Of a DNA stretch of 51,164 nt, positions 1 through 51,164 are shown piece after piece. The notes under the pieces were generated by a model. The model saw only the letters and a list, made by a program, of their open reading frames with translations. It ran no database searches and was not told the DNA's origin. The stretch is taken from assembly GCA_035310145.1 (NCBI GenBank), contig DATGEL010000083.1, positions 1-51,164 of the forward strand, written 5' to 3'. This DNA is from Dehalococcoidia bacterium. GTDB lineage: Bacteria; Chloroflexota; Dehalococcoidia; CAUJGQ01. Numbering within the stretch: position 1 is the first letter of the stretch; the number at the start of each line of letters is the position of its first letter. The translations under genes were made by a program, and so were the position numbers.

Positions 1-32
1 CGGGGCGAACCCCCTGTCACCCCCAAATCTGG
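1..32. repeat. G-run/C-run intergenic repeat, copy 1 (partial at window edge)
   Basis: The first 32 bases show the pattern GGGG-4nt-CCCCCT-4nt-CCCCC (a GGGG/CCCC mini-hairpin followed by a second C-run). The same layout recurs at 101-130 and 9961-9986, so this is a dispersed element. No gene covers it; the nearest is acpS, which ends at 262 on the minus strand. Confidence 0.5.
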
Positions 33-100
33 CGCGGCCGGTGGCCGCGGTGCTTGCACCGTCGGGCTTCCGCCCTTCGCCGGCCAGCTCCGCTGGGCGT

Positions 101-130
101 AGGGGACACGCCCCCTGTCACCCCCGCTGG
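101..130. repeat. G-run/C-run intergenic repeat, copy 2
   Basis: AGGGG-ACACG-CCCCCTGTCACCCCC repeats the pattern of bases 1-32, including the shared CCCCCTGTCACCCCC string. It is followed about 20 nt later by GCGTTGATT, which also follows the 9961 copy. The stretch 131-261 holds no gene I can support. Confidence 0.5.
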
Positions 131-261
131 GGTGGCTGGCGCGTTGATTCCATTGCCGGGCTTGCGCGCCAGTTTGGAGCGTTCCGACCGTCGGACGCAG
201 AGATGGCCTTCACCCGCGGATTCAGTATCCGGGGCAGATCGCGCTCATGTCGAATCGACGC

Positions 262-720
262 TCAGCCGCCGCGGCCGCGGGCGGCGACGCCATCGCGGGC
301 GGCGCTTGCTTCGAGCAGGCCGGGACGCGGTGTCGCTTCCCACGCGGGCAGGCCGGCGATCAGGCCGGCGACGCTGGCGACGGCGTAGTCGTGCGAGTGC
401 GAGAGGCTGATGTCGATCGTGCTGAGGCCGAGCTGCTCGGCGCGCTGGCGGGCGTTGCCGTGCAGCAGCACCAGCGGGTTGCCGCGGCGGTTGGGCAGGA
501 TCTCGATCTCGCGCCAGCCGATGCCGCGCACGCCCGTGCCCAGCGCCTTCATCACCGCCTCTTTGCCGGCGAAGCGCGCTGCCAGCTCGGCGACGCGGCC
601 GCGGCAATGCTTGACCTCGCCGGACGTGTAGACGCGCTCAAGAAATCGCTGCGGGTGCCGTGCCAGCACCGCCCGCACGCGCTCGATCTCGATCACATCC
701 ACGCCGACGGTCATCGCCAT
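262..720 (-). CDS. acpS: Holo-[acyl-carrier-protein] synthase
   Basis: This 152-residue protein transfers 4'-phosphopantetheine from CoA to the serine of apo-ACP, activating fatty acid synthesis in the cytoplasm. Visible family marks are GVDVIEIER at residues 6-14 with the Mg-binding Asp8, the F-x-GKEA segment around residues 50-55 with Glu54, and SLSHSHDYAVA near 106-115. The family is usually 120-130 residues; the extra C-terminal tail of about 25 residues is low-complexity and probably unstructured. Its ATG shares one base with the TGA of the upstream SurA-like gene, so the two are translationally coupled. Identification is firm. Confidence 0.93.
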   Translation of the reverse strand: MAMTVGVDVIEIERVRAVLARHPQRFLERVYTSGEVKHCRGRVAELAARFAGKEAVMKALGTGVRGIGWREIEILPNRRGNPLVLLHGNARQRAEQLGLSTIDISLSHSHDYAVASVAGLIAGLPAWEATPRPGLLEASAARDGVAARGRGG

Positions 721-1649
721 CAGGATCGGGCCCCCGGCAGCTTCTTCACGATCTTGGCGCCGTTCTTGAGGCTGTCGAGATAGTCGGAGCGCGCCTGGCC
801 TTGCTTCTGCGAGGTGAGCTGCTGCTTGATCTGGTCTTTGACCTGGTCGATCGTCTGGCCTTTGAACTGCGTGTCCTTGTTCTGGTCGAAGAACTGCTGG
901 ACGTCGGCATCCGTCACCTGCGCCTTGTCGGCCGTGAGCTTGTCCAGCAAGATATCGATGCGCAGCAGGTCGCGCGCCTCGAGCTCCGTCAGGTGCTGCG
1001 CGGCCAGCGCCTGCTGCCAGGCGTCGTCGGAGCCGAGCTGGGCCTTCGTCTCCTTGACCTTGGCGTCGATCTCATCGGGCGTGGCGCCGACGTGCTTCTT
1101 CGCCGCGTCGTTCTCCACCAGCCGCGTGTTGATCAGGTTGTCGAGGATGTCGCCGCCGTCGCCCTGGGCCACCGCCTTGTCGTAGTCGGCGCGGGTGATC
1201 TTGCTGCCGTCCACCGTGGCCACGGTCGGGCTGCCGCTGTGCGATCGCCACTGGTAGATGTTGCCCGCCGCCAGGGCGATGATCGCCACGGCCGCCAGGC
1301 CGGCCAGCGCGTAGAACAGGCCACGCCGCACGACGACGATGCGCTCTTCCACCTGCTCTTCGTCTTCACCGCCAGCCGCGTCCTCGTCGTCCGGCGCATA
1401 TTCGGCCGCAAGCGCCTCGTCTTCTCCCTCGGCGTCCGCCGGTTCGTCCGTCAGCTCGGTGGGCTCGTCCACCACGGCGTCCACCACGTCCGGCTCGGCG
1501 GCGGCGCTCGCCATGGTCTCCGTCGCGGTCGCCGCGTGCTCGGCGGCGTTCCCACCTTGCCGGACGGCCGCGGCCATCTCCTCGGCCGTGCTCACGCTGC
1601 CCGCGGCCTGCGTCTGCTCAGCGTCCTGTTCCGCCACACCTTCCCCCAA
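720..1649 (-). CDS. Membrane-anchored SurA/PrsA-like chaperone lacking a PPIase domain
   Basis: Residues 1-105 are an acidic, Ala-rich cytoplasmic tail. Residues 111-131 form one transmembrane helix. The remaining 175 residues match the SurA N-terminal type: a VATVDGSKITRADYDKA-type opening, then long amphipathic helices. SurA/PrsA foldases normally carry a parvulin domain after this, but the protein ends before one could fit, so it is probably a chaperone-only extracytoplasmic holdase. The start is uncertain: TTG at 1649 is used here and a GTG at 1637 is also possible. It lies between rnd and acpS in one minus-strand run. Confidence 0.7.
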   Translation of the reverse strand: MGEGVAEQDAEQTQAAGSVSTAEEMAAAVRQGGNAAEHAATATETMASAAAEPDVVDAVVDEPTELTDEPADAEGEDEALAAEYAPDDEDAAGGEDEEQVEERIVVVRRGLFYALAGLAAVAIIALAAGNIYQWRSHSGSPTVATVDGSKITRADYDKAVAQGDGGDILDNLINTRLVENDAAKKHVGATPDEIDAKVKETKAQLGSDDAWQQALAAQHLTELEARDLLRIDILLDKLTADKAQVTDADVQQFFDQNKDTQFKGQTIDQVKDQIKQQLTSQKQGQARSDYLDSLKNGAKIVKKLPGARS

Positions 1650-1739
1650 TCCCTGACCAATGCCGCCCGTGCCCCAACGGCACGCGGCAGTGAGCCTGCT
1701 CCGCTGGTAGCTTAGCAGAGCGCCGCGCCGTTACCTGCC

Positions 1740-2861
1740 TCAGCGGCGCGGCGCCGCGCGCAGGGCTGCCAGGATCTCCTCGCCGTACGTACGCAGCTTC
1801 CAGGGACCGAGCAGGCCGCCGGCCGAAAGCGCCGCGGCATCGGCGGGCGGCGCCGCGGCCAGCGCCTTCAACACGCTATTGCCGACGATCACGTCGCCCT
1901 CGACCTTGCGTTGCGCGGCGCGGGCGTTGCGCCAGGCGCGCAAGGCGTCGTAGCGGGCGAGCGCGGCCTCGTCCGGCCGGCCGCCACGCGGGGCGCGAAT
2001 GGGCGGCTGGCCCGCCGCGCGCTGCACCGCGGCCAGCAGCGCCCGGCCGTAGCGCTGTGCAATGAAGGGCGAGACGCCGGGCAGCGCCGCCAGCGCCTGC
2101 TGCGTGCCCGGCCCCGCCTGCGCGACGGCGATCAGGGTGTGGTCGGGCATCACGCGGAAGGGCGGGCGGTTCAGGCGCCGCGCCTGCTCGTCGCGGAACT
2201 GGTACAGCTCACGCAGGATCGGCCGCTGCGCCGGCTCAAGATCGTAGGCGCCCTTCACGCGCCAGAAATCGTCCGGGTCGAAGCCGCGTTCCGAGGGCGG
2301 CGTGGCGGCGATGCGGGCGAACTCTTCCGCGGCCTCTTCTTCGTGGCCGCCGGCGTGCAGCTCGCGGCCAAGCTTCTCGCGCAGGGCGGGCAGATAGTGC
2401 GTGTCCATCGCGGCGTAGTGCAGCGCCTCCGGCGGCAGCGGGCGCTGCGCCCAGTCGTAACGCTGGTACTTCTTGTCCAGCGTCACGCCGAAGGCGTCGC
2501 GCAACAGATCGGCCAACCCCCAGCGCGGATAGCCGAGGATGCGCGCCGCCACCATCGTGTCGAACAGGTTGGCGAAGCTGAAGGCGAAGTCGCGTTTGAG
2601 CACGCGCACGTCGTTCTCGCCCGCGTGCATGATCTTCTCGACGCCGGCAGCGGCGAACAGCGCCGCCAGCGGCGCCGGGTCCACCGCCAGCGGGTCGATC
2701 AGGTAGTCCTGCTCGGCGGACGAGATCTGCAGCAGGCAGGTCTGGTGCCAGTAGGAATGCAGGCTGTCGGCTTCGGTATCGACGGCGATGCTGGGCAGGC
2801 GGCCCAGGCTGGCCGCGGCCTCGGCCAGGGCACCGGCGCTGCGGACGATGCTCGGCGCCAC
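1740..2861 (-). CDS. rnd: Ribonuclease D
   Basis: A 373-residue 3'-5' exoribonuclease of the DEDDy class, acting in tRNA 3' maturation and RNA turnover. Exo I is VDTEADS with Asp28 and Glu30, Exo II is HAGENDVRVL, and Exo III contains YAAMDTHYL with the Tyr and Asp of the DEDDy group. An HRDC nucleic-acid-binding domain follows at about residues 215-295 (PPFRVMPDHTLIAVA). Length fits the family. It starts with GTG three bases after the stop of the Zn-ribbon gene, so it is probably co-transcribed with it and with the SurA-like and acpS genes downstream. Confidence 0.92.
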   Translation of the reverse strand: MAPSIVRSAGALAEAAASLGRLPSIAVDTEADSLHSYWHQTCLLQISSAEQDYLIDPLAVDPAPLAALFAAAGVEKIMHAGENDVRVLKRDFAFSFANLFDTMVAARILGYPRWGLADLLRDAFGVTLDKKYQRYDWAQRPLPPEALHYAAMDTHYLPALREKLGRELHAGGHEEEAAEEFARIAATPPSERGFDPDDFWRVKGAYDLEPAQRPILRELYQFRDEQARRLNRPPFRVMPDHTLIAVAQAGPGTQQALAALPGVSPFIAQRYGRALLAAVQRAAGQPPIRAPRGGRPDEAALARYDALRAWRNARAAQRKVEGDVIVGNSVLKALAAAPPADAAALSAGGLLGPWKLRTYGEEILAALRAAPRR

Positions 2862-2864
2862 CGC

Positions 2865-3356
2865 CTAGCCGCGCCGGCCGCTGAGCCGCTCCACGGGCAC
2901 AAGCGTGGGCACGGCCAGCTCGTGGTCCACGGCGAAGGCGCGGCCCTCCCGCGTGTACCCCTTGACGTGCGAGCTGCCCTGCCAGCGCGCGACCATGGCG
3001 CTGGCGTACACATCGCCGCAGATCGGGCAGGGAATGGTGCGGCCGAGCGGAATCACGTCGTCGGCCGCGGCGATGCGGTCGCTGCAGCAGCGGTTGACGG
3101 CGCCGGGCGCCCCGGCCTTCGGCGTGAGCTGATAGTAACCGCCGAGGTCTTCGATGCGGCATTCCAGCCGCGCCGCGCCGACGTAGACACTACCGTCCGC
3201 CGCGTACTCGATCGGCTCGCCGCAGTAGACGCAGGACCAGGCGCCGTGGCGGCCGTAGCGGTGAATCGTCTCGAAGAAGTCGCGCTCGGTGCAGGAGGGG
3301 ATCACGGTCGGCTCGGCCGCCGCCGTGCGCCCGGCTGCTTCGCCGCCCCTGGCCAT
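2865..3356 (-). CDS. Conserved hypothetical zinc-ribbon protein
   Basis: 163 residues with cysteine pairs typical of structural zinc sites: C42-x2-C45 (SCVYCGEP), Cys-Cys at 90-91, and C110-x2-C113 (PCPICGDVY). There is no membrane segment and no recognised catalytic motif, so I do not assign a function. The ATG at 3356 is chosen over a longer frame because GGGAGGA lies six bases before it. It is the first gene of the rnd/SurA-like/acpS run. An RNA- or DNA-binding role would fit the zinc sites but is inference. Confidence 0.6.
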   Translation of the reverse strand: MARGGEAAGRTAAAEPTVIPSCTERDFFETIHRYGRHGAWSCVYCGEPIEYAADGSVYVGAARLECRIEDLGGYYQLTPKAGAPGAVNRCCSDRIAAADDVIPLGRTIPCPICGDVYASAMVARWQGSSHVKGYTREGRAFAVDHELAVPTLVPVERLSGRRG

Positions 3357-3430
3357 GCCGTCCTCCCGCCGCGCGCCTCGCGGCCGCCCCCATCGTAGCC
3401 GGACCGATCGTGCGCGGCAACGCGCCTGTT

Positions 3431-3461
3431 CCTGGTTTTGCAGGCGAAGCCCGTCCCTTCT
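3431..3461. repeat. Dispersed 31-nt intergenic repeat, copy A
   Basis: CCTGGTTTTGCAGGCGAAGC and the 11 bases that follow match 37432-37462 at about 26 of 31 positions. Both copies lie in non-coding DNA and both carry a short TTTYGC-AG-GCGAAR hairpin. The rest of the gap 3357-3677 holds only this repeat and the hairpin at 3618-3644. Confidence 0.45.
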
Positions 3462-3617
3462 CTTCATGTCACGTATCATGAGTGTCCTGAGCATGGCTCG
3501 TCCCCATGACGCGGCTCGTGCTCGGCCCACCCCGCGTCAGGCCAGGGCGCCCCGCAACCGTGGGGGACTTCCCCTGCAGGCACGGCCCGACGCAGCGGTG
3601 CGAGGCGCGCCAGGACC

Positions 3618-3644
3618 CCGCCGCGGCGATTCCTGCCGCGGCGG
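3618..3644 (-). terminator. GC-rich hairpin downstream of the MFS gene
   Basis: Perfect 10-bp stem CCGCCGCGGC / GCCGCGGCGG with a 7-nt loop, 34 bases past the MFS stop. It lacks a T-tract, so it could be a weak or factor-assisted terminator, or mRNA 3'-end protection. Confidence 0.4.
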
Positions 3645-3677
3645 AGCCTTGACGCCGAGCAACCGTCGCGTCACGGA

Positions 3678-5306
3678 TCAGTCCGCCGCGGCGTACTCCA
3701 GATCCTCCGCCGGATCGCCCGCTTCGGCCGGCTGGGCGCCGCGGGCGCGGCCCATCAACGCGAAGGCCGTGGCCGAGCCGAGCAGCAGCAGCACGGCGCC
3801 CACGCGCAGCACGTCCACCATGGCGCCGGAGAAGGCGGCCTGCAAGGCGCCGTGCACCCTCACTGCCAGCTCCGCGGGCAGTTGCCCGGCGCTGCTGCTC
3901 GCGGCCTGGGCGCCGCTGTTCAACGCCGTCGCCACGCTTGCCGGCAGTCCGGCCTTCGCCGTCTCCGTCACGAGGCCGCTGTGGTAGGCGGGGTTGAAGA
4001 TGGCGGCCATGACGGCGATGCCGAAGGTGCCGCCGACCTCGCGGCTCATGTCGTTGATGCCGGTGGCCACGCCGCTCTTCTCACGCGGCACCGCATTCAG
4101 CACCGCCGTGCCGATCGCCGGGAAGACGAGCCCCATACCGAAGCCGAAAATCGGGAAGGCGACGACAAAGTTGTTGTAGCCGGCGCGTGGCCCCATCAGT
4201 CCGGCCCAGAGCAGCACGCCGACGCCCGCCACGGCCATGCCCACGCCCATCGGCCAGCGCGGCCCGATCTTCTCCGCGAGCTGCCCGGAGAGCGGCGCCC
4301 CGACCATGATGCCCGCCGCGATCGGCAGGATGCGCAGGCCGGCGCCCATGGCGCTGTAGCCGAGCACGTCTTGCAGATAGATCGAAGCGTAAAAGAACGA
4401 ACCGAACATGCCGAGGCTGACCAGGAAGGAGACGGCGTTCGCGCCGCTGAAGCTGAGGTTGCGGAAGAAGCGCAGGTCCACCATCGGCTCACCGCCGCGG
4501 TTCATGATCGAGAGCTCGGTCACGATGAAGGCGAGCACCAGCGCCGCGCCCGCACCCAGCGTCAACACGTTGTTGCGCGTGCCCCAGTCCCAGCCCGTGT
4601 TGCCCGTCTGGATCAGGGCGTAGATGATCGCGAACAGCGCGGCGCTGCTGAGCAGTGTGCCGGCCCAGTCGATGCGGCCTTTGCTGCTGGTGTCGCGCGA
4701 CTCGTGCACCGCGTACAGCGCCAGGCCGGCCACGAAGATGCCGATCGGCACGTTGACGAAGAAGACGGCGCGCCAGGAGACGTGGTCGACCAGCACGCCG
4801 CCGACCACCGGGCCGAGGGCGATCGCCACGCCGGAGATCGCGCCCCAGATCGAGATCGCCAGCGCCCGCTCGCGGCCCTCGAACGTTTCGTTGATGATAG
4901 CGAGGGTGAGCGGGAAGATCGCGGCGCCGCCGATACCCTGGATGGCGCGGAAGGCGTGCAGCGCGTTCAGGTTGGGCGCCAGGCCGCAGAGGGCCGAGGC
5001 GCTGGTGAAGACCACCAGGCCGGCGACGAAGACGCGCCTGCGGCCGAGGAGATCCCCGAACTTGCCGCCCGTGATCAACAACGCGCCGAAGACCAGCGAG
5101 TAGCCGGAGACAACCCACTGCAGACCGCTGATGCTGGTGTGCAGGCTGGTCTGGATGTGCGGCAGGGCGACGTTGACGACGGTGTTGTCCAGCAACGCCA
5201 TGAACAGCGCCAGGCTGAGGGCGGCGAGCGCCCACCAGCGACGCGGATCTGGCATTGCGGCCGGCGCGGGCCGGCCGGTGACGAGCGCGGTGCTCGCTAC
5301 CGCCAT
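3678..5306 (-). CDS. DHA2-family (EmrB/QacA) drug efflux transporter, 14 TM
   Basis: A 542-residue major facilitator of the 14-helix DHA2 family that exports drugs by proton antiport across the cytoplasmic membrane. It shows the opening ALFMALLDNTVVNVALP, motif A after helix 2 (GKFGDLLGRRRVF), and the antiporter motif C region ALGPVVGGVLVD. Length and hydrophobic spacing fit 14 helices. An AGGAGGT ribosome-binding site precedes the ATG. It is divergent from a TetR-type gene, with operator-like repeats between them, so repression by that regulator is the likely control. The substrate cannot be predicted. Confidence 0.9.
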   Translation of the reverse strand: MAVASTALVTGRPAPAAMPDPRRWWALAALSLALFMALLDNTVVNVALPHIQTSLHTSISGLQWVVSGYSLVFGALLITGGKFGDLLGRRRVFVAGLVVFTSASALCGLAPNLNALHAFRAIQGIGGAAIFPLTLAIINETFEGRERALAISIWGAISGVAIALGPVVGGVLVDHVSWRAVFFVNVPIGIFVAGLALYAVHESRDTSSKGRIDWAGTLLSSAALFAIIYALIQTGNTGWDWGTRNNVLTLGAGAALVLAFIVTELSIMNRGGEPMVDLRFFRNLSFSGANAVSFLVSLGMFGSFFYASIYLQDVLGYSAMGAGLRILPIAAGIMVGAPLSGQLAEKIGPRWPMGVGMAVAGVGVLLWAGLMGPRAGYNNFVVAFPIFGFGMGLVFPAIGTAVLNAVPREKSGVATGINDMSREVGGTFGIAVMAAIFNPAYHSGLVTETAKAGLPASVATALNSGAQAASSSAGQLPAELAVRVHGALQAAFSGAMVDVLRVGAVLLLLGSATAFALMGRARGAQPAEAGDPAEDLEYAAAD

Positions 5307-5370
5307 AATCGAACCTCCTGTTTACGCGTGCCGCGGGCGGGGAGTCGCGGCTGCTCCTGTCAATTTACAA

Positions 5371-5389
5371 GTAAACAGATACTTGTTTA
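5371..5389. promoter_or_regulatory. Operator-like inverted repeat between the MFS and TetR genes
   Basis: TAAACA-6nt-TGTTTA at 5372-5389 is a perfect 6-bp inverted repeat. It overlaps a second one, ACAAGTA-6nt-TACTTGT at 5367-5386. GTAAACAGATACTTG here matches GTAAACAATTGCTTG at 5460-5474 in 12 of 15 positions. AT-rich palindromes in this GC-rich intergenic region suggest the TetR binding site. Confidence 0.55.
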
Positions 5390-5459
5390 ACGGGCTGTGG
5401 TGCGTAGTGCCGAGGGCTATGGGGCCGGCGCCGCCCCGTACAAGAGTCTGCTATGGCAT

Positions 5460-5482
5460 GTAAACAATTGCTTGACTATACT
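5460..5482 (+). promoter_or_regulatory. Second operator half-copy overlapping the TetR-gene promoter
   Basis: GTAAACAATTGCTTG (5460-5474) resembles the upstream operator. It abuts TATACT at 5477-5482, a good -10 hexamer for the regulator gene that starts at 5504. A regulator bound here would block its own promoter, i.e. autoregulation. No convincing -35 is visible. Confidence 0.45.
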
Positions 5483-5503
5483 GGGGCCGGAGGCAGGTTG
5501 AAC

Positions 5504-6184
5504 ATGAGCAGCGCGAGCGGAGTCTCTGCCGTTGGAGCACCCGTGCTGGGCCTGGCGCACGTGCGCCAGCGCGACGCCGCCGCCACGCGCGAGCGCCTGC
5601 TGGCGGCGGCGGAGGCGCAGTTCGCGGCGCACGGCCTGGCCGGCAGCCGCGTGGACGAGATCGCCCGCGCCGCCGGCGTCAATGTGCAGCTAATCTACCG
5701 CTACTTCGGCGACAAGGCGGGCCTGCACCGCGCCGCCTTCGACCGCACCCTCGGCCGCCTGGCCCGGCACCTGGACGGGCCGCTGCTCGACGGCGGCGCG
5801 GGCGCCGACCCGCGCGCGGCGTTCACCCATCACATCGGCCGCTACCTGGACTTCGTCTGGAACGATCCGACCTACGCGCGCCTGGGGCTCTGGGCGCTGG
5901 CCGAGGGCACGGACCCGCACGACGGTGAACACGGCTCCGGCCTGGCCGAGCTGGAGCGCCAGTCCGAGGCCGCGGTCGCCTCCGGCATCGCCAGCGGCCT
6001 GCTGAAGCCCGAGACGGCGGCCGATCTGTTCTGCACCACGCTGATCTCGCTCTCGCTCGGGCAGTTCGGGCTGATCACCACCTGCGGCGTCTGCGGCGGG
6101 CAGTCGCGATTACAGGCGCCCGGGCAGCGCGAGCTGCTGCGCGACGTGGTGGTCGGCGCCATGCTCGGCGCCTTCGGGCGGTAG
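5504..6184 (+). CDS. TetR/AcrR-family transcriptional regulator
   Basis: 226 residues. The N-terminal helix-turn-helix (about 30-85) reads TRERLLAAAEAQFAAHGLAG, then VDEIARAAGVNVQLIYRYFGDK, the classic TetR DNA-recognition segment. The rest is a helical ligand/dimerisation domain. The ATG at 5504 is preferred to the in-frame ATG at 5453, because the latter precedes the -10 box and sits at the operator. GGAGG lies 10 bases before 5504. It is divergent from the DHA2 pump and most likely represses it and itself until an exported compound binds. Confidence 0.88.
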   Translation: MSSASGVSAVGAPVLGLAHVRQRDAAATRERLLAAAEAQFAAHGLAGSRVDEIARAAGVNVQLIYRYFGDKAGLHRAAFDRTLGRLARHLDGPLLDGGAGADPRAAFTHHIGRYLDFVWNDPTYARLGLWALAEGTDPHDGEHGSGLAELERQSEAAVASGIASGLLKPETAADLFCTTLISLSLGQFGLITTCGVCGGQSRLQAPGQRELLRDVVVGAMLGAFGR

Positions 6185-6187
6185 GCT

Positions 6188-8296
6188 CTACGCCTCGGCG
6201 GCAGCAGGAGCGAGGCGGCCGGGCTGCCCCAGCCAGCGGCTCATCTCCTCCGCCGGCATCGGCGGCGCCACATAGTAGGCCTGGCCCGCGTCGCAGCCGA
6301 GCCTGGCCAACCGCGCCCAGGTCTCGGCGTCTTCCACGCCTTCGGCCACCACCTGCAGACCCAGCGCGTGCGCCAGCTCGATCGCCGAGCGCACGATCAC
6401 CGCGTCGTTCTCGTTCGTCGCCATATCCAGCACGAACGACTTGTCGATCTTGATCTCATCGACCGGCAGCCGGTGCAGGTAGGCGAGCGAAGAGTAGCCG
6501 GTGCCGAAGTCGTCGATCGCGATGCGCACGCCCGTGCCGCGCAGGTGCTGCAGCACGATCAGCGCCGCGTCGGGATCGGCCATGATGCTGCTTTCCGTCA
6601 GCTCCAGCTTCAGGCTGGCGGCTGGCAGGCCGTGCTCGCGCAGCAGGGCGTCGATCAGTTGCGGCAGGTCCGGGTCGTGCAGGTTGCGCGCCGAGAGATT
6701 GACGGCCAGGCCGGTGTTCAGCCCCTGCCGTCGCCAGGCGGCGCACTGCCCGATGCCGGCCGTCAGCACCCAGCGCGTGAGGTCATTGATCAGCCCGGTG
6801 CGCTCGGCCAGCGGCACGAACTGGTCGGGGGTGAGCAGGTTGTAACGCGGGTGCTGCCAGCGCACCAGCGCCTCCACCCGGGTCGTATGGCCGGTGGCGA
6901 AGCGCACCACGGGCTGGTAGTGCAGCAGCAGCTCGTTGGCGACGATGGCGTGGCGCAGCTCGCTGAGCAGGGCGAGGCGGCCGGGACTATGCCAGTCTAC
7001 ATCCGGGCTGTAGAGGGCCATGCCGGCGCCGCTGCGCTTGGCCGCGTACATGGCGATGTCGGCGTAGCGCATCAGGTTCACCGCGTCGCCCGCGTGCTCC
7101 GGGTAGAGCGCGATGCCGATGCTGCCGCCGACATCGAGCCGGTAGCCCTCGATCACGCAGGGCCGCGCCAGCGCCATCAGCAGCTTCTCGGCGGCGATGT
7201 GCGCCGTGGCGGCGCTGGCTTCGGGCAGCACCACGGCGAACTCGTCGCCGCCGAGCCGCGCCACCGTGTCCGATTCGCGCAGCACCTGCGGCAGCCGCCG
7301 GCCGACCTCCCGCAGGATCAGATCGCCGGCGTGGTGGCCGAAGGTGTCGTTGATCTCCTTGAAGCGATCGAGGTCGAGGAAGAGCAAGGCCAGCGAATCG
7401 CCCTGGCGCTGGGCCACGTGGATCGCCTGCTCCAGCCGGTCCTGCAGCAGCGTGCGGTTGGGCAGGTCCGTCAGCGTGTCGTGCAAGGACAGCCGTTCCA
7501 GGTCCTCGTCGGCGCGATGGCGCTCGCTGACGTCCTGCAGGTAGACCGAGATGCCGTCGTCCGCGGCATGGGCGTGGATCGCAAACCAGGCGCCGGTGGC
7601 AGGCAGGCTCTCTTCGAAGTGGACGGAGATCCCCTCGGCCGCGGCCCGCTGCAGCTCCTGAAAGAGCGCGGTGGCCCGAAACGCCGTGAACTCCTCCCAG
7701 ATCGAGCGCCCGGCGAGGTCGGCGCGGGCGCGGCCCAGCAGCCGCTCGGCCCGCCCGTTGACGTAAGTGAAGCGCCACTCGCGATCGAGCGCAAAGAAGG
7801 CGTCGCTCATGCGCTCGAGCACGGTGGCGACGCGCGGCTCCGCCTGTTGAACGCGGTGTGGCTGTTCGGCGGGGCGGGCGGGCTGTTCCGCGCCGGTGCG
7901 CCCGCGCTCGCCCAGCTCGTGTACGATCGCGATCACATGGCGGGCCGGCGCCTCCCCCGCCGCCAGCGTGATCTCGATGGCGATCGCCGCGCCGTCTTTG
8001 GACCGCACGGTGAGTGCGGTCGGCGGGCCTGTGTCGATCGGCGTGCCCGCCGGCTGCCCCGCATTGAGCCGCAACGGCAAGAGCTCATCCAGCCGGAGAC
8101 CGAGCGCCTCGCTTGCACTGCGGCCGAAGATCGCCTCCGCCGCCGGGTTCCAGAGCAGAATGCGGCCCGAATCCGCGTCGGCGACGATCACGCCCTCGCA
8201 GATGCGCGAGCTGAGAAGCCCAAAATCAGCGTCTCCGGGCTGCACGGTGGACGCCTCCGCAGCGCGCCGGTAGGACGGCGCGACCGGCGCTTTCAT
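6188..8296 (-). CDS. PAS-PAS-GGDEF-EAL cyclic-di-GMP synthase/phosphodiesterase
   Basis: 702 residues from the preferred ATG at 8296. Two PAS sensor domains come first (opening around GVIVADADSGRILLWNPAAE and FFALDREWRFTYVNGRAERL). A GGDEF domain follows with an intact RLGGDEFAVV active site, then an EAL domain with EALVRW, DDFGTGYSS and EGVE. Both halves keep catalytic motifs, so it may make and break c-di-GMP; which activity dominates is unknown. No transmembrane helix is visible, so sensing is probably cytoplasmic. It converges on the TetR gene, with stops three bases apart. Confidence 0.92.
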   Translation of the reverse strand: MKAPVAPSYRRAAEASTVQPGDADFGLLSSRICEGVIVADADSGRILLWNPAAEAIFGRSASEALGLRLDELLPLRLNAGQPAGTPIDTGPPTALTVRSKDGAAIAIEITLAAGEAPARHVIAIVHELGERGRTGAEQPARPAEQPHRVQQAEPRVATVLERMSDAFFALDREWRFTYVNGRAERLLGRARADLAGRSIWEEFTAFRATALFQELQRAAAEGISVHFEESLPATGAWFAIHAHAADDGISVYLQDVSERHRADEDLERLSLHDTLTDLPNRTLLQDRLEQAIHVAQRQGDSLALLFLDLDRFKEINDTFGHHAGDLILREVGRRLPQVLRESDTVARLGGDEFAVVLPEASAATAHIAAEKLLMALARPCVIEGYRLDVGGSIGIALYPEHAGDAVNLMRYADIAMYAAKRSGAGMALYSPDVDWHSPGRLALLSELRHAIVANELLLHYQPVVRFATGHTTRVEALVRWQHPRYNLLTPDQFVPLAERTGLINDLTRWVLTAGIGQCAAWRRQGLNTGLAVNLSARNLHDPDLPQLIDALLREHGLPAASLKLELTESSIMADPDAALIVLQHLRGTGVRIAIDDFGTGYSSLAYLHRLPVDEIKIDKSFVLDMATNENDAVIVRSAIELAHALGLQVVAEGVEDAETWARLARLGCDAGQAYYVAPPMPAEEMSRWLGQPGRLAPAAAEA

Positions 8297-8472
8297 CGCT
8301 ATCGTACAGGAAAGCGCAAGCCGGGCGTGGCGCCATCGGTTACGATCCGGGAACGGCGGCGGCCGATGGCTGCACGGCGCGGCCGCGTGCGGCACAATGG
8401 AGGCGCGACCGCCGGCGTACGGCCGGAGAACGCGCATACCTGGAGCGGACGCAGGAAGGGGCGCAGGACGCC

Positions 8473-8724
8473 ATGGCCATGAATGAAGGGCTGCGGCAAG
8501 AACGGCACGAATCGCGGCTCTCGCACTTGCTCAGCGGCCGGCTCGCGCTCGCGGGGATCGCCGTCGTCGCCCTCGTCGTGTTCGTGTTGCAGAACCGGCG
8601 CACGGTGCGCATCGATCTGCTCTTCTGGCACGCCAATACCAGCATCGCCTGGGCGCTGATCGTGGCCGGGCTGCTGGGCGTGGCGGCCGCCCTGCTCTTT
8701 CCACGCCTGCGGCGCATGCTGTAG
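8473..8724 (+). CDS. LapA-domain (DUF1049-like) small membrane protein
   Basis: 83 residues with two membrane helices (about 24-40 and 53-75) joined by the short segment QNRRTVRIDLLFWHANTSIA. This matches the LapA/DUF1049 family, in which a hydrophobic helix is followed by N-x-x-V-x-V/I-x-FL and a second helix. In proteobacteria LapA acts in LPS assembly; in other phyla the role is unknown and I do not transfer it. It is divergent from the GGDEF-EAL gene and just upstream of the DUF1330 gene. Confidence 0.7.
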   Translation: MAMNEGLRQERHESRLSHLLSGRLALAGIAVVALVVFVLQNRRTVRIDLLFWHANTSIAWALIVAGLLGVAAALLFPRLRRML

Positions 8725-8781
8725 GCCGCCGGCGCGCCGCGCCACGGGAGGTCGGCCCTGCGATGGACAAGGAGCCATGCC

Positions 8782-9072
8782 GTGTCGGTGTACTGTGTTG
8801 CCGAAGTCGACGTGACCGATGTCGAAGGGTTTGCTCCGTATAGTACGGCTGTCCCGGCGACGATCGCCCAGTACGGCGGCCGCTACCTGGCGCGTGGCGG
8901 TCGTGTCGAGTCGCACGAAGGCGGCTGGCAGCCGAAGCGGCTGGTGATCGTCGAGTTCCCGAGCATGGAACAGGCGCTCGCCTGGTACAACTCCGCGGAG
9001 TACCGCGATCTCAAAGCGATCCGCCAGCGCTGCGCGGAGACGAAGTTCGTGATCGTCGAGGGCGTGAGCTGA
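8782..9072 (+). CDS. DUF1330 domain-containing protein
   Basis: 96 residues with a ferredoxin-like dimeric alpha/beta barrel pattern: Y-C-V-A-E-V-D-V opening, then GRYLARGG, LVIVEFPSMEQALAWYNS and EYRDLKAIRQ. These are the conserved blocks of DUF1330. GTG at 8782 is used, with AAGGAG seven bases upstream. The family's biochemical role is unknown. It follows the LapA-like gene by 57 bases and could share its transcript. Confidence 0.85.
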   Translation: MSVYCVAEVDVTDVEGFAPYSTAVPATIAQYGGRYLARGGRVESHEGGWQPKRLVIVEFPSMEQALAWYNSAEYRDLKAIRQRCAETKFVIVEGVS

Positions 9073-9093
9073 GCGGAACGGGAGTCTTCATGC

Positions 9094-9915
9094 TTACTCC
9101 CGAGACGCTGCCCTGGTCCCCGGCCCAGCAGGCCGCGCGCCGCGCGAGCGAGCGGGGCGATCCCGGGTTGGAGCGTCCCCGCGGGCGTCGGAGGATATGA
9201 GGGCGATCACCTCCGGCAGCGTGGCGATGATCTGCTCCGGCTGGGCGGGGCCGCGCGGGTAGGGCAGGTTCAGCGCTTCGGCGGGGCGCAGCAGCACGGC
9301 ACGCAGCCCGGCGGCGTGGGCGCCGGCGATGTCGAGGTCGGGCGTGTCGCCCACAAACAGCGCCTCGGCCGGCGCGCAGCCGGCGAGGCGCAGCGCCGCG
9401 CGGAAGATGCCCGCATCCGGCTTGCAGGAGCGCGCCGCCTCGCTGCTCAGCACGAAGTCCACGTGCGCCTCCAGCCCGCCGAGCATCACCCACGCGGCGA
9501 GCTGCGCCTCGTCCTGGTTGCTGACGATGCCCAGGCGCAATCCACGCCGGCGCAGCTGCGCCAGCGTCTCGATCGCCCCTTCGCGCAGGGCGAAGCCGGC
9601 CGCCTGCCGCGCATCGAACGCGGCCACGGCCCGCGTCACCTGTTCCTCGTCGAAAGCGAGACCCAGCGCCGAGAAGCCGGCGCGGTAGCCCTGGGCAAAC
9701 AGCTCGCGGTGCAGATAGAAGGGCCGCGGCGCGTACTCGCGGAGGGCCCCTCCGATGCCGGCGCGCACGGCCTCGAACATCGCCTCGGCCGCGACGCCGA
9801 ACCAGCCGGCGACCTCGGCGCAAGTGGCCCGCGCCGCCGCCTCCAGCGTGCCGAAGGTGCAGAGCGTGCCGCCGAAGTCGAACAACACCGCCCTGATCGG
9901 GCCGCTCTCGTTCAC
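9094..9915 (-). CDS. HAD-superfamily (subfamily IA) hydrolase
   Basis: 273 residues. Motif I is VLFDFGGTL, with the nucleophile Asp kept but the second Asp replaced by Gly, a variant seen in many HAD-IA members. Motif II is GIVSNQD, motif III the Lys in SSEAARSCKPDAGIF, and motif IV FVGDTPDLDIAGA. A small cap domain lies between motifs I and II. Expected activity is hydrolysis of a small phosphorylated metabolite; the substrate is unknown. The last 25 residues are Arg-rich, low-complexity and unlikely to be functional. Confidence 0.85.
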   Translation of the reverse strand: MNESGPIRAVLFDFGGTLCTFGTLEAAARATCAEVAGWFGVAAEAMFEAVRAGIGGALREYAPRPFYLHRELFAQGYRAGFSALGLAFDEEQVTRAVAAFDARQAAGFALREGAIETLAQLRRRGLRLGIVSNQDEAQLAAWVMLGGLEAHVDFVLSSEAARSCKPDAGIFRAALRLAGCAPAEALFVGDTPDLDIAGAHAAGLRAVLLRPAEALNLPYPRGPAQPEQIIATLPEVIALISSDARGDAPTRDRPARSRGARPAGPGTRAASRE

Positions 9916-9959
9916 CTATTCCTTGTCCATTCGACGTCCATTCGACTGCTCCGCAGGTC

Positions 9960-10505
9960 TCAGGGGGCAAGCCCCCTCATACCCCCAGCACGATTGCGGC
10001 TTCGCCGCGTTGATTTGACTGTCGCCTTCCTTGAATCGTGCTCCCTCATAAACGCGAGGTCGCCGCGCGAGCCGGTGTAGACCGTGAGGTCGATCGCCCG
10101 CCAGGTCTCGGGGGTGAGGCGAAAGAGCAGGCGCGGCTCGCGGCGCATGTTCGCCAGGAACGCTTCCACACTGCCGCCGGCGGCGCCGACGTATTTTTCG
10201 GCCAGCAGGCGCGAGATCGGCCAGATATCCGTGTCCTTCGCCTCGACCGGCGCGGCGCTGCAGTCGACGGCGACGTAGCGCGTCTCCGGCTCGCGCTCCT
10301 CGATGCAGAGCGAGACGCGCGGATCCGTGAAGATGTGCTTGCACCAGACGCGCGGATAGGTGCCGCTGAGCCAGAAGGCTTCATCCCGCCAGAGGAACCA
10401 GACGGGAAACTGGTAGGGCCGGCCGTCACGCCGCAGCGTGCAAAGCACGGCGATGATCGGCCGCTGGAGGAACGCCGCGAGCACGTCGGGCTTCATGCGC
10501 GCCAT
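9960..10505 (-). CDS. PPOX-class flavin/F420-binding split-barrel protein
   Basis: 181 residues. The core reads as a pyridoxamine-oxidase-like split barrel: IIAVLCTLRRDGRPYQFPVWFLW, then a Y-P-R-V-W-C-K-H-I segment and DPRVSLCIEE. These proteins bind FMN or F420 and reduce varied small molecules. GGAG sits eight bases before the ATG. The final 20 or so residues (after LAFMREHD) are Arg-rich and encoded by an intergenic repeat at 9961-10042, so the original C-terminus was probably shorter. The repeat supplies the present stop. Confidence 0.75.
   Translation of the reverse strand: MARMKPDVLAAFLQRPIIAVLCTLRRDGRPYQFPVWFLWRDEAFWLSGTYPRVWCKHIFTDPRVSLCIEEREPETRYVAVDCSAAPVEAKDTDIWPISRLLAEKYVGAAGGSVEAFLANMRREPRLLFRLTPETWRAIDLTVYTGSRGDLAFMREHDSRKATVKSTRRSRNRAGGMRGLAP
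9961..10042. repeat. Composite intergenic repeat with three nested hairpins, copy 3
   Basis: GGGGGC-AA-GCCCCC at 9963-9976 and the following CCCCC reproduce the pattern at 1-32 and 101-130. Next to it AGCACGATT (9987-9995) pairs perfectly with AATCGTGCT (10034-10042), enclosing GCGGC-TTC-GCCGC. The element overlaps the 3' end of the PPOX gene. Confidence 0.55.
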
Positions 10506-10550
10506 CTATCTGCTCCTGCGCAGCGCGGCTGCCGCGCCCCTGAACCGTGC

Positions 10551-11024
10551 TCAGGCAGGGCCGGCCAGCGCCGTCTCGATCTGATCGAGGTGCTCATGTT
10601 CGTGCGCGACGATGCCGGCGGCGATCTCGTGCAGCGTCTGCGGCCCGCGCGCCTCGTGAATGCCGGTTCGGCTCCAGGCCTGCTCCGGCAGCCATGCCAG
10701 CGCGTGCAGCAGCTCCTCCCGCCGGGCGACGAAGCCCCGCACGAGCGCCGCCACCGGCAGCCGCACGTAGTCGGCAACCTCCATCCAGTCGCGGTCGTCG
10801 AAGGCGGCGAGAAACGGCTCCTCGCGCACGGCGATGTACATCAGCCGCGGCGCGATGATCGCGTCGGCGGCGCGCACGTGCGCCAGCGTCTCCGCCGCCG
10901 ACCAGCCGCCGGCGAGACGCGGCCTCCGCCATGCCTCTTCCCGCTGCGCCCCTGCCAGCGCCGCCAGCCGTTGTGGTGTCTCACGCAGCCCCGCGAGCAG
11001 CGCGGCGATCTCGTCCGGGTTCAT
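10551..11024 (-). CDS. DinB-family (DinB_2-like) protein
   Basis: 157 residues of four-helix-bundle character. GWSAAETLAHVRAAD supplies the first family histidine and HEHEHLDQI near the end supplies the others; these normally chelate a divalent metal. AGGAGATG precedes the ATG. DinB-like proteins include thiol-dependent transferases (bacillithiol or mycothiol), but many are of unknown function, so no substrate is assigned. It is separated from the PPOX gene by 45 bases on the same strand and is divergent from proS. Confidence 0.85.
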   Translation of the reverse strand: MNPDEIAALLAGLRETPQRLAALAGAQREEAWRRPRLAGGWSAAETLAHVRAADAIIAPRLMYIAVREEPFLAAFDDRDWMEVADYVRLPVAALVRGFVARREELLHALAWLPEQAWSRTGIHEARGPQTLHEIAAGIVAHEHEHLDQIETALAGPA

Positions 11025-11177
11025 GCGTCATCTCCTGGCTGACCTGGCGCGGCGCACTCGCGGGCCGCCCCCATGATAGCGTGCGCGGCGCTGGGCGGTT
11101 GCCGCCGCGTCCGCTACGGTAAGGGCTGCGGCACGCGCTGCGCGCCTGTTCTCGGCAGTCTCACGCTGGAGTGTTCC

Positions 11178-12941
11178 ATGCGCCTGTCACGGCTCTTCGG
11201 CAAGACGCTGCGCCGGCCGCCGGCCGAGGCCGAAAGCGCCAATCATCAGTTGCTGCTGCGCGCCGGCCTGGTGCAGCAGACGGCGGCCGGCATCTACAGC
11301 TTTCTGCCGCTCGGCTACCGCGCCCTGCGCCGGATCGAGCAGATCGTGCGCGAGGAGATGGACGCCGCCGGCGGCCAGGAGCTGCACCTGCCCGTGCTCA
11401 GCCCGGCCGAGCTGTGGGAGGAGAGCGGCCGGCTCGCCGAGATGGGCGGCATCCTGATGACGCTGCAGGACCGGCGCGAGCGCACGCTGGTGCTCGGCCC
11501 CACGCACGAAGAGGTGATCACCGATTTGGTGCGGCGCCACGTGCAGAGCTACCGCGACCTGCCGCAGCGGCTCTACCAGATCCAGACGAAGTTCCGCGAC
11601 GAGGCGCGCCCCCGCGGCGGCCTGCTGCGCGGGCGCGAGTTCGTGATGAAGGATCTCTACAGCTTCGATCCGGACTGGGAGGGACTGGACGCGAGCTACG
11701 CGGCGATGCTGGCGGCCTACACGGCGATCTTCGCGCGCTGCGGCGTGCCGGCCGTGCCCGTGCTGGCCGACTCGGGCGCGATCGGCGGCAAGGAGTCGCA
11801 GGAGTTTCTCTATCTCTGCGAGGCCGGCGAGGACGAGGCGCTGATCTGCCCCAACGGCGACTACGCCGCCAACGCGGAGAAGGCGGCATTCCGCAAGCCG
11901 CCGCTCGCCGCCGAGGCGCCGCGGCCGCTGGAGCAGATCGCCACGCCCGGACAGAAGACGATCGAAGACCTTATGGCGTTTCTCGGCATTCCCGCCACGC
12001 GCACGCTGAAGGCGGTGTTCATGGAAGCCGACGACGCGCCCGTGTTCGTCGCCATCCGCGGCGACATGCAGGTGAACACGGTGAAGCTCGCCAACGCGCT
12101 GCACGCGGCCGAGCTGGCGCCGATGGACGAGGCGGCGGTGAGACGGTACGAACTGGTGGCCGGCTCGGCCGGGCCGGTGGGGCTGGCCGGCATGCGCATC
12201 GTCGCCGACGAGGCATTGCTCGCTTCGCCCAACCTCGTCACCGGCGCCAACAAGCCCGACCTGCACCTGCAAAACGTCAATTACGGCCGCGACTGGCAGG
12301 CGGAGATCGTCGCAGACATCGCGCTGGCCCGCGCGGGCGACGCCTGCCCCGTCTGCGGCGCCGGCTTCGCGCTGCGCCGCGGGCTGGAGCTGGGCCACAT
12401 CTTCAAGCTGGGCACCCGCTACAGCGAACGCATGAACGCGCGCTTTCTGGACGAGCGCGGCGAGCAGCAGCCCTGCATCATGGGCTGCTACGGCATCGGC
12501 ATCACGCGGCTGCTGGCGGCGGCGATCGAGGCGAACCACGACGAGCGCGGCATCGTCTGGCCGGCGGCCATCGCGCCCTACGCGGCGCACATCGTGGCGC
12601 TGAACGTGGACCGGCAGGAGGTGCGGCAGGCGGCCGAACGGCTCGACGCCGACCTGCGCCTGGCCGGCGTCGAGGCTCTGCTTGACGACCGCGTTGAGGC
12701 GGCCGGCGTGAAGTTCAACGACGCCGACCTGCTGGGCATGCCGCTGCGGCTCACCGTCAGCCCGCGCAATCTGGCGAACGGCGCGGTTGAGATCCGCCGC
12801 CGCGCCGGCGGTGAGACGGAGCTGGCGCCGCTGGACGCGGCGGTGACGCGGGTGAAGGCGCTTGCCCTCACCCCCGTCCCCCTCTCCCAATCCTGGGCGA
12901 GGGGCGATGGGCGCAGCACGACGCGGCCGGCGTCAGGTTAA
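11178..12941 (+). CDS. proS: Prolyl-tRNA synthetase, bacterial type with editing domain
   Basis: 587 residues; charges tRNA-Pro. The start at 11178 (MRLSRLFGKTLR) is the usual beginning of the family. Class II motif 2 lies around FRDEARPRGGLLRGREFVMKD, the YbaK-like editing insertion covers about residues 240-380 (LKAVFMEADDAPVFVAIRGD), motif 3 is GCYGIGITRLLAA, and the anticodon-binding domain follows. The catalytic protein should end near residue 565; the last 20 residues are encoded by an intergenic repeat starting at 12868 that also supplies the stop. Identification is certain; the exact functional C-terminus is not. Confidence 0.95.
   Translation: MRLSRLFGKTLRRPPAEAESANHQLLLRAGLVQQTAAGIYSFLPLGYRALRRIEQIVREEMDAAGGQELHLPVLSPAELWEESGRLAEMGGILMTLQDRRERTLVLGPTHEEVITDLVRRHVQSYRDLPQRLYQIQTKFRDEARPRGGLLRGREFVMKDLYSFDPDWEGLDASYAAMLAAYTAIFARCGVPAVPVLADSGAIGGKESQEFLYLCEAGEDEALICPNGDYAANAEKAAFRKPPLAAEAPRPLEQIATPGQKTIEDLMAFLGIPATRTLKAVFMEADDAPVFVAIRGDMQVNTVKLANALHAAELAPMDEAAVRRYELVAGSAGPVGLAGMRIVADEALLASPNLVTGANKPDLHLQNVNYGRDWQAEIVADIALARAGDACPVCGAGFALRRGLELGHIFKLGTRYSERMNARFLDERGEQQPCIMGCYGIGITRLLAAAIEANHDERGIVWPAAIAPYAAHIVALNVDRQEVRQAAERLDADLRLAGVEALLDDRVEAAGVKFNDADLLGMPLRLTVSPRNLANGAVEIRRRAGGETELAPLDAAVTRVKALALTPVPLSQSWARGDGRSTTRPASG
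12868..12895. repeat. Heptamer-periodic arm inside the 3' end of proS
   Basis: TCACCCC, CGTCCCC, CTCTCCC and AATCCTG follow each other with exact 7-nt spacing, the same rule as the hairpins at 13723, 17532, 19535 and 24081. The opposite-strand partner lies in 12976-13020. Confidence 0.5.
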
Positions 12942-12976
12942 CCGTAAACCCGTCGGAACGCCCTGCGCAGGATCGT

Positions 12977-13004
12977 CTCCTTCCCCCAGGATTGGGGGAA
13001 GGAG
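12977..13004 (+). terminator. Hairpin after proS
   Basis: CTCCTTCCCCCA and TGGGGGAAGGAG form a perfect 12-bp stem with a GGAT tetraloop, 36 bases past the proS stop. It lies between convergent proS and the phosphatase remnant and could stop transcription from either side. No U-tract follows. Confidence 0.55.
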
Positions 13005-13040
13005 AGACGAGAGGATGAGGGCCGCGTCCACCGCCCGCGC

Positions 13041-13702
13041 TCAGACGTGCTGGTCGTAGCGGGGCGCTTCGCCGCCGCGCATGCCGCGGTGGCCACGGCT
13101 CAGATCGCCCAGGTGCGAGGTGTCGTTGACGAAGCGGATGCGCGGCCGGCCCATGCGCACGTCCACCCACGAGACCGAGGTGTGATCGATCGAGAACGAC
13201 ATCCAGCCGGCGAAGGGGATGCCCAGCAGGTGCAGCAGGATCGCGTTGATCGTTTCGCCGTGGCAAACGACGACGACGTTGGTCTTCTCGTCGCGGTGCC
13301 GGTCCCAGACGTGCTCGACGAAGGCCTCGGTCACGCGCTCGTAGAAGGCGTTCGGGCCCTCGCCGCCGAAGGGCGCGTAGTCGAGCAGCGGGCTGGGATT
13401 CTTGTAGTACTCGGGCCAGCGCTGCCTGCGCTGCGAGAACGGCGTGCGGCCCAGGTCGCCGGATCGACGGCGCCGAGCCCCGGCTCCTCGATCGCTTTCA
13501 CGCCGGCGGGCGCGGCGATCGCCTGCGCCGTCTCCTGCGTGCGCTTGTAGGGCGTGGTGATCAGGTGGTTGATCTTGAGCCTGGCGAAGCGCTCGCCCAC
13601 CCGCGCCGCCTGCTCGCGGCCCAGCGCCGAGAGGGGAAAATCGGTCTGCACGGCGTCCTCGGGAATCTCCGACTCGCCGTGCCGCACGAGATAGAGGTCC
13701 AT
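13041..13702 (-). pseudogene. Histidine phosphatase (phosphoglycerate mutase-like), frameshifted
   Basis: The frame starting at 13702 (MDLYLVRHGESE, with AGGGAG upstream) carries the RHG catalytic motif and runs to ITTPYKRTQETAQAI. After GLGAVD, near 13455-13465, the homology jumps to another frame, which reads DLGRTPFSQRRQRWPEYYKN and continues to VVVVCHGETINAILLHLLG, the second conserved His block, ending at 13041. Together they make one complete family member, so this is a single-base frameshift: a real pseudogene or an assembly error. The intact protein would be about 220 residues. Confidence 0.8.
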
Positions 13703-13722
13703 GGCGCTCCCTTCGGTCGCGC

Positions 13723-13796
13723 GGGTATCGGGTCTGGGGTATAGGGTGTAGAGAGGGGCAGGCCACCCCACACCCTGTACCCCAGACCCTGAACCC
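13723..13796. repeat. Heptamer-built hairpin between the phosphatase and SDR genes
   Basis: Arm 1 is four 7-mers, GGGTATC GGGTCTG GGGTATA GGGTGTA (13723-13750). Arm 2 is CACACCC TGTACCC CAGACCC TGAACCC (13769-13796). Over 20 paired positions only one differs from perfect complementarity (13731-13750 against 13770-13789, approximately). Loop about 18 nt. It is the clearest member of the family. Confidence 0.75.
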
Positions 13797-14569
13797 TAGC
13801 GCGGCGGCATGCGCAGGGCGGCGTCGAGGCGGATCGTCTCGCCGTTGAGCATCGGGTTCTCCACAATCGCCTTCACCAGCGCCGCGTACTCGCTGGGCAG
13901 GCCCAGGCGGTGCGGATGGGGCACGTCCTTCGCCAGCGCCGCACGCACGTCCGCCGGCAGGCCGGCGAGCATCGGCGTGTCGAAGATGCCCGGCGCGATC
14001 GTCATCACGCGGATCTGCTGGCTGGCCAGGTCGCGGGCGATCGGCAGCGTCATGCCCACCACGCCGCCCTTCGAGGCCGCATACGCCGCCTGGCCGATCT
14101 GGCCGTCGAAGGCCGCCACACTGGCCGTGTTGACGATCACGCCGCGCTCGCCGTCGACCGGCTCCTGCGCCGCCATGCGCGCCGCCGCCACGCGGATCGT
14201 GTTGAAGGTGCCAATCAGGTTGATCGTGATCACGCGCGAAAACTGCTCCAGCGGCAGCGGGCCGTCGCGCGAGATCGTGCGGCCGGCCGTGCCCACGCCG
14301 GCGCAGTTGACGACGATGTGCAGGCCGCCGAGCTGCTCGAACACCGCGGCCACGGCAGCGGTCATCTGCTCGCCGCTGGTCACGTCGGCCGGCGTCCAGA
14401 TCGCCTTGCCGCGGCCGGCGCTCAGCTCCGTGGCGACCTGCTGGCCCGGCTGGCTCGACAGGTCCACCAGCGCCACCGCGGCGCCGTTTTCGACCAGCAG
14501 CTCCGCCGTGGCGCGGCCGAGCCCCGAGGCGCCGCCGGTGATCAGCGCCGCTTTGCCCCTGATGTTCAT
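13796..14569 (-). CDS. Short-chain dehydrogenase/reductase (3-hydroxyacyl-CoA dehydrogenase type)
   Basis: 257 residues from the ATG at 14569. The NAD-binding TGGASGLGRAT motif is at residues 10-20, NCAGVG is in the middle, and the active-site Ser is in NTASVAAFDGQIGQAAYAAS with the YxxxK tyrosine and lysine (YAASK). The overall pattern, especially the ending IVENPMLNGETIRLDAALRMPPR, is that of type-2 3-hydroxyacyl-CoA dehydrogenases, so oxidation of hydroxyacyl-CoA or a short hydroxy compound is likely. A longer frame upstream is rejected because its extension is low-complexity. Its stop codon touches the heptamer hairpin. Confidence 0.85.
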   Translation of the reverse strand: MNIRGKAALITGGASGLGRATAELLVENGAAVALVDLSSQPGQQVATELSAGRGKAIWTPADVTSGEQMTAAVAAVFEQLGGLHIVVNCAGVGTAGRTISRDGPLPLEQFSRVITINLIGTFNTIRVAAARMAAQEPVDGERGVIVNTASVAAFDGQIGQAAYAASKGGVVGMTLPIARDLASQQIRVMTIAPGIFDTPMLAGLPADVRAALAKDVPHPHRLGLPSEYAALVKAIVENPMLNGETIRLDAALRMPPR

Positions 14570-14672
14570 ACTGCCTCTATCAGTCCTTTCGCGTGCGCGG
14601 CCGGGGAACGAGGGAGCCAGGAACGAGGAGCAGGGCAAGAACGTCCCCTCTTTCCTTGTATGCGCCGGCCGC

Positions 14673-15635
14673 TCACTTGATCGCCACGGCGTTGGGCGGC
14701 GAGCCGATGCCGCCGGGCACGTGCAGCGGCGCGCTGGCGAGGAAGCAGTCGTAGACACGATCCTGCGCACAGGCCGCGGCCAACGCTTCCAGATCCCACA
14801 TCTCGCCGAAGGGCATGCCCAAATACGCGAGGGCGCGCACGTGCAGCCAGCCGGTGGCCGGGTCGGTGGGGTTGAACTCCACTGCCGGGCTGTCGCCGGC
14901 CACGGCGGCGATGCGGTGGTCCCACAGCCAGGCGGCCATCGCCATGCTCGCGTCGAGGCCGGGGAAGGCCATCTCGCTCTGCATCCGCTCGCGCGCAGCG
15001 CGGTCGGCGGCCAGGTAGTGCTCGGTCCAGCCGCTGCGGATCAGCAGGATGTCGCCCGCCCGCACCTCGACCTTCTCCACCTCCGCGACTTCCTCCACCA
15101 GCTCCGGCGGGATACGGAACGGTGTAGCGGCGTCGATCGGCTGGCCCTTCGCCCGCTGGTGGCGCGCCACGTCCAGCAAGACGGCCCGGCCGCAGATGCC
15201 GCGCCGCGCCCAGTGCTCGATGCCGTTGCGCTGGCCGGTGCGCACCTGTTCGCGCGTGGCGAAGTTGTAGAAGCCGTAGCGCGGGTGTCCGGCGTGCGCC
15301 AGGCTGTCCCACTGGCTGGAACGCTGTGGGTAGAAGTTGTCCAGCCAGTCGTCCATCGCCACGCCGCCGGCCATCTCCACCACGCTGTGCGTGTGGGCGC
15401 CGCGGCCGAAGAGCGGCGGGTCGGGCAGGTCGATGCGCCAGTTGAGGCCGAAGCTCACCCCCGTGCGGATGCTGGCCGCCGCGGCCTTGACGCGCTCCGG
15501 CGTGAGGAAGTTGACCGTGCCGAGCTGGTCGTCCTTGCCGAAGAGGCCCCAGTTGGTGCCGCGCGGGGCGTCGGTGCGCTCGGAAAGCTCCGCGTAACTC
15601 GGCAGGCCGTCCGGTGGGGGAAGTGCTGCTGCCAT
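14673..15635 (-). CDS. Cyclase-family (kynurenine-formamidase-like) metal-dependent hydrolase
   Basis: 320 residues. The start at 15635 has AAGGAG seven bases upstream. Sequence blocks YAELSERTDAPRGTNWGLFG, LNWRIDLPDPPLFGRG, QWDSLAHAGHPRYGFYNF and AGDILLIRSGWTEHYL match the cyclase superfamily (Pfam PF04199) that hydrolyses amides or lactones using a metal bound by His/Asp. The HxGTHxDxPxH motif of the kynurenine branch is replaced by the QWD-x-LAH variant. Substrate unknown. It precedes the SDR gene by 103 bases on the same strand and may act in the same catabolic route. Confidence 0.82.
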   Translation of the reverse strand: MAAALPPPDGLPSYAELSERTDAPRGTNWGLFGKDDQLGTVNFLTPERVKAAAASIRTGVSFGLNWRIDLPDPPLFGRGAHTHSVVEMAGGVAMDDWLDNFYPQRSSQWDSLAHAGHPRYGFYNFATREQVRTGQRNGIEHWARRGICGRAVLLDVARHQRAKGQPIDAATPFRIPPELVEEVAEVEKVEVRAGDILLIRSGWTEHYLAADRAARERMQSEMAFPGLDASMAMAAWLWDHRIAAVAGDSPAVEFNPTDPATGWLHVRALAYLGMPFGEMWDLEALAAACAQDRVYDCFLASAPLHVPGGIGSPPNAVAIK

Positions 15636-15834
15636 GGCGGCGCTCCTTCGCGGCCGGCGGCGCCGGCCTTGTTCACAGTAGCGACAATAGCGGCGCACGC
15701 CCGTTCACGCACGCCCTGCGAGCGGCGCGGCAGTTGCCGTAAAGCTATGTTGCCTGCCCGATCGCCCCTGTAAGCTAGGAGAGCACAGGCGGGCGGCGCC
15801 GGCGCGGCCGTGGTGCGCCCGTGCGGGAGGCCGT

Positions 15835-16461
15835 GTGCCGCGCTTCGGGCTGCCGATCGGCGAAGACAAGTTCTACAGCCTGCTGGGCCAGGCCGCGGAC
15901 AACCTGGTCGCCTCCAGCGCCCTGCTGGTGGAGACGATGGCCGACTTCGCCCACCTGCAGATGCGCGCCGAGCGCATGCGCGAGCTGGAGCACCAGGGCG
16001 ACTTCCTCACGCACCAGATGATGAACCAGTTGCAGCAGAGCTTCGTCACACCGATCGACCGCGAGGACATTGCCCACCTCGCCCAGGGTATGGACGATGT
16101 GCTGGATCATATCGAGGCCGCCGTCACGGCGCTCTGCGACTACGAGATCCCGGAGCCGACGCCCAGCGCCCGCGACATGGCCGACGTGATCCAGCGCGTG
16201 AGCGCCGCCCTGCAGCAGGCGATGGGCTTCATCCGCCGGGCGGACCTGCGCTCGGTGCTGCCGATCACCGTCGAGATCAACCGGCTGGAGAACCAGGGCG
16301 ACCAGCTCTTCCGCGCCGCCATGCGCGATCTCTTCCTGAACGAGCGCGACGTGCGCGACATCATCAAGTGGCGCGAGGTCTACGACGAGCTTGAGGCCGC
16401 GACGGACAGCGCCGAGGACGTGGCGAACGTGATGGAAGGCGTCGTGCTGAAGTACGGCTGA
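15835..16461 (+). CDS. DUF47/PhoU-like phosphate transport accessory protein
   Basis: 208 residues, all helical. FYSLLGQAADNLVASSALLVETM, the E-x-x-GD segment LEHQGDFLTHQMM, TPIDREDIAHLAQGMDDVLDHIE and the repeated NRLENQGDQLFR mark the DUF47 family, which pairs with PiT permeases. GTG at 15835 is the start. It lies 62 bases before the PiT gene on the same strand, the standard arrangement, and probably tunes phosphate import or senses phosphate status. It starts 199 bases from the divergent cyclase gene. Confidence 0.9.
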   Translation: MPRFGLPIGEDKFYSLLGQAADNLVASSALLVETMADFAHLQMRAERMRELEHQGDFLTHQMMNQLQQSFVTPIDREDIAHLAQGMDDVLDHIEAAVTALCDYEIPEPTPSARDMADVIQRVSAALQQAMGFIRRADLRSVLPITVEINRLENQGDQLFRAAMRDLFLNERDVRDIIKWREVYDELEAATDSAEDVANVMEGVVLKYG

Positions 16462-16523
16462 GCCATGCCCGGCGCCGCTCTGCGGCGGCCGACGGTTCGA
16501 AACCGCCGCACGAGGAATGGCCG

Positions 16524-17528
16524 GTGGACCTGGCGCTGCTCGGCGTGATCCTGATCATCGGCGTCGCGCTGGCGTTCGACTTCATCAACGGCATGCACGA
16601 CGCGGCCAACTCGATCGCCACGGTCGTCGCCACCCGCGTGCTGCGGCCGTACCAGGCGGTGATCTGGGCCGCCTTTTTCAACTTCGTCGCCGCCTTCACC
16701 TTCGGCGTCAACGTCGCCAACACCGTGGGCAAGGGCACGATCAAGACCAGCATCGTGGACGAGCGGCTGATCCTCGCCGCGCTGATCGGCGCGATCGTCT
16801 GGGACATGCTCACCTGGTACTGGGGGCTGCCCAGCAGCTCCTCGCACGCGCTGATCGGCGGCCTGGTGGGGGCGGGCGTGGTCAAGGCCGGCTGGAGCGC
16901 CGTGGTGGCGGAGGGACTGAAGAAGACGGGCATCTTCATCGTCGTCTCGCCCATCCTCGGCTTCGTGCTGGCCACGCTGATCGCCTCACTGCTGCGCTTC
17001 GTCTTTCGCAACACGCGGCCCTCGCTCGCCAACCCGGTCTTCCGCCGGCTGCAACTGCTTTCCGCCGGCGCCTATTCGCTGGCGCACGGCACAAACGACG
17101 CGCAGAAGACGATGGGCATCATCGCCGTGCTGCTCTTCTCCACCGGCCACATGGGCCACACCTTCCATGTGCCGATCTGGGTGATCCTCTCCGCGCACCT
17201 GGCGATCGCGCTCGGCACGCTGGCGGGCGGCTGGCGCATCGTGCGTACGATGGGCTCACGCCTGACCACGCTCGAACCGTACGGCGGCTTCAGCGCCGAG
17301 ACCTCGGCCGCCGCGAGCATCATCTACGCCGCCCGCCTGGGCGTGCCGGTCAGCACCACGCACACGATCGCCGGCGCGATCGCGGGCGTCGGCTCGGCGC
17401 GGCGGGCCTCGGCGGTGCGCTGGCGGCTGGCGCAGTCGATCGTCTGGGCCTGGATCGTGACCATTCCCGCCGCGGCCGTGGTGGCGGCCGCGGCCTGGCT
17501 GCTGCTGCGGCTGCTGCCGGGGGGCTGA
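16524..17528 (+). CDS. pit: PiT-family inorganic phosphate transporter
   Basis: 334 residues with about ten membrane helices. The duplicated PiT signature is clear: DFINGMHDAANSIATVVATR near the N-terminus and SLAHGTNDAQKTMGI in the middle, plus PSSSSHALIGG and VSTTHTIAGAIAGVG. It imports metal-phosphate with protons or sodium. The GTG at 16524 is preferred because GAGGA lies seven bases upstream. Co-oriented with the DUF47 gene, forming a phosphate uptake operon. A heptamer hairpin follows its stop. Confidence 0.93.
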   Translation: MDLALLGVILIIGVALAFDFINGMHDAANSIATVVATRVLRPYQAVIWAAFFNFVAAFTFGVNVANTVGKGTIKTSIVDERLILAALIGAIVWDMLTWYWGLPSSSSHALIGGLVGAGVVKAGWSAVVAEGLKKTGIFIVVSPILGFVLATLIASLLRFVFRNTRPSLANPVFRRLQLLSAGAYSLAHGTNDAQKTMGIIAVLLFSTGHMGHTFHVPIWVILSAHLAIALGTLAGGWRIVRTMGSRLTTLEPYGGFSAETSAAASIIYAARLGVPVSTTHTIAGAIAGVGSARRASAVRWRLAQSIVWAWIVTIPAAAVVAAAAWLLLRLLPGG

Positions 17529-17531
17529 TGA

Positions 17532-17606
17532 GGTGACAGATGACAGGTAACAAGTTGCAGGGGAGCAGCAGCGGGGACTGTTCCCTGTCTCCTGTAGCCC
17601 GTCAGC
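17532..17606. repeat. Heptamer-built hairpin after pit
   Basis: GGTGACA GATGACA GGTAACA AGTTGCA (17532-17559) faces TGTTCCC TGTCTCC TGTAGCC CGTCAGC (17579-17606). Pairing is imperfect, but both arms keep strict 7-nt periodicity. It lies between the pit stop and the next gene. Confidence 0.6.
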
Positions 17607-17625
17607 TGAGACGGAGGCGCGGCCG

Positions 17626-18549
17626 ATGACCTGGGCACGGCTCGGGCGAGAGGCATTGCTAGGCTTGCTGGCGCTCGTCTGCGCGGCCGTCGTCATCCTG
17701 CCCATCCTCTGGCTGACCAACCTGGCCTATCACGCGGGGCTGTACGCTCTGCTGATCGCCATCTGCGCGGCGGGCGTCGTGCTGCTGGCCTACCAGGTGC
17801 GGCTGCGCCCGGCCCTGCGCGAGCCGGCCTTCCGCGCCGCGGCGGGCATCGCCGAGGCCTTGCGCGGCCCGGAGGTAGAGGCGCCGCAGCGGTCCTCGGA
17901 CGCGGCCTTCCGCGTCTGGGGCGGCGTGCCGATCGCCCTGCTGCACGTCAGCCTGCACCGCCCGGCCGACGGTACCCCCACGGCGCTGGCGGAGACGCTG
18001 TGCCGCTACGTGCGCGAGCGCGCCGCGCACACGGCGACGTTGAACTGGGCGCTCAGCGAAGTGGGGGGCGAGCGCTTGCTGCTGCTGCAGGAGCCGGAGC
18101 AAACCGCGGCGCCGATCGCGCCGCTGCGCGGCACGCTGGCCAGCACCTGCCGGCTCGAACAGAGTTTCTACCATCTGTGGAGCGTGAACGGTCCGGCCAG
18201 CTATGAGGAGCCGGTCGCCTTCGCCACGGTGCTGCTGGCGCAGGCCGTCTCCGGCCATGAGCCGGAGTTGCACGACCTCGCGGTACGCATGGCCGAGCGC
18301 GTGGCACAACTGCCCGATGTCGCGGGCGTCGAGGTCTTACAGAGCGAAGCGCGCGGCACCGAGCCGCCCTACTTCCTCTGGCTGGCGGCCGGGCGCTCGC
18401 GCGCCGTGCGGCGGCGGGTCTACCTGGCGCTGGAGCCGGCCTCAGCAGCACAGGGCATCGCCTGGTCGATCGATCGCTACGACCTGCTCGCCTGCGACGC
18501 CTACGCCACGCTCGAAGGGAGAGCGGAGGGCGCGGGGCTGCGGGCGTAG
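17626..18549 (+). CDS. Hypothetical two-TM membrane protein
   Basis: 307 residues. Residues 9-31 and 36-55 form a helical hairpin in the membrane. The remaining 250 residues are soluble and probably cytoplasmic, without a motif I recognise. Alternating hydrophobic strands such as IALLHVSLHR, RLLLLQ and AGVEVLQ suggest an alpha/beta fold; the arrangement of a GGVPIALLHVSLH strand, long helices and a later GVEVL strand loosely resembles a degenerate nucleotidyl-cyclase or GGDEF fold, but no catalytic signature is present. I leave it unnamed. It follows pit on the same strand and could be read from the same promoter. Confidence 0.6.
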   Translation: MTWARLGREALLGLLALVCAAVVILPILWLTNLAYHAGLYALLIAICAAGVVLLAYQVRLRPALREPAFRAAAGIAEALRGPEVEAPQRSSDAAFRVWGGVPIALLHVSLHRPADGTPTALAETLCRYVRERAAHTATLNWALSEVGGERLLLLQEPEQTAAPIAPLRGTLASTCRLEQSFYHLWSVNGPASYEEPVAFATVLLAQAVSGHEPELHDLAVRMAERVAQLPDVAGVEVLQSEARGTEPPYFLWLAAGRSRAVRRRVYLALEPASAAQGIAWSIDRYDLLACDAYATLEGRAEGAGLRA

Positions 18550-18571
18550 GCAGGAAGAATGAGAGGAGCGA

Positions 18572-18591
18572 AACGAGTCACCCCACTCGTT
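18572..18591 (+). terminator. Small hairpin after the two-TM gene
   Basis: AACGAGT-CACCCC-ACTCGTT is a perfect 7-bp stem with a 6-nt loop, 22 bases past the stop, followed by TCGTCGG. Modest stability; possible terminator. Confidence 0.4.
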
Positions 18592-18596
18592 CGTCG

Positions 18597-18614
18597 GCCG
18601 CCCGGCCGGGCGGC
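18597..18614. repeat. 18-bp perfect palindrome
   Basis: GCCGCCCGGCCGGGCGGC is fully self-complementary with no spacer. It may be part of the same termination region or a protein-binding site. The rest of the gap to 18723 shows only a possible -10 (TACTGT at 18671-18676). Confidence 0.35.
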
Positions 18615-18723
18615 AGGCGCAACGTCCGTCTGGCCGTGTCTCCGCGTGTGTCGATCGGCGCCGGATGATGTACTGTAGCCCTGTGCCGCGCCGCAGATCG
18701 CGCGGCAGCGGGGAGCGCGGAGC

Positions 18724-19446
18724 ATGCCTGGTCCGCTGGCCCTGGCAGGCTCCGGCGAATTTCTGCCGGAGATGGAAGCGACCGACCGGCTGCTGCTGGA
18801 CGCGGCCCTGCCCGCGGCGGGATATGCCCTGATCGTACCCACTGCCTCGGCGCTGGAGCCGGGCATGCCGGAGGAGTGGGCGGATCGCGGCATCAAGCAC
18901 TTCCGCGACCGGCTCGGCATTCCGGCGCAGGCGGCGCTGATCCTCGACTATGAGATGGCCGACGAGCGTTTCGTGCCACTGGTACAAGCAGCTCGTTTGA
19001 TCTACTTCTCCGGCGGTAACCCGCAGCACCTAGTGAAGAGCATGGGCGGCAGCGCCTTCTGGGCGGCGGTGCTGGCACGCTGGCACGAGGGCGCCGCGCT
19101 GGCCGGTTGCAGCGCCGGCGCGATGATGCTGGGCGAGGTGCTGCAGAACATCGTCGGCCGCTCGGCGGAGACGCCCATAGCGCTGGGCGTGCTGCCGGGC
19201 ATCAGCGTGATCCCGCACTTCGATCGCATCGAACAGTTCCGCCCCGGCGCCCTGGCCGCCGTGCGCGAGCGCCGGCCGCGGGGCATTACGCTGCTGGGTG
19301 TCGATGAAGTCACCGCCGCGATCTGCATCGACGGCGCCTGGTCGGTGAGCGGGCGCGGCAAGGTGCTGATCGTCGGCGATGACGGCGAGCTGACCTGCAG
19401 CGCGGGCGAACGGCTGCCGCTGGCCTTACCGGCGACGGCGGGCTGA
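18724..19446 (+). CDS. Peptidase S51 / cyanophycinase-like Ser amidotransferase fold
   Basis: 240 residues. The nucleophile elbow GCSAGAMML carries the Ser in G-x-S-A-G, and YFSGGNPQHLV is the substrate-loop block typical of S51 (peptidase E and cyanophycinase). GIKHFRDRLGI and the late GVDEVTAAICIDGAWSVSGRGKV complete the family pattern. It probably cleaves an Asp-containing dipeptide or related small peptide in the cytoplasm. The exact substrate cannot be set, and cyanophycinase itself is less likely because no cyanophycin synthetase is nearby. It is separated from the following fusion gene by a heptamer hairpin. Confidence 0.8.
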   Translation: MPGPLALAGSGEFLPEMEATDRLLLDAALPAAGYALIVPTASALEPGMPEEWADRGIKHFRDRLGIPAQAALILDYEMADERFVPLVQAARLIYFSGGNPQHLVKSMGGSAFWAAVLARWHEGAALAGCSAGAMMLGEVLQNIVGRSAETPIALGVLPGISVIPHFDRIEQFRPGALAAVRERRPRGITLLGVDEVTAAICIDGAWSVSGRGKVLIVGDDGELTCSAGERLPLALPATAG

Positions 19447-19534
19447 GCGTCGTCGCGAATCCGCCAGACGCACAGCCCCCCCGCGGGCGGATTCTCGACG
19501 ATAATCGTGGTGCATTCCGCCGCTGCACGGTATC

Positions 19535-19593
19535 GGTGACAGGTGACAGGCGCCAGTCTCGGCCACCACCCCTGTGCCCCGTCACCTGTCATC
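19535..19593. repeat. Heptamer-built hairpin before the cysS fusion gene
   Basis: GGTGACA GGTGACA GGCGCCA (19535-19555) faces TGTGCCC CGTCACC TGTCATC (19573-19593); the outer 14 bp pair well (GATGACAGGTGAC against GGTGACAGGTGAC). It ends 17 bases before the start codon at 19610. Confidence 0.65.
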
Positions 19594-19609
19594 TCGGGCG
19601 GGAGAAGTC

Positions 19610-21778
19610 ATGGGTCCGTTCCAGTTCTTCAACACGCTGAACCGCCGCGTCGAGCCGTTCGCCCCGCTGCGGCCGCCCGCGGTGCTGATGTACACCTGCG
19701 GACCGACCGTCTACCGCCCGGTGCACATCGGCAACCTGCGCTCCTACCTGATGGCCGACTGGTTGCGGCGCGCCCTGGCCCGCGGCGGCTACGAGGTGCG
19801 CCAGGTGGTGAACATCACGGACGTTGGCCACATGCGACAGGAGCAGCTCGACCGCGGCGAGGATAAAGTTGTGGCCGCGGCGCTGGCTGCCGGGCAGACG
19901 CCGGCCGAGATCGCCGCCTTCTACACGCGCGGCTACCTCGACGACCTGCAGACGCTGCACATTCTGCCCGCGGCCGTGAACCCGAAGGCCACCGAGCACG
20001 TGCCGGAGATGATCGCCCTGACCCAGCGGCTGCAGGAGCGCGGGCACGCCTACGTGGCCGGCGGCAACGTCTACTTCGACGTCGGCTCCTTCCCGCGCTA
20101 CGGTCAGCTATCGGGCAACACGCGCGGCGAGGCGCTGGCCGAGGGCGTGCGCGTACAAACCGACCCGCTGAAGCGCGACCCGCGCGATTTCGCCCTCTGG
20201 AAGGCGGCGGAGGCCGATCGCACGCTCAAGTGGCCGAGTCCCTGGGGCGACGGCTTCCCCGGCTGGCACATCGAGTGCTCGGCGATGGCGATCAAGCACC
20301 TCGGCGCCCAGCTCGATCTGCACACCGGCGGCGTGGACAACATCTTCCCCCACCACGAGGACGAGTGCGCCCAGAGCGAGGCGGCGACCGACCTGCGCTT
20401 CGTCGGGCACTGGCTGCACGGCCAGCACCTGCTCGTGGACGGCCTGAAGATGGCGAAATCGACCGGCAACGCCTACACGCTGGCAGAGCTGGCGGCGCGC
20501 GGCTTCGATCCGCTCGCCTTCCGCTATCTCTGTCTCACCGCGCACTACCGCCATCAGCTGAACTTCACCTTCGAGGCGCTGCGTTCGGCGCAGCAGGCGC
20601 TGAGCCGCCTGCGCGAGCGCGTCTCACTGGCGGCGCCGCGCGCCGATGCCGCCTGGGCGCGGCCCTGGCTCGAACGCTTCGAGGCGGCGCTTGAGCACGA
20701 CCTCAACCTGCCGGAGGCGCTGGGCGCGGTCTGGCAGATGCTGCACGCGCCCGGCGAGGAAGCGGCCAAGGTCGCCGCCCTGCTCGAGGCGGACACGGTG
20801 CTTGGGCTCGACCTTGAGGCGGCACGCGAGGAGCGGCTGCCCGCGCCGATCGCCTCGCTGGTGCACGTGCGTGAGCGTGCCCGGCGGCACCACGACTTTG
20901 TCCGTGCCGACAGCCTGCGCGAGGTGCTTCACGCCCGGCAGTTCGAGGTACACGATCGCGGCGACTCGACCTTCGCGCTGCCGCATCCGCCGCCGCCCGC
21001 CGAGCAGGGCGTCACCCGCGCGGAGGAGATCGCCTCGCGCCTGCACGAGCCCGACGCCTGTGAGGTCACCATCGGCCTGGTCATCAACAACGCGGCGGAT
21101 GATCTGCTGCGCTGCGCCCGCAGCATCCTCAGCGCCTGCGCCGGGCGCGCCTTCGAGCTGCTGGTGATGGACAACGGCTCGACCGACGACACCCGCGCCC
21201 GGCTGGACGAGCTGGCCTCGGCCGAGCCGCGCCTGCACGTGATCCGCGCCGACCACAACCTGGGCGAGGGCGCCGGCCGCAACGCCGTGTTGAAGCAGGC
21301 GCTCGGGCGCACCGTCGTGCTCGTGGACACCTGCATCGAGTTCAGCGGCGACCCGCTCGGCCCGCTGCTGGCGGCGCTGGAGCAGCCCGGTGTGGGCGCG
21401 GCGGGCGCCTACGGACTCGTCGCCAACAGCCTGCACTGCTTCGACCCGGCCGAGGGCGAGCCGATCGACGCGCTCGAAGGCTACCTCGTCGCCCTGCGCC
21501 GCGCCCGCGTGGCCGAGGTCGGCCTGATGGACGAGAAGTACCGCTTCTACCGCAACCTCGATCTCGACTACAGCTACCAGATCCGCGAGCACGGCCTGCG
21601 GCTCGCCGCCGTGCCGAACCTGCCGCTGATCATGCATCCGCACCGCGTCTGGCACAGCCTGAGCGATGAGCAGCGCGACTCGCTGAGCAAGAAGAACTTC
21701 AACCGCTTCCTGCACCGCTGGCGCGAGCGCGCCGGCCAGCGCGTGGCCGTGGCCGGCGGCGCCGGCAGCCAGCGGTGA
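19610..21778 (+). CDS. cysS: Fusion: cysteinyl-tRNA synthetase + GT2 glycosyltransferase
   Basis: 722 residues. Residues 1-460 are a complete class I CysRS: zinc ligands at YTCGPTVY, HIECSAMA and FPHHEDE, the HIGH-type PVHIGNLRS, GLKMAKSTGN as the KMSKS loop (Ser to Ala in the third position), and a DALR-type anticodon region (LEHDLNLPEALGAV). After a Pro-rich linker (455-485) comes a GT2 domain, CEVTIGLVINNAADDLL, LLVMDNGSTDD and FYRNLDLDYSYQIREHGLRL. There is no stop between them. ATG 19610 replaces an upstream in-frame ATG inside the hairpin. The final TGA overlaps the next gene's GTG. The synthetase call is certain; what the fused transferase glycosylates is unknown. Confidence 0.9.
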   Translation: MGPFQFFNTLNRRVEPFAPLRPPAVLMYTCGPTVYRPVHIGNLRSYLMADWLRRALARGGYEVRQVVNITDVGHMRQEQLDRGEDKVVAAALAAGQTPAEIAAFYTRGYLDDLQTLHILPAAVNPKATEHVPEMIALTQRLQERGHAYVAGGNVYFDVGSFPRYGQLSGNTRGEALAEGVRVQTDPLKRDPRDFALWKAAEADRTLKWPSPWGDGFPGWHIECSAMAIKHLGAQLDLHTGGVDNIFPHHEDECAQSEAATDLRFVGHWLHGQHLLVDGLKMAKSTGNAYTLAELAARGFDPLAFRYLCLTAHYRHQLNFTFEALRSAQQALSRLRERVSLAAPRADAAWARPWLERFEAALEHDLNLPEALGAVWQMLHAPGEEAAKVAALLEADTVLGLDLEAAREERLPAPIASLVHVRERARRHHDFVRADSLREVLHARQFEVHDRGDSTFALPHPPPPAEQGVTRAEEIASRLHEPDACEVTIGLVINNAADDLLRCARSILSACAGRAFELLVMDNGSTDDTRARLDELASAEPRLHVIRADHNLGEGAGRNAVLKQALGRTVVLVDTCIEFSGDPLGPLLAALEQPGVGAAGAYGLVANSLHCFDPAEGEPIDALEGYLVALRRARVAEVGLMDEKYRFYRNLDLDYSYQIREHGLRLAAVPNLPLIMHPHRVWHSLSDEQRDSLSKKNFNRFLHRWRERAGQRVAVAGGAGSQR

Positions 21779-22959
21779 ACGAGCCGCCGCTGCGTGTGCT
21801 CTTTCTCACGCCGTATTACAAGCCCTATCTCGGCGGCATCGAGCGGGTGATCGAGCGGCTTTCGGCCGGCATGCGGCGCCGCGCCGACGTCGCCGCCGTC
21901 GGCGTGCTCACCACGCACTTCGAGTTTCCCCGCCACTGGATGGAGGGGCTGCCGGCGCGCGAGCGGATGGACGGCGGCGTCGAGATCATCCGCCTGCCGG
22001 CCTGGCCCAGGGTGGCGCCGCCGTACTTCTCCGTGCCGCTCGTCTGGTTTCCGCCGCGGGCGATCGGCGCGGCAATCCGCGCCTTCCGCCCGAACGTGCT
22101 GCACTGGGTGGGCGACGGCTGGTTCTGGGGGCATTACTTCAGCGCCCGCAGCGCGCCGCCGGGCACCGCCGTGATCTTCTCGCCCTCGTTCCACACGCTG
22201 ACGCGGGACAAGTTCTGGCTGCAGCCGGTCAACATCGCGCTCTGCCGCCGCGCCGACCGCGTGACGGCGCTCTCACCGCTGGAACGGCGCGCCGTGCATC
22301 GCACCTACCATGTGCCAGCGCGCAAGCAGGTGGTCGTGCCCTGGGGCGTCGATCCGGACGATGCGCCGCCGGAGCCGCGGCCGGCAGGCGCGCCGCTCAC
22401 CGTGCTCTGCGTCGGCCGCCTGGGCGAGCACAAGAACCAGCAGTTCCTGATCGAGGCCTTCGCCGCCGCCCAGCCGCGACTGCAGCGGCCGGCGCGGCTG
22501 GTGCTCGTCGGGCGCGACGAGGGCGGGCAGCAGGCGATCGAGCGCCAGGTCCGCGACCTTGGCCTTGCAGACAAAGTCCTGATCACGGGCGAGCTGACGG
22601 ACGCGGAAGTGCGCGCCTGGTACCACCGCGCGGACCTCTTCGCTCTGTTCTCACACTACGAGGCGTTCGGCCTGGTCTTCTTCGAGGCGATGGTCGCCGG
22701 CGTGCCCGTGCTCACGCATCGGGTGGGCGCCAACGCGCAACTGCTGCGCGAGGGCGCCACCGTCTGCCCGGAGCACGATCGCGCCGCCGCGACGGAGAGC
22801 CTGGTGCGGCTGCTCAACGATGACGCGGAACGGCAGCAACTCGGCGCCCAGGCGCGCCGCTACGCCACGACCTTCACCTGGCCGCCGGTGCTGGAGCGCT
22901 TCGTCGGCCTCTACCGCGAGGCGCTGGCCGAGCGTGAGGCAACAGGGAACCGGGAATAG
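21775..22959 (+). CDS. GT4-family glycosyltransferase
   Basis: 394 residues with the GT-B two-domain fold. The N-terminal domain opens VLFLTPYYKPYLGGIERVIERL; the C-terminal domain has VLCVGRLGEHKNQQFLIEA and the E-x7-E motif in EAFGLVFFEAM. It transfers a nucleotide-activated sugar to a lipid, sugar or small-molecule acceptor. GTG 21775 overlaps the previous stop by four bases, so synthesis is coupled to the CysRS-GT2 fusion. The last residues (ATGNRE) are encoded by heptamer units GGCAACA GGGAACC GGGAATA, which also hold the stop. Relation to MshA is possible but not demonstrable here. Confidence 0.88.
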   Translation: MNEPPLRVLFLTPYYKPYLGGIERVIERLSAGMRRRADVAAVGVLTTHFEFPRHWMEGLPARERMDGGVEIIRLPAWPRVAPPYFSVPLVWFPPRAIGAAIRAFRPNVLHWVGDGWFWGHYFSARSAPPGTAVIFSPSFHTLTRDKFWLQPVNIALCRRADRVTALSPLERRAVHRTYHVPARKQVVVPWGVDPDDAPPEPRPAGAPLTVLCVGRLGEHKNQQFLIEAFAAAQPRLQRPARLVLVGRDEGGQQAIERQVRDLGLADKVLITGELTDAEVRAWYHRADLFALFSHYEAFGLVFFEAMVAGVPVLTHRVGANAQLLREGATVCPEHDRAAATESLVRLLNDDAERQQLGAQARRYATTFTWPPVLERFVGLYREALAEREATGNRE

Positions 22960-23043
22960 AGGCTGTGGGGCGCAGCATTCGGCCGAGGAACAAGAACCCC
23001 TATTTCCTCTTCATTCGGCAAATGGACGACGCCGCGCCGCCGG

Positions 23044-24063
23044 TTAGCGGAACGCGGGCATCACCTGCCGCGCTACCAGCTCCATGCTGCGCACGGCGTC
23101 GCGCGGGCGCTGGCCGGGGAAGATCGCCCACCAGAAGACGCGCTCGATCGGCGCCACGGCCAGTGTCTCGCGCAGCGAGGCGACCGCCTGCTCCGGCGTG
23201 ACGAACATCTGCGGGCTGCGGGCGCGCAGGTCGGCCACGCTGTGCGGCGGCGTCTGGCCGGCGACGCTCATGCCCGCGGCGCTGAACCACTGCTGATACT
23301 GCTGCGCCCGGTGCAGCGCGAACTCGCCCAGATCAGCCCAGGCCTCGTCCGGATCCTCCACCACCGCCGTCCAGCGCGTGCCGGCGGCGATGTGCGGCCG
23401 CTCCGCCTCTTCCGGTCGGCCGGCCTCGCGCAGGGCATCGCGGTAGGCGGCGATCAGCGTGGCGCCGGCGCCCGCCAGCAGCACGCCGTCGCCCTCGCGC
23501 GCCGCGCGGCGGATGGCGGGCTCGCTGAAGCCGCCGAACCAGATCGGCGGATGCGGCCGCTGCACGGGCTTCGGCGTGACGCGCAGGTTCTCGTAGTGGA
23601 AGTGGCGGCCGCTGAAGCTGAAGGTGTCTTCCGTCCAGGCCTGCTTGATCACGGCGATCGCTTCGTCCGTGATGCGGCCGCGACGGTGGTACGCCTTGCC
23701 CAGCGCCTCGAACTCATCCGCCTTGTAGCCCACGGCCGGGCCGAAGATGAAGCGCCCGCTGGAGATCACGTCTACCGTGGCGGCGTCTTCGGCGATGCGG
23801 ATCGGGTCGTGCAGCGGCAGCAGGAGGATGTTGGTGCCGATCGTCACGCGGCTGGTGCGGGTGGCGATCGCGGCGCAGATCGGCAGCAGCGAGGGCGAGT
23901 AGCCGTCTTCGACGAAGTGATGCTCGCTGGTCCAGATGTCGTCGAAGCCCAGCGCCTCGGCCTGCTGGATGTGCTCGAACGTCTCGGCGTAGAGCCGATC
24001 TGCCGGCTGCTGCCGGCGCGGCGGGTTGCGGAAGTCGTACCAGAGGCCGAACTTCAACGGCAT
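23044..24063 (-). CDS. LLM-class flavin/F420-dependent oxidoreductase
   Basis: 339 residues, TIM barrel of the bacterial luciferase-like superfamily. It opens KFGLWYDFRNPPRRQQPADR and has IWTSEHHFVEDGY, ATRTSRVTIGTNILLLPLHDPIRIAED and YHRRGRITDEAIAVIKQAW. FMN or F420 is the expected cofactor; the substrate is unknown. The start at 24063 begins directly at the conserved N-terminus; a longer frame reads through the heptamer hairpin. It converges on the GT4 gene (85 bases apart). Confidence 0.88.
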   Translation of the reverse strand: MPLKFGLWYDFRNPPRRQQPADRLYAETFEHIQQAEALGFDDIWTSEHHFVEDGYSPSLLPICAAIATRTSRVTIGTNILLLPLHDPIRIAEDAATVDVISSGRFIFGPAVGYKADEFEALGKAYHRRGRITDEAIAVIKQAWTEDTFSFSGRHFHYENLRVTPKPVQRPHPPIWFGGFSEPAIRRAAREGDGVLLAGAGATLIAAYRDALREAGRPEEAERPHIAAGTRWTAVVEDPDEAWADLGEFALHRAQQYQQWFSAAGMSVAGQTPPHSVADLRARSPQMFVTPEQAVASLRETLAVAPIERVFWWAIFPGQRPRDAVRSMELVARQVMPAFR

Positions 24064-24080
24064 CGCGTCTGCTCCGCGGG

Positions 24081-24287
24081 AGGTGACGGGTGACTGGTGA
24101 CAGGTTACAGGTGAGCGAGAACAGGGAACAGGGATTGGGCCGGCGGCGCCGGCCGATCGGATCAGCGTGCAGGCACGCCGCCACAAGCCAGCCATCTGTC
24201 GTCATCCAGCGGCAGACACGGATCGCCAACCACTGCGCTGGTCCAACCTCCTCAATCCTGTAACCTGTCACCTGTAACCTGTCACCT
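24081..24287. repeat. Long-range heptamer inverted repeat
   Basis: Arm 1 (24082-24116) reads GGTGACG GGTGACT GGTGACA GGTTACA GGTGAGC. Arm 2 (24258-24285) reads CTGTAAC CTGTCAC CTGTAAC CTGTCAC, its complement in 7-nt steps. About 140 nt lie between them, including a further run AACAGGG AACAGGG ATTGGGC at 24120-24140. No gene is present in 24064-24300. Confidence 0.65.
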
Positions 24288-24300
24288 TGCAGGGCGATCG

Positions 24301-24816
24301 ATGTCCGAGCACCAGGTCGAGCGCCGGGCTGCCGAGGCGGCGGCGCAGGCGGAAGACACTTACCGTCTGCGCGTCACCGATGCCGTGCTCTCCGAGCTGG
24401 TCGGCGTCTGCGACGACAGCGATTTCAGCATGGCCGTGACCGTGCAGGCGGGCGGCTTCCTCGTCAGCGGCGTGCTGGTGAGCATGGTTGCCTACTTCCG
24501 CGGCCTGGCGGAGCTGGTGCGCGGCGCCGGCGGCGGCGAAGCGCCGCAGGAGACACTTGAGGCGGTGGCCGGGCTGTTCGACGGCTTCGGCGGGCAGCAG
24601 GAGGCACGGCGCGAGCGGCGGCTGCGGCTGCTGCAAAACGAGCGCGCCCCCACCGAGCCGGAAGACCGCGTGCGCCCCGCCTATCTGCACCTGCAGGACG
24701 CGCGGCTGATCGGCCCCGGCGGCGAGATCGCCACCGTCCCCTTCTGGCGCGGCCGGCTGGACCACATCGACGCCTTCTGGCTCGGCAGCCTCAGCCTGCG
24801 CCCCCCCGGCGCATAG
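24301..24816 (+). CDS. Hypothetical protein
   Basis: 171 residues. The middle, DFSMAVTVQAGGFLVSGVLVSMVAYFRGLAE, is a hydrophobic strand-turn-strand that superficially resembles the GvpU gas-vesicle accessory family, but no gas-vesicle genes are near, so I do not name it. The C-terminus YLHLQDARLIGPGGEIATVPFWRGRL is beta-rich. Its last 18 codons carry the 41-bp sequence that recurs at 25951-25991 downstream of the RES/Xre cassette, and its stop lies 12 nt past the left repeat. The minus-strand RES frame overlaps its final 136 bases. Confidence 0.6.
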   Translation: MSEHQVERRAAEAAAQAEDTYRLRVTDAVLSELVGVCDDSDFSMAVTVQAGGFLVSGVLVSMVAYFRGLAELVRGAGGGEAPQETLEAVAGLFDGFGGQQEARRERRLRLLQNERAPTEPEDRVRPAYLHLQDARLIGPGGEIATVPFWRGRLDHIDAFWLGSLSLRPPGA

Positions 24817-25472
24817 CCAACCCAGCCGAGACGCAGGTTCAGCAGCCGCAATGCCGCCAGTAGATCGTGGTCATCGGCGGCTATCCGGTCGTTCGCTAAC
24901 GGCACGATGCGGGCGCCGCTGAAGAGCGCCCAGCAGCTCAAGCCGGCATCGAACCGGCTGGGGTAAGCGATGCCCTGGTAGCCGTGCTTGTACGCCCAGC
25001 CCGCGATGGCCTGGGAGACTGCGCGGCGACGCGTCACGGCGTCGCCCAGATCAAAATCCTCGAGAGCAAGCTCGGCCCAGCGCGCCGCCAGATTCGCGCG
25101 CAGCGCTTCGCGCGTGGAGAAGGCTCGCAGGTCCAGCCATTGCTGGCCGGCCCTGAGAGAGAAGGCGCCGATGCGCCGCGCGGCTAACCAGGCGGACGGC
25201 ACCGTGCCAGCAGGAGCCTCTTCCGCGGCATCGGGGTCGGCGGGGAGGGACCGCGCCAGGGCGATCGTCCGCACGTCAGGCCGCAGCGGCGCCAGCGTCT
25301 CGACGAAGCAGGCAAGCCGCTGTTCTCCGGCATACAACACTTGGAAGCGCCCCGCTGGATCATCGAAGCGGTTCATGCCGGAGTATTCGGGCGGAGGCCA
25401 CGCCAGTGGATCGGGATAGCGGCCGATGCGGAAGAACGGGCCGGCCGGCACAGCGAGCACGGCACCGGACAT
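24681..25472 (-). CDS. RES-domain toxin (NAD+-degrading)
   Basis: 263 residues. The N-terminal 200 residues show the RES fold: FFRIGRYPDPLAWPPPEYSG with the conserved Arg, VLYAGEQRLACFVETLAP with Tyr and Glu, and the later GLSCWALFSG block. RES toxins phosphorolyse NAD+ and stall growth. After LNLRLGWVG (near 24820) the frame continues for 45 residues through the direct repeat and antisense to the upstream hypothetical gene, so the natural C-terminus was probably near 24820. Its ATG shares a base with the antitoxin stop, so both are coupled. Confidence 0.8.
   Translation of the reverse strand: MSGAVLAVPAGPFFRIGRYPDPLAWPPPEYSGMNRFDDPAGRFQVLYAGEQRLACFVETLAPLRPDVRTIALARSLPADPDAAEEAPAGTVPSAWLAARRIGAFSLRAGQQWLDLRAFSTREALRANLAARWAELALEDFDLGDAVTRRRAVSQAIAGWAYKHGYQGIAYPSRFDAGLSCWALFSGARIVPLANDRIAADDHDLLAALRLLNLRLGWVGYAPGGRRLRLPSQKASMWSSRPRQKGTVAISPPGPISRASCRCR
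24764..24804. repeat. 41-bp direct repeat, left copy
   Basis: ACATCGACGCCTTCTG-G-CTCGGCAGCCTCAGCCTGCGCCCC occurs here inside the 3' end of the hypothetical gene and again at 25951-25991, with one mismatch (G24780 to A25967). The repeats bracket the RES/Xre genes almost exactly. Confidence 0.8.
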
Positions 25473-25837
25473 CAGCCGCTGTACGCAAAGGCGCGGGCCG
25501 CATCCATGACCTTCGCCGGCTCGTGCGTCAGCGCCAGTGCCGGGGATTCGTCCTCAAGCAGAGGATTCATGCCGACAAACCAGGCGCGCACGACGCCGGG
25601 ATCATCGACCTGGAGCAGGAGTTGCGCGACCTGGAAGGCAGAACGCAGGCGTCTTGCGGCTGCGGGGTGCGGCTCGCGTTCGCCACGCGCCCACTGGCCA
25701 ACCGCCTTGGCGTCCTTGATGCCGGCGATGACTGCCGTGATCTGCTGACCAAGCACGCTCTGCAAGGCAGCGGCGACCTCGGATATGGCTGCCTTCGTGG
25801 CCTGCCGGTGCGCCAGCTGCTCCATCGCCGTCGTCAT
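25472..25837 (-). CDS. Xre/MbcA/ParS-type antitoxin partner of the RES toxin
   Basis: 121 residues from ATG 25837 (a GTG at 25852 is possible). The N-terminal part is helix-turn-helix-like: LGQQITAVIAGIKDAKAVGQWARGEREPHPAAARRL. The C-terminal part is the toxin-binding domain seen in RES antitoxins (AWFVGMNPLLEDESPALAL). It neutralises RES and autorepresses the operon from the promoter at 25879-25884. Stop and toxin start overlap as TGATG. Confidence 0.8.
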   Translation of the reverse strand: MTTAMEQLAHRQATKAAISEVAAALQSVLGQQITAVIAGIKDAKAVGQWARGEREPHPAAARRLRSAFQVAQLLLQVDDPGVVRAWFVGMNPLLEDESPALALTHEPAKVMDAARAFAYSG

Positions 25838-25878
25838 GGCGGTACCCCACACGCAGAACCAGCACGCGATTCAGGATT

Positions 25879-25884
25879 AGTATA
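25879..25884 (-). promoter_or_regulatory. -10 box of the antitoxin-toxin operon with overlapping palindrome
   Basis: TATACT on the minus strand, about 40 bases before the antitoxin start, overlaps the palindrome GTATAC (25880-25885). It sits in an AT-richer patch (25866-25915). It is a natural place for autorepression; no clear -35. Confidence 0.4.
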
Positions 25885-25950
25885 CCGCCAAAAACGTGGC
25901 CAGAAATCCACCGCGAAACGCCCGTGCGACCCCATACCACGCGGGCCGGC

Positions 25951-25991
25951 ACATCGACGCCTTCTGACTCGGCAGCCTCAGCCTGCGCCCC
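25951..25991. repeat. 41-bp direct repeat, right copy
   Basis: 40 of 41 bases equal 24764-24804. In the frame of the hypothetical gene the one change turns TGG into a TGA stop, so this copy is non-coding. It stands 114 bases upstream of the antitoxin ATG. Confidence 0.8.
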
Positions 25992-26060
25992 GCCCCGCGG
26001 TTGAGGTCCTGCGGTCGATGGACGTCCTTCGCTGCTGCTCGCGGCGGCCGGGCGGAATGG

Positions 26061-26066
26061 TACACT
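26061..26066 (+). promoter_or_regulatory. Possible -10 of the alpha/beta hydrolase gene
   Basis: TACACT lies 37 bases before the ATG at 26104 and is followed by the hairpin GGCTGGC-GCGCA-GCCAGC and a GGGGAGG ribosome-binding site. No -35 at the right distance. Confidence 0.3.
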
Positions 26067-26103
26067 CCGGCTGGCGCGCAGCCAGCGCGGGGAGGCATAG
26101 GCG

Positions 26104-27063
26104 ATGACCATCGAGGCCCGTTCCGAGCGCAGCCCCTACGATCCCGCCGCCATCGATGCGGAGACTGCTGCGTTCAACGCAAAGCTCGAAGCGCTGATGG
26201 CCGGCGTCACACCGACCTATCTGCGCCAGCCGCAGGAGGTGCGCGACGAGCGCGAGGCGGGCGGCGGCACCTTCGGCCCGATCGTCACCTCCGAGCTGGC
26301 GCAGGAGCGCACGATCGCCGGCGTGCCCTGCCGCCTCTTCCTGCCGGAGACGGTGCAGGGCGTCTATCTGCACATCCATGGCGGCGGCTGGGTGCTGGGC
26401 CGGGCGCATCACAGCGACGTGCGCAACGAGCGCATCATGCAGAGCTGCAATCTCGCCGTGGTCAGCGTGGACTACCGCCTGGCGCCGGAGCATCCCCATC
26501 CTGCCAGTCAGGACGACTGCGAGGCCGTGGGCGCCTGGCTGGTGAAGCAGGCGAAGGCCGAGTTCGGCACGCAGAAGTTGCTGATCGGCGGCGAGTCCGC
26601 CGGCGGGCACCTGGCCGCGGCCACGATCCTGCGCCTGCGCAACCGCCACGACTACCGCGGCTTTTTGGCGGCGAACCTGGTTTACGGCGTCTACGACCTC
26701 TCGATGACGCCATCACAGGCGAACTGGGGCGAGCGCCACCTGGTGCTGAGCACGCCGACGATGGCCTGGTTCTACGATCACTTCGTGCCGGATGCGAGCA
26801 AGCGCCGCGATCCGGACGTCTCGCCGCTCTACGCGGATCTGCACGATTTGCCGCCGGCGCTGTTCACCGTTGGCACGCTCGACCCGCTGCTGGACGACAC
26901 GCTGTTCATGCACCAGCGCTGGCTGGCCGCGGGCAACCAGGCCGAGCTGGCCGTTTACGCCGGCGGCGTGCACGGCTTCAACGGCATGCCCAGCAGCCTC
27001 GGCCGCGCCGCCAACCGCCGCATCGACGCCTTCCTGCAGCGGGCAGTAGTCGGGGCTGCGTAG
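26104..27063 (+). CDS. Alpha/beta hydrolase, hormone-sensitive-lipase family
   Basis: 319 residues. The oxyanion-hole motif HIHGGGWVLG and the nucleophile elbow GGESAGGHLAAA (Ser in G-x-S-x-G) define the HSL/acetylhydrolase family. The acid DPLLDD and the His in VHGFNGMP complete the Ser-Asp-His triad. It should hydrolyse short acyl or aryl esters in the cytoplasm. A GGGGAGG site precedes the ATG. It borders the right repeat of the RES cassette. Confidence 0.9.
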   Translation: MTIEARSERSPYDPAAIDAETAAFNAKLEALMAGVTPTYLRQPQEVRDEREAGGGTFGPIVTSELAQERTIAGVPCRLFLPETVQGVYLHIHGGGWVLGRAHHSDVRNERIMQSCNLAVVSVDYRLAPEHPHPASQDDCEAVGAWLVKQAKAEFGTQKLLIGGESAGGHLAAATILRLRNRHDYRGFLAANLVYGVYDLSMTPSQANWGERHLVLSTPTMAWFYDHFVPDASKRRDPDVSPLYADLHDLPPALFTVGTLDPLLDDTLFMHQRWLAAGNQAELAVYAGGVHGFNGMPSSLGRAANRRIDAFLQRAVVGAA

Positions 27064-27082
27064 GCCAGCGCGTTTCGGGTTG

Positions 27083-27088
27083 TACACT
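27083..27088 (+). promoter_or_regulatory. Possible -10 before the AlbA_2 gene
   Basis: TACACT, 33 bases before the start at 27122. The same hexamer precedes several other genes here (26061, 38608). No -35 recognised. Confidence 0.3.
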
Positions 27089-27121
27089 TGAATCCGAGCC
27101 TCGCAGGAGGCCGCCCGCCCG

Positions 27122-27742
27122 ATGCCCGACAGCGACCCTGCACTCCTCGACCTCATCCTGCATGCTCGCGAGGAGCGCAACATCGAGTACAAGGGGTCGA
27201 GCGGCCAAGAGCCCTTTGCATGGGGAGTCGACGCCGTCAACTCACGCATCGCCCGCACCACGATGGCGATGGCGAACATCGGCGGGGGCAGCATCGTTAT
27301 CGGCATGGATCAGGTGGCTCCGGACGCCTGGGAGCCGAACGGCGTCAGCGACGAGGTTGACGCAAGCTATCAGCAAGACCGGGTGCAAGAGTACGTGAAC
27401 GGTCGGGCGGACCCGTTTGTCGAACTCGCTGTCCGCCATGTGGGCTGGGAAGAGCGGCGGTTTGTGATCGTCCAGGTCAACGGTTTCCGTGAGCTGCCGT
27501 TGGTCTGCACGCGCAACGGCATGCATCTGCGCGAGGCGGCGATCTACACGCGCACCTACGCCAGACACGAGTCGGCGGAGATCCGTACCCAATCGGAGAT
27601 GCGCGAACTGCTCGACCGCGCGATCGCGGTCGGCGTCGAGCAACGCCTGCAGCCGATCATCGCGGCCCTGCGCGGGCTGATTAGCCCGCAGACCCAGCCG
27701 TCGGACGCGAAGCGCTTCGAGCAGCAGCGAGGGAACCTGTGA
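27122..27742 (+). CDS. AlbA_2 (Schlafen-like) putative nucleic-acid/ATP-binding protein
   Basis: 206 residues. The AlbA_2 domain spans about 10-150: the opening EERNIEYKGS with the signature E-x-K, an A-N-x-x-G-G-x-I-x-I-G segment (MAMANIGGGSIVIGM), and VIVQVNGFRELPLVCTRNG. Residues 150-206 are helical. AlbA_2/Schlafen-core proteins bind nucleic acid, and some cut RNA; several belong to phage defence. CAGGAGG precedes the ATG. The gene's GC content is visibly lower than its neighbours', and it overlaps the next gene (GTGA). Confidence 0.72.
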   Translation: MPDSDPALLDLILHAREERNIEYKGSSGQEPFAWGVDAVNSRIARTTMAMANIGGGSIVIGMDQVAPDAWEPNGVSDEVDASYQQDRVQEYVNGRADPFVELAVRHVGWEERRFVIVQVNGFRELPLVCTRNGMHLREAAIYTRTYARHESAEIRTQSEMRELLDRAIAVGVEQRLQPIIAALRGLISPQTQPSDAKRFEQQRGNL

Positions 27743-28455
27743 CCACCACCATCTCCGAGACCGATGGCCGTCTTGCCCGCATCCACGAGACGGGTTATTG
27801 GCGTGTGCTTGTCCACCCCACGGTATTCGAAGAGCGCCGCATTCCCACGTTGCGTGACTGCGAGAAGCTCATCGAAGCTGCCAGCGTTCGCCTGAGGGGC
27901 TGGGACTACCCCCACGTCGACAACAACGGGTACGACCGCGGCGAGGACTTCATCCAGTCCGGCAGCGACTTCGGTAACCATGTCGAGCTGTGGCGGATGT
28001 ACCAGAGTGGGCAGTTCGTGCATCAATTTGCTATGCGGGGTGATCGGGTGCCGATGTCATCCGAATCCGCTCATCACCGAGAGAATCGCGCTCCGGGCTC
28101 GCCTCATATCAATTTCATCGACGTGCTCTACACCCTGACGGAGATACTGGAGTTCTCCAAAGGGCTGGCGTATCGAGGCGTGCTCGATTCCGCGGGCAGT
28201 CTGCGCATCGAACTGAACGGCACCAAGTCGCGAATGGTGAGTGCTCCTACGGGTCGTATGATCCACGGCCGATATGTGGCCGATCAGGACTCGATCGGAT
28301 GGTCGGCGACCCAGCCTGCCGCAATACTAATCGCGGACGCTCCCCGTCTCGCGGTTGATGCAACCATTCGCATCCTGAAGCGCTTCAATTGGCCGGAGCC
28401 ACCGCGCGCTTTGCTTGAAGAAGAACAGCGTCGTTTCCTTGAACGACGATTGTAG
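27739..28455 (+). CDS. Hypothetical partner of the AlbA_2 protein
   Basis: 238 residues, unrecognised. It opens with GYWRVLVHPTVFEERRIPTL and contains RLRGWDYPHVDNNGYDRGED, ELWRMYQSGQFVHQFAMRGD and INFIDVLYTLTEILEFSKGL. The Trp/Tyr-rich first half and helical middle do not match a family I can name. GTG 27739 overlaps the AlbA_2 stop by four bases, a strong sign that the two proteins work together. G+C falls to near 55 percent, unlike the roughly 70 percent around it, suggesting recent acquisition. A defence or toxin-related role is inference from the AlbA_2 partner. Confidence 0.6.
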   Translation: MTTTISETDGRLARIHETGYWRVLVHPTVFEERRIPTLRDCEKLIEAASVRLRGWDYPHVDNNGYDRGEDFIQSGSDFGNHVELWRMYQSGQFVHQFAMRGDRVPMSSESAHHRENRAPGSPHINFIDVLYTLTEILEFSKGLAYRGVLDSAGSLRIELNGTKSRMVSAPTGRMIHGRYVADQDSIGWSATQPAAILIADAPRLAVDATIRILKRFNWPEPPRALLEEEQRRFLERRL

Positions 28456-28470
28456 AACGGAAGATCGCCC

Positions 28471-28785
28471 GTGAAGTACAAGCCGTTTTGCAAGACGAAG
28501 CGGCCGCGGCGCCGGCAGGTGCACCTGCCGGGGCTGCCGTTTCCGATCACCGTCGTGCCCGACGAGGAGATGGCGAAGGCCGACTGCATCATCTGCATGC
28601 CGGACGAGGGGCCGGCCTACTTCACAGACGATGTGAAGACCGACTGCGCTGTCTGCGGCCGGCGCATCAAGCACCGGCCCTACATGCCCGCCTCGGTGAA
28701 AAAGGTCTGCATCGACTGCTTTGCCATCATCGCCGAGAAGGAGAAGGCAGAGGAAGAGCAGGGACCGCAGGTCGACGCGCCGTAG
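28471..28785 (+). CDS. Small three-CxxC zinc-ribbon protein
   Basis: 104 residues. Three Cys pairs (DCIICMPDE, DCAVCGRRI, VCIDCFAII) can hold at least one zinc. The N-terminus is Lys/Arg-rich (KTKRPRRRQVHLPG). No enzymatic motif. It starts 15 bases after the hypothetical partner, so it may belong to the same unit, although its base composition returns to the local average. Function unknown; nucleic-acid binding is a guess from the basic tail and zinc. Confidence 0.55.
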   Translation: MKYKPFCKTKRPRRRQVHLPGLPFPITVVPDEEMAKADCIICMPDEGPAYFTDDVKTDCAVCGRRIKHRPYMPASVKKVCIDCFAIIAEKEKAEEEQGPQVDAP

Positions 28786-28813
28786 CGCTGCGTCTCAGTC
28801 CGGCGTCGCTCGC

Positions 28814-30565
28814 TCAGCCGCGGTCGAACAGCGCGGCGGCGCGCTCGCGCGGGGCTGCGCGCAGGCGTGCCGTCTCTTCCTCGTCCAGGCGATACGTCTC
28901 CGGGTCGAGTACCACGCCGTAGTCGTCGCGGGCGCCGCGCACGCTCACGAACCCTTCGAGCACGTCCTGGCGCACGCGCGCCGGCTCGCGCAGGAACGGA
29001 TCGCCCCAGCCGCCGCCGCCCGTCGTGACCACGCGCAGCAGGTCGCCGGCATCCAGGGCGATGTCGTCGCCGATCGGCGGCAGCAGGCGTTCGCCCGGCG
29101 TGCCGGGGTTGAGCACAAAGCAGCCCGGCCGCGCCGCGCGCCCGCCGTTCACGCCGAAGCAGGGATATTTGACGTTGTCCATGCGCGTGGCCAGCACCGT
29201 GCCGCTGCCCAGTACGCGCACCTCGCGCACCACGCCGCAGCCGCCGCGCCAGCGCCCCGGCCCACCCGAGTCGGCGGCGATCGCGTAGCGCTCCACCAGC
29301 AGGCCGTGCTCGCGCTCCAGGAACTCGACGGGGAAGTTCTGCTGCACGGTGAAGTAGATCGCGCTGGCGCCGTCGCCGTCGGGCCGGGCGCCCAGGCCCG
29401 CGCCCACGCCCTCGGAGCAGACGTCGAACGCACCGGTGCGCTCGTCCAGCAGGCGCAGCGTGTAAATCACGTAGACGGGCGAGTTGGCCGCGGCCTGCCC
29501 ATTCGTCGCCACGCTCAGCACGCCGAGCATGCAGCCGCTGATGCGCTGGCGCACGTGGCTGCGCAGGCCCGTGGCCGCCGGGAAACGCGGCTGCGTCACC
29601 GTGCCCGGCTTCGCCGCCAGCTCGTCGATCGTGTGCAGCAAGCCCTCGTTCAGCGGCAGCGTCGGGTCGAGGCCCATCAGGTAGCGGCCGAAGAGCAGGT
29701 TCAGGTAGCCCAGCGTGACGAGGAAGTTGATCGGCCCCTTCGCCTGCGGGCCGCTCTCGCTGATATCGGCGGTCACGCGGTCGCCACGCCGGCGCAGCGT
29801 GAGCGCGACTTTGTACGACTGGCCGGAGTTGCCGTCATCGTCGGCGAAGTCGTAGAAGGCGTGCTCGCCCTCGGGCACCAGCGATCGCAGCAGCGACCGC
29901 GCGGCCGTGCCGGTGCGGTGGATCAGGTCGTCCAGCGCGGCGAGCACCGTCTCGCGGCCGTGGCGGCGCAGCAGCTCCTCCAGCCGCTCGACGCCGAGAC
30001 GGCAGCTCGCCATCAGGGCGCGGGTGTCGCCTTCGAGGTCGGCGGGGAAGCGTGAGTTGGCGAGCAGCACACGGTATGCCTCGTCGTTGAGCACGCCGCC
30101 GGCGAAGATGCGGATCGGCGGCACGCGTGTGCCCTCGTGGAAGATCTCCGTGGCGCCCGGCGAGATGCTGCCAGCACGCGTGCCGCCGATGTCACGGAAG
30201 TGCCCAAAGGTGGCCGAGAAGGCCACGACTTCGCCCGCGTCGAACACGGGCGAGATGAAGACCATGTCGCCCAGGTGCTGGATCGCGCCCTGCGAGAGAT
30301 ACGGGTCGTTGTACCAAAAGACGTCGCCGGGGCGCAGCGTCTCGATCGGGTACTGGCACAGGACGGGCTCGATCAGGCCGGGCGCGGTGAAGGAGACGTG
30401 CGCGGCGAGCAGGCGGCCGCGCGCGTCAAACAGGCCGACGAAGAAGTCCTTCTTCTCCTTGATCATGGCGGACATGGCGGTGCGGTTGATCAGCACCTCC
30501 ATCTCGTGAATCGCCGCGGTCAGGGCGCCGTTGATCAGCTCGCTCGTCACCGGGCTGACGGCCAT
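28814..30565 (-). CDS. Hydantoinase B/oxoprolinase-family subunit (HyuB)
   Basis: 583 residues. The start at 30565 has AAGGAGG six bases upstream. EVLINRTAMSAMIKEKKDFFVG, PGDVFWYNDPYLSQGAIQHLGDM and PGRWRGGCGVVREVRVLG are the classic HyuB blocks. These subunits work with HyuA in ATP-dependent opening of hydantoin or 5-oxoproline rings, and in acetone/acetophenone carboxylases. No hyuA is adjacent here, so its partner is elsewhere or the subunit has been separated. Substrate unknown. Confidence 0.88.
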   Translation of the reverse strand: MAVSPVTSELINGALTAAIHEMEVLINRTAMSAMIKEKKDFFVGLFDARGRLLAAHVSFTAPGLIEPVLCQYPIETLRPGDVFWYNDPYLSQGAIQHLGDMVFISPVFDAGEVVAFSATFGHFRDIGGTRAGSISPGATEIFHEGTRVPPIRIFAGGVLNDEAYRVLLANSRFPADLEGDTRALMASCRLGVERLEELLRRHGRETVLAALDDLIHRTGTAARSLLRSLVPEGEHAFYDFADDDGNSGQSYKVALTLRRRGDRVTADISESGPQAKGPINFLVTLGYLNLLFGRYLMGLDPTLPLNEGLLHTIDELAAKPGTVTQPRFPAATGLRSHVRQRISGCMLGVLSVATNGQAAANSPVYVIYTLRLLDERTGAFDVCSEGVGAGLGARPDGDGASAIYFTVQQNFPVEFLEREHGLLVERYAIAADSGGPGRWRGGCGVVREVRVLGSGTVLATRMDNVKYPCFGVNGGRAARPGCFVLNPGTPGERLLPPIGDDIALDAGDLLRVVTTGGGGWGDPFLREPARVRQDVLEGFVSVRGARDDYGVVLDPETYRLDEEETARLRAAPRERAAALFDRG

Positions 30566-30638
30566 GCTCCGCCTCCTTCGCCCGCGCCGGCCGGCGACCG
30601 GCGTCCCGTTCCCGCCGCGACGCCATCGTGCCACATCC

Positions 30639-31181
30639 TCACGCCTGCGCGTAGACGAGTTGCACGGCGCCGTCGGGAAAGGCGCGCTGGCGTTCCAGGC
30701 GCAGCGACCGCGTCACCCCGCCGGAAGCGAAGAGGTGAACGCCAGCGCCCGCCAGGATCGGCAGGATCACCAGCCCCAGCCGGTCGACCGCGCCGAGGTC
30801 GAGGAACCCCTGGATCACGCGCGGCCCGCCAAGCAACTGCACGTCGCCATTGACACTTCCACCGCGCAGCTGCTTGAGCAGGCCCGCCGGGCCGCCCGGT
30901 ACGGCCACGACGTCTGCATGCCGCCTCTCGGGCAGCGGGCGCGAGGTGAGGACGTAGACCCGCAGGTTCGGCCACGGCCAGCCGCCCTGCTCGGTCCAGT
31001 AGGCGTGACCGAAGTCGAAGCTGGTACGGCCCACGACGACAGCCTCGCAGCCCTCGATGAACTCCGGGTAGCCGTGCGAGTGCCCCGGCACGAACGTTGG
31101 CATCGAGTTCCAGATGGGGGAGCCGTCGGCCGTCGCCATCAGCCCGTCGAGGCTAACGCCGATGTGAGTGCGGATCAGCAT
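30639..31181 (-). CDS. Dihydrofolate-reductase-like (RibD C-terminal) protein
   Basis: 180 residues from ATG 31181. The opening IRTHIGVSLDGLMATADGSP, then EGCEAVVVGRTSFDFGHA and NGDVQLLGGPRVIQGFLDLG match the DHFR/RibD-C superfamily (NADPH-binding). True FolA is unlikely; these stand-alone proteins reduce unknown small molecules. It is the last gene of the ArsR-SRPBCC-this run. Confidence 0.82.
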   Translation of the reverse strand: MLIRTHIGVSLDGLMATADGSPIWNSMPTFVPGHSHGYPEFIEGCEAVVVGRTSFDFGHAYWTEQGGWPWPNLRVYVLTSRPLPERRHADVVAVPGGPAGLLKQLRGGSVNGDVQLLGGPRVIQGFLDLGAVDRLGLVILPILAGAGVHLFASGGVTRSLRLERQRAFPDGAVQLVYAQA

Positions 31182-31277
31182 GATGATCGTCCCCGCTTGT
31201 TCTATGCGCGGCTGTCTCCGCCTGGCGAAGGTTCCCGATTGAACCATCGCCGACCCGCGCCGGCAGATGAGAGCCGG

Positions 31278-31751
31278 TCAGGCGTTGGCGTGCTCGCGCG
31301 CCAGCGCCGCGCCCAGCGCGTCCAGCAGCTCGGCCGTCCCGTGCTCGCGCAGGGCGGGATCGTCGTAGCCGTCGAGGAAAGCGCCCTGCTCGGTGTAAAT
31401 GAGCCGCGTGCCATCGCCCGCCGGCTGGAGCTCGACCGTGGCCAGCGAGGCCGAGATCCGCGTCTCGTCCATGTACATGTCGTAGCTGGAGATGATGCGC
31501 TCGTTCGGCACGATGTCGTGGTAGCGGGCTTCGAAGGTGTGCACCGGGCCGCCCCTGGGGACGCCGCTGACGCGCTCGCGGCCGCCGACGCGGAAGTCGA
31601 GCTCATGCGGGCCGGGTTGCCACTCATCTGGACCGGCGAACCAGCGGGCCTTGGCCGCGGGATCGGCCCAGGCGGCGAAGACGCGCGCCGGCGAAGCGGC
31701 GTAGGTGCGCTCGATCACGAAGGTCGCGTGGGTGACAGATCGCTCGGACAT
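31278..31751 (-). CDS. SRPBCC (AHSA1-like) ligand-binding protein
   Basis: 157 residues. FVIERTYAASPARVFAAWADP, the helix KARWFAGPDEWQPG, and the ending LIYTEQGAFLDGYDDPALREHG are typical of START/AHSA1 domains, which bind hydrophobic ligands in a deep cavity. AAGGAG precedes the ATG. It follows the ArsR-type gene by 10 bases and precedes the DHFR-like gene by about 95, a frequent trio. Ligand unknown. Confidence 0.87.
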   Translation of the reverse strand: MSERSVTHATFVIERTYAASPARVFAAWADPAAKARWFAGPDEWQPGPHELDFRVGGRERVSGVPRGGPVHTFEARYHDIVPNERIISSYDMYMDETRISASLATVELQPAGDGTRLIYTEQGAFLDGYDDPALREHGTAELLDALGAALAREHANA

Positions 31752-31761
31752 GACGTACTCC

Positions 31762-32103
31762 TTACTGTTCCGGTTGGTCGGGGTGCTGCGCGAGAAAGTC
31801 GCCGAGGCGGTCGAGGCGCTGCTCCCAGAGCGTGCGGCGCGCGGCGATCCAGCGCTCGGCCAGGCTCAGTGCGGCGGGATCGATACGGCAGGTGCGCACC
31901 CGCCCCAGCTTCTGCGAGCGGACCAGCCCGCTCGCCTCCAGCACCTGCAGGTGCTGCACCACCGCCGGCAACGACATGGGCAGGGGCCGCGCCAGCTCGC
32001 TGACCGAGGCCGGCCCGCGGCTCAAGCGCTCCACCATGCCGCGGCGGGTCGGGTCCGCGAGCGCCTGGAAGATGCGGTCGAGCGCGGTGTATTGGTTAAC
32101 CAT
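31762..32103 (-). CDS. ArsR-family winged-helix repressor
   Basis: 113 residues. The winged helix runs from ALADPTRRGMVERLSRGPASV through MSLPAVVQHLQVLEASGLV, with no metal-binding CVC motif in the recognition helix, so it probably senses something other than a metal. ATG 32103 with AAGAAG upstream. It is the first gene of the operon with the SRPBCC and DHFR-like genes and most likely represses it. The ligand may be the one bound by the SRPBCC protein; this is inference. Confidence 0.88.
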   Translation of the reverse strand: MVNQYTALDRIFQALADPTRRGMVERLSRGPASVSELARPLPMSLPAVVQHLQVLEASGLVRSQKLGRVRTCRIDPAALSLAERWIAARRTLWEQRLDRLGDFLAQHPDQPEQ

Positions 32104-32254
32104 CTTCTTAAGTATTGCGCCGAACAGTGGCCCTGTCAAGGCACTTCGCTCAGCGCAGCGGACGTAAGGCCGGAGTCAGCGGCCATTCGCAAGGTTGGTG
32201 GATCCGGCGCCGTGCGCGGCTGCGCGGAAGCCGCGGAGTGGGCATGATGCGAGG

Positions 32255-32632
32255 GTGAACCCCGCGCGCCCGCGCCTCTATCTCGATGAAGACGTGCCCG
32301 TGCAGATCGCGCCGCCGCTGCGCGCCGCCGGCTTCGACGTGCTCACCACGCGCGAGGCCGGCCGCTTGCAAGCCAAAGACCCGGACCAGTTAGCGTTCGC
32401 CGCGGCTGAAGGGCGGGTGCTCGTCACGCGCAATCGCAATGACTTCCTTGAGCTGGCCGATCAACTCGGCTTCGCCGGCGGACACCATGCCGGTGTGCTG
32501 ATCCTCTCTCCCACCTTCGCCGACGAGGACTACGGTGGCATGGCACGAGCGATCGCGGCGTATCTGCGACGGTTTCCGGAGGGGATGCCGGCAGACCTCA
32601 CCGATTTCGTAAGCCCGCTGCGCCGAGATTGA
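32255..32632 (+). CDS. DUF5615 (PIN-like) putative toxin nuclease
   Basis: 125 residues. LYLDEDVPVQIAPPLRAAGFDV carries the DED metal site of PIN-like DUF5615 proteins, and VLVTRNRNDFLEL supplies the second acid block. The GTG at 32255 follows a CATGAT -10-like hexamer by only six bases, so the mRNA may be leaderless. It ends one base before the stop of the opposite-strand DUF433 gene. DUF5615 and DUF433 are a known toxin-antitoxin pair, usually co-directional; here they face each other tail to tail. Confidence 0.75.
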   Translation: MNPARPRLYLDEDVPVQIAPPLRAAGFDVLTTREAGRLQAKDPDQLAFAAAEGRVLVTRNRNDFLELADQLGFAGGHHAGVLILSPTFADEDYGGMARAIAAYLRRFPEGMPADLTDFVSPLRRD

Positions 32633-32633
32633 G

Positions 32634-32981
32634 CTACCGATCGAGGTCGCTGAGAATCTGTCTGATCAGGGCCGGCGTAATCTTCTCCGCCGCTTCCAAT
32701 CGACGAGCGATCTCCCACTCGCGCGCCAGGCGCTGGTCGATCTCCTCGGGGAAGGCGGCGTAGAAGTCTAGCCCGGCCTGGAGCTGCTCCGGCGTCATCC
32801 ACGAAAAGTAGTCGGCCAGCCTCGCCCGGTCGCGATCGACGCCCAGCCAGACCTCGATCAGCTCGAAGACGTCGAGCCCGGTGCCCGAGATGCGGGCGCG
32901 CCGCCCCGCCGGCTCATCCACATAAAAGATGCCGGGCACACGGGCCAGCTTCTCGGCCTCTGTCAGCGCGGGTGTCGTCAT
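32634..32981 (-). CDS. DUF433 putative antitoxin
   Basis: 115 residues. GIFYVDEPAGRRARISGTGLDVFELIEVWLGVDRDRARLADYF fits DUF433, with the G-T-G-L/R-I-x-V-x-x-I pattern and a homeodomain-like helix following, plus the SWMTPEQLQAGLDFYAAFPE block. It is probably the antidote for the adjacent DUF5615 nuclease. The convergent order is unusual because standard antitoxin-first coupling is lost. Confidence 0.75.
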   Translation of the reverse strand: MTTPALTEAEKLARVPGIFYVDEPAGRRARISGTGLDVFELIEVWLGVDRDRARLADYFSWMTPEQLQAGLDFYAAFPEEIDQRLAREWEIARRLEAAEKITPALIRQILSDLDR

Positions 32982-33061
32982 GCCGCAAGTGTACCAGTTC
33001 CGTGCGGCGCCGCAGCCGCTATGATGAAGCGGCCGGCGGTCCGGCCTGCGGAGGAATGGCG

Positions 33062-34105
33062 ATGAAACTCGGCCTTGCGATCGGCTATTCGGGCGCGGAG
33101 CTGCGCCTGCCCATGGAACGCTTCCTGCTCGCCGAGCGGTTGGGGTACGACTCGCTCTGGACCGCCGAAGCCTACGGTTCGGACGCGATCACGCCGCTGG
33201 CCTACATCGCCGCGCTGACGCAGCGCATCCGCCTGGGCACCGGCATCATGCAGCTCGCCGGGCGCACGCCGGCGATGGCAGCGATGCAGGCCGCCACGGT
33301 CGATGCGCTCTCCGGCGGCCGCGTGATCGCCGGGCTCGGCGTCTCCGGTCCGCAGATCGTGGAAGGCTGGTACGGCCAGCCCTGGGGCAAGCCGTACTAC
33401 CGCATCCGCGACTACGTGCAGATCATGCGCAAGATCTTTTCCCGCGAAGGGCCCGTGAGCCATGCGGGCCGCGAAATATCATTGCCCTATACCGGCGAAG
33501 GCGCGATGGGCATCGGCAAGCCGCTGAAGAGCATCCTGCACATGAACCCGAAGTTGCCGATCTGGCTGGGCACCGGCACCGAGTCGAACGTCAAGCTCAC
33601 CGCGGAGCTGGCCGACGGCTGGCTGCCGCTGGGCTTCGTGCCCGGCAGCATGCAGACCTACCGGCCCTGGCTTGAAGAAGGCTTCCGCCGCGCCGGCGGC
33701 GGCAAATCGCTCAAGGACTTCGAGATCCAGGCCAGCACCACGGTCACGATCACGGACGACGTGCGCGAGGCCTTCCGCAGGATGAAGCCGCAGATCGCGC
33801 TGTACGTCGGCGGCATGGGCCACCGCGACAAGAACTTCCACAACGACATGATGGTGCGCCGCGGCTACGGCGATGCGGCGAAGAGCATCCAGGAACTGTA
33901 CCTGGCCGGGCGCAAGGCCGAGGCAACGGAGGCGATCCCGGACGAGTACTGCGACGAGATGGCGCTGGCCGGAACGCCGGCGCGCATCCGCGAGCGCTAC
34001 CGCGCCTGGGAAGACTCCGGCGCCACGGGTCTCACGATCAGCACGGCTCAGGACGAGGCGCTGGAGCTGATGGCCGAGATCGCCCAGGCCGAGCCGGTGA
34101 GGTAG
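33062..34105 (+). CDS. LLM-class F420-dependent oxidoreductase
   Basis: 347 residues. Starting at 33062, MKLGLAIGYSGAELRLPMER, then DSLWTAEAYGSDAITPLAYI and RIRLGTGIMQLAGRTPAMAAM are the pattern of F420-dependent luciferase-like enzymes. GGAGGA is six bases before this ATG; an ATG six bases earlier is too close to it. Possible roles are oxidation or reduction of alcohols or xenobiotics with F420; no substrate can be given. It is divergent from the DUF433 gene. Confidence 0.9.
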   Translation: MKLGLAIGYSGAELRLPMERFLLAERLGYDSLWTAEAYGSDAITPLAYIAALTQRIRLGTGIMQLAGRTPAMAAMQAATVDALSGGRVIAGLGVSGPQIVEGWYGQPWGKPYYRIRDYVQIMRKIFSREGPVSHAGREISLPYTGEGAMGIGKPLKSILHMNPKLPIWLGTGTESNVKLTAELADGWLPLGFVPGSMQTYRPWLEEGFRRAGGGKSLKDFEIQASTTVTITDDVREAFRRMKPQIALYVGGMGHRDKNFHNDMMVRRGYGDAAKSIQELYLAGRKAEATEAIPDEYCDEMALAGTPARIRERYRAWEDSGATGLTISTAQDEALELMAEIAQAEPVR

Positions 34106-34119
34106 GAGATCGCGCCGGG

Positions 34120-35082
34120 CTAGCCGGCGGCGATCGGCACGCTCGCCTCACCGACCATAACGGCCTGGCCCTGCGCGTTCTCGCAGCGCACCTCGAGCGC
34201 CAGACGATCGACTGCGGCGGCGCCGTCCGCTTCGGCGACCTCGGCGATCGGAAAGAGCACGTCATCGGGGTAGACGGGCGCGGTCCACTTCACAGAGTAT
34301 CGTCCGCCCGCCAGCCAGCGCATGCCGAACGCCTGGCAGAGCAGCTCGCTGGCGTAGGCGGCGTGCATCAGGCCGTGGTCGATCGGCGCGCGGTAGCCAA
34401 GCGCCGCGGCGTAGGGCGCGTCATAGTGCACCACGTCGTGGTCGCCGTTCAGCCGGCCGTACCAGTCGATCAGCGCCTGCGAGATCGCGATGCCCTGCTC
34501 CAGTTCCAGTCGCGCGCCGGGCAGCATGGCGCCGGTTGGCTCCTTCAGGCGCAGCGGCGTCACCGGCACGCCGCCGGGCGGCTCCGGTCCGGGCCGGCGC
34601 ATTTCAGGCGTGGTCGCCTGGTGCTCGCGCCGCGGCAGGGTGAAGGTGTTGCTCGCGCGCGTCAGCAGCCGGCCGCCGGCATCCTCGCTGAACTCGGCCC
34701 GCCAGGAGACGTACTGGCGGCCGCGGCGTTCGCTCGTCTCCGTGATCTCACCGCTGCCGCTGATGCTCATGCCCGGCGCCCAGGGCTGCAGGAGTTCGAA
34801 GGCTGCGTGGGTGAGCACTAGCCCCTGCACCGGCGGAAAGGTGCGGTAGAGCAGCGCCAGCAAAAACAGCGCGGGCGCGGTGGCCGGCGCGAGGGGGCCG
34901 GTCTCGCCCGGTGGCGCGTGGTACCAGGCCAGCTCGGCGCCCAGCAGCCGCGCGTACTCGTCCACGACCGCGGCGTCGAGCGTGAACGGCATGGGCGCGA
35001 GCCGGGCGCCGGCGCGGAACGCCTCGAACGGCGTGCCCGGCTGCTCGCCTTCCTTCGGGCGGATCGCGGACGGCTGCGTCAT
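34120..35082 (-). CDS. MaoC-like (FAS1-type dehydratase) double hotdog protein
   Basis: 320 residues. The N-terminal hotdog (20-150) reads FTLDAAVVDEYARLLGAELAW; the C-terminal MaoC half has YGRLNGDHDVVHYDAPYAAA and GYRAPIDHGLMHAAYASELL, with the Asp-His hydratase motif (DHDVVHYD). These enzymes hydrate enoyl thioesters. It lies after the acyl-CoA dehydrogenase gene on the same strand (46 bases), so both probably act in one beta-oxidation-like pathway. Confidence 0.85.
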   Translation of the reverse strand: MTQPSAIRPKEGEQPGTPFEAFRAGARLAPMPFTLDAAVVDEYARLLGAELAWYHAPPGETGPLAPATAPALFLLALLYRTFPPVQGLVLTHAAFELLQPWAPGMSISGSGEITETSERRGRQYVSWRAEFSEDAGGRLLTRASNTFTLPRREHQATTPEMRRPGPEPPGGVPVTPLRLKEPTGAMLPGARLELEQGIAISQALIDWYGRLNGDHDVVHYDAPYAAALGYRAPIDHGLMHAAYASELLCQAFGMRWLAGGRYSVKWTAPVYPDDVLFPIAEVAEADGAAAVDRLALEVRCENAQGQAVMVGEASVPIAAG

Positions 35083-35128
35083 GGTCCGAGCCTTCTCCTG
35101 TCAGGCGAGGGCCGGGGCGAATGCCCCG

Positions 35129-36337
35129 CTACGGCGTGCCGGTGGGCACGTCGGTGCCGGCGGGCGGACCGCCCAGGCCGAGCGCGGCCCTGGCGATCTG
35201 GTCGAGGGCGCGGTCGTCGATCGGCGGGTGGCTGAGACCGGCGCGCACGCTGCGGTAGTAGCGCTCCAGCGGATGCTCGCGAAACAGGGCGATGCCGCCG
35301 CAGATGCGCATGGCGATGTCCACCACGGCGATGGCGTTGTTCGTGGCCGTGTACTTGGCCGCGGCGACCTTGGGGCCGAGCGCCGGGCGCTGCTCACGGA
35401 ATTCGCTCCAGTCGTCCGCGGCGCCGAACAGCAGCTCGCGCGCCGTCAGCAGCAGGATCTCCATCTGCGCGATGCGGTGCTGAATGCTCTGCAGGCTGCC
35501 GATCGGCTTGCCCAGGCCCGTGGGGGCGCGCTCGCGGGCGAAGGCGACGGCGAAGTCGCGCGCCCGCTCGCCGATCGCCAGGTAGACACCGCCCACGCCC
35601 AGGGCAAAGTAACTGCCGCCTGGCGCCGCGGGGCTCGGCGCCCCCAGCAGCCGGCGCGAGACCACGTCCGCGTCGGGCACAAAGGCGTCCCCGAGCACGA
35701 TGTCGTGGCTCTCCGTCGCGCGCATGCCGAGCACGTCCCAGGTCGGCTCGATGCGCACACCACGGTCGTCACGCACCAAAAACTGGCCCACTTCGACGCC
35801 CTGCGGCGTGTCGCCGATCGTGGCGAGCACGATGAAGTAGCGCAGGATCGGACTGAGGCTGGTGAACGTCTTGCGCCCGTTGATGCGCCAGCCGCCCTCG
35901 ACCTTCGTCGCCGTGGTCAGGGGCCGGCCGCCGCCGGCGGGGCTGCCCATCTCCGGCTCGGCGGCGGCGGAGTTGAGCAGGGCGCCCTCCTCCACCACCT
36001 CGCGCATCACGCGGCGGTAGAGCGGCTCCGGCCAGTGGCCCGGCTGCGAGGCGTTGGCCACGGACATCAGGTGCATGTTGATGCCCAGCGCCACGGCCTC
36101 ATCGCCCCTGGCCAGCGCGTTCTGGCAGAGCACGAACTCGAGCATCGAGCCGCCGAGACCACCGTGTTCCCGCGGCACGGTCAGTGTGTGGTAGCCGGCC
36201 TCGACCAGCTCGCGGTAGCTCTCGCGCGGGATCACGCCGGCGCGGTCGGCCTCGGCGGCGCGCGGCGCGATGCGCTCCGCCAGGCCGGCGGCCAGCGCCA
36301 GCAGCTCGGCCTGCCGCTCGCTGCGAGGAATGCGCAT
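35129..36337 (-). CDS. Acyl-CoA dehydrogenase family protein
   Basis: 402 residues from ATG 36337. The N-terminal helical domain includes EAGYHTLTVPREHGGLGG, the middle beta domain AAAEPEMGSPAGGGRPLTTA and WRINGRKTFTSLSPI, and the C-terminal helical bundle ARDFAVAFARERAP. This is the FAD-dependent acyl-CoA dehydrogenase fold. The usual catalytic Glu position is not obvious to me, so it could instead be a flavin monooxygenase of the same fold (DszC-like). It precedes the MaoC gene on the same strand. Confidence 0.85.
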   Translation of the reverse strand: MRIPRSERQAELLALAAGLAERIAPRAAEADRAGVIPRESYRELVEAGYHTLTVPREHGGLGGSMLEFVLCQNALARGDEAVALGINMHLMSVANASQPGHWPEPLYRRVMREVVEEGALLNSAAAEPEMGSPAGGGRPLTTATKVEGGWRINGRKTFTSLSPILRYFIVLATIGDTPQGVEVGQFLVRDDRGVRIEPTWDVLGMRATESHDIVLGDAFVPDADVVSRRLLGAPSPAAPGGSYFALGVGGVYLAIGERARDFAVAFARERAPTGLGKPIGSLQSIQHRIAQMEILLLTARELLFGAADDWSEFREQRPALGPKVAAAKYTATNNAIAVVDIAMRICGGIALFREHPLERYYRSVRAGLSHPPIDDRALDQIARAALGLGGPPAGTDVPTGTP

Positions 36338-36490
36338 AGAGGCTCCTTCTGAAGCGAGAGAGAACGATAGATCAGCCGCGGGCGCGTGGCCCCATCCTCG
36401 GTTCACCTCTCCTGCCCACAATCATAGGGGAAGGGAGCTTGGAGGGCGGTATGGTTGAAGCAGGGCAGTGGGCTTGCGGCCCTCCAGCGG

Positions 36491-37315
36491 CTACGGCGCC
36501 GGCGTCGCCTGGCCGGGGTTGATGATGCCGAAGACGACGGTGACGCTGGCGCTGGCGGAGAGCGAGGACGGCGGCGAAATCGGCGGCGGCGCCACCGTGG
36601 GAACCGGTGGCGGGGGTGGCGTTGCCGGTCGTGCCGCGATCGCCGGGATGGGAGCGTTACTGAAGCCCTCCGTGACCGAGAGCACCGGGCCGAGCTGCAC
36701 GCCCAGCGTAGCGGCGGCGGCGCGGGCCTTCTGCAGTGCATCCTGCGTAGCGCCCCGGATCGCCTGGATGCGCAGCGACTCCGGGTCGGCGATGCTGTAC
36801 TGCGGCCCGCTCAGGTTCGTCGCGCCGGCGCCGGCCATCGCGCCGAACAGGTCGCCGATCCCCTGCAGGTTCTTTGTCTGCACAGCGATGCCGTTTGTGG
36901 CCTCGTAGCCGACGATCTGCGGCGGCGGCGTGGGCTGGCCCGGTTCCGGCTGGGTGAAGGAGTAGCGCGGCGCCACGCTGAAGCCGGAGGTTTGAATGTC
37001 GGCGTCGGTGACGCCCAGCGCCTTCAGCGCGGCGATCACGGCGGCGAGGGCGCGGCTGTTGGCGTCGGTGGCGGCGGCCGGCGTGTCGGCATCGCTGACC
37101 ACGCTGCCGAAGATCGTGGCGGTGTCGGGCGGCTGCGAGGCGGTGGCCTGGCCGCTCACGGTGATCGAGGGCGGCGGGCCGGACGGCGCGGTCTGTGCGG
37201 AGACGACGGCGACGCCGCCGAGCAGGGCGGCGCCGGCCAGCAGCGCCAGCCGCGAGGGCCGCGCCCACCTGCCGGTCGCAGTATGGATGCGCCGGCGCCA
37301 GGCGTTGCTCCCCAT
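36491..37315 (-). CDS. Secreted SIMPL-domain (DUF541) protein
   Basis: 274 residues from ATG 37315, which has GGGAGGTAAGG upstream. Residues 1-42 are a basic then hydrophobic signal peptide ending VVSAQ. The SIMPL domain follows: SITVSGQATASQPPDTATI, the V-x-A-L-G-V-x-x-x-D-I-Q-T-S block, and FGAMAGAGATNLSGPQYSI. A Pro-rich tail ends near residue 250. These proteins are periplasmic or surface-located and of unknown mechanism (oxidative-stress links in a few). It probably acts outside the cytoplasmic membrane. Confidence 0.87.
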   Translation of the reverse strand: MGSNAWRRRIHTATGRWARPSRLALLAGAALLGGVAVVSAQTAPSGPPPSITVSGQATASQPPDTATIFGSVVSDADTPAAATDANSRALAAVIAALKALGVTDADIQTSGFSVAPRYSFTQPEPGQPTPPPQIVGYEATNGIAVQTKNLQGIGDLFGAMAGAGATNLSGPQYSIADPESLRIQAIRGATQDALQKARAAAATLGVQLGPVLSVTEGFSNAPIPAIAARPATPPPPPVPTVAPPPISPPSSLSASASVTVVFGIINPGQATPAP

Positions 37316-37431
37316 CACCTTACCTCCCTCGCACGCGGACGCCGGCCGGCCTCGGCGCGTGAGCCTACGCAGCTGTTCTGCGAAGAGAATGCTTCGACGG
37401 CGCGCGAAGTTGCAGTGATGGCGCACATATC

Positions 37432-37462
37432 CCTGGTTTCGCAGGCGAAAGCCGTCCTTTCC
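37432..37462. repeat. Dispersed 31-nt intergenic repeat, copy B
   Basis: Matches 3431-3461 in about 26 of 31 positions and shares the TTTCGC-AG-GCGAAA hairpin. The gap 37316-37649 otherwise holds a heptamer-like C-rich run at 37497-37535 and the inverted repeat at 37575-37646. Confidence 0.45.
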
Positions 37463-37574
37463 TGCAAGGAATGGGGGCCTGCAATCTCTCGGCAGCCCCC
37501 GACACCCCTTCCCCGCGGGAGCCGGGGCAGCCGATCCTGGGCGAGGCAGGGATGGATCCGCCGTGCACTTACAG

Positions 37575-37646
37575 ATGGTTTCAAAACCGGCTCGGGTTCC
37601 CGCTTGAAGGTATGCGATCGCCCGTGAACGCCGGTTTTGAAACCAT
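37575..37646 (-). terminator. Perfect 17-bp inverted repeat after the deacetylase gene
   Basis: ATGGTTTCAAAACCGGC (37575-37591) pairs base for base with GCCGGTTTTGAAACCAT (37630-37646), with 38 bases between. It starts four bases past the deacetylase stop on the minus strand. It may be a terminator or a small mobile inverted-repeat relic. Confidence 0.6.
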
Positions 37647-37649
37647 GTC

Positions 37650-38504
37650 TTAGCCCGCCAACCCCGCCGTTTTCAGCAGACCCGGCCGCGCCGCCTCAGC
37701 GACGTCATGCATCATGGCGAAACGCACGCCGGCACGGCCCTTCATGTGCCGCACCAGCCGGTCCAGCATGCGCATGCGATGGCCGCGGCCGATCACCTGC
37801 GGGTGCATGGTCAGCGTGTAGATGCCGCCGGGCACGCGCTCGTACATGAACTCGAACTCTTCGCGCCAGGTCTCCTCCACGTGCGCGGGCGGCGCCATGA
37901 TCGCGGCGCGGCCGGGCGAATACTCGAACACCGGGAAGTCGTCCAGGATCCAGGAGATCGGCAGCTCGACCAGCGGCGCCGGCCGGCCGAAGCGGAAGGG
38001 GCCGGTCGTGTCTCCCGCGTCGCCGAGGCGGCAGAGGTAGGGCGTGAAGTCATCGGCCATCAGGCTGCTGTCGTAGCGGAAGCCGTGCGCCAGCAGCAGA
38101 TCGAGCGAATGCGGGCTGAGGTCCCAGGAGGGCGAGCGGTAGCCGGTGGGCGGCTTGCCGCAGGCGCGCACGATCGCGTCGATCCCCTTCTGGATGATCG
38201 CCTCTTCCTCCTCGCGGCCGAGCGTATTGGGCACCTCGTGGCAGTAGCCGTGGTGGGCGATCTCGTAGCCCGCGGCGACGACCAGCTTCACCTGTTCGGG
38301 GAAGCTGTCGATCGTGTGGCCGGGGATGAAGAAGGTGGCGGGAATGCCGTGCTCCTTAAGCAGGGCGAGCACGCGGTAGATGCCGGCGCGTGCGCCGAAC
38401 TCGCCGCGCGAGAGCGGCGTGGGCGAGTTCTCGCCGCGAAAGAGCCGGCCGCTGAGCGCATCGAAATCGAAGGACAGGCAGACGGTACACTCGTTCATCG
38501 CCAT
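37650..38504 (-). CDS. Polysaccharide deacetylase (NodB-type)
   Basis: 284 residues. Motif 1 is CLSFDFDALSG with the catalytic and metal Asp pair, motif 2 is HHGYCHEV (HxxxH-type metal site), motif 3 is GYRSPSWDL, and motif 4 contains the C-terminal His in LTMHPQVIG. The set is complete, so it should remove N- or O-acetyl groups from a glycan or related amide in a metal-dependent way. No signal peptide is visible, so the protein may be cytoplasmic and act on a small amide, as in the allantoinase/PuuE-like group. Two in-frame ATGs (38504, 38498) are possible. Confidence 0.88.
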   Translation of the reverse strand: MAMNECTVCLSFDFDALSGRLFRGENSPTPLSRGEFGARAGIYRVLALLKEHGIPATFFIPGHTIDSFPEQVKLVVAAGYEIAHHGYCHEVPNTLGREEEEAIIQKGIDAIVRACGKPPTGYRSPSWDLSPHSLDLLLAHGFRYDSSLMADDFTPYLCRLGDAGDTTGPFRFGRPAPLVELPISWILDDFPVFEYSPGRAAIMAPPAHVEETWREEFEFMYERVPGGIYTLTMHPQVIGRGHRMRMLDRLVRHMKGRAGVRFAMMHDVAEAARPGLLKTAGLAG

Positions 38505-38583
38505 CGCATACAGCCTCCCTTGAGCCTGCGCCTACGATCCGTCCGGCCAGGCAAGCGCGTCAAGCAGTATGCCCGAAGGCGGT

Positions 38584-38613
38584 TTGGCGCTGGCGCCGCC
38601 GCGCTCCTACACT
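38584..38613 (+). promoter_or_regulatory. Promoter for the RNA methyltransferase gene
   Basis: TTGGCG (38584-38589), 18-nt spacer, TACACT (38608-38613). The chosen ATG is only nine bases past the -10, so the mRNA should begin at or next to the start codon (leaderless). Confidence 0.5.
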
Positions 38614-38622
38614 GGTCTGGCG

Positions 38623-39864
38623 ATGGTGATCGAGACACGCGGCCGCCGGCGACGCGGCAAGTACTCCGGGCCGTACCGCCCCGGCCAGATGCTGCGCCTT
38701 GCGCTCGGCCAGATGACCAACCGTGGCCGCTGCCTGGCGCATACGGGAGACGGCCTCGCCGTGTTCGTGGCCTATGGCCTGCCGGGCGAGGAGGTCGTGG
38801 CCGAGGTCGAGCGCGCCTACCGCGAGCACCTTGAGGCACACGTGGTCGAGGTGCTCACACCCGCGCCGGAGCGGGTGGAACCGCTCTGCCCCTATTTCGG
38901 CGCCTGCGGCGGCTGCAACTTCCAGCACATGCCCTACGAGCGGCAACTGGAGCTGAAGCGCGAGGTGGTGGTCGAGACGCTGCGCCGCATCGGCCGCTTC
39001 GACGACGTGCCCGTGCCGCCGGCGATCGCCTCGCCGCAGGCCTGGTTCTACCGCAACCAGGCCCGCTTCAGCACCAATCGCGAGGGCGCGATCGGCTTCA
39101 CCCGCCGCGGCAGCCACCGCGTCGAGCGCATCGAGATTTGCTACATCATGGAGCCGGCGATCCGCGACCTGATGCCGCAGTTGCAGGGACACGGCGCCGG
39201 CCTGCACCAGATCGTCGTGCGCACCGGCGTCAACACCGGCGAGCTGCTGATCAACCCCGACCTCTCCGACCGCGGCGTCACGGTTCCCTCCGGCCAGGAC
39301 TGGATGACGGAGCGAGTGGAGGGCCAGCCGTTCGACATCTCCGGCTCGGCCTTCTTCCAGGTGAACACGCGCCAGGCGGAGAACATGGTGCGCCTTGTGC
39401 GCGAGCGGCTGCAGCTCGGTCCGGACGACGTGCTGGCCGACCTCTACGCCGGCGTCGGCTTCTTCAGCAAGCTTTTGGCGCCGAACTGCCGCGAGGTCGT
39501 GGCGGTCGAGGTCTCGAAGGCGGCGGCCGACAACGCACGGCGCAACCTGGCCGGCGTGGAGAACGTGCGCTACCAGCTCGGCGACGTGGAGAAGGTGCTG
39601 CCCTTTCTGGTGCAGCGCCCGAACAAGGTCTTGCTCGACCCCTCGCGCGAGGGCTGCACGCCCGCGGCCGTGGACGCCATCCTCGCGGTCGCGCCGCAGC
39701 GCATCGTCTACGTCTCCTGCGACGCGGCCACGCTCGCGCGCGACCTGCGCCGCATGGTGGACGGCGGCTGCACGCTGCACGAGGTGCAGCCGCTGGACAT
39801 GTTCCCGCAGACCTTCCACATCGAGTGCATCGCCACGCTGACGCGCGGGAAGGGTGAAGGGTAG
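38623..39864 (+). CDS. Fe-S class 23S rRNA/tRNA uracil-C5 methyltransferase (RlmD/TrmA type)
   Basis: 413 residues from ATG 38623; an in-frame start at 38569 lies upstream of the promoter and is rejected. A TRAM-like RNA-binding domain (20-80) precedes the 4Fe-4S cysteines in CPYFGACGGCNFQH and IEICYIM. The SAM-binding motif is DLYAGVGFFS, LLDPSREG is motif IV, and VYVSCDAATLARDL contains the catalytic Cys. It makes 5-methyluridine in rRNA or tRNA. Which site it modifies cannot be told. A heptamer hairpin follows the stop. Confidence 0.9.
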   Translation: MVIETRGRRRRGKYSGPYRPGQMLRLALGQMTNRGRCLAHTGDGLAVFVAYGLPGEEVVAEVERAYREHLEAHVVEVLTPAPERVEPLCPYFGACGGCNFQHMPYERQLELKREVVVETLRRIGRFDDVPVPPAIASPQAWFYRNQARFSTNREGAIGFTRRGSHRVERIEICYIMEPAIRDLMPQLQGHGAGLHQIVVRTGVNTGELLINPDLSDRGVTVPSGQDWMTERVEGQPFDISGSAFFQVNTRQAENMVRLVRERLQLGPDDVLADLYAGVGFFSKLLAPNCREVVAVEVSKAAADNARRNLAGVENVRYQLGDVEKVLPFLVQRPNKVLLDPSREGCTPAAVDAILAVAPQRIVYVSCDAATLARDLRRMVDGGCTLHEVQPLDMFPQTFHIECIATLTRGKGEG

Positions 39865-39985
39865 CGGTCAACGGGTGGAGGGGCTGGACGGAGACATCCG
39901 CCCGCCACATCCGGCCCGCCCCGGCAGCGAACCGCCGTGCCCCCCTCACCTTCGACCCTTCACCCTCGACCCACTACCCACTAGG
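39850..39985. repeat. Heptamer-built inverted repeat after the methyltransferase
   Basis: Arm 1 from 39850 has AGGGTGA AGGGTAG CGGTCAA CGGGTGG. Arm 2 at 39949-39983 has ACCTTCG ACCCTTC ACCCTCG ACCCACT ACCCACT. Pairing is partial, best over GGGTGAAGGGT. It lies between the methyltransferase stop and the carrier-protein gene. Confidence 0.55.
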
Positions 39986-40021
39986 CTTGGCGTGAGCGTT
40001 CGCTGTGGAGGAATGTCGTTC

Positions 40022-40231
40022 ATGGATGTGAAGGCGCCGATGGTCGGCAAGATCATCGAGGTCGTGGTCGAATCGGGCAGCCGGGTAGCGGCGGAAGACG
40101 ACCTGGTGATCATCGAGTCGATGAAGATGGAGATTCCCGTCGGCGCGCCGCGGGCCGGCACCGTCAAGGAGATCCGCGTGGCCGCCGGCGACGCGGTGCA
40201 GGAGGGCGACCTGCTGCTGGTGCTGGAGTAG
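40022..40231 (+). CDS. Biotinyl/lipoyl carrier protein (acyl-CoA carboxylase BCCP-like)
   Basis: 69 residues, a single swinging-arm domain. The biotin lysine is in ESMKMEIPV, the AMKM/SMKM motif; a second half (AGTVKEIRVAAGDAVQEGD) completes the barrel. ATG 40022 is used because GGAGGA lies nine bases upstream, while the ATG at 40013 abuts it. It is probably the carrier of a carboxylase encoded elsewhere. It is short but complete for a minimal carrier domain. Confidence 0.85.
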   Translation: MDVKAPMVGKIIEVVVESGSRVAAEDDLVIIESMKMEIPVGAPRAGTVKEIRVAAGDAVQEGDLLLVLE

Positions 40232-40241
40232 CGCAGCCGGC

Positions 40242-40448
40242 TCAGCCCTGGCCGTCCCATGCCTCGAGCGCGAGTGATTCCCAGACGCGCTGCCAGCGCT
40301 GCCAGGGGCCGTCGTCGGAGAGCGGCTCCCGTGCTGTCGCCGCGGGCGCCATCCCGGCCTTGCTGAACTGGCGCTCGACCAGCTCCGCGATCTCCTCAAG
40401 CCAGGCCGGCGCCTTAGCCGTATCGCCCGAGCCGCGTTGTGCAGCCAT
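40242..40448 (-). CDS. Small hypothetical protein
   Basis: 68 residues, unrecognised, with a helical WLEEIAELVERQF segment and a Trp-rich tail (PWQRWQRVWESLAL). A GGAGGAG ribosome-binding site nine bases before the ATG argues it is real. It follows the single-TM protein by 15 bases in the same direction. The similarity of WLEEIAELVERQFSKAG to small proteins encoded next to acyl-CoA carboxylase subunits is possible, since it abuts the carrier-protein gene, but I cannot test it. Confidence 0.5.
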   Translation of the reverse strand: MAAQRGSGDTAKAPAWLEEIAELVERQFSKAGMAPAATAREPLSDDGPWQRWQRVWESLALEAWDGQG

Positions 40449-40463
40449 GGTGTGGCTCCTCCG

Positions 40464-40832
40464 TCAATTGCCGTCGCCGGCAGACGGCCACTGTGCCGGC
40501 TCGTCGCATGCATCCTGGTCCGTCGCGCCGGCGCAGTCCCGGCGGCGCTCGGCGAGCCGCGGATCGACCGGACCGGTGATGTAGGCGACGAACGTCGCCC
40601 GCGCGGGCGCCGCGCCGGCATGAGGCACACTCGCCTGCCGAGCGTCGGGCAGAGGTCCGACCATCGGTGGCCCGGACGGCTCGATCGGTTGTGCCGTGGG
40701 GACGTTGCCGCCATGCTGCCGGGCGCCGACCGCAAACCCGGCGCTGAAGGCGATTACCACGGCGACAGTGATGGCAGCGAACGGCATGGCCTTTGGGCGC
40801 CACGCCGGTACCGCGAAGCTGTTGGTGGGCAT
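40464..40832 (-). CDS. Hypothetical single-TM protein
   Basis: 122 residues. One membrane helix at about 16-40 (AMPFAAITVAVVIAFSAGFAVGA), then a Pro-rich extracytoplasmic tail with Cys near the C-terminus (RDCAGATDQDACDEP). GAGGAGGAAGG precedes the ATG, so I regard it as expressed. No family recognised. Confidence 0.5.
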   Translation of the reverse strand: MPTNSFAVPAWRPKAMPFAAITVAVVIAFSAGFAVGARQHGGNVPTAQPIEPSGPPMVGPLPDARQASVPHAGAAPARATFVAYITGPVDPRLAERRRDCAGATDQDACDEPAQWPSAGDGN

Positions 40833-40916
40833 CGCCTTCCTCCTCTCTGCCGCTCAAGGCCGCGGCATTGCCGTCATGCCGCCAGTCTCTGGCTTCGCCG
40901 GCCACGCGGCGGTCGG

Positions 40917-40943
40917 CCAGACGACAGGGCGAAGGTCGTCTGG
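40917..40943 (-). terminator. Hairpin in the gap downstream of fabF
   Basis: CCAGACGAC and GTCGTCTGG form a perfect 9-bp stem with the loop AGGGCGAAG. It lies in the 405-bp gap 40833-41237, where the only other marks are a second copy of GGCCAGACGAC near 41140 and no supported gene. It might terminate fabF transcription or precede the 40832 gene as an operator. Confidence 0.35.
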
Positions 40944-41237
40944 CGGTCTCTTGAGATGCGTGAGGCGATCGGTTCGCTACCGCCTGTCACTCGGCTGGGG
41001 CCGCTCGGGCGCCATGTCCGGCGACACCGCTCAACGCCGCGCGGCTTGCCTGCCGCCGCGGAACGTCCGCTCGACGCTCTCTCTATCCGTCTTAACGAGC
41101 ACGGTGCGGCGCTTTCGCGCATACGTTCCGGCGGCGCGGCCGGCCAGACGACCCGCGGCACCTGGTAAACGGCAGCCAGAGGCTGGCCGGCGTGGTGGAA
41201 CTCCGTGTTCGTGCTGGGGTGGGCGCGGCGGAGCGCG

Positions 41238-42491
41238 CTAGGCGGCTTTGGCGGCTTTGAAAATGACGACCGCGTTTTGGCCGCCGAAGCCGAAGCCGTT
41301 GGCCATCGCGGCGCGCACGGGCAGGCGGCGGGCCCGGAGCGGCACGTAGTCCAGGTCGCATTCCGGGTCGGGATTTTCCAGGTTCGCCGTGGGCGGCACG
41401 ATGCCTTCGACGATCGCGCGCGTGCAGACGAGCGCCGAGATGCCGCCCGCCGCGCCCAACAGGTGCCCCACCATCGACTTGGGCGAGCTGATCGCCAGAC
41501 GGTAGGCGTGCTCGCCGAAGACGCGCTTGATCGCCTGCGTCTCAGCCACGTCGTTCAGCGGCGTGCCGGTGCCGTGGGCGCAGACGTAGTCGATCTCTTC
41601 CGGCTGCATCTCCGCCGAGCGCAGCGCCCGCTGCATCGCCAGCGCGGCGCCCGCGCCGCTGGGTGCGGGCATGGTGATGTGGTAGGCATCGCCGGTAATC
41701 GCGCCGCCGGCGATCTCGGCGTACACACGGGCGCCGCGTCGCGCCGCCGCTGCCGCCCGTTCGGCCACCATCACCACCGCGCCTTCCCCCAGCACGAAGC
41801 CGTCGCGGTCGCGATCGAAGGGCCGGCTGGCTCGATGGGGCTCGTCGTTGCGGGTGGAGAGCGCCTGCATGTTGCCCAGCGCAGCGATCGCCAGCCGGTT
41901 GATACCCGCCTCGGTGCCGCCGCAGAGCACCGCGTCGGCCTCACCCCGTTGCAGCAGATGGAAGGCGTCGGTGTAGGCCTGGATGCTGCTGGCGCAGGCG
42001 GCGACGGAGGTGATCACCGGCCCGCGCAGGCCGAAGACGATCGAGGGCTGGCAGGCGGCCATGTTGGGCGCCATCAGCGGCACGTAGAAGGGGCTGACGC
42101 GGTTGGGGCCGCGCCGCTCCAGCACGATCGTCTCTTCCGTGGTTTCCAGATAGCCGCCGCCGCCGGTGTTGATCACGGCGCCGATCAGCTCGGCGTTCTC
42201 CTCGCTGACCGCCAGCGCGGCGTCGTCCAGCGCCATCTTCGCCGCGGCCACGGCGTACTGCGCGAAACGCCCCATGCGCTTCGCCGCCTTGAAGTCCATG
42301 TAGTCGCGCGGGTTGAAGCCGCGCACCTGCCCGCCGATGCGCACGGGCAAGTCGTCGGTCTCGATACCCTCCAGCCGCTCGATGCCCGACTCACCGGCGA
42401 GCAGCCGCCGCCAGGTCGTCTCGGCGTTCAGCGCCAGCGGCGTGACCGCACCGATGCCGGTGATGACGATGCGCTCGCCGTTCGCTGCCAC
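41238..42491 (-). CDS. fabF: Beta-ketoacyl-ACP synthase II
   Basis: 417 residues from GTG 42491, where IVITGIGAVTPLALNAETTW begins in the normal place. The Cys nucleophile is in TSVAACASSIQAY, and the two active-site His are in CAHGTGTPLNDVAET and KSMVGHLLGAAGG. It extends fatty acyl-ACP by two carbons in the cytoplasm. A longer frame to 42557 starts with an Arg/Ala stretch and is not favoured. PlsC is encoded next to it on the same strand, 96 bases upstream. Confidence 0.92.
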   Translation of the reverse strand: MAANGERIVITGIGAVTPLALNAETTWRRLLAGESGIERLEGIETDDLPVRIGGQVRGFNPRDYMDFKAAKRMGRFAQYAVAAAKMALDDAALAVSEENAELIGAVINTGGGGYLETTEETIVLERRGPNRVSPFYVPLMAPNMAACQPSIVFGLRGPVITSVAACASSIQAYTDAFHLLQRGEADAVLCGGTEAGINRLAIAALGNMQALSTRNDEPHRASRPFDRDRDGFVLGEGAVVMVAERAAAAARRGARVYAEIAGGAITGDAYHITMPAPSGAGAALAMQRALRSAEMQPEEIDYVCAHGTGTPLNDVAETQAIKRVFGEHAYRLAISSPKSMVGHLLGAAGGISALVCTRAIVEGIVPPTANLENPDPECDLDYVPLRARRLPVRAAMANGFGFGGQNAVVIFKAAKAA

Positions 42492-42587
42492 CTCGCACCT
42501 CGGCCGACGCCACGGGCGCTCTGCCGGCGCGGCGCGCGCCCGCGCCGCGCCCGGCACTCAGCATACGCCCCGGCCCGCCGGCGGCGA

Positions 42588-43391
42588 TCAGAACAGTGTC
42601 CGGTCGCTTTCAGCCGCGCGCTGCTCGTCGTGCGGCTGGCCGGCCAGCTTCGCCGTACCGTTGCGCGAACGCCGGCCATGCTCCGGCAGCAGCGGCTGGC
42701 CCGCCGCTCGCGCCGCTGCCGCCGCGGCGTAGTAGCCACGATACGCGGGCGGCAGCAAGGCGGCCACGTCCGTCATCACTTCGTCGGCGATGCCCTGCAG
42801 GCCGAGCCGGCGCACGTCGCCACGGCTGAAGCTGCGCGGCGTGCCGTAGCGCACGTGCAGGGGCCGGCGCCGGCCGCGCGGCCAGGGCCAGAGCCGCAGC
42901 CGCTCCGTGCCCCAGACCGCCACGGGCACCACCGGCACCGCGGCCCGCGCCGCCAGCGCGCCCACACCGGCCTTCGCCTGCAACAGCCGCGGCGTGATCA
43001 CACCATCGGGGTAGACGCCGATCACCTCGCCGGCCTTGAGCATGGTCAACGCCAGGCGCAGCCCCTCGCGGTCCGCGGGAATCGCCGCCATCAGCCGCCA
43101 GAAGCGGCCCAGCCAGCGCGACTGCATGCCCGCGGGCCGGGCGAGGAAGTGCAGCGTGCGGTGCAGGCGCAGGCCGATGGCGTAGCTGTCGGTGTTGTCG
43201 ACATGGTTGGCGACGATGATGTACGGCCCGGTGGCCGGCAGGTTCTCGAGGCCTTCGATGCAGAGCTGCGCCCAGGTGTGCAGCATCGCGGGCAGCACCG
43301 CGGCGAGCATCAGGCGGTAGAGCCAGGAGGGGCGGTAGGCGGCGGGGTCCGGTGCGGCGTCCTCATCCATCGACGGCCGACTATGCTCCAT
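42588..43391 (-). CDS. 1-acyl-glycerol-3-phosphate acyltransferase-like (PlsC family)
   Basis: 267 residues from ATG 43391. The acyltransferase motif H-x4-D is in VANHVDNTDSYAI, followed by the block GVYPDGVITPRLL (motif with Pro-Asp-Gly) and VPVVPVAVWGTERL. It transfers acyl groups to lysophospholipid in the membrane. A -10 box at 43433-43438 makes 43391 a sensible start; an ATG at 43370 is also possible. It is followed by fabF on the same strand, fitting a lipid operon. Confidence 0.85.
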   Translation of the reverse strand: MEHSRPSMDEDAAPDPAAYRPSWLYRLMLAAVLPAMLHTWAQLCIEGLENLPATGPYIIVANHVDNTDSYAIGLRLHRTLHFLARPAGMQSRWLGRFWRLMAAIPADREGLRLALTMLKAGEVIGVYPDGVITPRLLQAKAGVGALAARAAVPVVPVAVWGTERLRLWPWPRGRRRPLHVRYGTPRSFSRGDVRRLGLQGIADEVMTDVAALLPPAYRGYYAAAAAARAAGQPLLPEHGRRSRNGTAKLAGQPHDEQRAAESDRTLF

Positions 43392-43432
43392 CTGCGGCGC
43401 GATCACCGCGCGGTCTGCCAGCGGCAGCATCC

Positions 43433-43438
43433 AGTATA
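43433..43438 (-). promoter_or_regulatory. -10 box upstream of plsC
   Basis: TATACT on the minus strand, 41 bases before ATG 43391. No clear -35. Confidence 0.35.
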
Positions 43439-43602
43439 GCGCCGGGGCGCACGGAACTGGCCGCCAGGCGGCGGCCACCGCCGCGGCGATTGGCCGTTGA
43501 CGCCGCGCCGTCCGCGGTCATACCGTGGATGAACATCACCCCGTATGCTGGGTGGTGTCTCGCTGCGACGGCCGCCGCCCGGCGGCCCGAAGCAGAGGAG
43601 TG

Positions 43603-43752
43603 AAACGGGGCGGGGTGCAATTCCCCACCGGCGGTGACAGCCCGCGACCCTCCTGCTCAGCGCTGGGCGCATCGGCCCAGCCCGGAAACCGCGGGAGGCT
43701 GACCCGGCGCAACTCCGGGGCCGACGGTGACAGTCCGGATGGGAGAGAACGG
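43603..43752 (+). promoter_or_regulatory. FMN riboswitch (RFN element)
   Basis: The conserved RFN sequence is legible: GGGCGGGGTGCAATTCCCC, CACCGGCGGTGACAGCCCGC, then a variable hairpin, CCGGCGCAACTCCGG, and GGCCGACGGTGACAGTCCGG ending in GATGGGAGAGAACG. It binds FMN and lowers expression of the riboflavin gene 250 bases downstream (44001). The long leader between (43753-44000) must hold the expression platform. Confidence 0.93.
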
Positions 43753-43768
43753 CGAACCGGACTCGTCA

Positions 43769-43796
43769 GGGATTAGGGAATGGGGAAGAGGGCATA
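43769..43796. repeat. Heptamer-periodic run in the riboflavin leader
   Basis: GGGATTA GGGAATG GGGAAGA GGGCATA follow each other with exact 7-nt spacing just after the aptamer. A partial complement lies near 43830-43870. The element may be part of the leader's folding. Confidence 0.5.
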
Positions 43797-44000
43797 GAAA
43801 GGCGGGCGCGAGCGCGGCGCCTTGTCCAATGCCCCTCGGCTTCCTGGTCCAGTTCCCGTCCCCAACGCCGTGCGGTCCGGTGTCTGCTTCCCGCTGCATG
43901 CGCGGGAAGCCCTTTCTCCCCGGCTCCCGGCTCAGGTATGGCGCGCGGTGGCGCGCGTTCTTGAGAGCCGGCCGCGCGGCGGCCGGTCGGGAGGTTCAGG

Positions 44001-45242
44001 GTGTACAGCGGACTCATCTCGGAACTCGGCATCGTGGAAACGGGGCGCGAAACGGAGGAAGGGCTCCTTCTGACCGTGCTCGCGCCGGAAACGGCGGCGC
44101 GGCTGCGGCCGATGGGCTCGGTCGCCGTCGCCGGCGCCTGCCTCACCGTGCTCGCCTGCGACGGCGAGCGCTTCGGCGTGCTCGTCGGCGCGGAGTCGGC
44201 GGCGCGTACGACGCTGCGGCCGCCGCTCGACGGCCGGCGCGTCAACCTCGAGCTGCCGCTACGCGCCGGCGACCCGCTCGACGGGCACCTGGTGCAGGGG
44301 CACGTGGACGGCATGGCGGCGGTCGTCTCGCGGCGGCGCGAGGGCGGCGTGGAGTACGTCTGGTTCCGGCCCAACAAGCGGTTGCTGCGGGCGATTGTGC
44401 CCAAGGGCTCCATTGCCGTGGACGGCGTCAGCCTCACCGTGGTGGAGATCAACAAGGGCGCCTTCTCCGTCGCCCTGATCCCGGAGACGTTGCGCCGCAC
44501 CACGCTGGCCGGCCTGCAGGCGGGCGATCGCGTGAACGTCGAAACCGATGTGCTGCCGAAATACGTGCAGCGCTTCGGCCACGCGCCGCGACCGGCGCTC
44601 GCCTGGGCGGGGTTGCGCCGCGGCCGCGAAGCCGTGGAGATGGCGATCGCCGCGATCGCGGCCGGCGGAAAGGTGATCGTCTGGGATCCGGCGCGCGAGG
44701 GCGAGGGCGACGTGATCATGGCCGCCGATCGCGTCTCACCGGCCGACATCAACTTCATGATGACCCACGTGCGCGGCCTGCTCTGTACGCCGATGGACGC
44801 GGCGCTGCTGGCGCGGCTGGGCATCGAGCGCATGCCCGGCGCCGGCGATCACCACGGCACCGCCTTCATGGTGACCGTGGACGCGGCCGAAGGCACCACG
44901 ACCGGTATTCCCGCCAGCGAACGGGCGCACACGCTGCGGCTGCTCGCCAGCCCCGCCGCGCGGCCCGAGTCGTTCGTGCGGCCGGGGCACGTCTTTCCGC
45001 TGGCGGCGCATCCGCGCGGGCTGGCGGCGCGCCAGGGTCACACCGAGGCAGCCGTAGCGCTGGCACGCTGGGCGGGACGCCCTCCCGTGGCGCTCTGCTG
45101 CGAAGTCGCCGCCGCCGACGGCGAGATGGCGCGGCTGCCGGAGCTGGAGTGGTTCGCCGCCGAGCACGGCCTGCCGCTGGTCGCCATCGAAGACCTGGTC
45201 GAGTACGCCCGCGCCGAGGCAGGCGCCGCCGCCCTCGGCTGA
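44001..45242 (+). CDS. ribE-ribB: Fusion: riboflavin synthase alpha (RibE) + 3,4-dihydroxybutanone-4-P synthase (RibB)
   Basis: 413 residues. RibE fills 1-197 with two lumazine-binding repeats (GHLVQGHVDGM and KGSIAVDGVSLTV). RibB fills 205-413: WDPAREGEGDVIMAADRVSP is the variant of the DDEDRENEGD loop, then THVRGLLCTPM, HHGTAFMVTVDAAEG, RPGHVFPLAAHPRG and GHTEAAVALARWAG. RibB makes the four-carbon unit from ribulose-5-phosphate; RibE makes riboflavin from two lumazines. No stop separates them. GTG 44001 has GGGAGG seven bases upstream. Controlled by the FMN riboswitch. RibB has Ala and Gly where the loop usually has acids, so activity of that half should be verified. Confidence 0.9.
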   Translation: MYSGLISELGIVETGRETEEGLLLTVLAPETAARLRPMGSVAVAGACLTVLACDGERFGVLVGAESAARTTLRPPLDGRRVNLELPLRAGDPLDGHLVQGHVDGMAAVVSRRREGGVEYVWFRPNKRLLRAIVPKGSIAVDGVSLTVVEINKGAFSVALIPETLRRTTLAGLQAGDRVNVETDVLPKYVQRFGHAPRPALAWAGLRRGREAVEMAIAAIAAGGKVIVWDPAREGEGDVIMAADRVSPADINFMMTHVRGLLCTPMDAALLARLGIERMPGAGDHHGTAFMVTVDAAEGTTTGIPASERAHTLRLLASPAARPESFVRPGHVFPLAAHPRGLAARQGHTEAAVALARWAGRPPVALCCEVAAADGEMARLPELEWFAAEHGLPLVAIEDLVEYARAEAGAAALG

Positions 45243-45307
45243 TCGGTTCGCAGGCTCGCCGCGCTCCGGTGTACCGGCGCGGCCGGTGCGTGGCCGCGCG
45301 GCCGCGG

Positions 45308-45313
45308 TATACT
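45308..45313 (+). promoter_or_regulatory. -10 box before the LLM gene
   Basis: TATACT, 47 bases before GTG 45361. The surrounding gap 45243-45360 is GC-rich apart from this. Confidence 0.35.
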
Positions 45314-45360
45314 GCGCTGCGGCCGCGCGGCGCGCGAGCCTGTCTTCCGGAGGGCCGAGC

Positions 45361-46329
45361 GTGGAGATCTCCTGCGCCTTCGCCACAAGCCTCGATACGC
45401 CCGCGCACATCGTCCTGGCAGAGCAGTTGGGCTATCGCCGCGCCTGGTGCTACGATTCGCCGGCACTCTATCCCGATGTGTGGATGACGCTGGCGCTGGC
45501 AGCGGCGCGCACCAGCCGCATCGGCCTCGGCCCCGGCGTGCTGATCCCCAGCCTGCGCCACCCAATGGCGAACGCGTCGGCGATCGCCACGCTCGCGGCA
45601 TTGGCGCCGGGGCGAGTGGTCGTGGCCGTCGGCTCCGGCTTCACCGGCCGGCTGACGCTGGGGCAACGGCCGCTGAAGTGGTCGTTCGTGGCGGCCTACC
45701 TGCGTGCCCTGCGCGGCCTGCTGCGCGGCGAAGCCGTCGAATGGGACGGCGCGATGATGCAGATGCTGCAGCCCGCCGGCTTCGCGCCGACACGGCCGAT
45801 TGCGGTTCCACTGCTGATCGGCGCCGGCGGGCCGAAGGGCGTCGCGGTCGCACAGCAGCTGGGCGACGGCATCTTCATCAGCGCCACGCGGGATGCCAGA
45901 TTTGCGGCGGCCTGGGTGGCCCGGCTCGCCGTAGGCACCGTGCTGGAGCCGGGCGAAGACCCGGGATCGGCGCGCGTGCTGGCCGCCGCGGGCCACGGCG
46001 CCGCCGTCGCCTATCACGGCGCCTACGAACGGGGCGGCGTCGAGGCGTTGCCCGGCGGCGCCGCCTGGCGCGCGCAGATCGAGCGCGTACCGGCGCGCAC
46101 GCGCCACCTTGCCGTTCACGAAGGGCACCTGATCGCGCCGAATGCGACCGACCGTACGGTGCTGAACGGCGCGGTGCTGGCCCGCTACGGCGGCGCCCTG
46201 GACGCCGCGGCCTGGCGCGAGCGGCTGGCGCGCTGGCAGCAGGAGGGCACCACGGAGGTCGCCTACCAGCCCGCCGGACCGGACATCCCGCGCGAGTTGG
46301 CCGCCTTCGCCCGCATGGCCGGGCTCTGA
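45361..46329 (+). CDS. LLM-class flavin-dependent oxidoreductase
   Basis: 322 residues starting at GTG 45361, with GGAGGG six bases upstream. EISCAFATSLDTPAHIVLAEQ, AWCYDSPALYPDVWMTLALAA and RIGLGPGVLIPSLRHPM resemble the F420/FMN-dependent luciferase-like family, but the usual N-terminal FLP block is shortened. It follows the riboflavin fusion gene by 118 bases on the same strand, matching a link to flavin supply. Substrate unknown. Confidence 0.85.
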   Translation: MEISCAFATSLDTPAHIVLAEQLGYRRAWCYDSPALYPDVWMTLALAAARTSRIGLGPGVLIPSLRHPMANASAIATLAALAPGRVVVAVGSGFTGRLTLGQRPLKWSFVAAYLRALRGLLRGEAVEWDGAMMQMLQPAGFAPTRPIAVPLLIGAGGPKGVAVAQQLGDGIFISATRDARFAAAWVARLAVGTVLEPGEDPGSARVLAAAGHGAAVAYHGAYERGGVEALPGGAAWRAQIERVPARTRHLAVHEGHLIAPNATDRTVLNGAVLARYGGALDAAAWRERLARWQQEGTTEVAYQPAGPDIPRELAAFARMAGL

Positions 46330-46382
46330 TGTGAAGCCAGACGGTTATGTTTTGGGGCGATTATTGTTCGCCATCCGGTCGC

Positions 46383-46411
46383 TTGACGCGCTTACAGCGC
46401 AGGATTAGATT
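46383..46411 (+). promoter_or_regulatory. Sigma-70-type promoter for mscL
   Basis: TTGACG (46383-46388), 17-nt spacer, TAGATT (46406-46411). The best consensus-like promoter in the window, 41 bases before the mscL start. Confidence 0.55.
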
Positions 46412-46452
46412 ACCGGCACACTGACCCCACCCCGCCGTGAGGGAGGCAGGCG

Positions 46453-46860
46453 ATGAGCGGTTTCAAGCAATTCCTGTTGCGTGGCAATCTGATCGATCTG
46501 GCGATCGCCGTGGTCATCGGCGTAGCGTTTGGCGCCGTCATCAAGGCGCTCGTCGAAGACCTGATCACGCCGTTGATCGCCGCGATCGGCGGCAATCCGG
46601 ACTTTGGCAACCTCACATTTACGATCAACAAGAGCCATTTCAAGTACGGCGATTTCATCAACGCCATCATCACGTTTGTGATCATCGCCGCCGTGATCTA
46701 CTTCCTCGTCTTCCTGCCGGTCAATGCGCTGATTCAGCGCTCGCGCCGCGAGCCGCCCGTCGATCCGACGACGAAGAAGTGCCCCGAGTGCCTGAGCGAG
46801 GTGCCGGTCGACGCGCGGCGCTGCGCCTTCTGCACGTCGGCACTCACGTCGGCGGCGTAG
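46453..46860 (+). CDS. mscL: Large-conductance mechanosensitive channel with C-terminal zinc ribbon
   Basis: 135 residues. The MscL core is normal: FKQFLLRGNLIDLAIAVVIG (cytoplasmic helix and TM1), IKALVEDLITPLIA, and TM2 near 72-95 (INAIITFVIIAAVIYFLVF). It opens under membrane tension to release solutes. Instead of the usual charged C-terminal bundle alone, residues 108-127 form a CPEC...CAFC zinc ribbon. GGGAGG precedes the ATG. A 12-bp hairpin terminator follows in the same gap. Confidence 0.93.
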   Translation: MSGFKQFLLRGNLIDLAIAVVIGVAFGAVIKALVEDLITPLIAAIGGNPDFGNLTFTINKSHFKYGDFINAIITFVIIAAVIYFLVFLPVNALIQRSRREPPVDPTTKKCPECLSEVPVDARRCAFCTSALTSAA

Positions 46861-47036
46861 CAGGCGCCTCGGCCCGCTTTATCCTCCGTTCTTCTTCTCG
46901 CCCATCCACAACGGGCGGCGGGACCGCGCGACGTTAACGGCCTGATTGGGGAGAAGGCGCCGATCACGGCGAGGAGACGAGCGCACCCGCGATCGCCGTA
47001 TCCCGGCTTCATAACCCACAATCCCTACCCTCTCGC

Positions 47037-47067
47037 AACTGCCGCCGGTGTTACGCCGGCGGCAGTT
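47037..47067 (+). terminator. Strong hairpin downstream of mscL
   Basis: AACTGCCGCCGG and CCGGCGGCAGTT form a perfect 12-bp stem with a TGTTACG loop, followed by TCC. The gap 46861-47103 contains no other supported feature. Confidence 0.65.
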
Positions 47068-47103
47068 TCCCGTTGTCAGCGGTAAACACCATGGAGCTGC
47101 GCT

Positions 47104-47559
47104 GTGCCGGACGGACAACCGCTCGCCTCATCCGCCCCTGGGCCGATGGCAACCCGGCCGCGGCGAAACATGATGGAGACACTCGGCTATCGCCTGCTGG
47201 CGGCGGATGCAGAGCACGCCGTCGCCGAGCTGCCCTTCAGCGACGCGACGGCGCAGCTTACGGGGCTGTTCCACACCGGCGCCTTGCTCGCCCTGGCCGA
47301 CAGCACCGCCACGTATCTCTGCCTGCAGAACGTCTATCCCGGCGGTGCGATCGACGATCCGGCCCGCTTTCCCCTCGCCATCCAGATCAGCGCCAACCTG
47401 GTGCGCAACACCAATCGCGGTAGCGCCTTCGCCGAGGCGCGGCTGCGCCACCGCGGCCGCACGACGCTGGTGGTGGAAACCCACGTGCGCGACGGCGAGG
47501 ACCGCACCCTGGCGATCGTGACCACCACGCACCTCGTGCTCGGGTCGCCGGCAAGCTGA
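47104..47559 (+). CDS. PaaI-like hotdog-fold thioesterase
   Basis: 151 residues. The hotdog core begins after a 20-residue N-terminal stretch: LFHTGALLALADSTATYLCLQN carries the H-x-G and acidic active-site helix of PaaI-type thioesterases, and RGRTTLVVETHVRDGEDRTLAIVTTTHLVL is the central sheet. It hydrolyses acyl-CoA thioesters. GTG 47104 has GGAG seven bases upstream; an ATG at 47170 (MMETLGY) is an alternative. Confidence 0.8.
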   Translation: MPDGQPLASSAPGPMATRPRRNMMETLGYRLLAADAEHAVAELPFSDATAQLTGLFHTGALLALADSTATYLCLQNVYPGGAIDDPARFPLAIQISANLVRNTNRGSAFAEARLRHRGRTTLVVETHVRDGEDRTLAIVTTTHLVLGSPAS

Positions 47560-47782
47560 GGGCGATCGCGCCCCCGCGGCGCGCTCCCGCAGACCGGCGG
47601 ACGATTCGGTAAAGTCCGCCGCCAGCGACTCGATATCTGCTTCAGCGGTGGATTGGCAGCATCCTGTCTGCCCGTCAAAGTATCAATTCAGTAACGCCAA
47701 TACGGAAACTGATACAGCTATCGATCCATTACCTGGCTACGCGTGAAGCCGCCGGGGGCGGCGCCCATTTCAAAGCGCATCG

Positions 47783-47869
47783 ATAAAGGCACACCCGGCG
47801 AAAGCCGGGGCCGCAAAGCCATGGGCCTTCCCTCCCGCCGGCGCGGGGGCACGGTTGCCAGGCCGCCGA
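47783..47869 (+). promoter_or_regulatory. Class-I cyclic-di-GMP riboswitch (GEMM-I)
   Basis: The aptamer signature is readable: GGCACACCCGGCGAAAGCCG with the GAAA tetraloop stem, CCGCAAAGCCATGGGCCTTC, the second stem GCCGGCGCGGGGGC, and ACGGTTGCCAGGCCGCC as the closing strand. The GCAAAGCC block and the following GGCC match the GEMM-I consensus. It ends 30 bases before GTG 47899. It should sense c-di-GMP and control the secreted protein and HD-GYP operon. The upstream gap 47560-47782 holds no gene I can support. Confidence 0.8.
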
Positions 47870-47898
47870 ACGCGATCGCTTTCGTGGAGGTAGCCCTG

Positions 47899-48369
47899 GT
47901 GTTTCGTATTGCTTCGGTCCTCGCCGTCGCCCTCGTGGCCGCCGGCATCGCCGCCGCCGCGCCGCACGGGCACGCCCGGGCGTTTGAAGCCTGGTGCTCC
48001 GACGACCCGGTCATCTCCGTCAACGGCAACCTGGTCGATCTGCAGGTGCAGATGCCCGTCACGAACCTGCTGACGATGCGCACGACCACGCTCACGATCG
48101 TGGTCCCGCGTAACGTCGGCGGCGCCGTCGTCGTGGACGATATCAGCGCCTTCCCCATGCACACGACCATCTCGGCCACCGGCCCGAAGTGGAGCGGTCA
48201 CGGCGCGGTGCCGATCACGATCGACGCCTACGTGAGCGCCTCCAGCTCCTACACCACGCAGGTGGTGGCCACGCCGGTGCTGAATGTCTCCAACCTGCTG
48301 GGCTCGCCGTCGAGCACGTCTGGCTGGACGAACAGCCTCATTGCGCTGCAGATAAGCGTGGGCCGTTAA
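47899..48369 (+). CDS. Small secreted protein under c-di-GMP riboswitch control
   Basis: 156 residues from GTG 47899, with GGAGG eight bases upstream. Residues 1-28 form a signal peptide (RIASVLAVALVAAGIAAAAPH). The mature part is all-beta, rich in Thr, Ser and Val, with repeats of VQMPVTNLL, TLTIVVPRNV and ITIDAYVSASSSY. One Cys near the mature N-terminus. No family recognised; an adhesin, sheath or matrix protein is plausible because GEMM-I riboswitches often control such proteins, but this is inference. The longer frame upstream runs through the riboswitch and is rejected. Confidence 0.7.
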   Translation: MFRIASVLAVALVAAGIAAAAPHGHARAFEAWCSDDPVISVNGNLVDLQVQMPVTNLLTMRTTTLTIVVPRNVGGAVVVDDISAFPMHTTISATGPKWSGHGAVPITIDAYVSASSSYTTQVVATPVLNVSNLLGSPSSTSGWTNSLIALQISVGR

Positions 48370-48370
48370 G

Positions 48371-49702
48371 GTGGCGTCCGCACCCTCGCGCCGTCCTGGT
48401 CCGCCGCCGCGCGTGCGTGTCTACGTCTGCGCGGTGATCGCCCTGGCCCTGCTGCTCGCGCCGGCGAGCGGCTGGCTGGGGGCAGCGTGGCGGCTCGAGG
48501 CCTGGCCGGAGGCGGCGCTGCTGGCCGCGCTGCTCGCCGTGGCCCACCGGCAGCGGGTGCAGATCGGCCTCCATCGCACACTGAACGTCGGCACAGCGCC
48601 CGAGGTCGCCGCTGTGCTGCTGCTGCCCGGTCCGCTCGCCCTGCTGGCGCTCGTCGCCGGCACGGCGGCGGGCGAACGGCGCGGGCCGCTGATCCAGCGC
48701 TCGTTCAACATCGCCGTGGCAACCCTGCGCGCCCTCGCCGGCCTCGGCGCCTACGCCGCCCTACGCCGCGCAGGTCCCACGGCGATCGGCGACCCACTTG
48801 CCTCGCTGACGGCGCCGGTGGCGATGTATGTCTCCGGCACGGCGCTGGTGCTCAGCGTCGCCGCCGTGCAACTGCGCGAGAACCCGCTGCGCCGCGCCTG
48901 GGCGATGCCGCACGACACGCTCGTGGCCGAGGCGGCGCTCGCCCTGGTCGGGATCATGGCCGCCTTCGCTTCATCGGGCCACCCCTGGACGCTGCCGCTG
49001 CTGGTGGTGCCGGCGGCGCTGGCGCAACGCGCCCTGCGCGACGGCGTGGCGCTGCGGGCGCAGACGCGGCTGGCGCTCGAAGACCTGGCCGACGTGGTCG
49101 ACATGCGCGACCACTACACGTTCGAGCACTCCCGCCGCGTGGCCGAGCTGGCCCGCGCCACCGCCCGCCAACTGCGCCTGCCCGCCGACGAGGTAGAGCT
49201 GATCACGATGGCCGGGCGCGTACACGACGTCGGCAAGATCGGGATCAAGTCCACGGTACTGATGAAGCCGGGCGGGCTGAGCGAGCGCGAGTTCGCCGAG
49301 ATGCGCTCGCACCCCGTCGTCGGCGCACGGCTGATCGGCAACTTCCCGCAGTTTGCCCGCGGCCGCGCTTACGTGCTGCACCATCACGAGCGCTTCGACG
49401 GCAAGGGCTATCCTGAAAAGCTCGCCGGCGAGCAGATCCCTTTCGGCGCCCGCGTGCTGGCCGTGGCTGACGCCTGGGATGCGATGACCTCGCACCGGGC
49501 CTACCGCCAGGCGCTGCCGATGGCGCGCGTCTACGCCGAGCTGGAGCGCGGGCGCGGCGCCCAGTTCGATCCGGCCGTGCTGGACGCCTTCCTCCAGGCG
49601 CTGCGCGAGCGGCCCGACCTGGCCGCGGCGCACACCGCGGAACCGCAGGACGTGGACGTGGCCGAAACACCGTCCGCGGCCGTGGCGGAACACGTGGCGT
49701 AG
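48371..49702 (+). CDS. Membrane HD-GYP c-di-GMP phosphodiesterase
   Basis: 443 residues. Residues 1-230 hold about six membrane helices forming a sensor or anchor region. The HD-GYP domain begins near 243: DMRDHYTFEHSRRVAELARA, the HD pair in GRVHDVGKIGIKS, HHHERFDGKGYPEKL with the GYP motif, and VADAWDAMTSHRAYRQ. These enzymes hydrolyse c-di-GMP to GMP with a di-iron or similar centre. GTG 48371 starts two bases after the stop of the secreted gene, so both are one unit below the riboswitch. This suggests feedback: high c-di-GMP alters production of its own hydrolase. Confidence 0.9.
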   Translation: MASAPSRRPGPPPRVRVYVCAVIALALLLAPASGWLGAAWRLEAWPEAALLAALLAVAHRQRVQIGLHRTLNVGTAPEVAAVLLLPGPLALLALVAGTAAGERRGPLIQRSFNIAVATLRALAGLGAYAALRRAGPTAIGDPLASLTAPVAMYVSGTALVLSVAAVQLRENPLRRAWAMPHDTLVAEAALALVGIMAAFASSGHPWTLPLLVVPAALAQRALRDGVALRAQTRLALEDLADVVDMRDHYTFEHSRRVAELARATARQLRLPADEVELITMAGRVHDVGKIGIKSTVLMKPGGLSEREFAEMRSHPVVGARLIGNFPQFARGRAYVLHHHERFDGKGYPEKLAGEQIPFGARVLAVADAWDAMTSHRAYRQALPMARVYAELERGRGAQFDPAVLDAFLQALRERPDLAAAHTAEPQDVDVAETPSAAVAEHVA

Positions 49703-50098
49703 CCCGCGCGGCCGTTCTTCCACGCCGGGCCGCGACCCCTTGTACCCCTTCCCTCGACGCCACCGCCGCGCCCGCCTGCCGAACCGGCAGCCGCCTGCCG
49801 TCTGCGTCTGCCTGCCGCCGGGCCGAAGCCAGGCTTCCGCGCGCCGCGACGGTGCTCCGCCGCCCCTGGTCAGCGGACAAAGTGATACAAAATTGCCTCG
49901 ATTGTTTCTGTAACGCTTAACTTTGCGAGTCGTTGTAGTGGGGCATCAGCCCTGCGGCCTGCCGTGCCCTGGGGCGCGCCATAGCCGGCCGTCGAGACAG
50001 GAGGTGGCGAAACCGGAGACGATCCCGCTCCGCGCCCGCCGGGCCGGGCGCACCGCCGTGGTACCCGCTCGAACACTGTTCGTCCTCGGGAGGATGCT
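49703..50098. other. Non-coding gap with an AT-rich patch
   Basis: No gene is supported. A short CTGCCG-AAC-CGGCAG hairpin near 49777-49793 lies after the HD-GYP gene. An AT-richer stretch at 49880-49925 (AAGTGATACAAAATTGCC onward) probably holds the promoter of the gene at 50099; I cannot assign the exact hexamers. The remainder is GC-rich leader. Confidence 0.4.
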
Positions 50099-51164
50099 AT
50101 GCGTTTGGTCCGTATCGGCGCGCTCGCCGCCTTCGCCGCGATCCTGCCGTTATTCGGCGGCTTCGCCGGGCGCACGGCCGCCAGTTCGCCCTCACCGCAC
50201 TTCACGCTCAACTGCAGCCGCGGCAATCCGCTCTGCACCGAAGTCCAGGACGCCGAGGCGGTCTTCGGCGAAGATCAGTACGTCGGCCACGACGAGCCAT
50301 CGCTGCTCTTCTATTCGAACACGGCCGGCTCCGGCAACTCGAACCTCTACCACATGACACTGCCGACGGATCCGCCCGTGCTGCCGAAGCAGGACGGCAG
50401 CGGCGGCACCTTCAACTTCCAGTTGCGGCCGGCCTTCTGGTTCGGCATGGCGATGTGCGACACGCAGTCGTTCCCGGAGCAGGTTTCGACCTGCACGCCG
50501 GACAGCGACAGCAACATCGTCGATCCGGCGGTGAGCGCCGCACATCCGGGCGTGGCCTTCATGGAGATGCAGTTCTACCCGCCCGGCTGGGTGCTGTGGC
50601 CGCCCGGCGCCAGTTGCGACGCGACCAAGTGGTGCGCGGCGCTGAACATCGACAGCCTGTCGGAGAATCCCGTCAGCGGGCAGTTCCTGAACCCGACCTG
50701 CCAGGCGCAGGCCGGTCTCGAGTACGTCAACTTCGCCTTCATCACCAAGAACGGCGTGGCGCAGGCGCCGGCGAACCCGGTGAATTCGACGCTCGCGACG
50801 TTCACGCCCGACCCGGCTAAAGACCTGTTCATGGACAGCGGTGACGAGCTGACGGTAGACATGCACGACACCGCCAACGGCTTCACCGTGATCATCCACG
50901 ACCTGACCTCGGGCCAGAGTGGCTCGATGACCGCGAGCGGGGCCAACAGCTTCGGCCAGGTGAAGTTCGCCCCGACGGGCACGTCGTGCGTCAACATCCC
51001 CTACAACTTCCACCCGATGTACGCCACCTCCAGCGAGGCGACGCGCGTAACCTGGGCGGCGCATTCCTACAACATCGCCTTCTCCGACGAGATCGGCCAT
51101 TTCGCCTACTGTGCCAACGTGAACGCGGCGACGGGCGCCTGCGGGTCGTCCCCGGAAAGTGACG
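50099..51164 (+). CDS. Secreted protein of unknown function, incomplete at window end
   Basis: The frame from ATG 50099 (GGGAGG six bases upstream) stays open to the last base, at least 355 residues. Residues 1-32 form a signal peptide (MRLVRIGALAAFAAILPLFG). The mature part is Cys-, Trp- and Phe-rich with beta-strand character: LNCSRGNPLCTEVQD, FYSNTAGSGNSNLYHMTLP, FMEMQFYPPGWVLWPPGASC, DTANGFTVIIHDLTSGQSGSMTAS and SFGQVKFAP. Several Cys likely form disulfides after export. I do not recognise the family; the DTANGF-IHDLTSG block resembles a surface-exposed beta-sandwich of carbohydrate-binding type, but nothing catalytic is seen. Confidence 0.65.
   Translation, partial: MRLVRIGALAAFAAILPLFGGFAGRTAASSPSPHFTLNCSRGNPLCTEVQDAEAVFGEDQYVGHDEPSLLFYSNTAGSGNSNLYHMTLPTDPPVLPKQDGSGGTFNFQLRPAFWFGMAMCDTQSFPEQVSTCTPDSDSNIVDPAVSAAHPGVAFMEMQFYPPGWVLWPPGASCDATKWCAALNIDSLSENPVSGQFLNPTCQAQAGLEYVNFAFITKNGVAQAPANPVNSTLATFTPDPAKDLFMDSGDELTVDMHDTANGFTVIIHDLTSGQSGSMTASGANSFGQVKFAPTGTSCVNIPYNFHPMYATSSEATRVTWAAHSYNIAFSDEIGHFAYCANVNAATGACGSSPESD

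Follow-up and report, generated by a model that had tools for sequence, protein, structure and literature searches.

Specialised copies of tRNA synthetases often expose unsuspected metabolism, as when MshC gave mycothiol. LysX of mycobacteria is a lysyl-tRNA synthetase (LysRS) fused to MprF, and thereby pairs a second synthetase with an enzyme that employs the synthetase product for a purpose other than translation. For duplicated cysteinyl-tRNA synthetases (CysRS), a 2022 review describes the functions of CysRS* and MshC, and a synthetase–glycosyltransferase fusion is absent from its list of paralogue functions (PMC9437257). CysRS* is devoid of an anticodon-binding domain and works with SelC* and SelB* (PMC9437257). 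Our own literature search for a CysRS–glycosyltransferase fusion found none, and the conserved fusion of CysRS with a family 2 glycosyltransferase (GT2) that we report here appears to be undescribed. Specialised synthetase paralogues are already known; the new element is the GT2 partner domain.

The fusion gene lies in a stretch of 51,164 nucleotides from a Dehalococcoidia bacterium (contig DATGEL010000083.1), to which we refer as the window. The relevant features are the following:

18724–19446, + strand: peptidase S51 family gene, immediately 5' of the fusion (PF03575)
19610–21778, + strand: CysRS–GT2 fusion gene, 722 aa from the ATG at 19610 (single open reading frame, Pfam and NCBIfam matches, full-length homologues)
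19610–20968, + strand: CysRS part of the fusion (TIGR00435 at residues 5–452; invariant zinc ligands and anticodon-reading residues; fold match to 1u0b)
20969–21040, + strand: linker, residues ~454–477, partly conserved in the fusion alignment as S-S-x-[DE]-V-x-S
21041–21733, + strand: GT2 glycosyltransferase domain, residues ~478–708, with a GT-A fold (PF00535; separate model)
21775–22959, + strand: GT4 glycosyltransferase gene, 394 aa (open reading frame; PF00534 and PF13439)

A preliminary description of this DNA, made from the sequence alone, reported that a complete CysRS continues into a complete GT2 domain, and this arrangement is real. Both halves are encoded by one open reading frame with no stop codon at the domain junction, and an alternative in-frame start (GTG at 19574) leads to the same end at 21778. 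The CysRS equivalog model TIGR00435 scores 399.8 bits (cut-off: 340), PF01406 matches residues 18–328, and PF00535 matches residues 492–597 with 66 bits (cut-off: 23.3). An AlphaFold model of the whole fusion is good (pLDDT 86, pTM 0.81), and its best match in the PDB is E. coli CysRS in complex with tRNA-Cys (1u0b). Modelled separately (pLDDT 86.7), the GT2 half adopts a GT-A fold that matches ppGalNAc-T2 and other GT-A enzymes with Z values of ~21; fold searches with this model returned the general GT-A fold only, with no hint as to the substrate. The alignment of fusions shows little or no variation at GT2 residues E516, D521, D573, D651 and H678, and D521 and D573 sit in the usual motifs of the GT-A fold. 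From this fold and these motifs, we infer that the GT2 half is catalytically active in sugar transfer, with a nucleotide sugar as donor.

The preliminary description had allowed that the fusion could be an accident of gene order or of assembly, or that its GT2 part might decay between relatives. Of the 393 genomes sampled from the same class, 41 yielded the full-length architecture in a protein search, at ~43–56% identity. A GT2-domain profile detected ~40 fused copies in 301 genomes sampled across Chloroflexota. In all, ~80 sampled genomes from many families and classes keep the two domains together, even though unfused relatives of each domain exist. These full-length homologues rule out an assembly error or a chance fusion, and the GT2 residues stay conserved throughout. 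Because the same architecture recurs across class and phylum, the fusion is an old, maintained gene. The GT2-domain profile also found stand-alone GT2 relatives; no CysRS adjoins these, and their neighbours are unrelated (rhomboid, G6PD, ETF, carboxyl transferase). In a contig scan, the only full-length fusions among the matches listed came from the Chloroflexi MAGs WY3.bin53 (L034) and SZUA-185 (L035).

We then looked for further CysRS genes, since a second stand-alone cysS had been proposed as a check. Such a gene was found: the window genome holds two CysRS-family genes besides the fusion, namely a canonical CysRS gene that adjoins cysE and ispF-like genes, and a third paralogue of 403 aa (L002:1453-2664, contig C42). 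Since other cysS genes are present, the fused copy is extra and specialised. An additional CysRS accompanies the fusion in all 30 tested genomes of the class and in nearly all tested fusion genomes of other classes, including the single-contig genomes G453 and G474. The fusion is the only CysRS in two assemblies, G405 (57% complete) and G514 (88% complete, 600 contigs), and since both are incomplete, this status cannot serve to prove that the fusion charges tRNA.

In a tree of 163 CysRS sequences, the fusions cluster with two unfused sisters in a single clade (support 0.998) that is nested in a full-length CysRS group of Spirochaetes, Clostridia, Patescibacteria and others. An insertion after the NITD motif is common to the fusions and the Borrelia-like enzymes. 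The canonical CysRS of Chloroflexota form a separate clade (support 0.989), and the short third paralogues cluster with MshC (8hfm; support 0.997). These short paralogues (~390–403 aa; L002, L190–L199) occur as separate genes in some of the Chloroflexota genomes with the fusion and have no anticodon domain. One unfused sister of the fusion family (L143:4457-5833, genome G016) stands in tandem with another CysRS and has lost a zinc cysteine (WHIEDS), a zinc glutamate (HHEDV) and also the KMSKS loop (now RMVVI), and is therefore probably catalytically dead or repurposed.

The preliminary description had likened the fusion and the adjoining GT4 gene to MshC and MshA of mycothiol synthesis. This analogy is not supported. 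In the tree the fusions fall among full-length synthetases, away from MshC; their anticodon-reading residues are kept; and the fusion scores 219.1 bits against the MshC model TIGR03447 (cut-off: 485.1). The tree and the domain content together rule out an MshC origin of the CysRS half. The GT4 protein, with 82.5 bits against the MshA model TIGR03449 (cut-off: 462.5), is far below the threshold and is rarely found beside the fusion.

Examination of individual residues suggests that the CysRS half is intact. The zinc ligands C28, C209, H234 and E238 (E. coli numbering) are present in the window protein and in all aligned fusions, one of which is gapped at C28. The E. coli enzyme holds anticodon base G34 through R427 and D436; this base stacks on W432, and water bridges it to R423 and D436 (PMC12684709). 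The window fusion carries R, R, F and D at positions 423, 427, 432 and 436. All 36 class fusions keep R423, R427 and D436, and all but one of them have an aromatic residue (Tyr, Phe or Trp) at position 432, the exception being a His. Among fusions from other classes, R427 and D436 are kept in 31/31 and R423 in 30/31. The KMSKS loop reads KMAKS in the window, as previously noted, and likewise in 31/36 class fusions, 31/31 fusions from other classes and 16/77 unfused relatives. Because this variant is common among fusions and also occurs in unfused relatives, we do not regard it as a sign of decay. At matched identity of the catalytic domain, fusions show lower conservation of the anticodon region (0.31) than do unfused relatives (0.41) and canonical enzymes (0.55), which suggests that some constraint in this region may be relaxed. 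Judged from the kept residues, our reading is that the fusion retains tRNA-Cys binding with some relaxation, and that the CysRS half would load cysteine onto tRNA-Cys. A scan of the fusion loci found no tRNA-Cys gene beside them.

The genes around the fusion vary. The GT4 gene begins with a GTG at 21775 and the fusion ends with a TGA at 21778, which bears out the four-base overlap noted earlier. Among the loci inspected, only the window and L248 have a GT4 gene adjoining the fusion, and that of L248 is 46% identical and directly 3' of the fusion; as a conserved partner this gene was rejected. The peptidase S51 family gene is weakly associated, as it is also found near the fusion in the distant genomes of L034, L251 and L252. 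Downstream of the fusion, L142 and L149 carry CcdA and thioredoxin-like genes. Locus L145 has a downstream arsenite-methyltransferase-like gene (7998-8882, + strand; NF008823, 291.4 bits vs 263), and homologues occur in the fusion neighbourhoods of L035, L144, L148 and L152.

The most frequent companion lies upstream. Among 40 class fusion loci with usable upstream sequence, 30 have a glutaredoxin-like gene on the same strand, 35–194 bases before the fusion. The encoded proteins are Uxx-star-like with ~70 aa in 28 cases and mycoredoxin-like in the other two, where such a glutaredoxin replaces the Uxx-star-like gene (L170:222-455 and L173:5680-5865, both + strand). The redoxin is absent upstream of the fusion in the remaining ten class loci, including that of the window, and in all eight inspected loci from other classes. 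The window genome contains three glutaredoxin-family matches elsewhere, one with an in-frame TGA. Of the 41 fusion genomes, 34 match the redoxin profile, compared with 34 of the 352 other genomes (Fisher p ~1e-23, uncorrected for kinship), and each of the 28 best matches is located immediately upstream of a fusion. These observations support part of the earlier hint at a thiol pathway, in that most class relatives have a glutaredoxin-type gene at this position; the window has none there, and the comparison with MshC and MshA is not supported.

In 25 of the 28 Uxx-star-like genes, the reading frame crosses a TGA in frame, located at a Gly-x site near the C-terminus, and then stops within a few codons. 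The resulting ends read GEHG-U-E-I-[ST]-stop or GESG-U-H-F-Q-stop (L142, L149, L150 and ~22 further class loci), and homologues with Cys at this site (L035, L152, L169, L172) end in GCLFQ-stop. In two loci a second in-frame TGA occurs at the N-terminal redox Cys (L147:10114-10371, − strand; L176:5995-6204, + strand). When the sequences that follow the UGA were aligned with plain MAFFT, RNAalifold gave no consensus pairs because the stem lengths vary, and we used a per-sequence stem count in place of a consensus fold. By this measure, 21 of 23 distinct sequences contain a hairpin of five or more stem pairs that starts ~14–20 bases beyond the C-terminal TGA, compared to 36% of shuffles. A tRNA-Sec was detected at the curated cut-off in 29/30 fusion genomes, near the fusion in only one of ~50 loci (L147). 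The in-frame TGA at a Cys site, the hairpin and the tRNA-Sec indicate that the upstream redoxins are probably short selenoproteins, which gene callers would truncate.

How might this bifunctional protein work? Our preferred proposal, which the sequences leave at roughly an even chance of being correct, is that the fusion is an auxiliary tRNA-charging CysRS permanently coupled to a GT2 glycosyltransferase, for a specialised, redox-linked use of activated cysteine. The CysRS half would activate cysteine with ATP at the zinc site and load it onto tRNA-Cys, and the GT2 half would glycosylate an acceptor with a nucleotide sugar as donor. Translation would be served by the separate CysRS and the fusion reserved for redox-linked chemistry instead of bulk protein synthesis. 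Such a specialised role seems most likely because a separate CysRS translates and most class relatives have the upstream redoxin. In the window, the GT2 half probably works with the product of the overlapping GT4 gene. More speculatively, and rather doubtfully, this bifunctional enzyme of Chloroflexota may make a cysteine–sugar compound or a cysteine-dependent glycoconjugate, with a dedicated selenocysteine glutaredoxin as partner. If true, this would be a new thiol-redox system that couples activated cysteine, possibly borne by tRNA, to sugar transfer.

The fusion could also be a thiol-cofactor enzyme in the manner of MshC, with GT2 (here together with GT4) building an amino-sugar acceptor, the CysRS half adding cysteine without tRNA, and the redoxin using the resulting thiol. 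We consider this tRNA-independent role unlikely, and less likely than tRNA charging, although it accounts for the redoxin link more simply. It is consistent with the glutaredoxin-type genes upstream of most class loci, the two mycoredoxin-like cases among them, with the CcdA and thioredoxin-like genes of L142 and L149, with the status of the fusion as an extra CysRS and with the somewhat relaxed anticodon region. However, the CysRS half is phylogenetically apart from MshC, no mycothiol-type deacetylase or acetyltransferase was seen among the scanned fusion neighbours, and a tRNA-independent enzyme would have to account for anticodon-reading residues that are kept in essentially all fusions. 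The fusion might also be an ordinary second CysRS that serves as a stress or back-up copy, with GT2 as a passenger domain on an unrelated task: duplicated synthetases are common, and the CysRS half looks fully functional from sequence and model. That the two domains and their partly conserved linker persist together across families and classes, with GT2 catalytic residues conserved, makes a mere passenger distinctly improbable.

A very unlikely alternative is that the CysRS half is a tRNA-binding platform from which the GT2 domain glycosylates tRNA-Cys or its cysteine. Fusion of a tRNA-binding enzyme with kept tRNA contacts to an apparently intact glycosyltransferase invites this idea, yet GT2 enzymes of GT-A fold act mostly on sugars, lipids and peptides, and no modification gene recurs beside the fusion. 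Finally, since the adjoining gene usually encodes a probable selenoprotein and nearly all fusion genomes tested have a tRNA-Sec, the fusion might take part in selenocysteine-linked decoding, as does CysRS* of Desulfobacterales, which provides cysteine at UGA codons. This we find hardly credible: the fusion keeps the residues for a GCA anticodon and has a tRNA-Sec nearby in L147 alone, while CysRS* has no anticodon-binding domain and operates together with SelC* and SelB* (PMC9437257).

Our preferred reading of an auxiliary, tRNA-charging enzyme with redox-linked function can be set against the known systems. The coupling to a probable selenoprotein redoxin offers a testable lead on the thiol and redox chemistry of a large, mostly uncultured phylum. 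Like the Uxx-star glutaredoxin-like selenoproteins (NF041212), this ~70-aa product bears the signature of the redoxin fold and a Gly-Sec motif at its C-terminus. It differs from them in that it ends in Gly-Sec-x-x-x-stop and stays below the NF041212 cut-off (54.4 bits vs 66 for the L142 redoxin translated up to the TGA). With PRK14536/Borrelia-like full-length CysRS, the fusion shares architecture, zinc ligands, HIGH-type and KMSKS-type loops, the anticodon-binding domain and the clade; unlike these enzymes, it is in every case an additional copy, with a GT2 domain appended at the C-terminus. MshC resembles the fusion as a specialised paralogue that stands beside a normal CysRS and activates cysteine by CysRS-family chemistry. 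In contrast to the fusion, which keeps the anticodon-binding domain, MshC is without this domain, has no glycosyltransferase attached and groups in a different clade. CysRS* of Desulfobacterales is likewise an additional CysRS whose genomic setting connects it to selenocysteine, but the fusion has the anticodon domain that CysRS* is missing, and falls outside that group. The LysX pairing of synthetase and partner differs in one further respect: MprF uses aminoacyl-tRNA, whereas a GT2 enzyme normally uses a nucleotide sugar.

Follow-up and report, generated by a model that had tools for sequence, protein, structure and literature searches.

The window, that is, the whole 51,164-nt stretch of Dehalococcoidia DNA analysed here, belongs to a genome of 5.32 Mb in 148 contigs (G000). 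A cmscan covariance search of the whole window detected two RNA families, an FMN riboswitch and c-di-GMP-I-GGC. The latter, RF03167, was found at 47779-47871 on the plus strand with 68.2 bits (gathering score 59, E 4.2e-14), and the classical model RF01051 c-di-GMP-I gave 65.9 bits at 47778-47870 (gathering score 35). Neither model had a match across 14 control genomes. The aptamer is followed by a short leader and two genes, with the features listed here:

47779..47871, plus strand: c-di-GMP class I (GEMM-I) riboswitch aptamer (cmscan with both Rfam models; alignment letters)
47872..47898, plus strand: leader of 27 nt with a Shine-Dalgarno-like GGAGG at 47886-47890 (sequence, by eye)
47899..48369, plus strand: small exported all-beta protein of 156 aa, WCxDDP family (family alignment, AlphaFold2)
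48371..49057, plus strand: helical membrane domain at the N terminus of the HD-GYP protein; MASE9-like, with an S-component-like predicted fold (profile A4, VIA-align)
49085..49579, plus strand: HD-GYP domain, predicted c-di-GMP phosphodiesterase (Pfam HD_5, solved relatives, alignment A3)

The small-protein gene starts with GTG at 47899 and has its stop codon at 48367-48369, and the second gene runs from a GTG at 48371 to 49702, encoding 443 aa, so that one base separates the two. An earlier note on this DNA had described a GEMM-I-like aptamer followed by two closely spaced genes, for an exported beta protein and an HD-GYP enzyme. This layout is borne out by scores above the gathering threshold with both covariance models, by the AlphaFold2 model of the first product and by the intact HD-GYP domain of the second; two details needed correction, namely the aptamer start (47779 by cmscan, not 47783) and the gap between stop and start (one base, not two). 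The FMN riboswitch, at 43603-43748, is unrelated to the c-di-GMP module and is located ahead of a gene at 44001 that by eye resembles a riboflavin-synthesis gene.

The top Rfam label of the aptamer is the c-di-GMP-I-GGC variant, and its contact letters are the ordinary c-di-GMP ones. The cmscan alignment and a script both give G, A and C at positions 20, 47 and 92 (Vc2 numbering), which are described as contact residues of the reference aptamer (PMC4744006). The consensus lines of RF03167 and RF01051 differ at position 47 (CGCGAA versus CGCAAA), and the window has CGCAAA. G in place of A at this position is the trait of the GGC variant as read from the two Rfam consensus lines, which, rather than the defining paper, are also our source for what "GGC" stands for; it is absent from the window aptamer. 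With this diagnostic letter missing, the GGC label was ruled out as a sign of another ligand. A is the letter at this position in every one of the 52 aptamers examined: in the 50 over the cut-off by a pattern match, and at L110 and L158 by eye. Because G20, A47 and C92 are all present, and because A47 is found in all 52, the window aptamer is treated as an ordinary c-di-GMP aptamer that is predicted to bind c-di-GMP.

The aptamer resembles known c-di-GMP-I riboswitches (RF01051/RF03167) in its structure, its tetraloop and its contact letters, and has in common with them downstream genes for the envelope and c-di-GMP turnover. Unlike them, it precedes a two-gene module of an exported protein and a membrane HD-GYP protein, and its leader is very short, with no promoter or terminator found in it. 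The GGAGG is partly paired in both the free and the aptamer-enforced foldings, the folding energy of the leader is no better than that of shuffles (z 0.68), and clear switching was not seen in the leader foldings. Control is probably exerted at the level of translation, and binding of c-di-GMP would most likely alter access to the ribosome site just 3' of the aptamer. As to direction, our guess leans slightly towards an ON switch, in which the ligand would raise translation, hence negative feedback. By eye, the DNA 5' of the aptamer (47675-47715) and that 5' of the next exported protein at 50099 (49880-49925) have GATACA and TGTAACG-like letters in common, perhaps the site of a common regulator.

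The AlphaFold2 model of the small protein (pLDDT 89.1, pTM 0.74) consists of a signal-like N-terminal helix (residues 2-20) followed almost only by strands. No match was found in Pfam or NCBIfam, and comparison with solved structures gave no clear fold family (best Foldseek E 0.32). A dehydrogenase domain was rejected as its fold, with a best VIA-align Z of only 5.1 (rmsd 3.4, 97 residues), as was a beta/gamma-crystallin identity, for which sequence matches had E of 0.57 or worse. The WCxDDP motif is encoded at 47992-48009, and relatives are highly divergent (17-26% to the window member in the 15-member alignment A2). On sequence grounds, the small protein is a member of a new family marked by this motif. 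It had been called unrecognised, which holds for Pfam and NCBIfam. The gene pair to which it belongs recurs across the Chloroflexota.

The HD-GYP domain matches Pfam HD_5 at 8.6e-35, with the HD, HHHE and GYP motifs intact (VHDVGK and HHHERFDGKGYP), and the protein is predicted to be an active c-di-GMP phosphodiesterase. It has the HD-GYP domain and its conserved motifs in common with the phosphodiesterases 4mcw, 4r8z, 9rbz and 5z7c, and differs from them in the integral membrane S-component-like sensor in front. Pfam MASE9 (PF20972) did not match the window's own membrane domain; it was matched at E<=0.1 by 7 of the 14 members of alignment A4, and four paired relatives passed its cut-off of 24.3 bits (L074 25.6, L155 31.6, L183 30.5, L184 38.1). 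The predicted structure of the window domain was aligned by VIA-align with the S-components of ECF transporters for vitamins and metals at Z 10.6-13.9 over 151-187 residues, the top row being 4hzu_S (Z 13.9, rmsd 3.6, 159 residues) and the others lying at Z 10.6-13.8. Foldseek gave probabilities of up to 0.98 for S-components but E-values of 0.4 and up, and for this reason the S-component fold of the domain is graded as likely.

The S-component fold is common to the 5TMR sensor kinases and is thus known in receptors (PMC11109136). As described there, those receptors carry a similar predicted membrane fold on varied outputs, including GGDEF/EAL and histidine kinase. The window-type domains differ in being MASE9-like by Pfam, in having HD-GYP among their outputs and in being preceded by the gene of a small exported protein. 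The terms "HD-GYP", "MASE", "partner" and "periplasmic" are absent from the text of PMC11109136. The openly accessible literature on MASE9 contained nothing pertinent.

Among 60 relatives, homologues of the window small protein were found only in G001, in four copies; an HD-GYP gene follows three of them immediately, and a contig end truncates the fourth. A profile of these four and the window protein detected 14 places in 10 of 294 genomes of the class, and a 15-member profile detected 40 places in 28 of 400 genomes of the phylum, 33 of which were inspected. A scan of named genomes with the small protein gave six places, two new, one in a Thermomicrobiales MAG. By small-protein sequence alone, with one place lacking an ORF (L176) excluded, this amounts to 44 non-redundant places, three of which are cut downstream by contig ends (L068, L115, L187), leaving 41 evaluable. 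A gene with the same N-terminal membrane domain lies directly downstream in 36/41 and is missing at L116, L117, L160, L163 and L164. Three of these (L163, L164, L117) form a stand-alone branch of the family, with WC.DDP followed by TPAGN and no adjoining membrane gene.

Searches starting from the membrane domain or from HD-GYP added seven pairs, among them L074 and L075, which were spotted by eye from their FCEYDP motif; the totals are 51 places and 43 pairs. Searched in the other direction, 24 membrane-domain places came up at E<=1e-30. The small protein is encoded upstream at 17 of these, 15 of which were identified by profile or sequence search and two by eye. At the other seven no small protein was recognised upstream, two of them (L131, L132) having a short exported ORF that bears part of the motif. 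Short exported ORFs directly before MASE9-like membrane proteins were noted at L131, L132 and L129 (G025:C34, G037:C16, G019:C2), some with a WC..D motif remnant and a VSTDKGGxNxHK-like C-terminal end.

The outputs of the 43 partners are histidine kinase (22), HD-GYP (16) and GGDEF with or without EAL (4), one partner being too short to assign. Three of the 16 HD-GYP partners are degenerate (L066, L067, L112); degenerate HD motifs occur in two G001 copies and one G023 copy, with the small protein kept. The membrane domain is thus the constant element of the pairs and the outputs vary, and therefore the linkage follows the membrane domain and not the phosphodiesterase. The small protein is most likely an outside partner of the membrane sensor. 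Nothing on this protein pair was found in the openly accessible literature, in which the small protein cannot be looked up by name.

By cmscan, 4 of the 51 places have a c-di-GMP riboswitch ahead of the pair, each in a different family: the window (f1), G076 (f33, 76.8 bits), G023 (f23, 46.5 bits) and G308 (f98, 55.5 bits). In the same order, the distance from aptamer end to small-protein start is 27, 37, 78 and 19 nt, and the output, of c-di-GMP type in every case, is HD-GYP, HD-GYP, degenerate HD-GYP and PAS-GGDEF. Since cmscan found no Rfam riboswitch in the remaining 47 places (one of which, L173, has no upstream DNA), the two-gene module seems to be the older element and the riboswitch a later addition. 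It is absent from all 22 histidine-kinase pairs, and the contrast of 4/20 versus 0/22 gives a one-sided P of ~0.04, calculated by hand and ignoring relatedness.

Five c-di-GMP-I aptamers are present in the window genome. The genes after the other four encode a secreted GH26-like repeat protein, a secreted GH18-like protein, a Flp-type pilin and a CAP/YkwD-like exported protein, the GH26, GH18 and pilin labels being motifs read by eye. The genome has 13 GGDEF matches, and c-di-GMP is thus probably made in this organism. A GGDEF domain is encoded on the same contig at 7025-7486, minus strand, within a 780-aa open frame.

The best explanation of the locus, to which we assign a probability of about 0.6, is a riboswitch-controlled two-gene receptor module composed of the small protein and the membrane HD-GYP protein. 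Situated at the 5' start of the transcript, the c-di-GMP class I riboswitch would set the output of both genes. The first product, the small exported beta protein, would stay outside the membrane and partner the S-component-like (MASE9-like) domain through a presumed physical contact. The membrane domain would then relay a signal to the cytoplasmic HD-GYP domain, which would hydrolyse c-di-GMP. In this way c-di-GMP would govern the amount of a sensor-gated enzyme that degrades it, very probably tuning its own breakdown via this pair.

Other readings differ in the role of the small protein, the reach of the riboswitch or the ligand. The earlier note had c-di-GMP controlling both a surface product and its own breakdown. 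The second half agrees with an aptamer ahead of a tight pair that includes an HD-GYP gene, but another role is likelier than that of a surface product, as relatives adjoin a membrane sensor whatever its output. If the small protein were a biofilm surface or matrix product, co-regulated with the phosphodiesterase in the absence of any physical partnership, its export and all-beta fold would fit, as would the exported proteins encoded after other riboswitches of the same genome (GH26-like, GH18-like, CAP/YkwD, Flp-type pilin). Such a product would not, however, explain why the family adjoins membrane sensors of any output, most often histidine kinases, and we consider this reading unlikely.

It is more improbable that the aptamer regulates the small protein alone, with the HD-GYP gene translated independently or the two genes being mere neighbours. 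The HD-GYP gene does have its own start codon, but stop and start are one base apart and spacing is likewise tight or overlapping in many relatives; the pair is probably co-transcribed. Least probable of all, by a little, is another ligand, such as cGAMP or some unknown molecule hinted at by the GGC variant label. Apart from that label, which is Rfam's best, this reading could draw on the enzyme, whose closest sequence match among solved structures is an HD-GYP enzyme specific for cGAMP. A at position 20 is typical of cGAMP-type aptamers, whereas the window aptamer has G there; it also has A at the point where the GGC consensus (CGC-G-AA) departs from the classical one, as do all 52 aptamers examined. 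Two GEMM-I aptamers that do have A20 were seen by eye at L192 (G003:C134:9145-9233) and L210 (G027:C81:48388-48503), with prepilin-peptidase-like genes of the Tad/Flp pilus kind downstream, also by eye.

Neither the aptamer nor the enzyme of the proposed receptor module is of a new kind; the novelty lies in the small protein as a conserved, probable exported partner of a membrane sensor domain that has no known input. We tentatively suggest, at somewhat below even odds, that WCxDDP proteins and MASE9-like S-component-shaped domains constitute an unrecognised two-part receptor class. The beta protein would cap or load a vitamin-carrier-like domain that drives HD-GYP, GGDEF/EAL or histidine-kinase outputs, and the version acting on c-di-GMP would stand under a c-di-GMP riboswitch in at least four Chloroflexota families, closing the loop. 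A similar arrangement is described for DbfQ-DbfRS (PMC12714742), in which a small exported protein is encoded beside a membrane sensor and acts on it, with a link to biofilm and c-di-GMP, as proposed here. That system is a Vibrio histidine kinase system whose abstract does not mention a riboswitch, and it is likened to the present module by arrangement, not by small-protein sequence.

The frequency of such feedback was estimated in the 60-genome set, where 8 of 50 riboswitches over the cut-off precede an HD-GYP ORF that starts on the same strand within 3.1 kb downstream, some stretches ending sooner at contig ends. One of the eight places (G023) has a degenerate HD-GYP. The chance expectation, calculated by hand, is ~0.4/50 even with the densest HD-GYP count (12 in 2.2 Mb), and a riboswitch before an HD-GYP gene is thus recurrent in the class. 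Control of c-di-GMP breakdown genes by c-di-GMP riboswitches is called rare in a review (PMC6366702), and the earlier note had considered a feedback operon of this kind not common; within this class, feedback via a riboswitch before an HD-GYP gene is not exceptional. The window provides a specific instance, found several times over in this one class, in which c-di-GMP riboswitches appear to control c-di-GMP breakdown genes. A different gene order was noted at L078 and L079 (G051:C24, G017:C66), where a c-di-GMP riboswitch is followed by a sigma factor gene, sigma-28/WhiG-like by eye, and a MASE9-like HD-GYP gene.
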